Positions 1-37,302 of a stretch of DNA of 37,302 bases are shown here, one piece after another. The notes under the pieces are model-generated. The model had not been told where the DNA came from and did no database searches. It saw only the letters and a program-made list of their open reading frames with translations. Position numbers and translations under genes: made by a program. Positions within the stretch are counted from its first letter, which is position 1. Each line of letters begins with the position of its first letter. Source of the DNA: Sulfuricurvum sp. (GTDB lineage Bacteria; Campylobacterota; Campylobacteria; Campylobacterales; Sulfurimonadaceae); contig JAUYSQ010000039.1 of assembly GCA_030696285.1 (NCBI GenBank), positions 1-37,302 on the forward strand. Reading direction: 5' to 3'.

Positions 1-1
1 A

Positions 2-1432
2 TTAGCAAGAATAGGTAGTTTTAAACTCGAACGCTGTTGGGCGTGCTTCGTTTGGCCATACTTGTGTTTCAAATTTGTAGTGCTGGTAGGTATCAACAAA
101 TTCTGCTGTCATAACCGGCTGAAGGAACTCATTGTCTTTAATCAAAGATTCCAATGCACCACGAAGAGTGTGTGGCATTTGTGGAATCCCTTTTTCACGG
201 ATTTCATCGAGGCTAAGCTCAAACAAATCTTCATCCATAGGTCCGATTGGAACCATTTTATTTTTAATACCATCAAGACCGGCAAGTAGCATCGCTGTAA
301 ATGCAAGGTAAGGACAAGCCGTTGAATCCGGGAAACGCATTTCGATACGTGTCGCTTTTTCACCTGCACCGTATGGAACACGGCATGATGCTGAACGGTT
401 TTGGCTTGAATACGTCAAGATAGACGGTGCTTCAAATCCTGGGATAAGACGCTTGTATGAGTTGGTTGATGGATTGGTAAATGCTGAAACTGCACGTGCG
501 TGAGCGAAAACACCGCCAACATAGTGAAGTGCTGCTTCAGAAAGATTACTGTAACCACCCTCTTTGTAAAATGTATTTTTGCCGTCTTTCCAGATAGATT
601 GGTGAACGTGCATACCGTTACCGTTGTCTCCATAGAGAGGTTTTGGCATAAAGGTAACTGTTTTACCGTTAAGGTGCGCTACCATTTTGATAACGTATTT
701 AAGTTTTTGGACGTTGTCCGCTGCGTTTACAAGGGTATCAAATACGATACCGATTTCGCCTTGACCCTGTGCTACTTCGTGGTGACCCAAAATAACTTCA
801 AGACCTACTTGCTCTAATACTAACATCATCTCTGCGCGCAAATCAACCATTGTGTCGATTGGTGCAACAGGGAAGTAACCACCCTTGTTACGTGGGCGGT
901 GACCTGTGTTATAACCGTCTTTGAATGATTTTCCATCATTCCACTCACCCTCTTCGGTGTCTACTTCATAGTATGAACAGTTGACTTCATCGCGAATTTT
1001 GACATCATCAAAGACGAAAAATTCATTTTCAGGACCAAAATACGCAACATCACCTACTCCTGCATTTGCAAGATGTTCAAGTGCTTTTTTAGCAATTGAA
1101 CGAGGACATTTTTCATACGCTTGATTTTTATAAATATCGTACACGTCACAGAATACGATGATGGTCGGATCAGCAGTGAATGGGTCCATAAATGCTGACT
1201 CGGCATCTGGTTTTAGTAACATATCCGATTTATTAATTGGCTGCCATGCGTCGATAGATGAACCATCAAACGGAAGACCGCCTTCGAATTGACCTGCGTT
1301 AACCGCGCTCATACGGTAACTAACGTGATGCCATGTTCCTTTCATATCGGTGAAACGAAAATCTACAAACTGAACATCGTTCTCTTTACAAAAAGTGAAA
1401 AACTCATCGACACTGTTTACGAATTTACCCAT
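2..1432 (-). CDS. glnA: Type I glutamine synthetase
   Basis: Makes glutamine from glutamate, ammonia and ATP in the cytoplasm; the main ammonium-assimilating enzyme. The 476-residue length is normal for dodecameric GSI. Visible family signatures are [10 protein letters not shown] (ammonia/metal region), the [11 protein letters not shown] stretch and [15 protein letters not shown] near the active site. The start is an ATG with AGGAG six bases upstream. At the usual adenylylation loop the sequence reads [11 protein letters not shown], so residue 404 is Phe where enteric GlnA has the modified Tyr of NLYDLP. The same substitution is known from Helicobacter pylori GlnA, so control by a GlnE adenylyltransferase is unlikely here. 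It lies downstream of hisJ on the same strand but has its own promoter-like sequence. The gene is complete; its stop is one base from the window edge. Confidence 0.98.
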
Positions 1433-1463
1433 GCAGTACTCCTGAAATAATAATAGTTCAAAA

Positions 1464-1469
1464 AGTATA
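1464..1469 (-). promoter_or_regulatory. Probable glnA -10 box (TATACT)
   Basis: Read on the minus strand, GCTATACT lies about 31 bases before the glnA ATG, leaving a leader of roughly 25 nt that contains the AGGAG ribosome site. There is no clear -35, which is usual for Campylobacterota. I see no obvious NtrC/sigma-54 GG-N10-GC element. Confidence 0.5.
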
Positions 1470-1498
1470 GCGAATTAAATGTTAAAGCTGAAAAGTAT

Positions 1499-1519
1499 AA
1501 TGATTAAAATTTAATCATT
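1499..1519. other. AT-rich inverted repeat at the hisJ 3' end
   Basis: AATGATTAAA and TTTAATCATT form a 10-bp inverted repeat around one central base. It overlaps the last codons and stop of hisJ and lies just upstream of the glnA promoter. It could be a weak AT-only terminator for hisJ or an operator for glnA; sequence alone does not decide. Confidence 0.45.
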
Positions 1520-2283
1520 GCACGTTCTCTGTTTCGATAAATCGCACATTCTGTATATCCTGCACTGCGTGCTAGAGCTTCAGCCTCGTGCGTAAACATC
1601 CCCACTTGATCGCTTCGGTGTGCATCTGAGCCAAACGTAATAGGGATTTCCAATTCGGCAATGGCTTCCAGTAAAAGCGATGACGGATACGCCTCTTTTA
1701 CAGGCTTGCGAAGGCCTGAAACGTTTATCTCGATCGCCATATTGGCTTTTTTAATCGCTTGCAGGGCATTTGCTGCCAATAAGCGTATATCGGTTTTCGG
1801 AAAAAATTTAAACACTTTCAGTAAATCCAAATGACCGACAATATCAAAATCTCCACTGTTCGCCATGGTTTCCACTAAATCAAAATAGCGGCTATAGACC
1901 GTATCCATATCCGCCGTATTGTATTTTGCAATGTATTCAGGGTTATCAAAACCCCACTCGTCAATAAAATGAACGGAACCGATCAAATAATCGCACGGGC
2001 GCTTTAATATACGTTCATCCATATATCCCGCAAGATAATCGACCTCATACCCCAAAAGGACAGTGATTTGATCGGAGTATCGCTCTTGCGCATCCTTCAC
2101 CCACTGCTCATACATTTCTATTTGCGAAAAATCCATTCGATATTCCGGATCATAACGCATGGGAGCATGGTCTGAAAACCCGAAATATTCCGTGCCGCAG
2201 GCAATAGCAGCTTCCACGTACTCATTGACGGTTCCTGTCGCATGATTGCACAGCACGGTATGATTATGGAGGTCAACTTTCAT
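1504..2283 (-). CDS. hisJ: PHP-family histidinol-phosphatase (HisJ type)
   Basis: A 259-residue PHP-domain phosphoesterase expected to dephosphorylate L-histidinol phosphate in histidine synthesis. Metal-binding motifs are in the usual order: the N-terminal HNHTVLCNHA block (residues 6-15), GFSDHAP near residue 35, GSVHFIDEW in the middle, FDIVGHLDLLK after residue 150 and the C-terminal FGSDAHRSDQVG. This pattern and length match the HisJ_fam group. A GGAAATAGAG ribosome site precedes the ATG. It is divergent from the CheZ-like gene and shares a compact bidirectional promoter with it. No other his gene is in the window, so the exact substrate rests on family assignment; another PHP phosphatase activity is possible. 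Confidence 0.85.
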   Translation of the reverse strand: MKVDLHNHTVLCNHATGTVNEYVEAAIACGTEYFGFSDHAPMRYDPEYRMDFSQIEMYEQWVKDAQERYSDQITVLLGYEVDYLAGYMDERILKRPCDYLIGSVHFIDEWGFDNPEYIAKYNTADMDTVYSRYFDLVETMANSGDFDIVGHLDLLKVFKFFPKTDIRLLAANALQAIKKANMAIEINVSGLRKPVKEAYPSSLLLEAIAELEIPITFGSDAHRSDQVGMFTHEAEALARSAGYTECAIYRNRERAMIKF

Positions 2284-2318
2284 TCTCTATTTCCTATTGA
2301 AACTAATGATTTTAATGA

Positions 2319-2325
2319 TATTATA
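2319..2325. promoter_or_regulatory. Overlapping divergent -10 boxes
   Basis: The 7-mer TATTATA reads TATTAT on the plus strand (2319-2324, toward the CheZ-like gene) and TATAAT on the minus strand (2320-2325, toward hisJ). Predicted transcripts start about 24 nt before the plus ATG and about 30 nt before the minus ATG; both leaders contain a ribosome site (GAGGT and AGGAAAT). One symmetric box may serve both directions. Confidence 0.55.
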
Positions 2326-2354
2326 GTGCAATTTTTCAAACGAGGTAGCTACTT

Positions 2355-3041
2355 ATGACGCAAGAAGAACTTGATGCCCTTATGAACGAAGATTTTGAGC
2401 TAGAAGAGACCGCTGACGCGGATGAGGGCGGTGAGGAAATCAGTAAAAACATGAATAGTACAGACAATCCGAATGATTATCGTGTTTCCGCACTGCACAG
2501 CTGGCCGCCGCCGCCTCCCACAGATGATAATAAAATGGTCCATCAGCTCGATGATGTCACCAAAGAGAGTGAAGAAAAAGCATCTGAAATTTTTGACCTC
2601 ATCGAAGTGATTAGCAATGATTTAGGTGATGGTGAAAAGCATATCAAGAGTGTCAAAGCTATTATTGACTCCAATATTGCACTTTTTACGACACTGCACG
2701 CTAAGTTTCCTCACGTCGAGGCATTTGAAGCGCAAATCCTCCAAAACACAGAAGCCAAAGAAAAACTGGATGCGGTAGAGCAAATCCTCCAAGATGGAGG
2801 AGATGCTATCATGAATGTTATGGATATCATGCAGTACCAAGACATTCACCGCCAAAAAATCGAGCGTGTTATCAATGTTATGCGTGCCCTCTCAACGTAT
2901 ATGAACCATCTTTTTTCAGGCAAAATCGACGATAGCAAGCGAGTTGGATCGGCCGTACATCTCCCTGGAGACACAACAACCGATGATGTTGTAAGCAGTG
3001 ACGATATTGAAGCATTATTGGCTTCTTTTGGACAAAAGTAA
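2355..3041 (+). CDS. cheZ: CheZ-like CheY-P phosphatase
   Basis: A 228-residue acidic, mostly helical protein resembling the remote CheZ of Campylobacterota (HP0170 in H. pylori). The diagnostic stretch is IMQYQDIHRQKIERVI, which carries the CheZ catalytic pattern D-x-x-x-Q at Asp163 and Gln167, inside a predicted long hairpin (residues about 68-190). The C-terminal tail SSDDIEALLASFG resembles the CheY-binding tail of CheZ. The N-terminus MTQEELDALMNED resembles the CheY-binding peptide of FliM/FliN. A proline run follows Trp50. Expected role: dephosphorylation of CheY-P to reset flagellar switching. Its downstream neighbour is a U32 enzyme, the same pairing as HP0170/HP0169. A GAGGT ribosome site precedes the ATG. 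Confidence 0.85.
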   Translation: MTQEELDALMNEDFELEETADADEGGEEISKNMNSTDNPNDYRVSALHSWPPPPPTDDNKMVHQLDDVTKESEEKASEIFDLIEVISNDLGDGEKHIKSVKAIIDSNIALFTTLHAKFPHVEAFEAQILQNTEAKEKLDAVEQILQDGGDAIMNVMDIMQYQDIHRQKIERVINVMRALSTYMNHLFSGKIDDSKRVGSAVHLPGDTTTDDVVSSDDIEALLASFGQK

Positions 3042-3062
3042 CACCTCTTCGTCAAACTATAA

Positions 3063-3090
3063 AAGCTGGATACCCGCCTGTGCGGGTACC
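3063..3090. repeat. Repeat family A, partial copy (single hairpin)
   Basis: A single hairpin unit, GGATACCCGCC-tgt-GCGGGTA, preceded by AAAGCT as in the full copies. It lacks the TCGTCATTC end, so it is probably a decayed half-element beside the full copy that follows. Confidence 0.6.
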
Positions 3091-3129
3091 TCACAGAGGC
3101 TCTTGTGCCCTATAGGGTATGATGGAATT

Positions 3130-3210
3130 TCGTCATTCTCGGACTTGATCCGGGAATCCATCCCCTGTAAAACTATCAAAGCTGGATTCCCGCCTTCGCG
3201 GGAATGACGA
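3130..3210. repeat. Repeat family A, full copy 1
   Basis: Begins TCGTCATTC and ends GAATGACGA (terminal inverted repeat). It contains two internal hairpins: CGGACTTGATCCGGG at the left and CCCGCCTTCGCGGG at the right. It is intergenic between the CheZ-like gene and trhP, and it may also act as a transcription attenuator because of its GC-rich stems. Confidence 0.85.
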
Positions 3211-3288
3211 TTAACCCACAAGTTTCATCTAATGAATACTTTTTTTACGATAAAATTCCCTAAAATTAAAACGAATGGTAAAAGACTT

Positions 3289-4581
3289 TTGAAAAAAGTG
3301 GAGCTCCTCTCCCCTGCGGGAAATTTAGAAAAACTCAAAATCGCTATCGATTACGGCGCAGACGCTGTTTATGGCGGAGTAAGTCATTTCTCGCTTCGTA
3401 TCCGCTCCGGCAAAGAGTTTGATCTGGAAAGTTTCAAAGAGGGGATCGATTACGCCCATGCGCGAGGACGCAAAGTCTACGTTACTATCAACGGGTTCCC
3501 TTTTAACTCTCAACTGAAACTTCTGAAAGAGCATATTGCTACGATGGCATCGCTCGAACCCGATGCGTTCATCGTCGCAACTCCCGGTGTTCTCAAACTT
3601 GCCCACCAAATCGCACCTCATATTCCACTGCATCTCTCTACCCAAGCCAATGTGATGAATGTCCTCGATGCACAGGTTTATTACGATATGGGAGCACGTC
3701 GTATCATCGCTGCACGGGAAATTTCACTCAAAGATCTCATCCAGATCAAAGCCGAACTTCCCGATTTGGAAATCGAAGTGTTTGTCCATGGATCGATGTG
3801 TTTTGCCTACAGCGGCCGATGTCTCATCTCCACGCTCCAAAGCGGTCGTGTTCCCAATCGCGGAAGCTGTGCCAACGACTGCCGGTTTCCGTATGAAATG
3901 TATGCCGCCAATCCTGAAACAGGAACCCTGTTTAAACTCGAAGAGCATGAAGGGATCGGGACATACATCATGAATTCCAAAGACCTCAATCTAGCCAGCC
4001 ATATCCAAGAGATTTTAGAGAGCGGTGCTATCGACTCGGTCAAAGTGGAAGGGCGTACGAAAGCTCCCTATTATGCTGCCCTCACGGCAAAAACCTATCG
4101 TCGTGCCATTGACGATTATTATACGGGTCAGTTCGATGGAGAGAGCTATCAGCGCGAACTCTCGACGATGCAAAATCGTGGCTTTACCGATGCCTATCTC
4201 ATCAACCGTCCTTTTGAAAAACATGACACTCAAAATCTCGATTTCACAATGATGATGGGAACCCATCAAGTGTCTGGAATGGTTGATGAATCGGGAGAAT
4301 TTTTCGAGTGTAAATACAAAACTTTTCCCAATGACGTGATGGAAATTGTCGCCCCAGCCGATGCCCTCATCGAAGAAGTTGATAACGAAATCGGAACCAT
4401 TCGCCGTGAAGGCGACCAATGGGTTATAGTTTTCAAACAACTGCTTGCTGAAAATGGGAAAGTCTGGGATCAGGTGCACAGTGGCAATCTTAACCGTTTT
4501 AAGCTCCCGGCCATGCTTCCCCACTTCACCTTTTTTCGTATTCCTGCGACGGAAGATATGGGAATTGGGACAAGATGCTAG
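3289..4581 (+). CDS. trhP: U32-family tRNA uridine hydroxylation protein (TrhP/YegQ-like)
   Basis: From the preferred start the protein is 430 residues: ELLSPAGNLEKLKIAIDYGADAVYGG opens the U32 domain directly. The cluster-binding region reads HGSMCFAYSGRC, then about 15 residues on, GSCANDCRFPYE, giving the four cysteines typical of the [4Fe-4S] U32 enzymes. GTYIMNSKDL and KVEGRTKAPYY are shared with E. coli TrhP (YegQ), which uses prephenate to make 5-hydroxyuridine at tRNA position 34. Older annotations call the family collagenase or peptidase; that function is doubtful. Start choice: the ATG at 3232 adds a non-conserved, lysine-rich 19-residue extension without a ribosome site, so I prefer the TTG at 3289, which gives the family N-terminus. 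Its stop codon abuts a family A repeat. Confidence 0.85.
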   Translation: MKKVELLSPAGNLEKLKIAIDYGADAVYGGVSHFSLRIRSGKEFDLESFKEGIDYAHARGRKVYVTINGFPFNSQLKLLKEHIATMASLEPDAFIVATPGVLKLAHQIAPHIPLHLSTQANVMNVLDAQVYYDMGARRIIAAREISLKDLIQIKAELPDLEIEVFVHGSMCFAYSGRCLISTLQSGRVPNRGSCANDCRFPYEMYAANPETGTLFKLEEHEGIGTYIMNSKDLNLASHIQEILESGAIDSVKVEGRTKAPYYAALTAKTYRRAIDDYYTGQFDGESYQRELSTMQNRGFTDAYLINRPFEKHDTQNLDFTMMMGTHQVSGMVDESGEFFECKYKTFPNDVMEIVAPADALIEEVDNEIGTIRREGDQWVIVFKQLLAENGKVWDQVHSGNLNRFKLPAMLPHFTFFRIPATEDMGIGTRC

Positions 4582-4650
4582 TCGTCATTCCGGGCCACGA
4601 CACGGGATCCATTGATTATATTGGATTCCGTATCAAGTACGGGATGACAA
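4582..4650. repeat. Repeat family A, copy 2
   Basis: Starts GTCGTCATTCC right after the trhP stop codon and ends CGGGATGACA. The internal stems are CCGGGCCACGACACGGG and CCGTATCAAGTACGGG. It is the most diverged full-length copy and sits between trhP and the purE operon. Confidence 0.8.
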
Positions 4651-4678
4651 ATAAATTCAAAAATCAAGAAGGAAAACA

Positions 4679-5173
4679 ATGAAATTTGTATCAATAATTA
4701 TGGGGAGTAAGAGCGATTTTGACGTTATGAAATCGTGCTCGGACACATTTGAAGAATTTGGCGTTGCTTACGAGCTTATTATATCCTCTGCACACCGCTC
4801 TCCTGAACGTACCAAAGATTACGTTATCGCAGCGGAAGCCAAAGGTGCTCAAGTATTTATTGCAGCTGCCGGTATGGCGGCACATCTTGCAGGTGTTTTA
4901 GCGTCTAAAACGATCAAACCTATCATCGGCGTACCGATGAGCGCATCGGCACTTAGCGGTATCGACGCACTTTTATCCACCGTTCAAATGCCTGCTGGAA
5001 TGCCTGTAGCAACAGTTGCTATCGGTAAAGCGGGAGCAATTAACTCAGCTTATCTCGCAATGCAGATTTTAGCACTTGAAAACGATGAATTACGGATGAA
5101 GCTCCAAGAAGACCGTATCGCGAAAGCAAAAAAAGTAGAGATGGATTCTATGGAAATAGAAACCATCCTATAA
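4679..5173 (+). CDS. purE: N5-carboxyaminoimidazole ribonucleotide mutase (PurE class I)
   Basis: Converts N5-CAIR to CAIR in de novo purine synthesis. The 164-residue length fits class I PurE. Visible motifs are IIMGSKSDFDVM (substrate phosphate loop), SSAHRSPERT with the catalytic His, AAAGMAAHLAGV, and GVPMSASALSGIDALLSTVQMPAGMPVATV. The ATG is preceded by AAGGAAA at good spacing. It heads a four-gene run (purE, coiled-coil protein, DUF89, glyQ) with an 11-bp gap to the next gene. The C-terminal tail after residue 140 is a charged helix. Nothing unusual was seen. Confidence 0.98.
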   Translation: MKFVSIIMGSKSDFDVMKSCSDTFEEFGVAYELIISSAHRSPERTKDYVIAAEAKGAQVFIAAAGMAAHLAGVLASKTIKPIIGVPMSASALSGIDALLSTVQMPAGMPVATVAIGKAGAINSAYLAMQILALENDELRMKLQEDRIAKAKKVEMDSMEIETIL

Positions 5174-5184
5174 AAGGCAGCATA

Positions 5185-5661
5185 ATGCACGAGCACTGGA
5201 TGAGTATCGATGAGTATGCCAGATTGACCCAAATGGATCGCAATTCGGTAGAATCACTCATCGTTCGCGGTAAACTTGTCACGATTGTCGAAGATGGAGA
5301 GATCCGCATCGATCCCTCACAAGGGATGTCTGGAATCGTCCCTGCATCGCTCACAGCGCTTAGCGCTTCCCAAGCGGATGTCACGATCGGTGCGAGCTTC
5401 GTCGAAAAAACAATCGGCACCATTATCAACCTTCATGAAAAAGTGCTCGTAGCCAAAGAAGAGACGATCGAGTCGATCAAAAATGAGAACCTTTTTTTAC
5501 GAGAGGCTCTTGGCTCGCTTCAAGAACTTTACGATGAGGACCGTCGAACCATCGCCGTCCTCACCGAACAACTCAAACTTTCCCATCAAGAAGTCGAGTT
5601 TATGCGCCGTAAGTACAAACTTATGTGGGGTAAAGTGATCGAAGATCATGCCTCACAATGA
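5185..5661 (+). CDS. Conserved Campylobacterota protein with N-terminal helix-turn-helix-like segment and coiled coil
   Basis: A 158-residue protein of unknown function. Residues 1-45 (WMSIDEYARLTQMDRNSVESLIVRGKL) look like an excisionase/MerR-type helix-turn-helix that reads a short helix and wing. The middle (about 55-75) is Ala/Ser-rich, and residues 75-150 form a long charged helix with heptad character, ending MRRKYKLMWGKVIEDH. It resembles the Campylobacterota DUF3972 group, a name I recall rather than can verify. AAGG lies seven bases before the ATG. Its stop overlaps the next ATG (ATGA), so it is translationally coupled to the DUF89 gene. A DNA-binding or cytoskeleton-like role is possible, but no function is claimed. 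Confidence 0.85.
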   Translation: MHEHWMSIDEYARLTQMDRNSVESLIVRGKLVTIVEDGEIRIDPSQGMSGIVPASLTALSASQADVTIGASFVEKTIGTIINLHEKVLVAKEETIESIKNENLFLREALGSLQELYDEDRRTIAVLTEQLKLSHQEVEFMRRKYKLMWGKVIEDHASQ

Positions 5662-6515
5662 CCATTCAGTCAGAATGTATCGGATGTATTATTGCCCAAA
5701 GCCAACGCGTTTGCCTAGCGATTCATGCGGATGATGTTTTAACCACAAAAATCGTCTCTTTCGTCGAAGCTTCTCTTTCAAACGCCGATTTCACCCTCTC
5801 TCCTCCCGTAATCGCCGCACCTTTATATGAGCAAATGGCTCTTTTTGCGGATAAAATCGACCTTTATGATGACGAAAAAAAGCATGCTACTGCTCAAGCA
5901 CAACACTATATGCCATTTTTACGTGAAACCATCACACAAAACAGTGACCCATTTATGGCTCTTCTCAAAACAGCCGTCGTGGGCAATGTGATCGATTTGG
6001 CCGCTGAAGTGACATTTGATTTGCATGGGGCAATTATGTCAGTGTTTGATACCCCTTTTGCCCATGATGATTCCCGTGCATTACGTGAAAAACTCACCCT
6101 GGCTAAAACGCTTCTCTACATCGGTGACAATACCGGTGAGCATCTTTTTGATGCATTGGCGATCGAGTCCCTCCAAAAACTGTATCCCGAACTGGACATT
6201 ACCTATCTGGTACGAGGCAATTTCATCATCAATGATGTCACGATGGAAGAGGCAGTAGACGCAGGGATGGATCAACTCTGTTCGCTGATGAATAGCGGCG
6301 TAAACACTCCCGGCTTTGTCTATGAGCGCGCATTGTCCGAAGCACAAACTCTTTTTGACACCGCCGATGTTATCCTCGCAAAAGGGATGGGAAATTACGA
6401 ATGTATGACTCCGACAAAACGGACTGATATCTGTTTTTTACTCAAAGTGAAATGTTCGGTAGTCTCCCATTCGTTGGGTCATGAGATTGGTTCTATCATC
6501 TGTAAGATAAATTAA
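5658..6515 (+). CDS. DUF89 (ARMT1-like) metal-dependent phosphatase
   Basis: A 285-residue DUF89 protein. Visible family features: an N-terminal CIGC motif (residues 7-10), GNVIDL near residue 112, the core YIGDNTGEHLFDALAIE (equivalent to the DNAGE-x-x-x-D metal site), VRGNFIINDVTMEEA, and the C-terminal ILAKGMGNYECM. Family members hydrolyse sugar phosphates or damaged phosphometabolites with Mn or Ni and are proposed damage-control enzymes. The substrate cannot be read from sequence. It starts inside the stop of the preceding gene (ATGA overlap) and is followed after 34 bp by glyQ, so it probably belongs to the purE transcript. Confidence 0.88.
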   Translation: MTIQSECIGCIIAQSQRVCLAIHADDVLTTKIVSFVEASLSNADFTLSPPVIAAPLYEQMALFADKIDLYDDEKKHATAQAQHYMPFLRETITQNSDPFMALLKTAVVGNVIDLAAEVTFDLHGAIMSVFDTPFAHDDSRALREKLTLAKTLLYIGDNTGEHLFDALAIESLQKLYPELDITYLVRGNFIINDVTMEEAVDAGMDQLCSLMNSGVNTPGFVYERALSEAQTLFDTADVILAKGMGNYECMTPTKRTDICFLLKVKCSVVSHSLGHEIGSIICKIN

Positions 6516-6549
6516 GTTAGAATAACACACTTTTTTATGGGAACTTTTA

Positions 6550-7431
6550 ATGATAACTTTTGGTGATATGCTTTTAAAACTTCAACAATTTTGGAATGAG
6601 CAAGGGTGTGCAATTGTTCAGCCTTACGACATTGCTGCAGGTGCTGGGACATTTCATCCGGCAACCTTTTTACGTTCACTCGATTCACAGCCGTGGGCAG
6701 TTGCCTATGTTGCCCCCAGCCGTCGACCGACAGATGGCCGTTACGGCGAAAATCCGAACCGTTTGGGAAGCTACTATCAGTTTCAAGTCCTCATCAAACC
6801 TAGCCCTGAGAATATCCAAGAACTCTATCTCAAAAGTCTCGAATATTTAGGACTTAACCTCAAAGAACACGATATCCGTTTTGTCGAGGACAATTGGGAA
6901 TCTCCGACATTGGGCGCATGGGGTCTGGGCTGGGAAGTGTGGCTCAATGGTATGGAAGTGACACAATTTACCTATTTTCAGCAAGTGGGCGGTGTTGCAT
7001 GTGATCCAGTAGCCGTTGAGATCACCTACGGGACAGAGCGTCTCGCAATGTATCTCCAAGGAGTCGATACCGTATTTGATATTGTTTGGAGCGAAAATAA
7101 ATTTGGCAAGACTCTCTACCGTGATATCCACAAAGAAGGGGAGATCGAATTTAGCAAATACAATTTTGAAATTGCCGATACTGCCATGCTTTTTCACGAA
7201 TTCGAAGCCAAAGCTGCCGAGTGTAAACGATGCTTGGAGGCTCTTCTTCCCCTTCCTGCTTACGATCTGTGCATGATGGCATCCCATACATTTAATACCC
7301 TCGATGCACGCAAAGCGATTTCAGTAACGGAACGTGCCAACTACATTTTAAAAATTCGTGAACTTTCCCGTGGATGTGCAGAACTGTATAAATCTCAAGA
7401 AGAAGAACGAGTACAAAGAGTTAAAGCCTAA
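6550..7431 (+). CDS. glyQ: Glycyl-tRNA synthetase alpha subunit
   Basis: The catalytic class II subunit of the alpha2beta2 glycyl-tRNA synthetase; 293 residues is standard. Motifs include [49 protein letters not shown] (motif 2 region) and [31 protein letters not shown]. The beta subunit gene (glyS) is not in the window, so the two subunits are encoded apart. The leader has TTAGAAT about 30 bases upstream, a possible promoter of its own, and only a weak GGGAAC ribosome site. Its stop codon overlaps the stop of the convergent diguanylate cyclase gene by 4 bp, leaving no room for an intergenic terminator. Confidence 0.98.
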
Positions 7432-8978
7432 GTACTCTTTGGGCACACTTGATTTCGTCCGCTCTTTTTTGCTTCATAAAGGAGATGATCCGCACGAGCA
7501 ATCAAGTTTTCACGACCCTCTCCCTCTTCAAGCTGTACGACCCCAAAACTGCAACTCATAGATCCATGTCTAAAATGATACTTTTCAATAATGACACGAA
7601 GCTCTTCGGCAACACTGCACGCTTGATTCAATGGGGTATTGGGCAAAATAATGATAAATTCTTCCCCTCCCCATCGTCCTAAAATATCACTTTCACGCAA
7701 ACGTTTCTGAATAATACGACAGAGATCAATCAATGCTTCATCGCCTACTTGATGACCATAATTGTCATTAATTTTCTTAAAATAATCAATGTCGAAAAAA
7801 ATAAGACTAAGCGATTGCTGATGCCTGCTTGTATACCCAATGAAGTATTTTATTTGCGATGCAATATAACTTCGATTTGCAACTTTAGTCAATTTGTCCG
7901 TATTGGCCAAAGCGGACAATAAAGACTGATTAAATCGTAACCGATAAACCAATCCTGTCAAAAGAGACGTCACGACAGTAGCAAACAAAATGACCATTAG
8001 AAACATAGCAATGAAATTTTTTTGCATCGAAGTAATCTCTTTATCCAACACATACGCTATGACATACCCGACTTTATGACGATCAAAACTTTGCAACGGA
8101 TTAAACATCACAAGATAATCTTGATCGTCAATAGTGGTCATACACACACCATACGTGTCGGATAGTAAAATTTTTTTGAATTGCTTTTGAATCTTTTGAT
8201 TGATGGTAACAAGGAGTTCCCTCGAAATTAACGGATCTACAACTGCCTCCAGCTGGTTATCGCTGTAAAAGTCTGGACTTAAGGAAGAGACCGAGTAATT
8301 GGATCTTTCCTCTAAGAAGGTTGTTTTTTCAACGACCGATTTAGCCAGAATAAGATCATAATGAGCAGGATAAAGTGTTTTTGCCTGCTGACGGATGGCT
8401 TCAAAAGAGTAGGAGAGTTCTACTGTTCCCACAAAGTTTCCATCATCAAACAGAGGGAAAACGTGTCGGAATCCATTGAAAATACGCCCCTCCTCAAAAC
8501 CACTTACACTTTGATGTGTCTGATTGACCCAATCAACTGAAGGGCGAATCCCCTGCAATGAATCCCCAAATTTATTCGGACGGTGAAACCGTAAAAAACT
8601 AATGGATCCGGGAAGATGAAATTGGAGTTGTCGTACGTTATTATTTTCGAGAGTAAGATAGAGTTTGTTTAACTCTTGATAAAGTTGTGCACGCAATGCC
8701 GCTTGTGTTTGAGGATCTGCATGTATTGCTTTCGCCATTAACTTTGTAATATGCGGCGTGTTGATCGACGTTTCAAATGTCGTTTTAGCGATGATATCAA
8801 ACGATAAGCGAAGTGATTCAAGTCCTGCATGATGCGTTTCAAACTCTTTTTCCAGATGCAAATCATGCTGTGTTTGGTACATTGCATATAACAAATACGC
8901 AATCACACCCAATTGTATGCTCCATGCCAAAAGACCACTTGAAACATACTGCCAAAAACGAGGTTTTTTCGTTATCAT
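7428..8978 (-). CDS. Membrane diguanylate cyclase with Cache-like periplasmic sensor
   Basis: A 516-residue inner-membrane enzyme expected to make c-di-GMP. Order: TM1 (about 14-32), a periplasmic region of roughly 290 residues containing [20 protein letters not shown] and GTVELSYSF, a Cache-type sensor pattern; TM2 (about 328-352); then the GGDEF domain (about 365-510). The catalytic motif is GGEEF at 437-441, preceded by RESD at 428-431 with five residues between, the canonical inhibitory I-site, so product feedback is expected. [20 protein letters not shown] is the substrate/metal helix. The stimulus is unknown. The -10 box lies six bases before the ATG and no ribosome site is seen, so the mRNA is probably leaderless. 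It is divergent from recD2. Confidence 0.93.
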
Positions 8979-8984
8979 ATAATT

Positions 8985-8990
8985 ATTATA
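8985..8990 (-). promoter_or_regulatory. -10 box of a leaderless diguanylate cyclase transcript
   Basis: On the minus strand GCTATAAT is followed by six bases and then the ATG, so the transcript should start at or next to the A of the start codon. No Shine-Dalgarno sequence lies between. Confidence 0.6.
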
Positions 8991-9019
8991 GCCTACAAAA
9001 TCTATAAAAAGATTGATTT

Positions 9020-9028
9020 TGGTACAAT
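9020..9028 (+). promoter_or_regulatory. Extended -10 (TGGTACAAT) of leaderless recD2
   Basis: TG-G-TACAAT is an extended -10 element. Six bases separate it from the recD2 ATG, which predicts a leaderless mRNA. The divergent diguanylate cyclase promoter is within the same 56-bp gap. Confidence 0.6.
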
Positions 9029-9034
9029 TCTATC

Positions 9035-11275
9035 ATGCAAATACTCATCGGTCAAATCGATAAAATCATCTATGAAAACGGTGGTTTTTTTATCGCCGCA
9101 CTTAAAAGCGGTGAAAAAATCAGCGCACATTATCACGAGAGCGATGTAGAAAACCTCAAAGATGCTGCCGTTACCCTCAAGGGAGCCTGGGAAGTTCACA
9201 AAAGTTACGGGAAAACCTTTAAAGCCGAGTTTTTAAACGTCAACCAAAATGAGCTTTTCTTTTTTCTCAACCGCGTGGTCAAAGGATTTACAAAAAAACT
9301 CACCGCAGAGCTCATCGAAAAATATACCCAAGAGGGTCTAGTTTCTATTTTAGAAAACGATGTTGAAAAATTGCTCGAAATCAAAGGGATGAACCAAAAA
9401 CGGCTCGATAAACTCGCAAGCGGGTGGAAGCAGTTTCGCTCTATGCGGCTTCTCGGAGAATTTTTAGCCCCCTACGGTGTAACCCCAGCCCTGCTTCGTC
9501 TCATTGCTACTGCGATGAAAGAGGTCAAAGATCCGATTGAAGCCATCAAAAAAAATCCCTATTCTCTCATGCGTATCCACGGAATCGGATTTAAAAAAGC
9601 GGATGAAATTGCCCTTGCCATGAAACTGCACCATCATGACCCAAGGCGTATCCAAGCGGCGATGGAATTTAGCCTTAGCGAATATTGTGATCAAGAGGGA
9701 AACAGCTGCATTGAGAAAAAGCTCCTTTTTGATAAGCTCGACACGCTTTTGGCGTTGCAAAATAATAACGTTTATGAAGAAGCGCTCGATGATCGAATCC
9801 ATGAAGGGAGTATCATCATTCTTCCCAGCGGAAAACTCGCCTTGGATCGTATCTATGAAGCTGAAAAGTTTTTGGTGGATATGTTTCAGAAACGTTCCAA
9901 GCTGCGTGATGAACCCCTAACAGAAAATTTAGAGAAGTTTTTAGACGAACACTCTCTCGTTTTGGGAGAACAGCAAAAAGAGGCGCTTGAACTCATTAAT
10001 CACGGTTGCAAACTTTTGCTGCTTGTCGGGTATGCAGGAACCGGGAAAAGCACGACGGCGAAAGCCCTTTTGGATCTGCTAAACACCCGTTATGAGCGGA
10101 ATTCTATCATTACGTGCGCCCTCAGCGGTATTGCTTCTCAGCGAATAAAAGAACGAAGCGGCTATGAGAGTGCGACGATTCAAAGCTTATTAGTCAAGTT
10201 TGAAGCGCACGATAAAATGCCCTACAAAGTCGTCCTCATCGATGAAGCTTCTATGATTAATTCGCTCCTCTTCGCACGGCTACTAGCGAAAATCGAGTCG
10301 GATGCAACGATCATCATTGTCGGTGACGATGCACAGCTCCCCCCTATCGGTGCCGGAAGCCCATTGAGCGATTGCATCAGTCTCCACATCGCCCCAATCG
10401 TTACCCTCACCCACATCTATCGCCAACGCTCCGATCAGGCCATCGCCCTCATCGCTAATGACGTTCGGCAAGGGGTCATTCCGTCGTATCGGGAGTGTTA
10501 CGATGATTTTACCTTTAGCCCTGTTGATCTTTCCAACCGCTATGCCCTCAAACAAAGCCTCAGCGGTACTGAGTTTGAAGAAGTCATCCACACCAATACC
10601 CAAAATATCCTCTCGCAAATTGCCCAAACCACACTGGAACATCTCCCCATCTCGCGTGCTCATCTCGAAACCAAAAGAATCAAAGAGTATCTGAACCATT
10701 TTCAAGTGATCTCGCCGATGCGGGGTAACGCACTGGGGGTGGACAATCTCAATGTCCTCTTGCAAGAATACTTCAACCCCAATCCGAAAAAAAAGATCAA
10801 AACACACCGAGGGGAGTTTCGACTGTTTGATAAAGTCGTCCATATCCGTAATGAAAACATGCCTACCCATACGACCGAAGAGTTCAAAGAGGGGATTGAG
10901 CCGGTAGAGCGACGTATATTTAACGGGATGTGCGGATTACTTTTTAAACTCGATGAAGAGGACGAACAATGTGCCGTTTATTATCCCAATGAAGAGCTTA
11001 TTGTCCAGTATACCTACGAAAATGTACGTGATTTGCTCAATCTTTCGTATGCACTGAGTGTCCATAAGGTTCAGGGGATGGAGTACGAAAACGTCGTTAT
11101 GGTAATGAGTTTTTCCCACCTCATCATGCTCAATACCAAACTTCTTTATACCGCTATCACCCGTGCAAAGAAGCACTGTATCATCATCGGCGAATCAGGT
11201 GCGTTTGAAGTAGCCTGCCGCCGTCTTGAGACGACCAAACGTCATACTGTTATGCAAGAACTACTTAGAGGATAA
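9035..11275 (+). CDS. recD2: RecD2/TraA-type superfamily 1 DNA helicase
   Basis: A 746-residue 5'-3' helicase of the RecD2 family, expected to act in DNA repair independently of RecBC. Residues 1-75 are an OB-like N-terminal domain (IDKIIYENGGFFIAAL). Two helix-hairpin-helix segments follow (LLEIKGMNQKRLDKLASGW and SLMRIHGIGFKKADEIAL), typical of RecD2. The motor domain has Walker A VGYAGTGKSTTAK near residue 335, Walker B VVLIDEASMI near 400, VGDDAQLPPIGAGSP, and late motifs LSVHKVQGMEYENV and YTAITRAKKH. Length matches RecD2 proteins. The ATG is preceded by an extended -10 with no ribosome site. ccp follows after 65 bp on the same strand with its own promoter-like region. Confidence 0.93.
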   Translation: MQILIGQIDKIIYENGGFFIAALKSGEKISAHYHESDVENLKDAAVTLKGAWEVHKSYGKTFKAEFLNVNQNELFFFLNRVVKGFTKKLTAELIEKYTQEGLVSILENDVEKLLEIKGMNQKRLDKLASGWKQFRSMRLLGEFLAPYGVTPALLRLIATAMKEVKDPIEAIKKNPYSLMRIHGIGFKKADEIALAMKLHHHDPRRIQAAMEFSLSEYCDQEGNSCIEKKLLFDKLDTLLALQNNNVYEEALDDRIHEGSIIILPSGKLALDRIYEAEKFLVDMFQKRSKLRDEPLTENLEKFLDEHSLVLGEQQKEALELINHGCKLLLLVGYAGTGKSTTAKALLDLLNTRYERNSIITCALSGIASQRIKERSGYESATIQSLLVKFEAHDKMPYKVVLIDEASMINSLLFARLLAKIESDATIIIVGDDAQLPPIGAGSPLSDCISLHIAPIVTLTHIYRQRSDQAIALIANDVRQGVIPSYRECYDDFTFSPVDLSNRYALKQSLSGTEFEEVIHTNTQNILSQIAQTTLEHLPISRAHLETKRIKEYLNHFQVISPMRGNALGVDNLNVLLQEYFNPNPKKKIKTHRGEFRLFDKVVHIRNENMPTHTTEEFKEGIEPVERRIFNGMCGLLFKLDEEDEQCAVYYPNEELIVQYTYENVRDLLNLSYALSVHKVQGMEYENVVMVMSFSHLIMLNTKLLYTAITRAKKHCIIIGESGAFEVACRRLETTKRHTVMQELLRG

Positions 11276-11340
11276 AAATTCTCCATTATTTATTCTGTGT
11301 TATACTTATACAATAGATAAATCATACCAAGGAATTTTCC

Positions 11341-12360
11341 ATGAAAGCATTAATGATTTCAGCCATCGTTGCCTCAAGTGTAATGGGCGCAACGCTTGCT
11401 GACGAAGCCAAAACAGCCGGATTAAAACCGATCCCTTCCAATGCAAAAGCACTCGAAAAACTCACCTCTAACCCAAAAAATCCAACCACTGCCGCAAAAG
11501 TAGAGTTGGGAAAAATGCTCTATTTTGATCCGCGTCTCTCTAAAAGCGGACTGATCAGCTGCAATACCTGTCATAACCTTGCCATCGGCGGCACGGATGG
11601 GATGGCTGCCGCGATCGGACACAAATGGACAGCTAACCCCCATCACCTCAGTTCACCGACGGTTTATAACGCAGTGTTCTATTCTCAACAGTTTTGGGAT
11701 GGACGCAGTCCTCACCTCGAAGATCAAGCCCAAGGCCCGATCCAAGCAGGACCTGAGATGGCAGCACCTAAAGAGTTCGTAACAGGCGTAGTAAACTCGA
11801 TTCCAACCTATGTAAATAAGTTCCAAAAAGCATACGGGAAAGATGTGAAAATCACATTTGAAAAAGTCGCAGATACCATCGCTGTTTATGAGCGTACCTT
11901 GGTCACCCCATCACGCTACGATGATTTCCTAAACGGTAAAACAAAAGCACTGACAGCCTCTGAGCAAAAAGGGCTTAAAACCTTTATAGACAAAGGGTGC
12001 GCAACGTGCCACAATGATATCGCGCTGGGCGGAACCATGCAGGCATTCGGTGCTGTTGCCCCCTACAAACACCTCGAAGTGGGTGATTTCCGTGGCGATA
12101 AAAACGGTATGGTTCGTGTACCGACGTTGCGTAACGTTACCGAAACGGCTCCCTATTTCCACAACGGTCAAATTGCGACCCTTAGCGAAGCGATCAAAGA
12201 GATGGGACGTATCCAGCTCGGTGTTGATTTGAATGATAAAGAGACCAATGAGATCGAAACATTCCTCAAAGCGTTAGAGGGTAAAAAACCTCAAGTGATT
12301 TATCCGATGCTTCCGGCTTCTACGTCTAAAACACCTAAAGTGGATGTTATTAATAACTGA
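11341..12360 (+). CDS. ccp: Dihaem cytochrome c peroxidase, periplasmic
   Basis: Reduces periplasmic hydrogen peroxide to water with electrons from small c-type cytochromes. The 339-residue precursor has a signal peptide (residues 1-20, cut near VMGATLA-DE). Two haem motifs are present: CNTCH at 74-78 (peroxidatic, low potential) and CATCH at 220-224 (electron-transfer). Family stretches are LGKMLYFDPRLSKSG, FWDGRSPHLEDQA and VPTLRNVTETAPYFHNG. The ATG has AAGGAA at good spacing, and TTATACTTATACAAT upstream offers a promoter. A small cytochrome c553 at 22708-23001 is a candidate electron donor but is unlinked. The 3' end is followed by a family A repeat that may serve as terminator. Confidence 0.96.
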   Translation: MKALMISAIVASSVMGATLADEAKTAGLKPIPSNAKALEKLTSNPKNPTTAAKVELGKMLYFDPRLSKSGLISCNTCHNLAIGGTDGMAAAIGHKWTANPHHLSSPTVYNAVFYSQQFWDGRSPHLEDQAQGPIQAGPEMAAPKEFVTGVVNSIPTYVNKFQKAYGKDVKITFEKVADTIAVYERTLVTPSRYDDFLNGKTKALTASEQKGLKTFIDKGCATCHNDIALGGTMQAFGAVAPYKHLEVGDFRGDKNGMVRVPTLRNVTETAPYFHNGQIATLSEAIKEMGRIQLGVDLNDKETNEIETFLKALEGKKPQVIYPMLPASTSKTPKVDVINN

Positions 12361-12406
12361 CCTTACGCACTTTTTGTTTTACAGTTCTAAAAGTAGCTTT
12401 TTCTCT

Positions 12407-12481
12407 TCGTCATTCCCGCGAAGGCGGGAATCCAGCTGTTCTTTGAAAGAGAAAGATCCTGAATCAAGTTCAGGATAACGA
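12407..12481. repeat. Repeat family A, copy 3
   Basis: Starts TCGTCATTCCCGCG, with stem CCCGCGAAGGCGGG and the second stem CCTGAATCAAGTTCAGG, and ends GATAACGA. It lies between the convergent ccp and L,D-transpeptidase genes, where its stems could end transcription from both sides. Confidence 0.85.
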
Positions 12482-12508
12482 AAAGTGTCGTAACACGGAA
12501 TGATAGTA

Positions 12509-13186
12509 CTACCTACACTCAATCCCCACAAACTCTTTTTGATACTTTTCACATTCGCTTCTCGGTACCTGTAAAAGACGCGGCTTTTTTTCGGGATCAA
12601 GCCAGCTCAGCATCTCCAAAAGGGGCTTTTCATCCATTGCGGTACATCCGGATGTAGGGGTATTATTGGTTTTATTGAGATGAAAAAAGATGCACGAACC
12701 CCGTCCCGATATTCCATTTGGATTGTAATCAATTATGGCTCCGTGACGATAAACGCCATCGCTTCGACGCATCACTTCATAACTTTTGGGAGGATTTTGT
12801 GGATTTAAAAGAGCCATTTTATTATAGTGACTGTCATTGACATCATCCACACAAATCAATTTCTCATCGGCATGAAAATAGGGCATAGTAGAATTTGGCT
12901 GTGGATCGTATCCAAACGTAGAGGTGATCGGGAACACTCCCGCAGGGCTCCGTCCGTCTCCTTCCATTTTAAGGGTTTCATACCCCTCTGCCCAGCCCAA
13001 ACCGCTTCGTCCAAGCGTCACGTGCACAGGTTCACCTACTGTGTGCCAAACCACCTCTTTTTCATACCGTTGAAGCCACCCGGCTGTCGAATTTTGTTCA
13101 GGTGAAAGGACAACAACCAACTGCTCGTGACCCCACACAGACGAAAACGTCATCACAATAAAAAAAATAAAAAACTTTTTAATCAT
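12509..13186 (-). CDS. Secreted L,D-transpeptidase (YkuD) family protein
   Basis: A 225-residue protein with a signal peptide (MIKKFFIFFIVMTFSSVWG). The body has the YkuD-type pattern: EGDGRSPAGVFPITSTFG in the middle, GSCIFFHLNKT and the catalytic TPTSGCTAM with Cys181. Such enzymes form 3-3 cross-links, attach proteins to peptidoglycan or trim it in the periplasm. The SxGCxAM form is typical of short stand-alone family members for which substrates are poorly known, so cross-linking versus carboxypeptidase-like action is open. Two C-terminal cysteines (SECEKY and GIECR) could form a disulfide. The ribosome site is weak. It is divergent from the GNAT-like gene. Confidence 0.88.
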   Translation of the reverse strand: MIKKFFIFFIVMTFSSVWGHEQLVVVLSPEQNSTAGWLQRYEKEVVWHTVGEPVHVTLGRSGLGWAEGYETLKMEGDGRSPAGVFPITSTFGYDPQPNSTMPYFHADEKLICVDDVNDSHYNKMALLNPQNPPKSYEVMRRSDGVYRHGAIIDYNPNGISGRGSCIFFHLNKTNNTPTSGCTAMDEKPLLEMLSWLDPEKKPRLLQVPRSECEKYQKEFVGIECR

Positions 13187-13222
13187 ATTTTTAGCCAGGA
13201 CTTAGTTTATTTTAAAGTTAGG

Positions 13223-13228
13223 TAGTAT
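13223..13228 (+). promoter_or_regulatory. Possible -10 (TAGTAT) six bases before an ATG
   Basis: TAGTAT lies six bases before the ATG at 13235, the same geometry as the stronger leaderless candidates in this window. The hexamer is a poorer match, so this is tentative; a leadered start at 13259 is the alternative. Confidence 0.35.
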
Positions 13229-13234
13229 AGCATA

Positions 13235-13882
13235 ATGAAAATCATGGGGGTAAGAAGGATGAACATTACTGTTCGAAATGCGTCAGAGAGCGATGTGCCA
13301 TTTATAGCTGAAGCTCTTCTGGAAAGCTCCCGTGCCGGAAAAAAAGTGGGGATATTCGATTTTATCTTCAACACCTCCGATGAGACAAAACTTTTAGAGT
13401 TTTTACGAAAATTCACCTTCACGACAACAAAAAGCTATTGCCATTTTTCTAATTTTATGATTGCTGCTGTGGATGGGGTAAGTGCCGGTACTATTTGCGG
13501 GTATGAACCTCGTATCGCGACCCATGACATTTTTGCCCGTGCCCTTGAAGAGGTCGGTATCGATGAAACCTATCATGAACGCATTGCAGGGTATCTGTTG
13601 TGTGAACCTGAAATCGATAACAAAACATGGGTGTGTGATTTTATGGTCGTAAAACCCGAATTTAAAAGTTTTGAAATATTAAAAGAATTGGTCCGAAAAA
13701 GCATGCTCACTGCGCGTCTCAAAGGATACCGAAAAGTTCAGACCATGGTGGAGATAGGCTCCGTTGAGACAGAAATAATCTACAAAAAACTCGGATTCAG
13801 CATTATTGATGAAAAACGAAGTGAATACTATGAAGAACAGTTTGGTCGTGCAGGTATAATACGACTTCAAGCTATACTATAA
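13235..13882 (+). CDS. GNAT-like acetyltransferase
   Basis: A protein of up to 215 residues with a GNAT-like layout. NITVRNASESDVPFIAEALLESS opens like the first strand and helix of a GNAT fold; VCDFMVVKPEFKSFEILKELVRKSMLTARLKGYRKVQTMVEIG resembles the acetyl-CoA binding strand and helix; IIYKKLGFSIIDEKRSEYYEEQFG is the typical C-terminal motif with 'GF'. The canonical Q/RxxGxG/A loop is not clear (KPEFKSFEI), so catalytic competence is uncertain. Substrate unknown. Starts at 13235 and at 13259 (ATG AAC ATT) are both possible; the latter begins right at the fold. The upstream TAGTAT-N6-ATG favours 13235. A family B repeat follows. Confidence 0.75.
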   Translation: MKIMGVRRMNITVRNASESDVPFIAEALLESSRAGKKVGIFDFIFNTSDETKLLEFLRKFTFTTTKSYCHFSNFMIAAVDGVSAGTICGYEPRIATHDIFARALEEVGIDETYHERIAGYLLCEPEIDNKTWVCDFMVVKPEFKSFEILKELVRKSMLTARLKGYRKVQTMVEIGSVETEIIYKKLGFSIIDEKRSEYYEEQFGRAGIIRLQAIL

Positions 13883-13887
13883 ACTAG

Positions 13888-13977
13888 ACGCCAATCGGAA
13901 TCAAATCCCGATTAGCTACGTTAACACTAGGTTTCCTTCGACAGGAAGCCCAAGCGCACGTTGTGCTCATTTTTTTG
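13888..13977. repeat. Repeat family B, copy 1
   Basis: About 90 bp that align along their whole length with 23026-23113. Shared landmarks in order: ACGCC, GGAA-CAAA-TCCC, GCTACG-TAAC-CT, GTTTCCTTCG-CAGGAAGCCC, GCGCAC-TTGTGCT, then a run of T. The last hairpin plus T-run looks like an intrinsic terminator for the GNAT-like gene. It ends about 30 bp before the start-less antiporter gene. Confidence 0.8.
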
Positions 13978-14009
13978 AAATAAAAAACGTTCCGCAATAA
14001 GGATTTCCG

Positions 14010-15383
14010 ATCGAATACGCAAGCCTAGGGCTCATCCCTCCTTTTATCGCTATCGTTCTTGCCCTCTTTAGCCGATCGGTTTTTGTAGCCCTTATCGCTG
14101 CCATTCTCGTCGGAGAATTTATTATCGCTGATTTTCAACCCATCCAAATGTTCATTTTACTATTTGAACGATTTGAAGGGCTCTTGAGTGAGCTATGGGT
14201 TCTCAAAACTTTAGCCTTTGCCATCATGGTGGGGTCTGTTATGAGTTTAATCGAAAAAAGCGGCGGTGTCGCAGGACTTGTTCATGAGCTCAGCGTACAA
14301 CGTCCGTGGGTGCGTTCAAAGCGTGGGGCTCTCATGCCAAGCTTTATCGCCGGATTGGTGATTTTTATCGAATCCTCCATCACCTCACTCGTTGCCGGAG
14401 CTATCGGACGACCATTTTGCGATCGCTACCATGTATCACGCGCTAAGCTCGCGTTTGTATGCGACTCCACTTCTGCACCGGTGTGTTCTATCATTGCCAT
14501 TAACGGTTGGGGAGCATTGCTCATGGGACTCATCGGCGGACAAATCGCAGCCGGGCTGATTGCAGGCGAAGAGGCACGCTGGCTCATTTCGGCAATCGGT
14601 TACAATTTTTACGCTTATATCGCTCTCATTGTCACGTTTGTCGCTATCTGGTACAACATTGACATCGGGCCTATGAAACATGCGACTGTTTCAGAGCCCT
14701 CTTTGGAGTGCGAAGAGAGCAAAGGCTCTGCAAAACTCTTTTTATGGCCTCTGGTGTGGATGATCGGAGGGGTATTGGTTTTTATGGTGATAACGGGCAA
14801 CGGTAATTTACTGGCAGGTTCAGGATCAACCTCTATTTTTTATACCCTCCTTCTCACACTGCTGATGATGTATGCTTATTATCGCTACAAAAATGCCATG
14901 AGTACCTCTGATTTTGTTCGCTCATCTCTACAAGGGGCTAAATCGATGGTTCCTATTGCATTGATACTCCTTTTGGCTTTTGCAATCGGCGGTGTGAGTT
15001 CTGATATGGAGGTAGGACAATACCTTGCATCCTTTATCGGCAATTACCTTCCCTCAAGTTATCTTGCAGCAGCTATTTTTGTCCTCTCTGCCATCATTGC
15101 TTTTGCTACGGGAACGAGCTGGGGAACGTTTAGCATCATGCTCCCCATTGCGGTTCCCTTAGCAGTAGGTCTGGATGCTCCCGTCGCACTGGCTATGGGT
15201 GCCGTCATCTCAGGAGGAGTTTTCGGCGATCACTGCTCCCCAATTTCCGATACAACGATTATTTCTGCCATGGCAAGCGGATGCAGTGTCCAAGAACACA
15301 CCAAAACCCAACTCCCCTACGCCCTCATCTCTGCGGGAATTTCTCTCTTCTTATTTGTCATTATAGGGTTAATCCTTTCCTAA
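14010..15383 (+). CDS. nhaC: NhaC-family Na+/H+ antiporter, non-canonical start
   Basis: A polytopic inner-membrane antiporter of the NhaC type, with about 11 hydrophobic segments. Conserved stretches are SLGLIPPFIAIVLALFSR at the N-terminus, VIFIESSITSLVAGAIGRP, DSTSAPVCSIIAINGWGA, FATGTSWGTFSIMLPIAVPL and GGVFGDHCSPISDTTIISAM. The reading frame with family similarity runs back to 14010, but between the in-frame stop at 13998 and the first ATG at 14148 there is no ATG, GTG or TTG. ATC at 14010 is preceded by AAGGA with a six-base spacer and gives the expected start (M/I)EYASLGLIPPF, 457 residues. Starting at 14148 would delete the first transmembrane segments. Either ATC is used, a point change has damaged an ATG, or there is a sequence error. 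The ion specificity is inferred from the family. Confidence 0.85.
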   Translation: MEYASLGLIPPFIAIVLALFSRSVFVALIAAILVGEFIIADFQPIQMFILLFERFEGLLSELWVLKTLAFAIMVGSVMSLIEKSGGVAGLVHELSVQRPWVRSKRGALMPSFIAGLVIFIESSITSLVAGAIGRPFCDRYHVSRAKLAFVCDSTSAPVCSIIAINGWGALLMGLIGGQIAAGLIAGEEARWLISAIGYNFYAYIALIVTFVAIWYNIDIGPMKHATVSEPSLECEESKGSAKLFLWPLVWMIGGVLVFMVITGNGNLLAGSGSTSIFYTLLLTLLMMYAYYRYKNAMSTSDFVRSSLQGAKSMVPIALILLLAFAIGGVSSDMEVGQYLASFIGNYLPSSYLAAAIFVLSAIIAFATGTSWGTFSIMLPIAVPLAVGLDAPVALAMGAVISGGVFGDHCSPISDTTIISAMASGCSVQEHTKTQLPYALISAGISLFLFVIIGLILS

Positions 15384-15387
15384 TCCG

Positions 15388-15419
15388 CTAATCCTCCACT
15401 AACACTTGTGTGCGATAAT
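15388..15419 (+). promoter_or_regulatory. Operator/promoter P1: 11-bp direct repeat plus -10
   Basis: Half-sites CTAATCCTC (15388) and CTAACACTT (15399) lie exactly 11 bp apart, followed by six bases and GATAAT (15414-15419). The same geometry occurs at P2 and P3. The placement over the -35 position is typical of OmpR/PhoB-type activators. It drives the small secreted proteins at 15447 and probably 15796. Confidence 0.75.
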
Positions 15420-15446
15420 AACACTATCAAAACACAAGGAGACACC

Positions 15447-15752
15447 ATGAAAACGATCAATCTTGTCGCTCTTTTGAGCGTAATCACTTTTTCAGCAATA
15501 GCAGAGGAAACGCCTCTTATGACACAAACCCAAAATCAAGGGCAGTCTACGAGAATTGAACAACAAGCAGAGCGTCAAAACATGCAAACCAATATGAACG
15601 AAAACAAGTTAGGCGAGCAAGTAGGGACAGGTTCACAGAATCGAATCCGAACACATAAACGTATCCATACACATGCACAAGATGGTAGTGGCGGTGGACA
15701 AAATATGGGTAGCGGCATGCAAGGCGGCGGTATGAAGCGTGGCGGACGATAA
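15447..15752 (+). CDS. Small secreted Gln/Met/Gly-rich protein (paralogue 1)
   Basis: A 101-residue precursor with a signal peptide (MKTINLVALLSVITFSAIA, cut near AIA-EE). The mature part is hydrophilic: Gln/Thr-rich, then ERQNMQTNMNENKLGEQVGTG and SQNRIRTHKRIHTHAQ, ending in a Gly/Met-rich tail (GSGMQGGGMKRGGR). The His, Met and Lys content would suit metal or polyanion binding, but no known domain is recognised. AAGGAGA seven bases before ATG 15447 fixes this start over the in-frame ATG at 15408, which lies inside the operator. It shares the pattern ERQ-x3-Q-x-NM-x2-NK-x-G with the next gene and is related to 19241-19573. It is probably co-transcribed with 15796. Confidence 0.8.
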   Translation: MKTINLVALLSVITFSAIAEETPLMTQTQNQGQSTRIEQQAERQNMQTNMNENKLGEQVGTGSQNRIRTHKRIHTHAQDGSGGGQNMGSGMQGGGMKRGGR

Positions 15753-15795
15753 ACTATCCGCTCCTGCTAATACTCTAAAATACAAAGGAAATACC

Positions 15796-16140
15796 ATGAA
15801 AACGATTAAACTTATCGCTCTTTGGAGCTTAGTTGCCCTTAACGGATTCGCAACGGATTATAACACTATGACAATGACTGAACTGCAAGCAATGCGCGGA
15901 ACTATATCCGAAGCGGAACGGGCTCCTTATGAAGCCGAAATGCAAAGCAGAGTTCAAGCAATAACAACACAAGAAGAGCGCCAAGCATTTCAAGCGAATA
16001 TGCAACAAAATAAAGGTGGGTTAGAAGGCACAACGAGTTCACAAACTCAACCACAACCACAAGCGCGTACACAAATGCAACTGCAAACTCAAATGCAAAC
16101 GCAACAACGAACGCGTATGACAAGCGGTCAAACGCGCTAA
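15796..16140 (+). CDS. Small secreted Gln-rich protein (paralogue 2)
   Basis: A 114-residue precursor. The signal peptide MKTIKLIALWSLVALNGFA is nearly a copy of that in the upstream gene. The mature N-terminal half is helical (MTMTELQAMRGTISEAERAP and ITTQEERQAFQANMQQNKGG), loosely like the LTxxQ helices of Spy/CpxP periplasmic proteins. The C-terminal half is almost only Gln, Thr, Arg and Met. AAAGGAAATACC precedes the ATG. The 43-bp gap to paralogue 1 contains one half-site-like CTAATACTC but not the full operator, so read-through from P1 is likely. Function unknown; a periplasmic chaperone or metal-binding role is only a hypothesis. Confidence 0.8.
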   Translation: MKTIKLIALWSLVALNGFATDYNTMTMTELQAMRGTISEAERAPYEAEMQSRVQAITTQEERQAFQANMQQNKGGLEGTTSSQTQPQPQARTQMQLQTQMQTQQRTRMTSGQTR

Positions 16141-16145
16141 AGCCA

Positions 16146-16161
16146 TGAGGGATCTCCCTCA
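16146..16161 (+). terminator. Possible weak terminator after the small-protein pair
   Basis: TGAGGG-atct-CCCTCA forms a 6-bp stem directly after the stop of the second small protein. The T-run (TTTTTTTT) comes about 20 bases later rather than immediately, so this is a weak intrinsic terminator at best. Confidence 0.35.
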
Positions 16162-16207
16162 AACACCTCTGTTTTGTAGACTTTTTTTTCTTCTTCACAA
16201 CACCATG

Positions 16208-16239
16208 CTAACACTTCACTAACACTTCTATATTACAAT
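16208..16239 (+). promoter_or_regulatory. Operator/promoter P2: perfect 11-bp direct repeat plus -10
   Basis: Two identical half-sites CTAACACTT at 16208 and 16219 (11-bp phase), six bases, then TACAAT at 16234-16239. It lies 32 bp before the DUF2202 lipoprotein ATG. This is the best-conserved of the three operators. Confidence 0.78.
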
Positions 16240-16271
16240 GATTCCAATTTACCAAAGAAAAGAGGAATATA

Positions 16272-17480
16272 ATGAAGTTCTCAAAAGAAATAATCTCTCT
16301 CTCACTTGCAGTATCTGCAGCAGTTTGGCTGATAGGGTGTGGAGGGGGTGATGATACTGTCACCTCAACTGCGCCAGCCGAAACAACGATCACAGTGAGC
16401 GGAACAGTCGCCGATGGATATCTCGTGGGGGCAAAAGTATGTTTGGATAAAAACTTCAATGATCTCTGTGATGCGGATGAACCGACGGCAATTACCGATG
16501 CGAGCGGTAAATACACCTTTATTCTTAACGAAATGGCAGTGACAGAGTTTCCCCTGATCGTCGAAGCCAATGCCAGTACCATTGATTTGGATACCCATAC
16601 GCCGATCGGTCAAGAATGGCATTTTAAAGCTGTAGCCGGAAAGGGTAGTTTTATCTCTCCTCTGACAACATTGGTTGCGCGTGATATGGATTTGAATACC
16701 TCATTGACGCTCACACAAGCGATGAGCAATCTTCAAAATGATTTGGGGCTGGATATCAATACCTCGGTCGACTATGTGGCAGCTGGTAATGTAAGAGCGC
16801 ACAATGCCGCCCAAATTATCGCTCGCTCGTTAGCGGTAGCCGAAACGAACTTGACGGCTGCAGCATTAATGAATACAAATGAGAACCTGATACGCCTTCT
16901 GGCCGCCAAACAGGTTCGTTCTCAAAGTGCCGCTATAAAAGCGGCGGCTGATCTCAATAATACTGCATTTCTTTGTGATGTCAATACAACTGATGTTCCT
17001 ACACAAATTACCGAACTAACGATTGCCTTAGAAGTCACATTGTCATCGCAGCTTCAAGCGGACTTACTCTTTATGTGGGAAGAAGAGAGATTGGCGCGCG
17101 ATGTTTACAATACAATGTACGCCAAATGGGGTTCTAAAATTTTCACCAATATTGCTACCAATGGGGAGCAAACCCATATCAACAGTATCAAATCAATGAT
17201 CGACAAATATGAAGTATCAACGACAGGGTATTCCCAGCCGGCGATCGTCGGAGTTTTCGTCAATCAAGATCTTCAAAGACTGTACGATATCCTAATAGTA
17301 AAAGGGAACAAATCCCTGATTGACGCGTATGAGGTGGGGCAGCTCATCGAGATTACCGACATAGAAGATTTGGATAAACGATTGCTTCCAACAGATTTAC
17401 CGGCTGATATTCGTGCGGTTTATGAGAGCTTACGCAAGGGGAGTGAAAGCCATCTTGCAGCATTTAATAAGCAACTCTAA
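16272..17480 (+). CDS. Lipoprotein with surface-type beta domain and C-terminal DUF2202 ferritin-like domain
   Basis: 402 residues. A lipoprotein signal ends in LIGC with Cys23 as the lipidation site. Residues 43-83 (SGTVADGYLVGAKVCLDKN, then DADEPTAITDASGKYTF) form a carboxypeptidase-regulatory or SdrD-like beta domain often seen in cell-surface proteins. A helical linker covers about 125-240. The C-terminal 140 residues are DUF2202: LLFMWEEERLARDVYNTMY, NGEQTHINSIKSMIDKYEV and GSESHLAAFNKQL, with Glu and His placed as in ferritin-like four-helix diiron proteins. The biochemical role of DUF2202 is not established; metal or redox chemistry at the envelope is inferred. A GAGGAA ribosome site precedes the ATG. 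It is controlled by operator P2 and followed by a two-component pair. Confidence 0.85.
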   Translation: MKFSKEIISLSLAVSAAVWLIGCGGGDDTVTSTAPAETTITVSGTVADGYLVGAKVCLDKNFNDLCDADEPTAITDASGKYTFILNEMAVTEFPLIVEANASTIDLDTHTPIGQEWHFKAVAGKGSFISPLTTLVARDMDLNTSLTLTQAMSNLQNDLGLDINTSVDYVAAGNVRAHNAAQIIARSLAVAETNLTAAALMNTNENLIRLLAAKQVRSQSAAIKAAADLNNTAFLCDVNTTDVPTQITELTIALEVTLSSQLQADLLFMWEEERLARDVYNTMYAKWGSKIFTNIATNGEQTHINSIKSMIDKYEVSTTGYSQPAIVGVFVNQDLQRLYDILIVKGNKSLIDAYEVGQLIEITDIEDLDKRLLPTDLPADIRAVYESLRKGSESHLAAFNKQL

Positions 17481-17522
17481 AAAAATAGTCTATAATATAT
17501 TTTAATCACAAAGGGGGAGTCT

Positions 17523-18155
17523 TTGAAAATTTTATTACTCGAAGATGACCTCCTCCTTGGCGAAACCCTCGAAGAGCTACTCAACGATGCTCATTACGAT
17601 GTCCATTGGGTCAAAGACGGTGAAGAGGCGGCTGAAGCAACCTTTGACACCCCCTATGATCTTTATATTTTAGACATTAATGTTCCCAAAATCAATGGAC
17701 TCAAACTGCTCGAAGAGTTACGGGAAGCAGGCGATGATACACGGGTTATATTTATCAGTGCGCTGAGCGATATTGCCTCGATCTCCAAAGGATTTCATTT
17801 GGGTGCAGAGGATTATCTCAAAAAACCATTTTTCCCGGAAGAATTGCTCGTACGTATTGATGCAAAATTTACCAAATCCCAAAAAATCATCCAACATGGA
17901 GAGATTACGTTTAATCCCCAAAACAATGAAGTGCACAAAGAAGGTCAGCTCATTACTCTCGGAGACGTTCAGCTTCCCATGTTACGGCTCTTTATCCAAA
18001 ACATCGGTAAAACACTTCTAAAAGAGGATCTCTTTGATCTGATGGAACACCCAAGCGACAGCGCACTGCGTGTCGCCATCAACAAACTTAAAAATACGAC
18101 AAATTGGGAAATTCAAAACATACGCTCTGTGGGATATCGTCTTGAAACACGCTGA
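17523..18155 (+). CDS. OmpR-family response regulator (pair 1)
   Basis: 210 residues. Receiver domain 1-118 with the acidic pocket at Glu7-Asp9, phospho-acceptor Asp51 (YILDINVP), Ser79 and Lys101 (KKPF). The C-terminal winged helix (about 125-210) ends in the usual VGYRLETR wing. The start is TTG with a strong GGGGGAG site seven bases upstream; there is no nearby ATG alternative that keeps the receiver intact. CTATAATATA upstream is a probable promoter, so the regulator can be expressed apart from the lipoprotein gene. It overlaps its kinase by 14 bp. It is a good candidate for binding P1-P3, but regulator 2 cannot be excluded. Confidence 0.93.
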   Translation: MKILLLEDDLLLGETLEELLNDAHYDVHWVKDGEEAAEATFDTPYDLYILDINVPKINGLKLLEELREAGDDTRVIFISALSDIASISKGFHLGAEDYLKKPFFPEELLVRIDAKFTKSQKIIQHGEITFNPQNNEVHKEGQLITLGDVQLPMLRLFIQNIGKTLLKEDLFDLMEHPSDSALRVAINKLKNTTNWEIQNIRSVGYRLETR

Positions 18156-19194
18156 AACAGAGTCCTTTAGAAAAAGTTTTTTGGTTTTTTTTATTGCCTT
18201 ATCTCTTTTAAGTGCCTTAGTTTTTTGGTTTGAATACAGTCAAAAACGTCATGCTCTCGAAGAGGCTGTTTTCAATGAGATGAAGGTGTGCAGTTTTGAT
18301 CTCAAATGCCAACAATTCACCTTTGATTTTGCACCTTTACACACCGCTACACTTTATATGCTCAATCAGGATGAGACCGGATATTATGCTCTTTTCTCCA
18401 TTCCCAGCAGTAAGTATGCTCTTAAGCTTCATCTCTCACAGGAGCGTTTCGATATTATGCTGCATCAAACACGCAATACACTCCTTCAAGCTTTCTTGAT
18501 TACCCTCTTCTTTTTAGGAGTGATCTCCGCCCTTTTCTCACTCTATACGCTCCATCCATTGAGAAAAGCATTGCGTTTAACCGAAGAGTTTAGTCGTGAT
18601 ATTCTCCATGATTTCAATACACCGCTTTCCAGCCTACGGCTGAATGTCAGTCTCCTAAACGTCTCCCCCAGTGAAGCCAAAAAAATCCAGCGGATTGAGC
18701 GAAGCATTGAGACGATGATTTCACTGGGGAACAATTTACGCAGTTATCTCGAAGGGCATCCTCTTCAAAAAGAGAGCATCGATTTACACACACTCCTCAA
18801 AGAACGCATCGCTAATATTCAAAAACTTTATCCCACTATTTCTTTTATGCTTGATGATGCTGATTTATCTATTAACGCTAACCACGATGCTATCGTCCGA
18901 ATACTCGATAATCTTTTGAGCAATGCAGCCAAATACAACAAAGAAAACGGTTCCGTATGGATTTATATCAATTCGCAGGCCAAAACACTTCATATCGACG
19001 ACAACGGTAAAGGGATTGAACATCCTGACAGAATATTTGACCGTTTTTATAAAGAGCATGATCGAGGATTAGGGATCGGCTTGCATATCGTCAAAAAACT
19101 GTGCGATGAGCTCAAAATACCCATCCATGTCAAAAGTGTTTTACATCAAGGAGCCAGGTTTACACTCGATCTGCACGCGCTAACATTTCACTAA
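18142..19194 (+). CDS. Sensor histidine kinase (pair 1)
   Basis: 350 residues from TTG 18142, which lies in the end of the regulator gene; starting earlier only adds residues read from the regulator's DNA-binding part. TM1 about 13-30, a short periplasmic loop of roughly 80 residues with a Cys pair (CSFDLKC, Cys50 and Cys56), TM2 about 114-136. The phospho-acceptor His156 is in ILHDFNTPLSSL, an H-box variant. ATP-binding boxes: ILDNLLSNAAKYN (N), IDDNGKGIE (G1), FDRFYKEHDRGLGIGLHIVKKL (F/G2). No separate HAMP is obvious. The Cys pair could sense redox state or metals; this is inference. Its stop codon lies inside operator P3. Confidence 0.92.
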   Translation: MKHAETESFRKSFLVFFIALSLLSALVFWFEYSQKRHALEEAVFNEMKVCSFDLKCQQFTFDFAPLHTATLYMLNQDETGYYALFSIPSSKYALKLHLSQERFDIMLHQTRNTLLQAFLITLFFLGVISALFSLYTLHPLRKALRLTEEFSRDILHDFNTPLSSLRLNVSLLNVSPSEAKKIQRIERSIETMISLGNNLRSYLEGHPLQKESIDLHTLLKERIANIQKLYPTISFMLDDADLSINANHDAIVRILDNLLSNAAKYNKENGSVWIYINSQAKTLHIDDNGKGIEHPDRIFDRFYKEHDRGLGIGLHIVKKLCDELKIPIHVKSVLHQGARFTLDLHALTFH

Positions 19195-19211
19195 TACTTC
19201 TAAGCTATTAT
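19180..19211 (+). promoter_or_regulatory. Operator/promoter P3: 11-bp direct repeat plus -10
   Basis: Half-sites CTAACATTT (19180) and CTAATACTT (19191) lie 11 bp apart, followed by six bases and TATTAT (19206-19211), identical in geometry to P1 and P2. The kinase stop codon TAA (19192-19194) is embedded in the second half-site. It drives the third small secreted protein and the barrel gene. Confidence 0.75.
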
Positions 19212-19240
19212 GATATACTTAAATAGATGAAGGATAAAAA

Positions 19241-19573
19241 ATGAGATTATTACCCCTTATTTTTACAACTACATTCCTTGTGGGTAGTGTGTATGGTGAT
19301 GTTTCTATGGATGCGCAAATTGAACAAATTATGAATGCACCTGCAAATGAGCGTGTAGGGCTTATGAACCAACTTAAAACCAAACTTGCCGGTATGAATG
19401 AAAGTGAGAGAAATGAAGCGTTGCAAAAGCTTCAAAATGGAATGGGCCGAGGAATGGGTAAAGGTTCACAAAATCATCTCTCCCCTATGCCGATGCAGCA
19501 CATGAAGGCAAGCGGTTCAGCTCAACGCCAAATGAATACCCATACTCAGCCTAATTTTTCCAATCGGCACTAA
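19241..19573 (+). CDS. Small secreted Met/Gln-rich protein (paralogue 3)
   Basis: A 110-residue precursor with signal peptide MRLLPLIFTTTFLVGSVYG. The mature part has helices MDAQIEQIMNAPANERVGLM and LAGMNESERNEALQKLQ, then a Met/Gly/His-rich tail (GMGRGMGKGSQN, MPMQHMK). The ER...LQ...GKGSQN segment aligns with ERQ...NK...GTGSQN of paralogues 1 and 2, so all three belong to one family of exported helical proteins with low-complexity tails. GAAGGATA precedes the ATG. Eleven bases separate it from the outer-membrane barrel gene, so both are probably on the P3 transcript. Function unknown; the Met/His tail would suit copper or other soft metals, not shown. Confidence 0.82.
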   Translation: MRLLPLIFTTTFLVGSVYGDVSMDAQIEQIMNAPANERVGLMNQLKTKLAGMNESERNEALQKLQNGMGRGMGKGSQNHLSPMPMQHMKASGSAQRQMNTHTQPNFSNRH

Positions 19574-19584
19574 GGATAGCGCAT

Positions 19585-20397
19585 TTGAAATCACTACTTT
19601 GTCTCTTGCTATTGGGTGTTCTTCATGCGCAAGGTGCAAATGATGCTGATTTTGATGGAGTGGATGACGCAATAGACAAATGCCCAAATACCCCTTTTAG
19701 TGATCTCGCTGATGCTTATGGATGTACCACACGGACGCTTTATACCCAAACTTCCTACGATATCATCATGGGGGTTAATTTCTCTAACCTGAATGCCAAT
19801 ACCTTGGAAGATACGAAAACCTCCACTACTACCTTTCAAGCTGATATGTATCACGGTAATCTTTCAGCACAACTTCTCACCTCCTATTTTAAGTCTGATG
19901 AGAGTACGTATAGCGATAGAGGATGGAATGACACGCACGTTAGCCTCTTTTACACTGCCAAGCCAATCGAAGAGTTAATCATTCAAACAGGAATTGGAGT
20001 TCTTTATCCCACCTACTCTACGGGATACGACAATGAAGCGATCGATTATCGCGGCAGTGTTACCTTGCAATACAATTTCAATGCGCAAGTCAATCTTATC
20101 GGAGGATACAACTATACCTTTATCAATGATACCGATATTGCTAACATCGCCAGCTACCAAAATACCAATGCTTTTTATGGCGGAATAGGGTATATGAGTC
20201 CTAATACTACCTCTATCCATCTCTCTTACGCCCATTCACAGAGCATCTACTCTGGAGTTGATCCTATCGAAACCCTCTCACTTGCTACTTTTATCCCTGT
20301 CAATACCCAGTGGTTTGTTTTGGGAGATTATAAATACGGTCTTAGTGATACGGCCAGTGATCATGAAGTGGCTCTCCGTGTAGGGTACGCTTTTTAA
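19585..20397 (+). CDS. Outer-membrane beta-barrel protein with thrombospondin type 3-like calcium repeat
   Basis: 270 residues from TTG 19585, which has AAGGATA upstream; no ATG lies near. Signal peptide (MKSLLCLLLLGVLHAQG), then one DADFDGVDDAIDKCPNTP repeat with paired Cys (CPNTP...YGCTT), as in OmpA-like and other calcium-binding surface proteins. From residue about 55 there are alternating amphipathic strands rich in Tyr, Asn and Thr, closing with VALRVGYAF, the terminal aromatic expected for insertion by the BAM machinery. There is no OmpA peptidoglycan-binding domain. It may be a small porin-like or adhesin-like barrel. It is co-transcribed with the third small secreted protein and is therefore likely part of the same envelope response. 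Confidence 0.82.
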   Translation: MKSLLCLLLLGVLHAQGANDADFDGVDDAIDKCPNTPFSDLADAYGCTTRTLYTQTSYDIIMGVNFSNLNANTLEDTKTSTTTFQADMYHGNLSAQLLTSYFKSDESTYSDRGWNDTHVSLFYTAKPIEELIIQTGIGVLYPTYSTGYDNEAIDYRGSVTLQYNFNAQVNLIGGYNYTFINDTDIANIASYQNTNAFYGGIGYMSPNTTSIHLSYAHSQSIYSGVDPIETLSLATFIPVNTQWFVLGDYKYGLSDTASDHEVALRVGYAF

Positions 20398-20401
20398 GCG
20401 C

Positions 20402-20407
20402 TATAAT
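20402..20407 (+). promoter_or_regulatory. -10 box of a leaderless response regulator 2 transcript
   Basis: GCTATAAT overlaps the end of the barrel gene region and is followed by six bases and the ATG at 20414. No ribosome site is present. The geometry is the same as at 8985 and 9023. Confidence 0.6.
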
Positions 20408-20413
20408 AGCAGT

Positions 20414-21082
20414 ATGATTAAAGCCAAACTCCTCCTCCTTGAAGATGATCCCAACCTCTCTGAGAGTGTGAGCGAATATCTCGAGGAGTGCGGATATGAG
20501 GTGGTATGCAGGTACGATGCCGCATCGGCCGAAGACGTACTGTATGAGCAAAAGTTCGATCTCCTTCTCCTGGATGTAAATGTCCCTGACGGAGATGGAT
20601 TTTCACTGCTAAAAAACTCTCGTCGTGAGGGAACCACTACCCCTGCCATCTTTATCACATCCCGAAATGCTATGGATGATGTAGAAGAAGGGTTTACGAG
20701 CGGCGGGGATGATTACCTGCGCAAACCCTTTGCTCTTAAAGAGTTATTGCTGCGGATCCAAACGATTTTAAAGCGCAATTTTTATCATCCTCCCACAGAA
20801 TCACTTGATTTAGGAGAGGGTATCACTTATGATACCATCAATCAGATTTTAACCATAAAAGGGGTAGTCCAGCCCCTTCAACTCAAAGAGCATAAACTTC
20901 TCAAACTTTTTTTACAGCATAAAGGAGAGCTTCTTACTCACGAAGTCATCATGGAATATCTATGGGACTATGAAGAGACCCCCAGTGACGGCTCGCTTCG
21001 AACCTATATCAAAACACTTCGTAAATTACTGGGAGGTGAGCGTATTGTCAGCCACAAACGCCTCGGGTATCAATTCCGCTAA
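20414..21082 (+). CDS. OmpR-family response regulator (pair 2)
   Basis: 222 residues. The receiver has Glu10-Asp12, phospho-acceptor Asp54 (LLLDVNVPDGDG), Thr in FITSRNA and Lys in LRKPF. The C-terminal winged helix ends with the VSHKRLGYQFR wing. It is clearly homologous to regulator 1 but not a recent copy. The ATG lies six bases after TATAAT with no ribosome site, so a leaderless mRNA is expected. The kinase gene begins within the last 38 bases of this gene. No copy of the P1-P3 operator lies upstream, so this pair is probably not autoregulated through that site. Confidence 0.93.
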   Translation: MIKAKLLLLEDDPNLSESVSEYLEECGYEVVCRYDAASAEDVLYEQKFDLLLLDVNVPDGDGFSLLKNSRREGTTTPAIFITSRNAMDDVEEGFTSGGDDYLRKPFALKELLLRIQTILKRNFYHPPTESLDLGEGITYDTINQILTIKGVVQPLQLKEHKLLKLFLQHKGELLTHEVIMEYLWDYEETPSDGSLRTYIKTLRKLLGGERIVSHKRLGYQFR

Positions 21083-22247
21083 ATACCGAACCCTAAAACG
21101 CTTTTTGACTCTGTATGGGGTAATGAGTGTTTTGATTTTAGCCCTCATCGGAACCCTCTATTATCAATTTCAGCGGGCTCAAATGCTCTCCTCGCACCGT
21201 CTTGCGATGCAGCTGCAAAGTGAAACCTACATTCCAAGGGTAAAACAATGGCTCGAGAGCGGGCATAATTTAGCCACTTTTCCACACGATTTAGCCTATA
21301 AAACCGCCCTTTACGGATACGATAAAGATGTACTCGTCGGCACTATCCAAAATAACACCCTTGATTTTAATGAAAACATTGCCCTTGACGATCATCATAT
21401 CCATCTCGTTTTACCTCTCTCCCCGTATGGCTTGGGGGAATACTACCTCGTATTTGAAACGTATGACGATGCGTTATGGCGCACACAATTTTGGATCCAT
21501 GCAGCGCTTTTTGGTTCCTTGCTTGTTCTTCTCCTCGCATTGGTGGGGTTTGGACTCTCACGGCTTCTGCTGCGTCCGATGAACGAAGCGATCACCCTGC
21601 TCGATGATTTCATCAAAGACACCACGCATGAGCTTAACACCCCCGTGAGCGCTATCTTGACGAACCTCGAGTCACTGGGTGACACCGATTTTCCCGAAGC
21701 CGTACAAAAAAAACTCAAACGGATCGAAATCGCCTCACGCACTATCTCAACTCTCTATGATGATCTAACGTACCTCATCCTCAATCACGACCTCGCCATC
21801 CACAATATCGAGCTTGATTTAAGTGCATTGGTCTGTGAGCGTATTGAGTATTTCCGTCACCGTATCGAGCAAAAAAAGATACAGTTGTCTCTTCATATTG
21901 CTGAAAACATCGTATTGACTATCGACCGTACCAAGGCGACCCGCCTCATCGATAATCTCCTCTCCAATGCGATCAAATACAACCGGATGGGCGGAAAAAT
22001 CACGATCATGCTCGATATCGATGGATTGTGTATCGAAGATAACGGCATCGGGATACCTCACGATATGATCGAACGGGTATTTGAACGCTACACCCGCGCC
22101 GATAAAAGTGTCGGAGGATTTGGAATCGGATTGCACATCGTCGCGATGATAGCAGTAGAGTATAATTTAAAGATTACCATCGAATCGGAAGAAAAAAAAG
22201 GGACAAAGATTTGTGTGGAGTGGAAACACGCAGTCAATACTCTCTAA
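21045..22247 (+). CDS. Sensor histidine kinase (pair 2)
   Basis: 400 residues from TTG 21045, preceded by GGGAGGTG with a six-base spacer; GTG 21036 overlaps that site and is less likely. TM1 about 20-40, a periplasmic loop of roughly 110 residues ending in a DDHHIHLVLPLS stretch that is locally His-rich, TM2 about 150-172. His195 is in DTTHELNTPVSAI. N-box IDNLLSNAIKYN, G1 EDNGIGIP, F/G2 FERYTRADKSVGGFGIGLHIVAMIA. It is related to kinase 1 (both have the H-box form H-D/E-F/L-N-T-P). Stimulus unknown; the His-rich loop could point to metals. trxC follows after 12 bp and may be co-transcribed. Confidence 0.92.
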   Translation: MSATNASGINSAKYRTLKRFLTLYGVMSVLILALIGTLYYQFQRAQMLSSHRLAMQLQSETYIPRVKQWLESGHNLATFPHDLAYKTALYGYDKDVLVGTIQNNTLDFNENIALDDHHIHLVLPLSPYGLGEYYLVFETYDDALWRTQFWIHAALFGSLLVLLLALVGFGLSRLLLRPMNEAITLLDDFIKDTTHELNTPVSAILTNLESLGDTDFPEAVQKKLKRIEIASRTISTLYDDLTYLILNHDLAIHNIELDLSALVCERIEYFRHRIEQKKIQLSLHIAENIVLTIDRTKATRLIDNLLSNAIKYNRMGGKITIMLDIDGLCIEDNGIGIPHDMIERVFERYTRADKSVGGFGIGLHIVAMIAVEYNLKITIESEEKKGTKICVEWKHAVNTL

Positions 22248-22259
22248 AAAAGGACTACC

Positions 22260-22691
22260 ATGGATAAAATAACAATCGTTTGCCCACACTGCCTCAAAAC
22301 AAACGCGTTACCAAAAAAAGAAAGTTATATGAAGGCAAATTGCGGACATTGCAAAAAATCGCTTCTGGATACCCATCCTATCGAGCTTAACGCAAAGAAC
22401 TTTGACCATTTTATTGCCAATAATGATATCCCTATTGTTGTCGATTTTTGGGCACCGTGGTGTGGACCATGCAAGATGATGGCTCCGACATTCACTTCTG
22501 TTGCAGCACACTTTCCACTGAAAGCCAGATTTGTCAAAGTCAACACCGAAAACGAACAAAGCTTAGGGGCAAAATTTGGAATCCGAAGCATCCCCACTCT
22601 CATTCTCTTCAAAAATAACAAAGAGATCGATAGAGTCTCAGGGGCTCTCGATGCCAATTCACTCAAAAATTGGGTGAGTAAAAATCTATAA
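22260..22691 (+). CDS. trxC: Thioredoxin 2 type (TrxC) with N-terminal zinc motif
   Basis: A 143-residue cytoplasmic disulfide reductase. The N-terminal extension carries two pairs of Cys (CPHC at 8-11 and CGHC at 28-31), the zinc-binding module typical of TrxC. The thioredoxin fold follows with WCGPC at 67-71, the cis-Pro loop SIPTLILF, and a C-terminal helix. It lacks a signal peptide. AAAAGGACTACC precedes the ATG. It follows kinase 2 by 12 bp and ends in a bidirectional terminator whose stem includes its own stop codon. TrxC proteins are often linked to oxidative stress; a place in the adjacent signalling cassette is plausible but not shown. Confidence 0.95.
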   Translation: MDKITIVCPHCLKTNALPKKESYMKANCGHCKKSLLDTHPIELNAKNFDHFIANNDIPIVVDFWAPWCGPCKMMAPTFTSVAAHFPLKARFVKVNTENEQSLGAKFGIRSIPTLILFKNNKEIDRVSGALDANSLKNWVSKNL

Positions 22692-22710
22692 TACTCTCTC
22701 GAGAGTATTA
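22689..22710. terminator. Bidirectional terminator spanning both convergent stop codons
   Basis: TAATACTCT and AGAGTATTA form a 9-bp stem around a CTCG loop. The TAA of trxC is the first three bases of the left arm, and the TAA of the convergent cytochrome gene is the first three bases of the right arm read on the minus strand. T-rich tails follow in both directions (TTTTAA on plus; TAGATTTTT on minus). Confidence 0.8.
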
Positions 22711-23001
22711 TTTTAAGGTTGCAATATACTCGGCTACTGCCTTCATATCCGCATCGCTAAGGGTTGCTGTTTGCCCTTTCATCAGAGCACCCATCCCTTT
22801 GGTGTTACGCGTTCCCGCTTTGTACCCTTTTAGGGCGTCAAGAGTTTTATCACTTTTCCATCCGGCAATCACTTCTGATTTTCCAAGAGCCGCTTTTTCA
22901 CCTTTTTGACCGTGACAGGCAGCACATTTTTGATACAAAGCACTGCCATCCGCAGCGCTCAACGCAAGTGTAAGTCCTAATAGTGCAAGTAATGTTTTCA
23001 T
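22708..23001 (-). CDS. Cytochrome c553-type monohaem class I cytochrome
   Basis: A 97-residue precursor with a short signal peptide (MKTLLALLGLTLALSAADG). The haem site is CAACH at 26-30; the axial Met is Met70 or Met74 (KGMGALMKGQ). The C-terminal helix ADMKAVAEYIATLK is typical of class I cytochromes. Size and motifs resemble the c553 of Helicobacter and Desulfovibrio, a soluble periplasmic electron carrier; it could feed the dihaem peroxidase or a terminal oxidase. AAGGATA precedes the ATG, and GTATAAAAT just upstream, at the edge of a family B repeat, is a possible promoter. It ends in the shared terminator with trxC. Confidence 0.94.
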   Translation of the reverse strand: MKTLLALLGLTLALSAADGSALYQKCAACHGQKGEKAALGKSEVIAGWKSDKTLDALKGYKAGTRNTKGMGALMKGQTATLSDADMKAVAEYIATLK

Positions 23002-23025
23002 TTTGTATCCTTTTTATTATTTTAT

Positions 23026-23113
23026 ACGCCGAAGGAACAAAGTCCCTCTCGGCTACGCTAACGCTTAGTTTCCTTCGGCAGGAAGCCCAGCGCACATTTG
23101 TGCTTATTTTTTC
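23026..23113. repeat. Repeat family B, copy 2
   Basis: About 88 bp that align with 13888-13977 from ACGCC to the T-run after GCACATTTGTGC. This copy can also fold as one long stem, GCCGAAGGA pairing with TCCTTCGGC. It lies between two minus-strand genes, in the opposite orientation relative to its neighbours compared with copy 1. Confidence 0.8.
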
Positions 23114-23125
23114 AATGTATTTCCA

Positions 23126-23455
23126 TTAACCACAACTCGGTACATTTCCTGAATCACTGCCGTACTCTTTGGCAAAATCACCGACATCTTGGAGTTTATC
23201 CTTCATATCGGGATTTGTGAGTATCGGTACCGCTTTTGGAAATTTTTCACCATACTCTTTTATAAACCCTTTTGCGTTATCAGCAAAAAGCTCTTCCCAC
23301 TCCGCTACCGTATGATCCGCGGCAAACTTCGTCCCGTTCATCCCAAAGGATGCTTTAAACGATTTGAGATACGTTTTTTGACCCATTTTCGTATCAGCTT
23401 GTGCCACTGAGGCAACTATGGCTAAACTAGCAAGCAACAGTAAAAACTTTTTCAT
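23126..23455 (-). CDS. Small periplasmic protein, cytochrome-like but without haem motif
   Basis: 109 residues from ATG 23455, chosen because GAGGAG lies six bases before it; the TTG two codons earlier overlaps that spacer. Signal peptide MKKFLLLLASLAIVASVAQA. The mature part (KMGQKTYLKSFKASFGMNGTKFAADHTVAEWEEL, later EYGSDSGNVPSCG) has the look of small Campylobacterota proteins often labelled cytochrome c, yet no CxxCH is present and the only Cys is the penultimate residue. No biochemical role is known to me. The leader contains a strong stem-loop. It is in the same direction as the cytochrome c553 gene but separated from it by repeat B. Confidence 0.85.
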   Translation of the reverse strand: MKKFLLLLASLAIVASVAQADTKMGQKTYLKSFKASFGMNGTKFAADHTVAEWEELFADNAKGFIKEYGEKFPKAVPILTNPDMKDKLQDVGDFAKEYGSDSGNVPSCG

Positions 23456-23474
23456 CTTCAACTCCTCTTTTTGT

Positions 23475-23515
23475 GAGAGTCTCTTGCGAGATTCTCTTTG
23501 GATAAGGACAGTATA
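23475..23515 (-). promoter_or_regulatory. Promoter and 5' leader stem-loop of the small periplasmic protein gene
   Basis: On the minus strand TATACT (23510-23515) predicts a start near 23503. A few bases later GAGAATCTC-GCAA-GAGACTCTC forms a 9-bp stem with one mismatch and a GNRA-type GCAA loop, then the GAGGAG ribosome site. A stem at the very 5' end would be expected to protect the mRNA, suggesting high expression. Confidence 0.5.
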
Positions 23516-23550
23516 GAAGATTATTGTGGAGCGATTGTGAAGAGGAGTGA

Positions 23551-23769
23551 TTAGTGTTGAAGCGTCTCTATCAACCTGTTAATTTGCTTTTCTTGCTCAT
23601 AAAGGGCAAAATTTTTACGAACATACGCATGAAGGAGCGCTTTAAGATCGTTATTTCCATCAACCGCAAAATCTTCTTTCATTTTAGCGTTCAGAAAACG
23701 GGAAAAATCCTCTTCGACATCAATGTCGTACCGTCTAGCATTGAGGGTAAGAGAGACTTGAACGCTCAC
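23551..23769 (-). CDS. Small conserved-type protein, ZapA-like in size (unassigned)
   Basis: 72 residues starting at GTG: MSVQVSLTLNARRYDIDVEEDFSRFLNAKMKEDF, then a charged helix ending EQEKQINRLIETLQH. The short beta-rich N-terminus followed by a long helix recalls ZapA-type FtsZ-associated proteins, but no diagnostic residue lets me assign it. Two bases separate it from the coiled-coil gene upstream (TAA-TC-GTG), so the two are translated as a pair. With a ZapB-like coiled coil as partner, a cell-division role is a reasonable guess only. Confidence 0.7.
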   Translation of the reverse strand: MSVQVSLTLNARRYDIDVEEDFSRFLNAKMKEDFAVDGNNDLKALLHAYVRKNFALYEQEKQINRLIETLQH

Positions 23770-23771
23770 GA

Positions 23772-24002
23772 TTATCCCAACAAGCTTTCGATTTTAGAGA
23801 CAATCGCTTCAATCTCAATATCTTTTTCCAACAGCTCATCATTCAGCTTAGAAATCTCATCGTCTTTGGTTTTAAGAGAGGCGTGAAGAGCCGCGATTTC
23901 TGCTTGAAGCGCTTTGAGTTCATCGGCTGCACCAGCGTGTTTATCAATTAATTGAGTTGTAAGGGTAGTGAGACGTTCTATAGGTGTAGGATTAAAAAGC
24001 AT
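23772..24002 (-). CDS. Small coiled-coil protein
   Basis: 76 residues, nearly all one coiled coil: LTTLTTQLIDKHAGAADELK, then heptads ALQAEIAALHASLKTKDDEISKLNDELLEKDIEIEAIVSKIESLL. No signal peptide or membrane segment. AAGGTTAATC precedes the ATG. It resembles ZapB-like proteins in size and architecture, not in any specific motif. It is transcribed as a pair with 23551-23769 and is divergent from the uvrB remnant, which marks the ancestral neighbour of this pair as uvrB. Confidence 0.75.
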   Translation of the reverse strand: MLFNPTPIERLTTLTTQLIDKHAGAADELKALQAEIAALHASLKTKDDEISKLNDELLEKDIEIEAIVSKIESLLG

Positions 24003-24030
24003 GATTAACCTTGGGTATGGATGTGTTGAT

Positions 24031-24109
24031 TATAATTCTATCATATTTTCCCATTATGGATGAGCAATTGCCAGTTTTTAAAGTTCATACTCCCTACCAA
24101 TTTGCATGA
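24031..24109 (+). pseudogene. 5' remnant of a second uvrB (promoter and first ~14 codons)
   Basis: TATAATTC at 24031 is followed by a short leader, GGATGAG, TTG (24068), and codons reading [13 protein letters not shown] before TGA at 24107. The intact uvrB reads TATAATTC, leader, [17 protein letters not shown]. The DNA shares a 14-base identity (24077-24090 with 27917-27930), and the following differences fall mostly on third codon positions (ACT/ACA, CCC/CCG, TAC/TAT). This points to a diverged homologue rather than a fresh duplication. The remnant stops exactly where the stop codon of the convergent PAS-GGDEF-EAL gene begins. Confidence 0.75.
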
Positions 24110-27100
24110 TTAGTAATCTCTATTATTATGTAAGAACTGTTCAAACTCCACTGAGGGAAGCGGCTTGCTGAAATAATACCCCTGGACTTCATTACATCCG
24201 TGCAGACGTAGGAATGCTAACTGTTCAGCAGTCTCCACGCCCTCTGCTATCGTTTGCAATCCTAGGTTATGCGCCATATCGATGATGGCAATTACGATAG
24301 CGCGGTCGTCAGGAACATCGGAGATATCACGGATAAAGGATTGATCTATTTTTAGTTTGTATACTTTGAACTGTTTCAAATAGCTTAGCGAAGAATAGCC
24401 GGTACCAAAATCATCGATTGACATACGGATACCTTGTTCATGAAGTTTGTTCATGACATCAATCACAGATTTTGGATCGTGCATCGTAACGGCTTCGGTC
24501 AGTTCTAATTCTAGATATTCGGGTGGCAATTGTACTTCTTCCAGAATGTCTGTGACCAGTGTAAGCAAATTTTTCTGCCGAAACTGTATTGCAGATAAAT
24601 TTACCGCGATTATCATAGGAACAAATCCACTATCTATCCACTCTTTCGTCTGTTGAATTGCAGTACGGAGAACCCATTCCCCAATTTCAATGATTTGACC
24701 GCTACTTTCAGCTATTGGAATAAACTCGGCAGGGGAAATCATCCCTAATTCTGGGTGATGCCATCGCAATAGAGCTTCTGCTCCTATAATGCGGCCATCT
24801 TCAATAGCAACTTGTGGTTGGTAATATACTTCAAGTTCATTTCGTGCCAGTGCATGACGCAGTGCATTTTCCAATTGCAGGTTACGAGCCAAATTCAGCT
24901 GCATCTCTTGTGTAAAAAAATGGAAACCGTTGCGGCTGCTATTCTTGACCCTGTACATAGCGGTGTCAGCATTTTTTAGTAGCGTTTCCAAATCTTCACC
25001 GTCATTTGGATAGATGGCAATACCGATTGAAGGGGTTATAGTCAGCTCATTGTGTTCAATTATAGAGGTTTTTGAAATTTCTGTAATCAGTTTTGTGGCA
25101 ATATGCATGGCCGCATTCGAATCGGTATTGGGGAAAAGCATAATGAACTCATCACCTCCCAATCGTGATACAGTATCTTCGTCCCGAACCGTTGCCTTGA
25201 TTCGTTTTGCTATCTCTATCAAAACATGATCACCGATAGTATGTCCTAAGGTATCATTGATATTTTTAAAATGATCCAGATCCAGAAACATCACCGTTAA
25301 AGGCTCATTCTTACGTTGTGCCATACCGAGAAGATAAGCAACCCGATCATTCAGCATGACACGATTTGGCAAGCCGGTTAGTTGGTCGAAATGGGCAAGG
25401 TTTTCAATGTGTGCTTCAGCACTCTTTCTATCAGTAATGTCTTCTTTGATAGCCACGTAATTGGTTATTTTCCCATCAGCTTGTTTTACGGGAGAGATGA
25501 TAGCCCATTCGATGTAGATGCTTTTGTTTTTGCGGCGATTGGTAAGTTCACCATGCCATATGTCGCCACGAGTTAAATGAGCCCACATCTCATCATAAGT
25601 TGATTGAGGTGTTTCATCTGATTTCAATATACGAGGATTTTTACCAAGCGCTTCATCCTTACTGTATCCTGTTACCTTTGTAAACATGGTATTAACATAT
25701 TCTATGTTGCCATCGATATCAGTAATAACAATTGAATTTGGACTTTGTTCAACGGCTAACGAAAGCTTTAAAAGGGAATTTAATGATACTTTGCGTTCGG
25801 TAATATCTTGAATCGTACCTACCATTTTTAGAGGCAATCCATTCGTATCGAATTCAAGTTTTCCTAGACCGTGTACCCAATGCACAGATTGGTCATCCTG
25901 ACGAACAATACGATATTCTTGGTCGAAGAGTTTACCCTTGGCAATCACTTCGTTTTTCAAGTAGTAATCCATTCTTGTCCGTTCATCAGGATGAACTATA
26001 GCAATCCATCCTGCTATGGTGCGCTCATAAGCTGGTTTTATCCCAAATAACTGATCCAGCGTCTCCGAGCTTGTCCATGCTCCTGTAGATAAATCAAGAA
26101 TGTAACTCCCAAGTCCCGCAATCATTTGAGATTCTTTGAGAAATTGTTCACTTTCAATCAGTGCTGTCTCTACTTGTTTACGCAAAGATATATCTTCAAT
26201 TACTTTAATCAAATATTTTGCACTTTTATCATTGTTTCGTACTAGAGAAGCTGTAAGATTGATCCAAACCACTTTTCCCGTTTTATGAATATAGCGTTTT
26301 TCCATACTATAGGTTTGTATATTCCCGGAGAGCATCTGGTGGATGTACTTTAGATCACTATTCAGATCATCAGGATGAGTGATGGTTTGGAATGTTCGTT
26401 GTAATAATTCTTCTCTTGTGTAGCCAACAATATCGCAAAATTTTCGATTCATCTCCAGCCAATTTCCATCTGGGCTAACATGAGCGATCCCGACAGCCGC
26501 TTGATTGAAGGTCGAGCGGAATGCCTCTTCGATTTCACGCAAAGCAGCTTCTATCTGTTTCTGCTCTGTAATGTCTTTTCCAAAAGCAGCAAGAGATTCC
26601 ATATCACCATTTGTATTATATACCGGATAGCAATGGAAGGAATAATACAACCCATTCCAGCTGTCTTCAAAACTCATACTTTCCCCGGTACTGAAAACTT
26701 CTTCAATTCTTCCTCTTCTGCGCTCAGCCACCTCTGAAGGGATTAAATCAAAAATAGATTGGCCAATCAGCTCCTCACTGTTTTTTCCAAATCTCTGAGC
26801 CCCTATAATATTAATTATTGAGATGGTACCGCTTCGATCAAGGAGGAAGATGCTTTCTTGAGTAGCATCAAGAATAGCCCGCATCTTTAGGTCGCTTTGT
26901 TTGAGATTTTTATCACTCTCGTTAACTTCGTGTACAAGAATCTGTTTCTCTTGCTTCAGATCATTATTCATTCGTCGTAAGTGCCATGTCAGAAAAGGAA
27001 GGCTCAATACGATAGTGCCAAAAAGGCGAAGTAAAAGCTCGAAAGCTTCCTTTCGTAACTGTTTGTTGATAGCATCGATTTGAATATCAGCCGCGATGAC

Positions 27101-27613
27101 ATAGGTATGGCCGTTGGGGCTTTTCATGGGAAGAAAAACGCTCCGAAAAGTTCCCCACTTGTCCGTATATTCGTCATAACTTTTTTGATGGGTTTGAAAA
27201 ACTTTTTTCAACTCATTACTGGCATCATCATAGTGTTCAAAATAGTGAGTTAAATTAACTCCGGTTTTACGTTCTTCATCCGTAGCGCTTGATGCCGTAA
27301 AATAGATTTTGCCGTTTCTTTGAATCATTGTATAAAGATAAATCACTTGCATACTCTTCGCAAGCTTACTTAATCGGTCAACATCCTGATCGTATTCAGT
27401 TCGTGTAATAGATGTGGCTTCAAGGGCACGGTCATGAAATTTTGGGGTGAGAATGGTATCCATTGTATTCGCAGAAACAAGAAGTCTCTCATCAATCTGT
27501 TTATAAAGCGTTGCTTTATGGTGTTGATATTCAAAATAGCTAAAAAAAATAACTCCTAGAATAAATAAACTAAACGTCCCAAGAAGTATAAATAAATCGG
27601 TTTTGTTTTTCAT
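24110..27613 (-). CDS. Membrane PAS(x4)-GGDEF-EAL c-di-GMP regulator
   Basis: 1167 residues. TM1 about 7-27; a periplasmic sensor of about 170 residues (KIYFTASSATDEERKTGVNL, TYVIAADIQID); TM2 about 195-212; then four PAS domains, each ending in a D-I-T/S-E/L-R/Q-K linker (KDITEQKQ, EDISLRKQ, QDITERK, EDITDRK). The GGDEF domain has an intact RLGGDEF preceded by the I-site RDED with five residues between. The EAL domain has EALLRW, VNLSAIQF, LELTEA, SIDDFGTGYSSL, LKIDQSFI, AEGVET and EVQGYYFSKPL, all the metal and catalytic residues. Both synthesis and hydrolysis of c-di-GMP are thus possible; which dominates cannot be told. AAGGAA precedes the ATG. The gene is flanked by uvrB sequences and appears inserted. 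Confidence 0.95.
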   Translation of the reverse strand: MKNKTDLFILLGTFSLFILGVIFFSYFEYQHHKATLYKQIDERLLVSANTMDTILTPKFHDRALEATSITRTEYDQDVDRLSKLAKSMQVIYLYTMIQRNGKIYFTASSATDEERKTGVNLTHYFEHYDDASNELKKVFQTHQKSYDEYTDKWGTFRSVFLPMKSPNGHTYVIAADIQIDAINKQLRKEAFELLLRLFGTIVLSLPFLTWHLRRMNNDLKQEKQILVHEVNESDKNLKQSDLKMRAILDATQESIFLLDRSGTISIINIIGAQRFGKNSEELIGQSIFDLIPSEVAERRRGRIEEVFSTGESMSFEDSWNGLYYSFHCYPVYNTNGDMESLAAFGKDITEQKQIEAALREIEEAFRSTFNQAAVGIAHVSPDGNWLEMNRKFCDIVGYTREELLQRTFQTITHPDDLNSDLKYIHQMLSGNIQTYSMEKRYIHKTGKVVWINLTASLVRNNDKSAKYLIKVIEDISLRKQVETALIESEQFLKESQMIAGLGSYILDLSTGAWTSSETLDQLFGIKPAYERTIAGWIAIVHPDERTRMDYYLKNEVIAKGKLFDQEYRIVRQDDQSVHWVHGLGKLEFDTNGLPLKMVGTIQDITERKVSLNSLLKLSLAVEQSPNSIVITDIDGNIEYVNTMFTKVTGYSKDEALGKNPRILKSDETPQSTYDEMWAHLTRGDIWHGELTNRRKNKSIYIEWAIISPVKQADGKITNYVAIKEDITDRKSAEAHIENLAHFDQLTGLPNRVMLNDRVAYLLGMAQRKNEPLTVMFLDLDHFKNINDTLGHTIGDHVLIEIAKRIKATVRDEDTVSRLGGDEFIMLFPNTDSNAAMHIATKLITEISKTSIIEHNELTITPSIGIAIYPNDGEDLETLLKNADTAMYRVKNSSRNGFHFFTQEMQLNLARNLQLENALRHALARNELEVYYQPQVAIEDGRIIGAEALLRWHHPELGMISPAEFIPIAESSGQIIEIGEWVLRTAIQQTKEWIDSGFVPMIIAVNLSAIQFRQKNLLTLVTDILEEVQLPPEYLELELTEAVTMHDPKSVIDVMNKLHEQGIRMSIDDFGTGYSSLSYLKQFKVYKLKIDQSFIRDISDVPDDRAIVIAIIDMAHNLGLQTIAEGVETAEQLAFLRLHGCNEVQGYYFSKPLPSVEFEQFLHNNRDY

Positions 27614-27844
27614 TTTAACTGAATTTCCTTACTCGAGCTATTTTGACTGACCAAACATATCATTTATATTAAAATATTTAAAATTATGCTCTTTGAAAAT
27701 GTATCATCCTCTACTGTAAGAAAGTGTATCCAAAAGTTGATTGTAATCTATAAGGATTGAGTGAAATGCTTTATCAGTACTTTTTCTCAAAAACCTCATT
27801 CGAAAGCTCCCCTTAACTCAGCAGCCTATAGGTAGTCATCCACC
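27614..27844. other. Gene-free stretch between the EAL gene and uvrB
   Basis: About 230 bp, AT-rich near the EAL gene, holding its leader. The only coding signal is a 16-codon ORF (27766-27816, + strand, MLYQYFFSKTSFESSP) with AAGGATTGAGTGAA before its ATG. It could be a leader peptide or debris of the insertion junction. No tRNA, terminator or family A/B repeat was recognised. Confidence 0.4.
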
Positions 27845-27846
27845 AT

Positions 27847-27870
27847 GGAAAACAGGTTTTCCGCTATAAT
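27847..27870 (+). promoter_or_regulatory. uvrB promoter with inverted repeat
   Basis: GCTATAAT (TATAAT 27865-27870) lies 37 bases before the preferred uvrB start. Directly upstream, GGAAAA-cagg-TTTTCC (27847-27862) is a perfect 6-bp inverted repeat in the -35/-10 spacer, which could be an operator. It does not match a LexA box I know. Confidence 0.5.
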
Positions 27871-27907
27871 TCGCCCACTATTATCGAAACCAATTCAGGG
27901 TTATTCA

Positions 27908-29881
27908 TTGCCGCTATTTAAAGTTCATACACCGTATCAAAGTGCCGGCGATCAGCCTGTTGCTATTGAAGCACTCGCATCTGGTATCAAACGAGGAGAG
28001 CGCTATGTTGCCCTCGAGGGGGTGACGGGAAGCGGTAAAACCTTCACGATGGCAAAAGTCATTGAGAGCGTTCAACTTCCCACCATCATCATGACCCATA
28101 ACAAAACCCTCGCAGCACAGCTGTACAGTGAGTTTCGTTCATTTTTTCCCAACAATCATGTCGAGTATTTCGTCAGCTACTATGATTATTATCAGCCCGA
28201 GGCGTACATTCCCCGTCAAGATCTCTTCATCGAAAAAGACAGCTCTATTAATGATGAGCTCGAACGCCTCCGCCTCTCTGCCTCTGCCAATCTCCTAAGC
28301 TACGATGATGTGATCGTCATAGCGTCCGTCTCTGCCAACTACGGACTGGGTGATCCGGAAGAGTATGAAAAAATGGTGCAGGTTGTCGCCGTTGGGGATG
28401 AAATCAATCAAAAAAAACTACTCCTTCGTCTCGTTGAGATGGGCTACTCTCGAAACGATGCCTATTTTGACGGAGGAGATTTTCGAGTAAACGGCGAAGT
28501 GGTCGATATTTATCCTCCGTACTGGCAAGATCAGGCGGTGCGTATCGAATTTTTTGGGGATGAAGTGGAACAAATCCGTTTCTTTGAACCCCTAAGCAAC
28601 ACGATGACGGAAAAGATGGAAACCATCACCATCTACGCCACCAGCCAATTTGCCGTCGGGCAAGAAAAACTCTCTCGTGCGATTAAACGGATCGAAGATG
28701 AACTGGGGGAACGGCTTCAAGAACTTGAAGCTCAAGGCAAGATAGTGGAGGCCCAGCGACTGCGACAGCGGTGTGAGTTTGATCTCGAAATGTTGCAAGC
28801 CACGGGAATGTGCAAGGGGATCGAAAACTATTCTCGCCTCCTCACAGACAAAAAAGCAGGAGAAGCCCCCTATACGCTGCTCGATTATTTCACCCTCCAT
28901 CACGATAAATTCCTTATTATTGTCGATGAATCGCATGTGAGCTTGCCGCAGTTTCGGGGGATGTATGCAGCGGATCGGAGTCGAAAAGAGGTGCTTGTCG
29001 ATTACGGATTCAGACTTCCAAGCGCACTCGACAATCGCCCTCTTATGATTGACGAATATCTCAATAAATCTCCTCACTATCTCTTTGTTTCTGCTACCCC
29101 ATCGGCGCAAGAGCTCGAACTAAGCTCCACCGTAGCGCACCAAATCATTCGGCCGACAGGTCTTCTCGATCCTCCCATCATTATCAAATCCAGCACCAAT
29201 CAGGTCGAAGATCTGCACGATGAGATCAAAAAAACCGTTGCATTGGGTGATCGTATCCTCGTCACGGTATTGACCAAAAAAATGGCGGAAGCCCTAACCA
29301 AATACCTCGCCGATTTAGGGGTAAAAGTCCAATACATGCACTCTGAGATCGATACGATTGAGCGTAACCAGATCATTCGCGGACTTCGCGTAGGGGATTT
29401 TGATGTATTGATCGGAATTAATCTTTTGCGAGAAGGTCTTGATCTCCCTGAAGTGAGTTTGGTGGCGATTTTAGATGCTGATAAAGAGGGATTTTTGCGT
29501 TCCGAAACGGCCCTCATCCAAACCATCGGACGTGCAGCGCGTAATGAGCATGGACGTGTTATCCTCTATGCCAACAGAATTACAGGGTCAATGGAGCGTG
29601 CGATTGCCAAAACGGACGCACGGCGTGAAAAACAGGAGGCGTTCAACCGTGAACACGGGATAACCCCTACAACTACCAAACGCTCTCTCGATGAAAATCT
29701 CAAACTCGAAGATGTCGGCGATCTCTATAACCGCAGCAAAAAAGCCAAAACACTCCCCGCAGCAGAGCGGAAAAAGCTGGTCGATGAGCTGAGTTTAAAA
29801 ATGAAAGAGGCTGCCAAAAAACTCGAGTTTGAAGAGGCAGCACGGCTGCGTGATGAGATAGCGAAGATACGGAAATTATAA
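27908..29881 (+). CDS. uvrB: Excinuclease ABC subunit B
   Basis: Damage-verification helicase of nucleotide excision repair. From TTG 27908 it has 657 residues, close to other epsilonproteobacterial UvrB. The ATG at 27845 would add 21 residues translated from the promoter itself, and the TTG has CAGGG upstream. Motifs: Walker [14 protein letters not shown], the DNA-clamping hairpin region [27 protein letters not shown] (motif II), [14 protein letters not shown] and QTIGRAARN (motifs V and VI), and the C-terminal UVR motif [19 protein letters not shown] for UvrA/UvrC contact. A truncated relative of its 5' end lies 3.8 kb upstream. A family A repeat follows the stop codon by 6 bp. Confidence 0.98.
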
Positions 29882-29886
29882 AACTA

Positions 29887-29963
29887 TCGTCATTCCCGCG
29901 AAGGCGGGTGAAGTACCCTTTAGGGTGAATCTAGCTGGATCCCCGCCTTCGCGAGGATGACGA
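29887..29963. repeat. Repeat family A, copy 4
   Basis: Starts TCGTCATTCCCGCG and ends GCGAGGATGACGA. Both internal stems are of the CCCGC-GAAGG/CTTC-GCG type, and a short inner palindrome, ACCCTTTAGGGT, lies between them. Located between uvrB and the DedA gene. Confidence 0.85.
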
Positions 29964-29989
29964 ATTAAAACTAAAGGAATTATTGACCC

Positions 29990-30550
29990 ATGGATGATAT
30001 GCTCAACAACCTCTCGACCTACGGCTACGTCGTTTTATTTCTCTATTCGCTGGGGGGAGGTCTCGTTGCCCTCATCGGTGCAGGGGTACTTAGTTTTATG
30101 GGAAAGATGGATTTAACCCTCTCGATTACCATTGCCTTTATCGCCAACTTTATCGGGGATGGCTTGCTCTTTTACATGGCACGCTATCATAAGCGTGAGA
30201 TGATGGAATATTTGTCTAAACACAAGCGTAAACTCGCTTTTTCCCATCTCCTCCTCAAACGTCGCGGTTCATGGATTATCGTCATCAAAAAGTTCATTTA
30301 TGGATTAAAAACCCTTATTCCTCTTGCCATCGGTTTAACAAAATACGATTTCTGGAAATTCAGTCTCTACAACGCTATCGGTGCCTTCATTTGGGCAGTC
30401 GTTGTCGGAGGGGGAAGTTATCTTTTCGGGGGGGCGATTATCGAAGGGTTTAAAATGGTTTCGGACAAACCCTATCTTGCCCCGGTAACGCTTATTATCG
30501 TTGGCGGGAGTGTGTGGTTTTATCTCACACAGGCAACAAAGAGAAAATAA
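29990..30550 (+). CDS. DedA-family membrane protein
   Basis: 186 residues, with hydrophobic segments near 10-38, 43-63, a re-entrant or TM region near 100-115, and TMs near 125-150 and 160-178. The DedA/SNARE-associated pattern is present: FIANFIGDGLLFYMARYHKR and the later KKFIYGLKTLIPLAIGLTKYDFWKFSLYNAIGAFIWA. DedA proteins act in undecaprenyl-phosphate or phospholipid translocation and membrane homeostasis; the exact lipid is unknown here. AAAGGAA lies ten or more bases before the ATG. It converges on pbp1A with a one-base gap between stop codons, so there is no intergenic terminator. Confidence 0.9.
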   Translation: MDDMLNNLSTYGYVVLFLYSLGGGLVALIGAGVLSFMGKMDLTLSITIAFIANFIGDGLLFYMARYHKREMMEYLSKHKRKLAFSHLLLKRRGSWIIVIKKFIYGLKTLIPLAIGLTKYDFWKFSLYNAIGAFIWAVVVGGGSYLFGGAIIEGFKMVSDKPYLAPVTLIIVGGSVWFYLTQATKRK

Positions 30551-30551
30551 T

Positions 30552-32519
30552 CTAAAAGACCAGTTTCTCTTCCGTGACCGGTGCTTGCTCTTGCGTTACA
30601 TCCGGCGTTTGTGATACGTCGGTAAACTCTTCCGTTGCATTACTATCCGTGCTCTTAGTCTCTCGATACACTCCTCCGGGACGATCAAAATAACGTTTTG
30701 TATTGGGATAAATACGCATCAAATCCTCGTAGAAATAACGGAATACTTGTCCCGCTGCCCGTCCGCCCGTTTCGCTTCGTCGCATTGGCGTATTGTTATC
30801 ATGTCCATACCATACGACGGTCTCCACCGTAGGAGAGTACCCGATAAACCACGCATCAATATTTTTATTGGTCGTTCCCGTTTTACCGGCAATCTCCACA
30901 CCGGGTACACGCGCCGCTGTTCCCGTACCAAAAGCGACAACGTCTTGTAAAATCGACGTCATAAGATACGTTTGCTCACGTGTATTGACTTGACGACGCT
31001 TATTTTCATAACGAAACGTCTCTCCTTTTGGAGTAATGACGTGCCGAACCAAAATAGGATTGGTCAAAACCCCGCCTGTGGCAAACATCGTGTAATACTT
31101 CGCTAAATCATGGGGAGAGATCATAATCGTCCCAAGCGCAATCGAAAGATCAGGAGGGAGATTTTCAACAATCCCATAGCGGCGCAATCCCTCCACAACG
31201 TTTTGGAACCCCATATCGCTTACCATATTGATCGTAGCCAAGTTACGTGAATAGGTGAGGGCATTACGAATGGTTACCATCCCTTTGTACTCATTTTTAT
31301 AGTTTTTTGGTTTCCATGTTTTTTCTTCTCCCCCCTCACCTGCATAGGTATAGGTACGGGCGATATCGGGAACCAAAGAGGCCGGTGACATACCGCTGTC
31401 CAATGCTACTTGATAAATAAACGGTTTAAAAGCTGAACCCGGTTGACGCTTGGCTTGAGTAACACGGTTAAAAGGGCTCACCGAATAATCATACCCCCCT
31501 ACCATCGCCAAGATCTCTCCTGTATTTGGATCCAAACTCATCAATGCACCGTTAAGCTGTGCTTGCATCTCTGCATCCAGCTCTCCCGCATCTTGTGCCC
31601 GTTTTAGAATCTCGTTACGCCCTGATTGGAGCGCCTTGTATCCCGCTTCTTGCAATCTCATGTCAATAGTCGTATAGATTTTATACCCGCCGCTGCGAAT
31701 ATCGGGAAACGAATTTCCAAGTTGACGCATCACCTCATCAATGATATAGGGACCTGAGTTTTTGCTCAAAGTGTCGTTATAGACTTTTGGACGTTCCCCT
31801 GTTGCTTTATCATACGTCTCTTGATCGATCCATCCCAGTTCCAACATCCGCTCTATAATACGGTTTGCACGTCCGAGGGAGAGTTCATAGTTTTTTGTCG
31901 GTGCATAAAAATTGGGGGCTTTGGGCAAACCTACCAACATCGCCATCTCTTTGAGCGTCAGCTCTTTGAGGGGTTTGCGAAAATAGCCATCGGATGCGGT
32001 TTTAATACCATAGTAACCGTGACCCAAATAAATTTCATTAAAATAGCGCTCTAAAATTTGTTCTTTGGTCAGCTCTTGTTCGATACGTATGGCATACAAT
32101 ACCTCTTTAAATTTACGGGAAAATTTCTTATCCCGCGTCAAAAGGGCATTTTTAACGAGCTGCTGCGTAATGGTGCTCGCCCCCTCTTTGAGCTTACCTG
32201 CCGATACGTCTTTGATGATGGCACGCATAATCGCATCGGGATTTACCCCATGATGTTCGAAAAAAGAAGTATCTTCAATCGCGACCAATGCTTCGATAAG
32301 ACGCGGCGGAATGTTCTCAAATGAGACGTAATAGCGATGCTCATCACTAAAAAGATTGGCTATTTTTTCCCCATTTCGATCATACACTTCCGTGGTAAGG
32401 CGAGGCTTATAATTAATAAGTTTCTGCGTTTCATACTCAAAATTGTAAATAATGTATCCCAAATATCCCAACGGTATCATAACGATAACGCCTACTGTAA
32501 TCCACCAATTTTTAGTCAT
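30552..32519 (-). CDS. pbpA: Class A penicillin-binding protein 1A
   Basis: A 655-residue bifunctional peptidoglycan synthase anchored by one N-terminal TM (about 7-26). The glycosyltransferase domain (GT51) has IEDTSFFEHHGVNP with catalytic Glu82, and GASTITQQLVKN. The transpeptidase has S362-A-F-K365, S424-R-N426 and K546-T-G-T549. The C-terminal tail (after about 615) is Thr/Glu-rich and disordered. Length and motif order match Helicobacter and Campylobacter PBP1A. AGGATAGAGA precedes the ATG. It lies 14 bp after the ABC ATPase gene at the end of the alaS-maf-bioF cluster; in C. jejuni pbpA also follows alaS and maf, as I recall. Confidence 0.97.
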   Translation of the reverse strand: MTKNWWITVGVIVMIPLGYLGYIIYNFEYETQKLINYKPRLTTEVYDRNGEKIANLFSDEHRYYVSFENIPPRLIEALVAIEDTSFFEHHGVNPDAIMRAIIKDVSAGKLKEGASTITQQLVKNALLTRDKKFSRKFKEVLYAIRIEQELTKEQILERYFNEIYLGHGYYGIKTASDGYFRKPLKELTLKEMAMLVGLPKAPNFYAPTKNYELSLGRANRIIERMLELGWIDQETYDKATGERPKVYNDTLSKNSGPYIIDEVMRQLGNSFPDIRSGGYKIYTTIDMRLQEAGYKALQSGRNEILKRAQDAGELDAEMQAQLNGALMSLDPNTGEILAMVGGYDYSVSPFNRVTQAKRQPGSAFKPFIYQVALDSGMSPASLVPDIARTYTYAGEGGEEKTWKPKNYKNEYKGMVTIRNALTYSRNLATINMVSDMGFQNVVEGLRRYGIVENLPPDLSIALGTIMISPHDLAKYYTMFATGGVLTNPILVRHVITPKGETFRYENKRRQVNTREQTYLMTSILQDVVAFGTGTAARVPGVEIAGKTGTTNKNIDAWFIGYSPTVETVVWYGHDNNTPMRRSETGGRAAGQVFRYFYEDLMRIYPNTKRYFDRPGGVYRETKSTDSNATEEFTDVSQTPDVTQEQAPVTEEKLVF

Positions 32520-32533
32520 TCTCTATCCTATTT

Positions 32534-33241
32534 TTAAACTCTAAATTTTCTTGTTTTAAAATCAGCTTCGATTAATTGACACGTATAGTCATGTTGTGGA
32601 TCGGCTAAAACGTCTGCCATTTTACCCTCTTCGACTATACGTCCTTCTTTAAGAACGCAAATATCCTCACATAAATCGGAGGCTACACTCATATCGTGCG
32701 TCACAAAGAGGAGTGAAAACTCCATCTTTGCCTGCAACGATTTGAGCAGCTCGATCATCACTTTTTTTGCCTCCGGGTCCAACGCGGTTGTCGGCTCATC
32801 CAGCAGCAATAACAAGGGCTCAGAGCTCAAAGCCATTGCCACAACAACCCGCTGCAGTTGCCCCCCTGAGAGCTCACTCGGATATCGGGATAAGAGCTCG
32901 ATGTCCAATCCCAGCCATCCAAAGATCTCCTCCGAACGTTCACCCTTCAAAAACATTTGATCGCCGATTTTCGTGAGAGGTGACAGTGCCGTAAACGGAT
33001 TTTGAGGAACCAGAGCAACGCTTTTACCCAAGTTCCACTCAAAATCACACCGCTTTTGCAAAACTACTTCAAGACTATTATCACTAAGCCCTAAAAGTGT
33101 TTTGAGAATAAGCGATTTACCGCTCCCGCTTTGCCCTACTAAAGCAAGCGAAGAGTGTATCTCAAATGAACATTCTACCAAGACTTTATGGTCGTGATTG
33201 ATTTTTAGCCGATCGATATGGATAGGTTTCATCGAGCACAT
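32534..33241 (-). CDS. Orphan ABC transporter ATP-binding protein (peptide/nickel type)
   Basis: A 235-residue ATPase with all motifs intact: Walker A GQSGSGKS (36-43), Q-loop VPQNPFTALSP, signature LSGGQLQR, Walker B LLLLLDEPTTALDPEA and switch VTHDMS. The Q-loop sequence NPFTALSP and the tail (DPQHDYTCQLIEA) are typical of the Dpp/Opp/Nik family, where two different ATPases pair with two permeases. No permease, binding protein or second ATPase is nearby, so its partner must be elsewhere or it does another job. Two starts are possible: ATG 33241, with AGGG four bases before, and ATG 33232, which overlaps the bioF stop (ATGA). Confidence 0.9.
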   Translation of the reverse strand: MCSMKPIHIDRLKINHDHKVLVECSFEIHSSLALVGQSGSGKSLILKTLLGLSDNSLEVVLQKRCDFEWNLGKSVALVPQNPFTALSPLTKIGDQMFLKGERSEEIFGWLGLDIELLSRYPSELSGGQLQRVVVAMALSSEPLLLLLDEPTTALDPEAKKVMIELLKSLQAKMEFSLLFVTHDMSVASDLCEDICVLKEGRIVEEGKMADVLADPQHDYTCQLIEADFKTRKFRV

Positions 33242-34341
33242 TTTACCCTATTGTCACTAAAACGCTCACACACCTCTCCTAAAGTTTTTTCAGAGACATC
33301 AAGCCGTGCAATAAGACGGATAATTGCCCTCTTTACCGTCGGTTGACGTATCGCACCCACTAAAACCCCCATCTCTTCTTTGAGTGAAGACTGGATCTCC
33401 ATCACCGTATTATTATCCCCGATCTCGATGGAGACGATCAACCCATCCACGTTCATCCCAAGTATTTCTTGAATAATTTTTTGACGTATTTTAATCTTTT
33501 CTTTCAATTCAGCAGCGTTTTCTTGAATATAAAGGAGAGCATGATGCCCTAACGCTGTATCATAAAGAGAGGGAGCTGTGGCATAAATAACATTTTTGGC
33601 ACGGTTGATGAGATAGTCGCTGATATGGATACTCGAGAGAACATACGCCCCGAAACTCCCGTATGCTTTGCCGAGTGTCCCCATTTTTATCATATTGGCG
33701 GTCACAGGGATCCTATAATAATCCAAAATTCCCATAAGATTCTCTCCGATCACCCCACTGCTGTGTGCCTCATCCAAGATGACCAAAACTCCGTAACGCT
33801 CGCACACCTCGAGTATCTCACGACACAGCAAATCGCCCCCCATCGAGTAAATCCCCTCGACGGCAACGATGATCCGCTTTTCGCTTGCTTTTTGAATCGC
33901 ACTTTCCAATGCGCTCGCATCGTTATGGGCAAAAAATTCAACCCGTCCCTCACACATTTTTGAACCCATCACTCCGCTGGCATGATACTCTTCGTCCATA
34001 AGAAGAACATCACCCTTACGCACCAACGCTTCGATGAGGCCGATATTCGCATTAAACCCGCTCCCCATCACAATCCCCGCTTCAAAACCGTTGGCATCGC
34101 ATAAAGCACGTTCAAAATTTTGATGGATACTATGGTAACCGTTGACCAGCATGGAGGCTTTGGGAGCGTGAAACCCATACGCTTCCAACGTCTTACACGT
34201 TTTACTATGAAGCTCTTGGTTGTGTGCCAACCCTAAATAATCATTGGATGCCATATCAATGAGAGTCTCATCCATAATACGACGTTCACGGTAACGCCCG
34301 GAGCGTTTGAGGGCTTTTAGTTCGTTAGCGTAGGGGTTCAT
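33229..34341 (-). CDS. bioF: 8-amino-7-oxononanoate synthase / alpha-oxoamine synthase
   Basis: A 370-residue PLP enzyme. It shows the opening DMASNDYLGLAHN, the glycine-rich SGFNANIGLIEAL, VEGIYSMGGD, ILDEAHSSGVIG (Asp190, His193) and the PLP lysine Lys225 in MGTLGKAYGSFGAYV. The family joins an amino acid to an acyl-CoA/ACP: BioF uses alanine and pimeloyl thioester for biotin, Kbl uses glycine and acetyl-CoA. Length and the neighbour pbp1A match H. pylori HP0598, annotated bioF; no other bio gene is here, so Kbl activity is not excluded. Its ATG overlaps the maf stop (ATGA), and it overlaps the ABC gene, so the three are translationally coupled. Confidence 0.88.
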   Translation of the reverse strand: MNPYANELKALKRSGRYRERRIMDETLIDMASNDYLGLAHNQELHSKTCKTLEAYGFHAPKASMLVNGYHSIHQNFERALCDANGFEAGIVMGSGFNANIGLIEALVRKGDVLLMDEEYHASGVMGSKMCEGRVEFFAHNDASALESAIQKASEKRIIVAVEGIYSMGGDLLCREILEVCERYGVLVILDEAHSSGVIGENLMGILDYYRIPVTANMIKMGTLGKAYGSFGAYVLSSIHISDYLINRAKNVIYATAPSLYDTALGHHALLYIQENAAELKEKIKIRQKIIQEILGMNVDGLIVSIEIGDNNTVMEIQSSLKEEMGVLVGAIRQPTVKRAIIRLIARLDVSEKTLGEVCERFSDNRVKCAR

Positions 34342-34883
34342 AAAAAAGGCTTCAAAACTTCAATACTTAAACCCATCGCTGTACTCTCAAACCCTCTCGT
34401 TTCACGAATATACGGTTTACAAAATCCCTCTACCATACACGCACCCGCTTTTCCGCGCCACTCACCGCTTGCGATGTAGCGATCAATATCACCGGGATCA
34501 AACGAATCGAAAAAATAGTGGGTTGAAGAGATATCGAGAAGCTCCAAGCGAGGTGTTTTGTAAATCATACAGGTAATGATAGCGACTTCCGAGCCGCTTT
34601 GCGTGGCTAAAATAGCTCTTGCATCCGCTTCGTCTTTTGCTTTACGGAGGATTTTCCCCTGAGCTGTCACGACCGTATCGGCAACGAGGAGAGGATAATC
34701 AGAGCAACCGAAATGGTCGTAATTGACACGGTATTTTCCCAATGTGGCTTGATAGACAAAGTTTTTAGGGCAAGAGGAAAGGATAGAGTCTTCATCAAAA
34801 TCGATGGACTCTTGTAAAAATGGGATACCCGCCGCACGAAGGAGTTCGGCGCGGGTAATGGAAGAAGAACAAAGTCGTAGCAT
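34338..34883 (-). CDS. maf: Maf-family nucleotide pyrophosphatase
   Basis: A 181-residue house-cleaning nucleotidase expected to hydrolyse non-canonical or modified NTPs. It begins MLRLCSSSITRAELLRAAGIPF (the S-x-S-x-x-R loop), has the catalytic ADTVV near residue 70 and the helix KAKDEADARAILATQSG, and ends with the typical GGY-like region ...MVEGFCKPYIRETRG. The ATG at 34883 with AAGGAATTTA upstream is the true start; the longer frame to 34955 merely translates the adjacent family A repeat (LDPRLRGDDK is the tell-tale). In Campylobacterota maf is commonly next to alaS, as here apart from one membrane gene. Confidence 0.92.
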   Translation of the reverse strand: MLRLCSSSITRAELLRAAGIPFLQESIDFDEDSILSSCPKNFVYQATLGKYRVNYDHFGCSDYPLLVADTVVTAQGKILRKAKDEADARAILATQSGSEVAIITCMIYKTPRLELLDISSTHYFFDSFDPGDIDRYIASGEWRGKAGACMVEGFCKPYIRETRGFESTAMGLSIEVLKPFL

Positions 34884-34894
34884 TAAATTCCTTT

Positions 34895-34970
34895 TGTCAT
34901 CCCCGCGAAGGCGGGGATCCAGCTGTGCATTTAGGGAGATGGATCCCCGGGTCAAGCCCGAGGATGACGA
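34895..34970. repeat. Repeat family A, copy 5
   Basis: Starts TGTCATCCCCGCG and ends CCGAGGATGACGA. The stems are CCCCGCGAAGGCGGGG and CCGGGTCAAGCCCGAGG. It splits the alaS/membrane-protein unit from maf-bioF-ABC-pbp1A and could attenuate transcription between them. Confidence 0.88.
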
Positions 34971-34996
34971 GAAATCGCTTAACTGCGTAACATCAG

Positions 34997-35533
34997 TTAA
35001 TAAGCATTTCGTAAAACCACGCCCATAAAAATAGCAATAATTCCGAGAACAATATTCAAAGGAACTAAGTATTGAGCAATAGGCGTTAGCATTGCTTTGG
35101 CACGTTCCAAATTCTCATTGAGCAACGCTTTTTGGGCTTGATTACGTCGGTATATCATAACACCGAGATTAATCGCCATCACCATCCAAATCGCCTCTTT
35201 GATATGAACGGTTTGATACAAACTCATCGCATAATCATCGATCACATTTCCCATCGCATCCATCGCTGCGGCACGGAAACCAAGCCCTACTGCCATGATA
35301 ACCGCAGTAACGATAAGAATAATTGCAAAAGGGGTAACAATCGTAAACAAACGTTTGAGGGTATGAACGGCGCGTTCCATTCTCATTTTTGGATCAGTGA
35401 TCATCGCGCACGATTGATGAACGGCAAAACGGATCGCAATCATCCCGCCAACCCAGATAACGGCACTAATAACATGCAAAAAGATAATCGTTAATCGATA
35501 ATCGGCAAACAGTTGATACATAAGGTCTTTCAA
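34997..35533 (-). CDS. Four-helix integral membrane protein (CopD/HemJ-like topology)
   Basis: 178 residues with four hydrophobic helices (about 14-36, 66-90, 108-127 and 150-172). Helix 1 has [24 protein letters not shown], and helix 3 is preceded by [10 protein letters not shown]. Conserved-looking His and Arg in helices 1 and 3 resemble the copper-resistance CopD and HemJ-type families, which bind haem or copper, but no diagnostic motif settles it. It starts at TTG overlapping the alaS stop (TTGA), with AAGGAA five bases before, so it is coupled to alaS. An ATG at 35521 is an alternative start. Function unassigned. Confidence 0.8.
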
Positions 35534-37302
35534 TTTAATTCCTTGGTGATATACGCCAATGCTGCCTCTAGGGCTTCACTGATTTTCGCAGGATCTTTTC
35601 CGCCCGCTTGAGCGAAGTCCGGACGTCCACCGCCACCGCCACCGACGATTGGCGCGATAGCTTTGACCCAGTCTCCCGCTTTTACAGACGAATTTTTGAC
35701 CCCACTGGCGAGGAGAACTTTATCATCTTTGACTTGGAACAACATTACACAAATCGACTCGTGGGTATTCTTAAGCTCATCAATACGCTCTTTGATATCG
35801 CCCACTCCAAGTTCGGCAACGACAACCGCTGTAGTTCCCATCATAGTGACCGTGATCTCTTCTTTAGAAGCACTGGACAGAGAGGTTATTTCTGATTTTA
35901 AAACTTTAAGCTGCTCTTTGAGCCGTTCAATACCGGCTAATACATCACGGTTTTTGACCGATGCTTCGACCTCTTCGAGAAGATGGCGATTGGCTTTAAA
36001 CGCATTGTACGCCGCATTTCCGCAGACCGCTTCGATACGGCGTACGCCCGCACTTACACCGCTTTCTTTGGTGATGATAAAGGTTCCGATGGAAGCTGTG
36101 TTATCGACGTGGATACCGCCGCAAAACTCAACCGATGCCGACCCAAAATTGACAACACGAACGGTATCGCCGTATTTTTCCCCAAACTGCGCTTTTGCCC
36201 CGCTTTTTTTGGCTTCATCGATGCTCATCTCTTTGGTCACACCCTCTAGTGCATGGAGGATATGATAATTAACCTTCTCTTCGATTGCGGCAATCTCTTC
36301 ATGGCTCATTGCTTTTGGATGAGAGAAATCAAAACGCAAACGGTTATGCTCGACCAAAGAGCCCGCTTGTGAAATATGCTCCCCTAACAGCTCATACAAT
36401 GCCGCATGAAGAAGATGGGTTGCCGAGTGGTGTTTCGCGATTTCATTGCGTGACACATCCACAATCGCGTCTACCGTTTCGCCGACACTTATCGTCTCTT
36501 TGACTTCGACATGAGAAAGATTTAATCCGTGAAATTTTTTCGTTTGAGTGACAATAGCTTTATGTGAAAGCATTCCATTATCACCGCATTGTCCGCCACT
36601 CTCCGCATAAAATGGTGTTTGCTCCAACAATACCCATCCGCGTTGCAAGGAATGCAAGGATTCAACCCGCTCGAAATTCTCACCCAACAAAGCTTGAATT
36701 TTTACCGGTGCTTTGGTATATCCGTATCCAATGAACGTATTGACTCCAAATGTTTCCAAAAGCGTTTTAAAATCACCCTCGACCGCCGTATCTCCCGACC
36801 CTTTCCATGCCGCTTTTGCACGGACTCGCTGCTCTTTCATAAGAGTTTCAAACGTATCGGTATCGAGTGCGAGATGTTTCTCTTTGAGCATATCTTCCGT
36901 TAAATCCAACGGAAATCCAAACGTATCGTAAAGCTTAAACGCCACTTCACCGCTAAACGTCTCTTTCGTATTTTTCAGCTCTTCGTTAAACAGCTCAATC
37001 CCGGATGCGATGGTTTTGAAAAAACGCTCCTCTTCCAGCATGATCTGCTCTTTTAAGACTGAGAGTTTTTCGACGATATACGGATACTGTTTCCCCATAA
37101 GTTCGGCTACGGTATCCGCAATCTCAAACATAAACGGTTTTGTAAATCCAAGCAAGTACCCATGACGAACCGCACGACGTAAAATACGGCGAAGAACGTA
37201 TCCGCGCCCCTCGTTCGAAAAGTTTGTCCCTTGCGCGAGAAGAAACGTAACCGTACGGATATGATCGGCGATAACACGGTACGATGCACCGCTCGCATAA
37301 TC
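35530..37302 (-). CDS. alaS: Alanyl-tRNA synthetase (5' end outside window)
   Basis: 590 residues are visible; the frame stays open to the window edge, so about 260 N-terminal residues (motifs 1 and 2 of the class II core) lie outside. The first visible residues are [48 protein letters not shown], the conserved end of the catalytic domain. The editing domain shows HHSATHLLH and CGGIHV, the zinc-binding His/Cys set that removes Ser and Gly from tRNA-Ala. The C-terminal DHHA1 region ends [23 protein letters not shown]. The gene is intact as far as visible. Downstream the membrane gene overlaps its stop codon. Confidence 0.97.

Follow-up and report, generated by a model that had tools for sequence, protein, structure and literature searches.

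A conserved tandem-repeat promoter module in Sulfuricurvum and its probable control by an adjacent two-component system

Genes and promoter modules at the locus

The locus lies in a 37,302-nucleotide stretch of Sulfuricurvum sp. DNA (contig JAUYSQ010000039.1), here called the window. Its features, including three promoter modules (P1-P3) and a two-component system (RR1 and HK1), are as follows; a second OmpR-type regulator, RR2, is encoded at 20414.

15388..15419, forward: P1, half-sites 15388-15396 and 15399-15407, 6 nt, -10 hexamer GATAAT at 15414-15419 with a preceding TGn
15447..15752, forward: small secreted protein 1, first gene behind P1
15796..16140, forward: small secreted DUF1104 protein, second gene behind P1
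16208..16239, forward: P2, half-sites 16208-16216 and 16219-16227, 6 nt, -10 hexamer TACAAT at 16234-16239
16272..17480, forward: DUF2202 (ferritin-like) lipoprotein, Pfam DUF2202 E = 4.5e-37
17523..18155, forward: RR1, OmpR/PhoB-type response regulator (Response_reg E = 1.7e-25, weak Trans_reg_C), the proposed operator binder
18139..19194, forward: HK1, cognate membrane histidine kinase (HisKA and HATPase_c), directly downstream of RR1
19180..19211, forward: P3, half-sites 19180-19188 and 19191-19199, 6 nt, -10 hexamer TATTAT at 19206-19211
19241..19573, forward: small secreted protein 3, a helical domain followed by a Met/His/Gln-rich tail
19585..20397, forward: secreted, outer-membrane-like protein with a thrombospondin-3-like stretch, co-directional behind P3

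Direct reading of the letters gave CTAATCCTC-ca-CTAACACTT-gtgtgc-GATAAT for P1, CTAACACTT-ca-CTAACACTT-ctatat-TACAAT for P2 and CTAACATTT-ca-CTAATACTT-ctaagc-TATTAT for P3. Each module consists of two CTAAYRCTT half-sites with an 11-bp period, followed by exactly 6 nt and a -10 hexamer, which is the layout described in the original prediction. P3 overlaps HK1, with half-site 1 falling within the 3' end of that gene and the HK1 stop codon within half-site 2. We conclude that P1-P3 are real modules composed of a predicted binding site and a promoter, and that the predicted operator is CRCTAAYRCTT-CRCTAAYRCTT-N6-TAnnnT.

The original prediction had also placed the tandem sites over the -35 region. 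This is true of half-site 1, whose letters 4-9 occupy the -35 position (with a 17-nt spacer) and bear no likeness to TTGACA, but half-site 2 sits in the spacer between -35 and -10. A sigma-70 scan found nothing resembling a -35 at either P1 or P2, and the idea that these two are conventional sigma-70 promoters carrying a -35 box was rejected on this ground.

Small secreted protein 1 matched no Pfam family, and the DUF1104 protein is the sole DUF1104 match of the genome. Profile comparison with hhalign matched DUF1104 to small protein 3 with 91.6% probability (E = 8e-7). Small secreted proteins do stand behind the operator, but the earlier description of them as paralogues has to be reduced to this remote relation. 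The DUF2202 lipoprotein has a solved relative, MJ0754 (3q4n). A PDB sequence search with the small proteins returned HP0721 (2xrh) for DUF1104 and otherwise low-complexity or chance matches, and a fold search with small protein 3 gave no significant match, its model being poor (pLDDT 59). A literature search returned no papers on DUF2202 and three on DUF1104; among the matches listed, the operator string occurred only in unrelated papers.

Frequency, conservation and target genes of the module

Shuffled windows are expected to contain 0 matches to the strict pattern. In the 2.39-Mb genome, the half-site pattern matched four times on the forward strand and never on the reverse strand, compared with 1+1 matches for the reversed control, so its frequency is not random. 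Three of the four matches are P1, P2 and P3. The fourth, on contig C129, is followed by 6 nt and TATAGT and lies upstream of a secreted glycine-zipper gene. A held-out matrix, built from 20 sites of other genomes and no window sites, scored P2 at 42.2, P1 at 40.2 and P3 at 36.0 bits; the next position in the window reached 8.8 bits, and the best score among 60 random Markov windows was 15.2 bits.

We compared 20 orthologous or homologous regulator loci. Same-gene orthologous sites are present in 15 other Sulfuricurvum genomes, so that the operator is kept upstream of orthologous genes in related strains. It stands ahead of small protein 1/DUF1104, ahead of the DUF2202 lipoprotein where this is present, and at the kinase stop ahead of small protein 3. 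Orthologues of P1 were found in loci L035, L037-L040 and L042-L048, and those of P3 in Sulfuricurvum loci as well as in other genera. Sulfurimonas, Hydrogenimonas, Sulfurospirillum and other MAGs have the operator too, together with RR1 homologs that are about 45-65% identical, and an order-wide sample had related sites in 18 of 81 Campylobacterales genera.

The geometry of the module is fixed. A scan with the 22 half-site columns alone over 509 kb of regulator loci gave 60 unique sites, and in 56 of them a -10-like hexamer (xAxxxT with at least four of six matches to TATAAT) stood at exactly +6, while the next best offset had 8. The exceptions are mostly the upstream registers of multi-unit arrays. 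Such arrays keep the 11-bp register, with four units at L050 and three at L187, and both end with the 6-nt gap. The whole 32-bp unit is conserved as a block that includes the -10, an ordinary TAnnnT often accompanied by TGn. Sequence comparisons thus establish the module, its conservation and geometry and, as set out below, its targets and its link to RR1, and they place it across related Campylobacterota.

The shared operator upstream of small secreted proteins and the DUF2202 lipoprotein was thus borne out, but the regulon proved not to be local. Five sites are supported in this genome (the training cis sites of the genome-scan model include the window's own P1-P3), of which at least two lie outside the locus: C129, ahead of the glycine-zipper operon, and C116, ahead of a second DUF2202 gene. 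Matches on C232 and C223 were only partial and were not counted. Both DUF2202 genes and the single DUF1104 gene of the genome stand behind the operator. De novo trans sites precede genes of the same families, namely DUF2202 (G000, G012, G035, G021), DUF1104 (G018) and glycine-zipper proteins (G000, G008). In G021, G012 and G035, the locus lacks the lipoprotein, yet a free-standing DUF2202 gene elsewhere bears the operator. Of the sites in the order-wide scan, about half were upstream of genes for small protein 3, DUF1104 or DUF2202; a simple heuristic gave signal-peptide-like starts for most of the proteins encoded downstream. Some order-level sites (L224, L230) were upstream of unrelated genes.

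In two genomes (L180/L181 in G002 and G013), the operator lies upstream of genes for a short secreted peptide and for a protein like TonB-dependent receptors, a context that suggests a link to metal uptake. A site with the same geometry, TTAACACTT-ca-TTAACATTA-gtatgc-AACAAT, lies upstream of a secreted HMA (heavy-metal-associated) domain protein (G000:C140:10688-10718, minus strand, L203); its regulator may be a paralogous one whose half-site is TTAAC. At L053 and L054 (G026, G029), which encode an RR1 homolog of 46-47% identity, sites with CTAAT/TTAAT half-sites occur directly downstream of the kinase and recur 2.4 kb farther along, so that these genomes seem to have a paralogous regulon.

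RR1 and HK1 as the candidate regulatory pair

The original prediction had named the regulators at 17523 (RR1) and 20414 (RR2) as candidates, based on an OmpR/PhoB-type operator layout. The layout found support, and the ambiguity between the two regulators was removed, since the motif tracks RR1 only. Co-occurrence was analysed in 41 Sulfuricurvum genomes, with RR1 orthologs defined by at least 61% identity and the motif by E < 1e-3. The motif was found in all 16 genomes with an RR1 ortholog and in 2 of the 25 without (Fisher p = 1.5e-9). These two are incomplete MAGs: in G060 the contig stops just past the DUF2202 gene, and G018, with two good sites but no RR1 ortholog found, is 83% complete. 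Since the motif tracks RR1, while RR2 is about equally common with or without the motif and unlinked to it in several motif-bearing genomes, we propose RR1 as the binder. Its receiver domain has the conserved phospho-acceptor Asp, residues D8, D9, D51 and K101 being invariant in 16 orthologs. The C-terminal domain matched Trans_reg_C at E = 5.4e-4 and 20.4 bits, which is under the Pfam cut-off of 26.2, and NCBIfam matches of RR1 to QseB, PmrA and others extend through the C-terminus. The adjacency of RR1 and HK1 is conserved in orthologs.

From this comparative evidence, P1-P3 are in all likelihood activator-dependent promoters of one two-component regulon run by RR1-HK1, and RR1 with its kinase very probably switches on small secreted proteins of unknown function. 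HK1 would sense a periplasmic condition and phosphorylate RR1. RR1 would then bind as a head-to-tail dimer to the tandem 11-bp CRCTAAYRCTT repeats on one face of the DNA, covering the site of the missing -35. From there it would contact RNA polymerase at a set distance, since 6 nt separate the end of half-site 2 from a -10 that often carries a TGn extension, and raise the expression of DUF1104, small protein 3, Gly/Met/His-rich peptides, DUF2202 proteins and the glycine-zipper operon. RR1-HK1 may itself be transcribed by read-through from P2 (and P1), resulting in positive autoregulation. Such autoregulation is suggested by the operators directly upstream of RR1 itself in L103 and L107; in addition, no convincing terminator was found from the DUF2202 stop to HK1.

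RR1 could also bind the operator and mainly repress, blocking polymerase at the -35/-10 region, and the position of half-site 2 within the promoter spacer would suit a repressor as well. However, P1 and P2 have no -35 match and a rigid gap to the -10, as expected for polymerase contact, and PhoB-type class II sites are positioned similarly to the half-sites of P1-P3. We regard repression as unlikely and infer activation.

Binding by RR2, or by RR1 and RR2 together, is highly improbable. RR2 is OmpR-type and matches Trans_reg_C better than RR1 does (54.6 bits), and its gene is adjacent in the closest relatives; however, 19 of 23 Sulfuricurvum genomes that lack the motif have an RR2 ortholog, as do 16 of 18 motif-bearing ones (own genome counted), showing no association (p = 0.68), and in G004, G011, G012, G015, G025 and G035 the gene lies away from the motif locus. 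That the motif is the core promoter of an alternative sigma factor is scarcely credible: the 32-bp unit is indeed conserved as one block with its -10, but this -10 is of the ordinary type, two to four units can follow one another in 11-bp register, and their presence tracks a response regulator.

The periplasmic part of HK1 contains the sequence CSFDLKC, whose Cys pair (C40/C46) is nearly invariant among orthologs, although some of the distant homologs, such as those at L053, L109 and L115, have lost it. The sensor was modelled with a pLDDT of 90 as a short periplasmic domain with two long helices around a four-stranded sheet. A fold search with this model gave no significant structural match, and a PDB sequence search with the sensor returned nothing convincing. 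As the targets include small proteins rich in Met and His, the signal could plausibly be a metal, redox or envelope-stress cue. More tentatively, RR1-HK1 might be an undescribed Campylobacterota-wide envelope-stress system, in which HK1 would sense the periplasmic redox or metal state via CSFDLKC and drive uncharacterised protective DUF1104, small-3 and DUF2202 proteins, and of which DccRS of Campylobacter jejuni would be a diverged branch with a changed half-site; we consider this possible but doubtful. In such an envelope-stress reading, RR1-HK1 driving DUF1104, small protein 3 and DUF2202 can be likened to CpxAR driving CpxP/Spy.

The results provide a precise predicted operator and a candidate regulator for conserved uncharacterised envelope proteins of sulfur-oxidising Campylobacterota, a group with few known transcription-factor sites, and the operator is a handle for assigning a condition to DUF1104 and DUF2202.

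Comparison with known systems

E. coli PhoB shares tandem direct repeats of 11-bp period with the system described here, but its box is unlike the P1-P3 operator in sequence. OmpR/PhoB regulators bind as tandem dimers on direct repeats, and Mycobacterium tuberculosis PhoP also occupies three- and four-unit arrays (PMC4832192). PhoP resembles the system described here in its 11-bp-period direct repeats, its head-to-tail dimer (predicted in the case of RR1) and the extension to three or four units (PMC4832192), but differs in its 7-bp TCACAGC motif, 4-bp spacer and targets. Helicobacter pylori CrdRS, an OmpR-type system reported for copper and nitrosative stress (PMC9449129), is, by this description, comparable to RR1-HK1, itself a putative Campylobacterota stress system.

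C. jejuni DccRS (Cj1223c-Cj1222c) controls a small regulon of putative periplasmic or membrane proteins and dccR itself (PMC7118207, PMC9449129). Like RR1-HK1 as proposed here, it combines an OmpR-like regulator and its own kinase with a small periplasmic-protein regulon that includes the regulator. The DccR box is WTTCAC-N6-TTCACW, and we take the f11 genomes of our sample to be Campylobacter and their TTCAC box to be that of DccR. Among the listed TTCAC-N6-TTCAC matches of family f11, 22 of 53 (counted by hand) share one of 13 allowed -10 distances, which corresponds to N10-TAnnnT. At loci L263-L278, such TTCAC-N6-TTCAC-N10-TAnnnT promoters lie upstream of PepSY-like, HlyD-like and Met/Lys-rich peptide genes and probably represent the DccR regulon.

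The spacing of these promoters is the same as that of CTAAC-N6-CTAAC-N10-TAnnnT in the P1-P3 operator, whereas the half-site is TTCAC instead of CTAAY-RCTT. Most of the inspected genes behind the f11 sites encode PepSY-like secreted or HlyD-like membrane-fusion proteins, in contrast to DUF1104, DUF2202, small protein 3 and glycine-zipper proteins here. The best match of RR1 in an f11 genome (G046) has 38% identity, and the genome of the window has no TTCAC-pattern match with a -10 in forward or reverse orientation. The window system was rejected as DccRS itself because its sites read CTAAY-N6-CTAAY and not TTCAC. The comparison suggests that half-site specificity has changed while the 11-bp/10-nt geometry was kept. 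By analogy, the RR1 system would work like DccRS, the closest known system by design.
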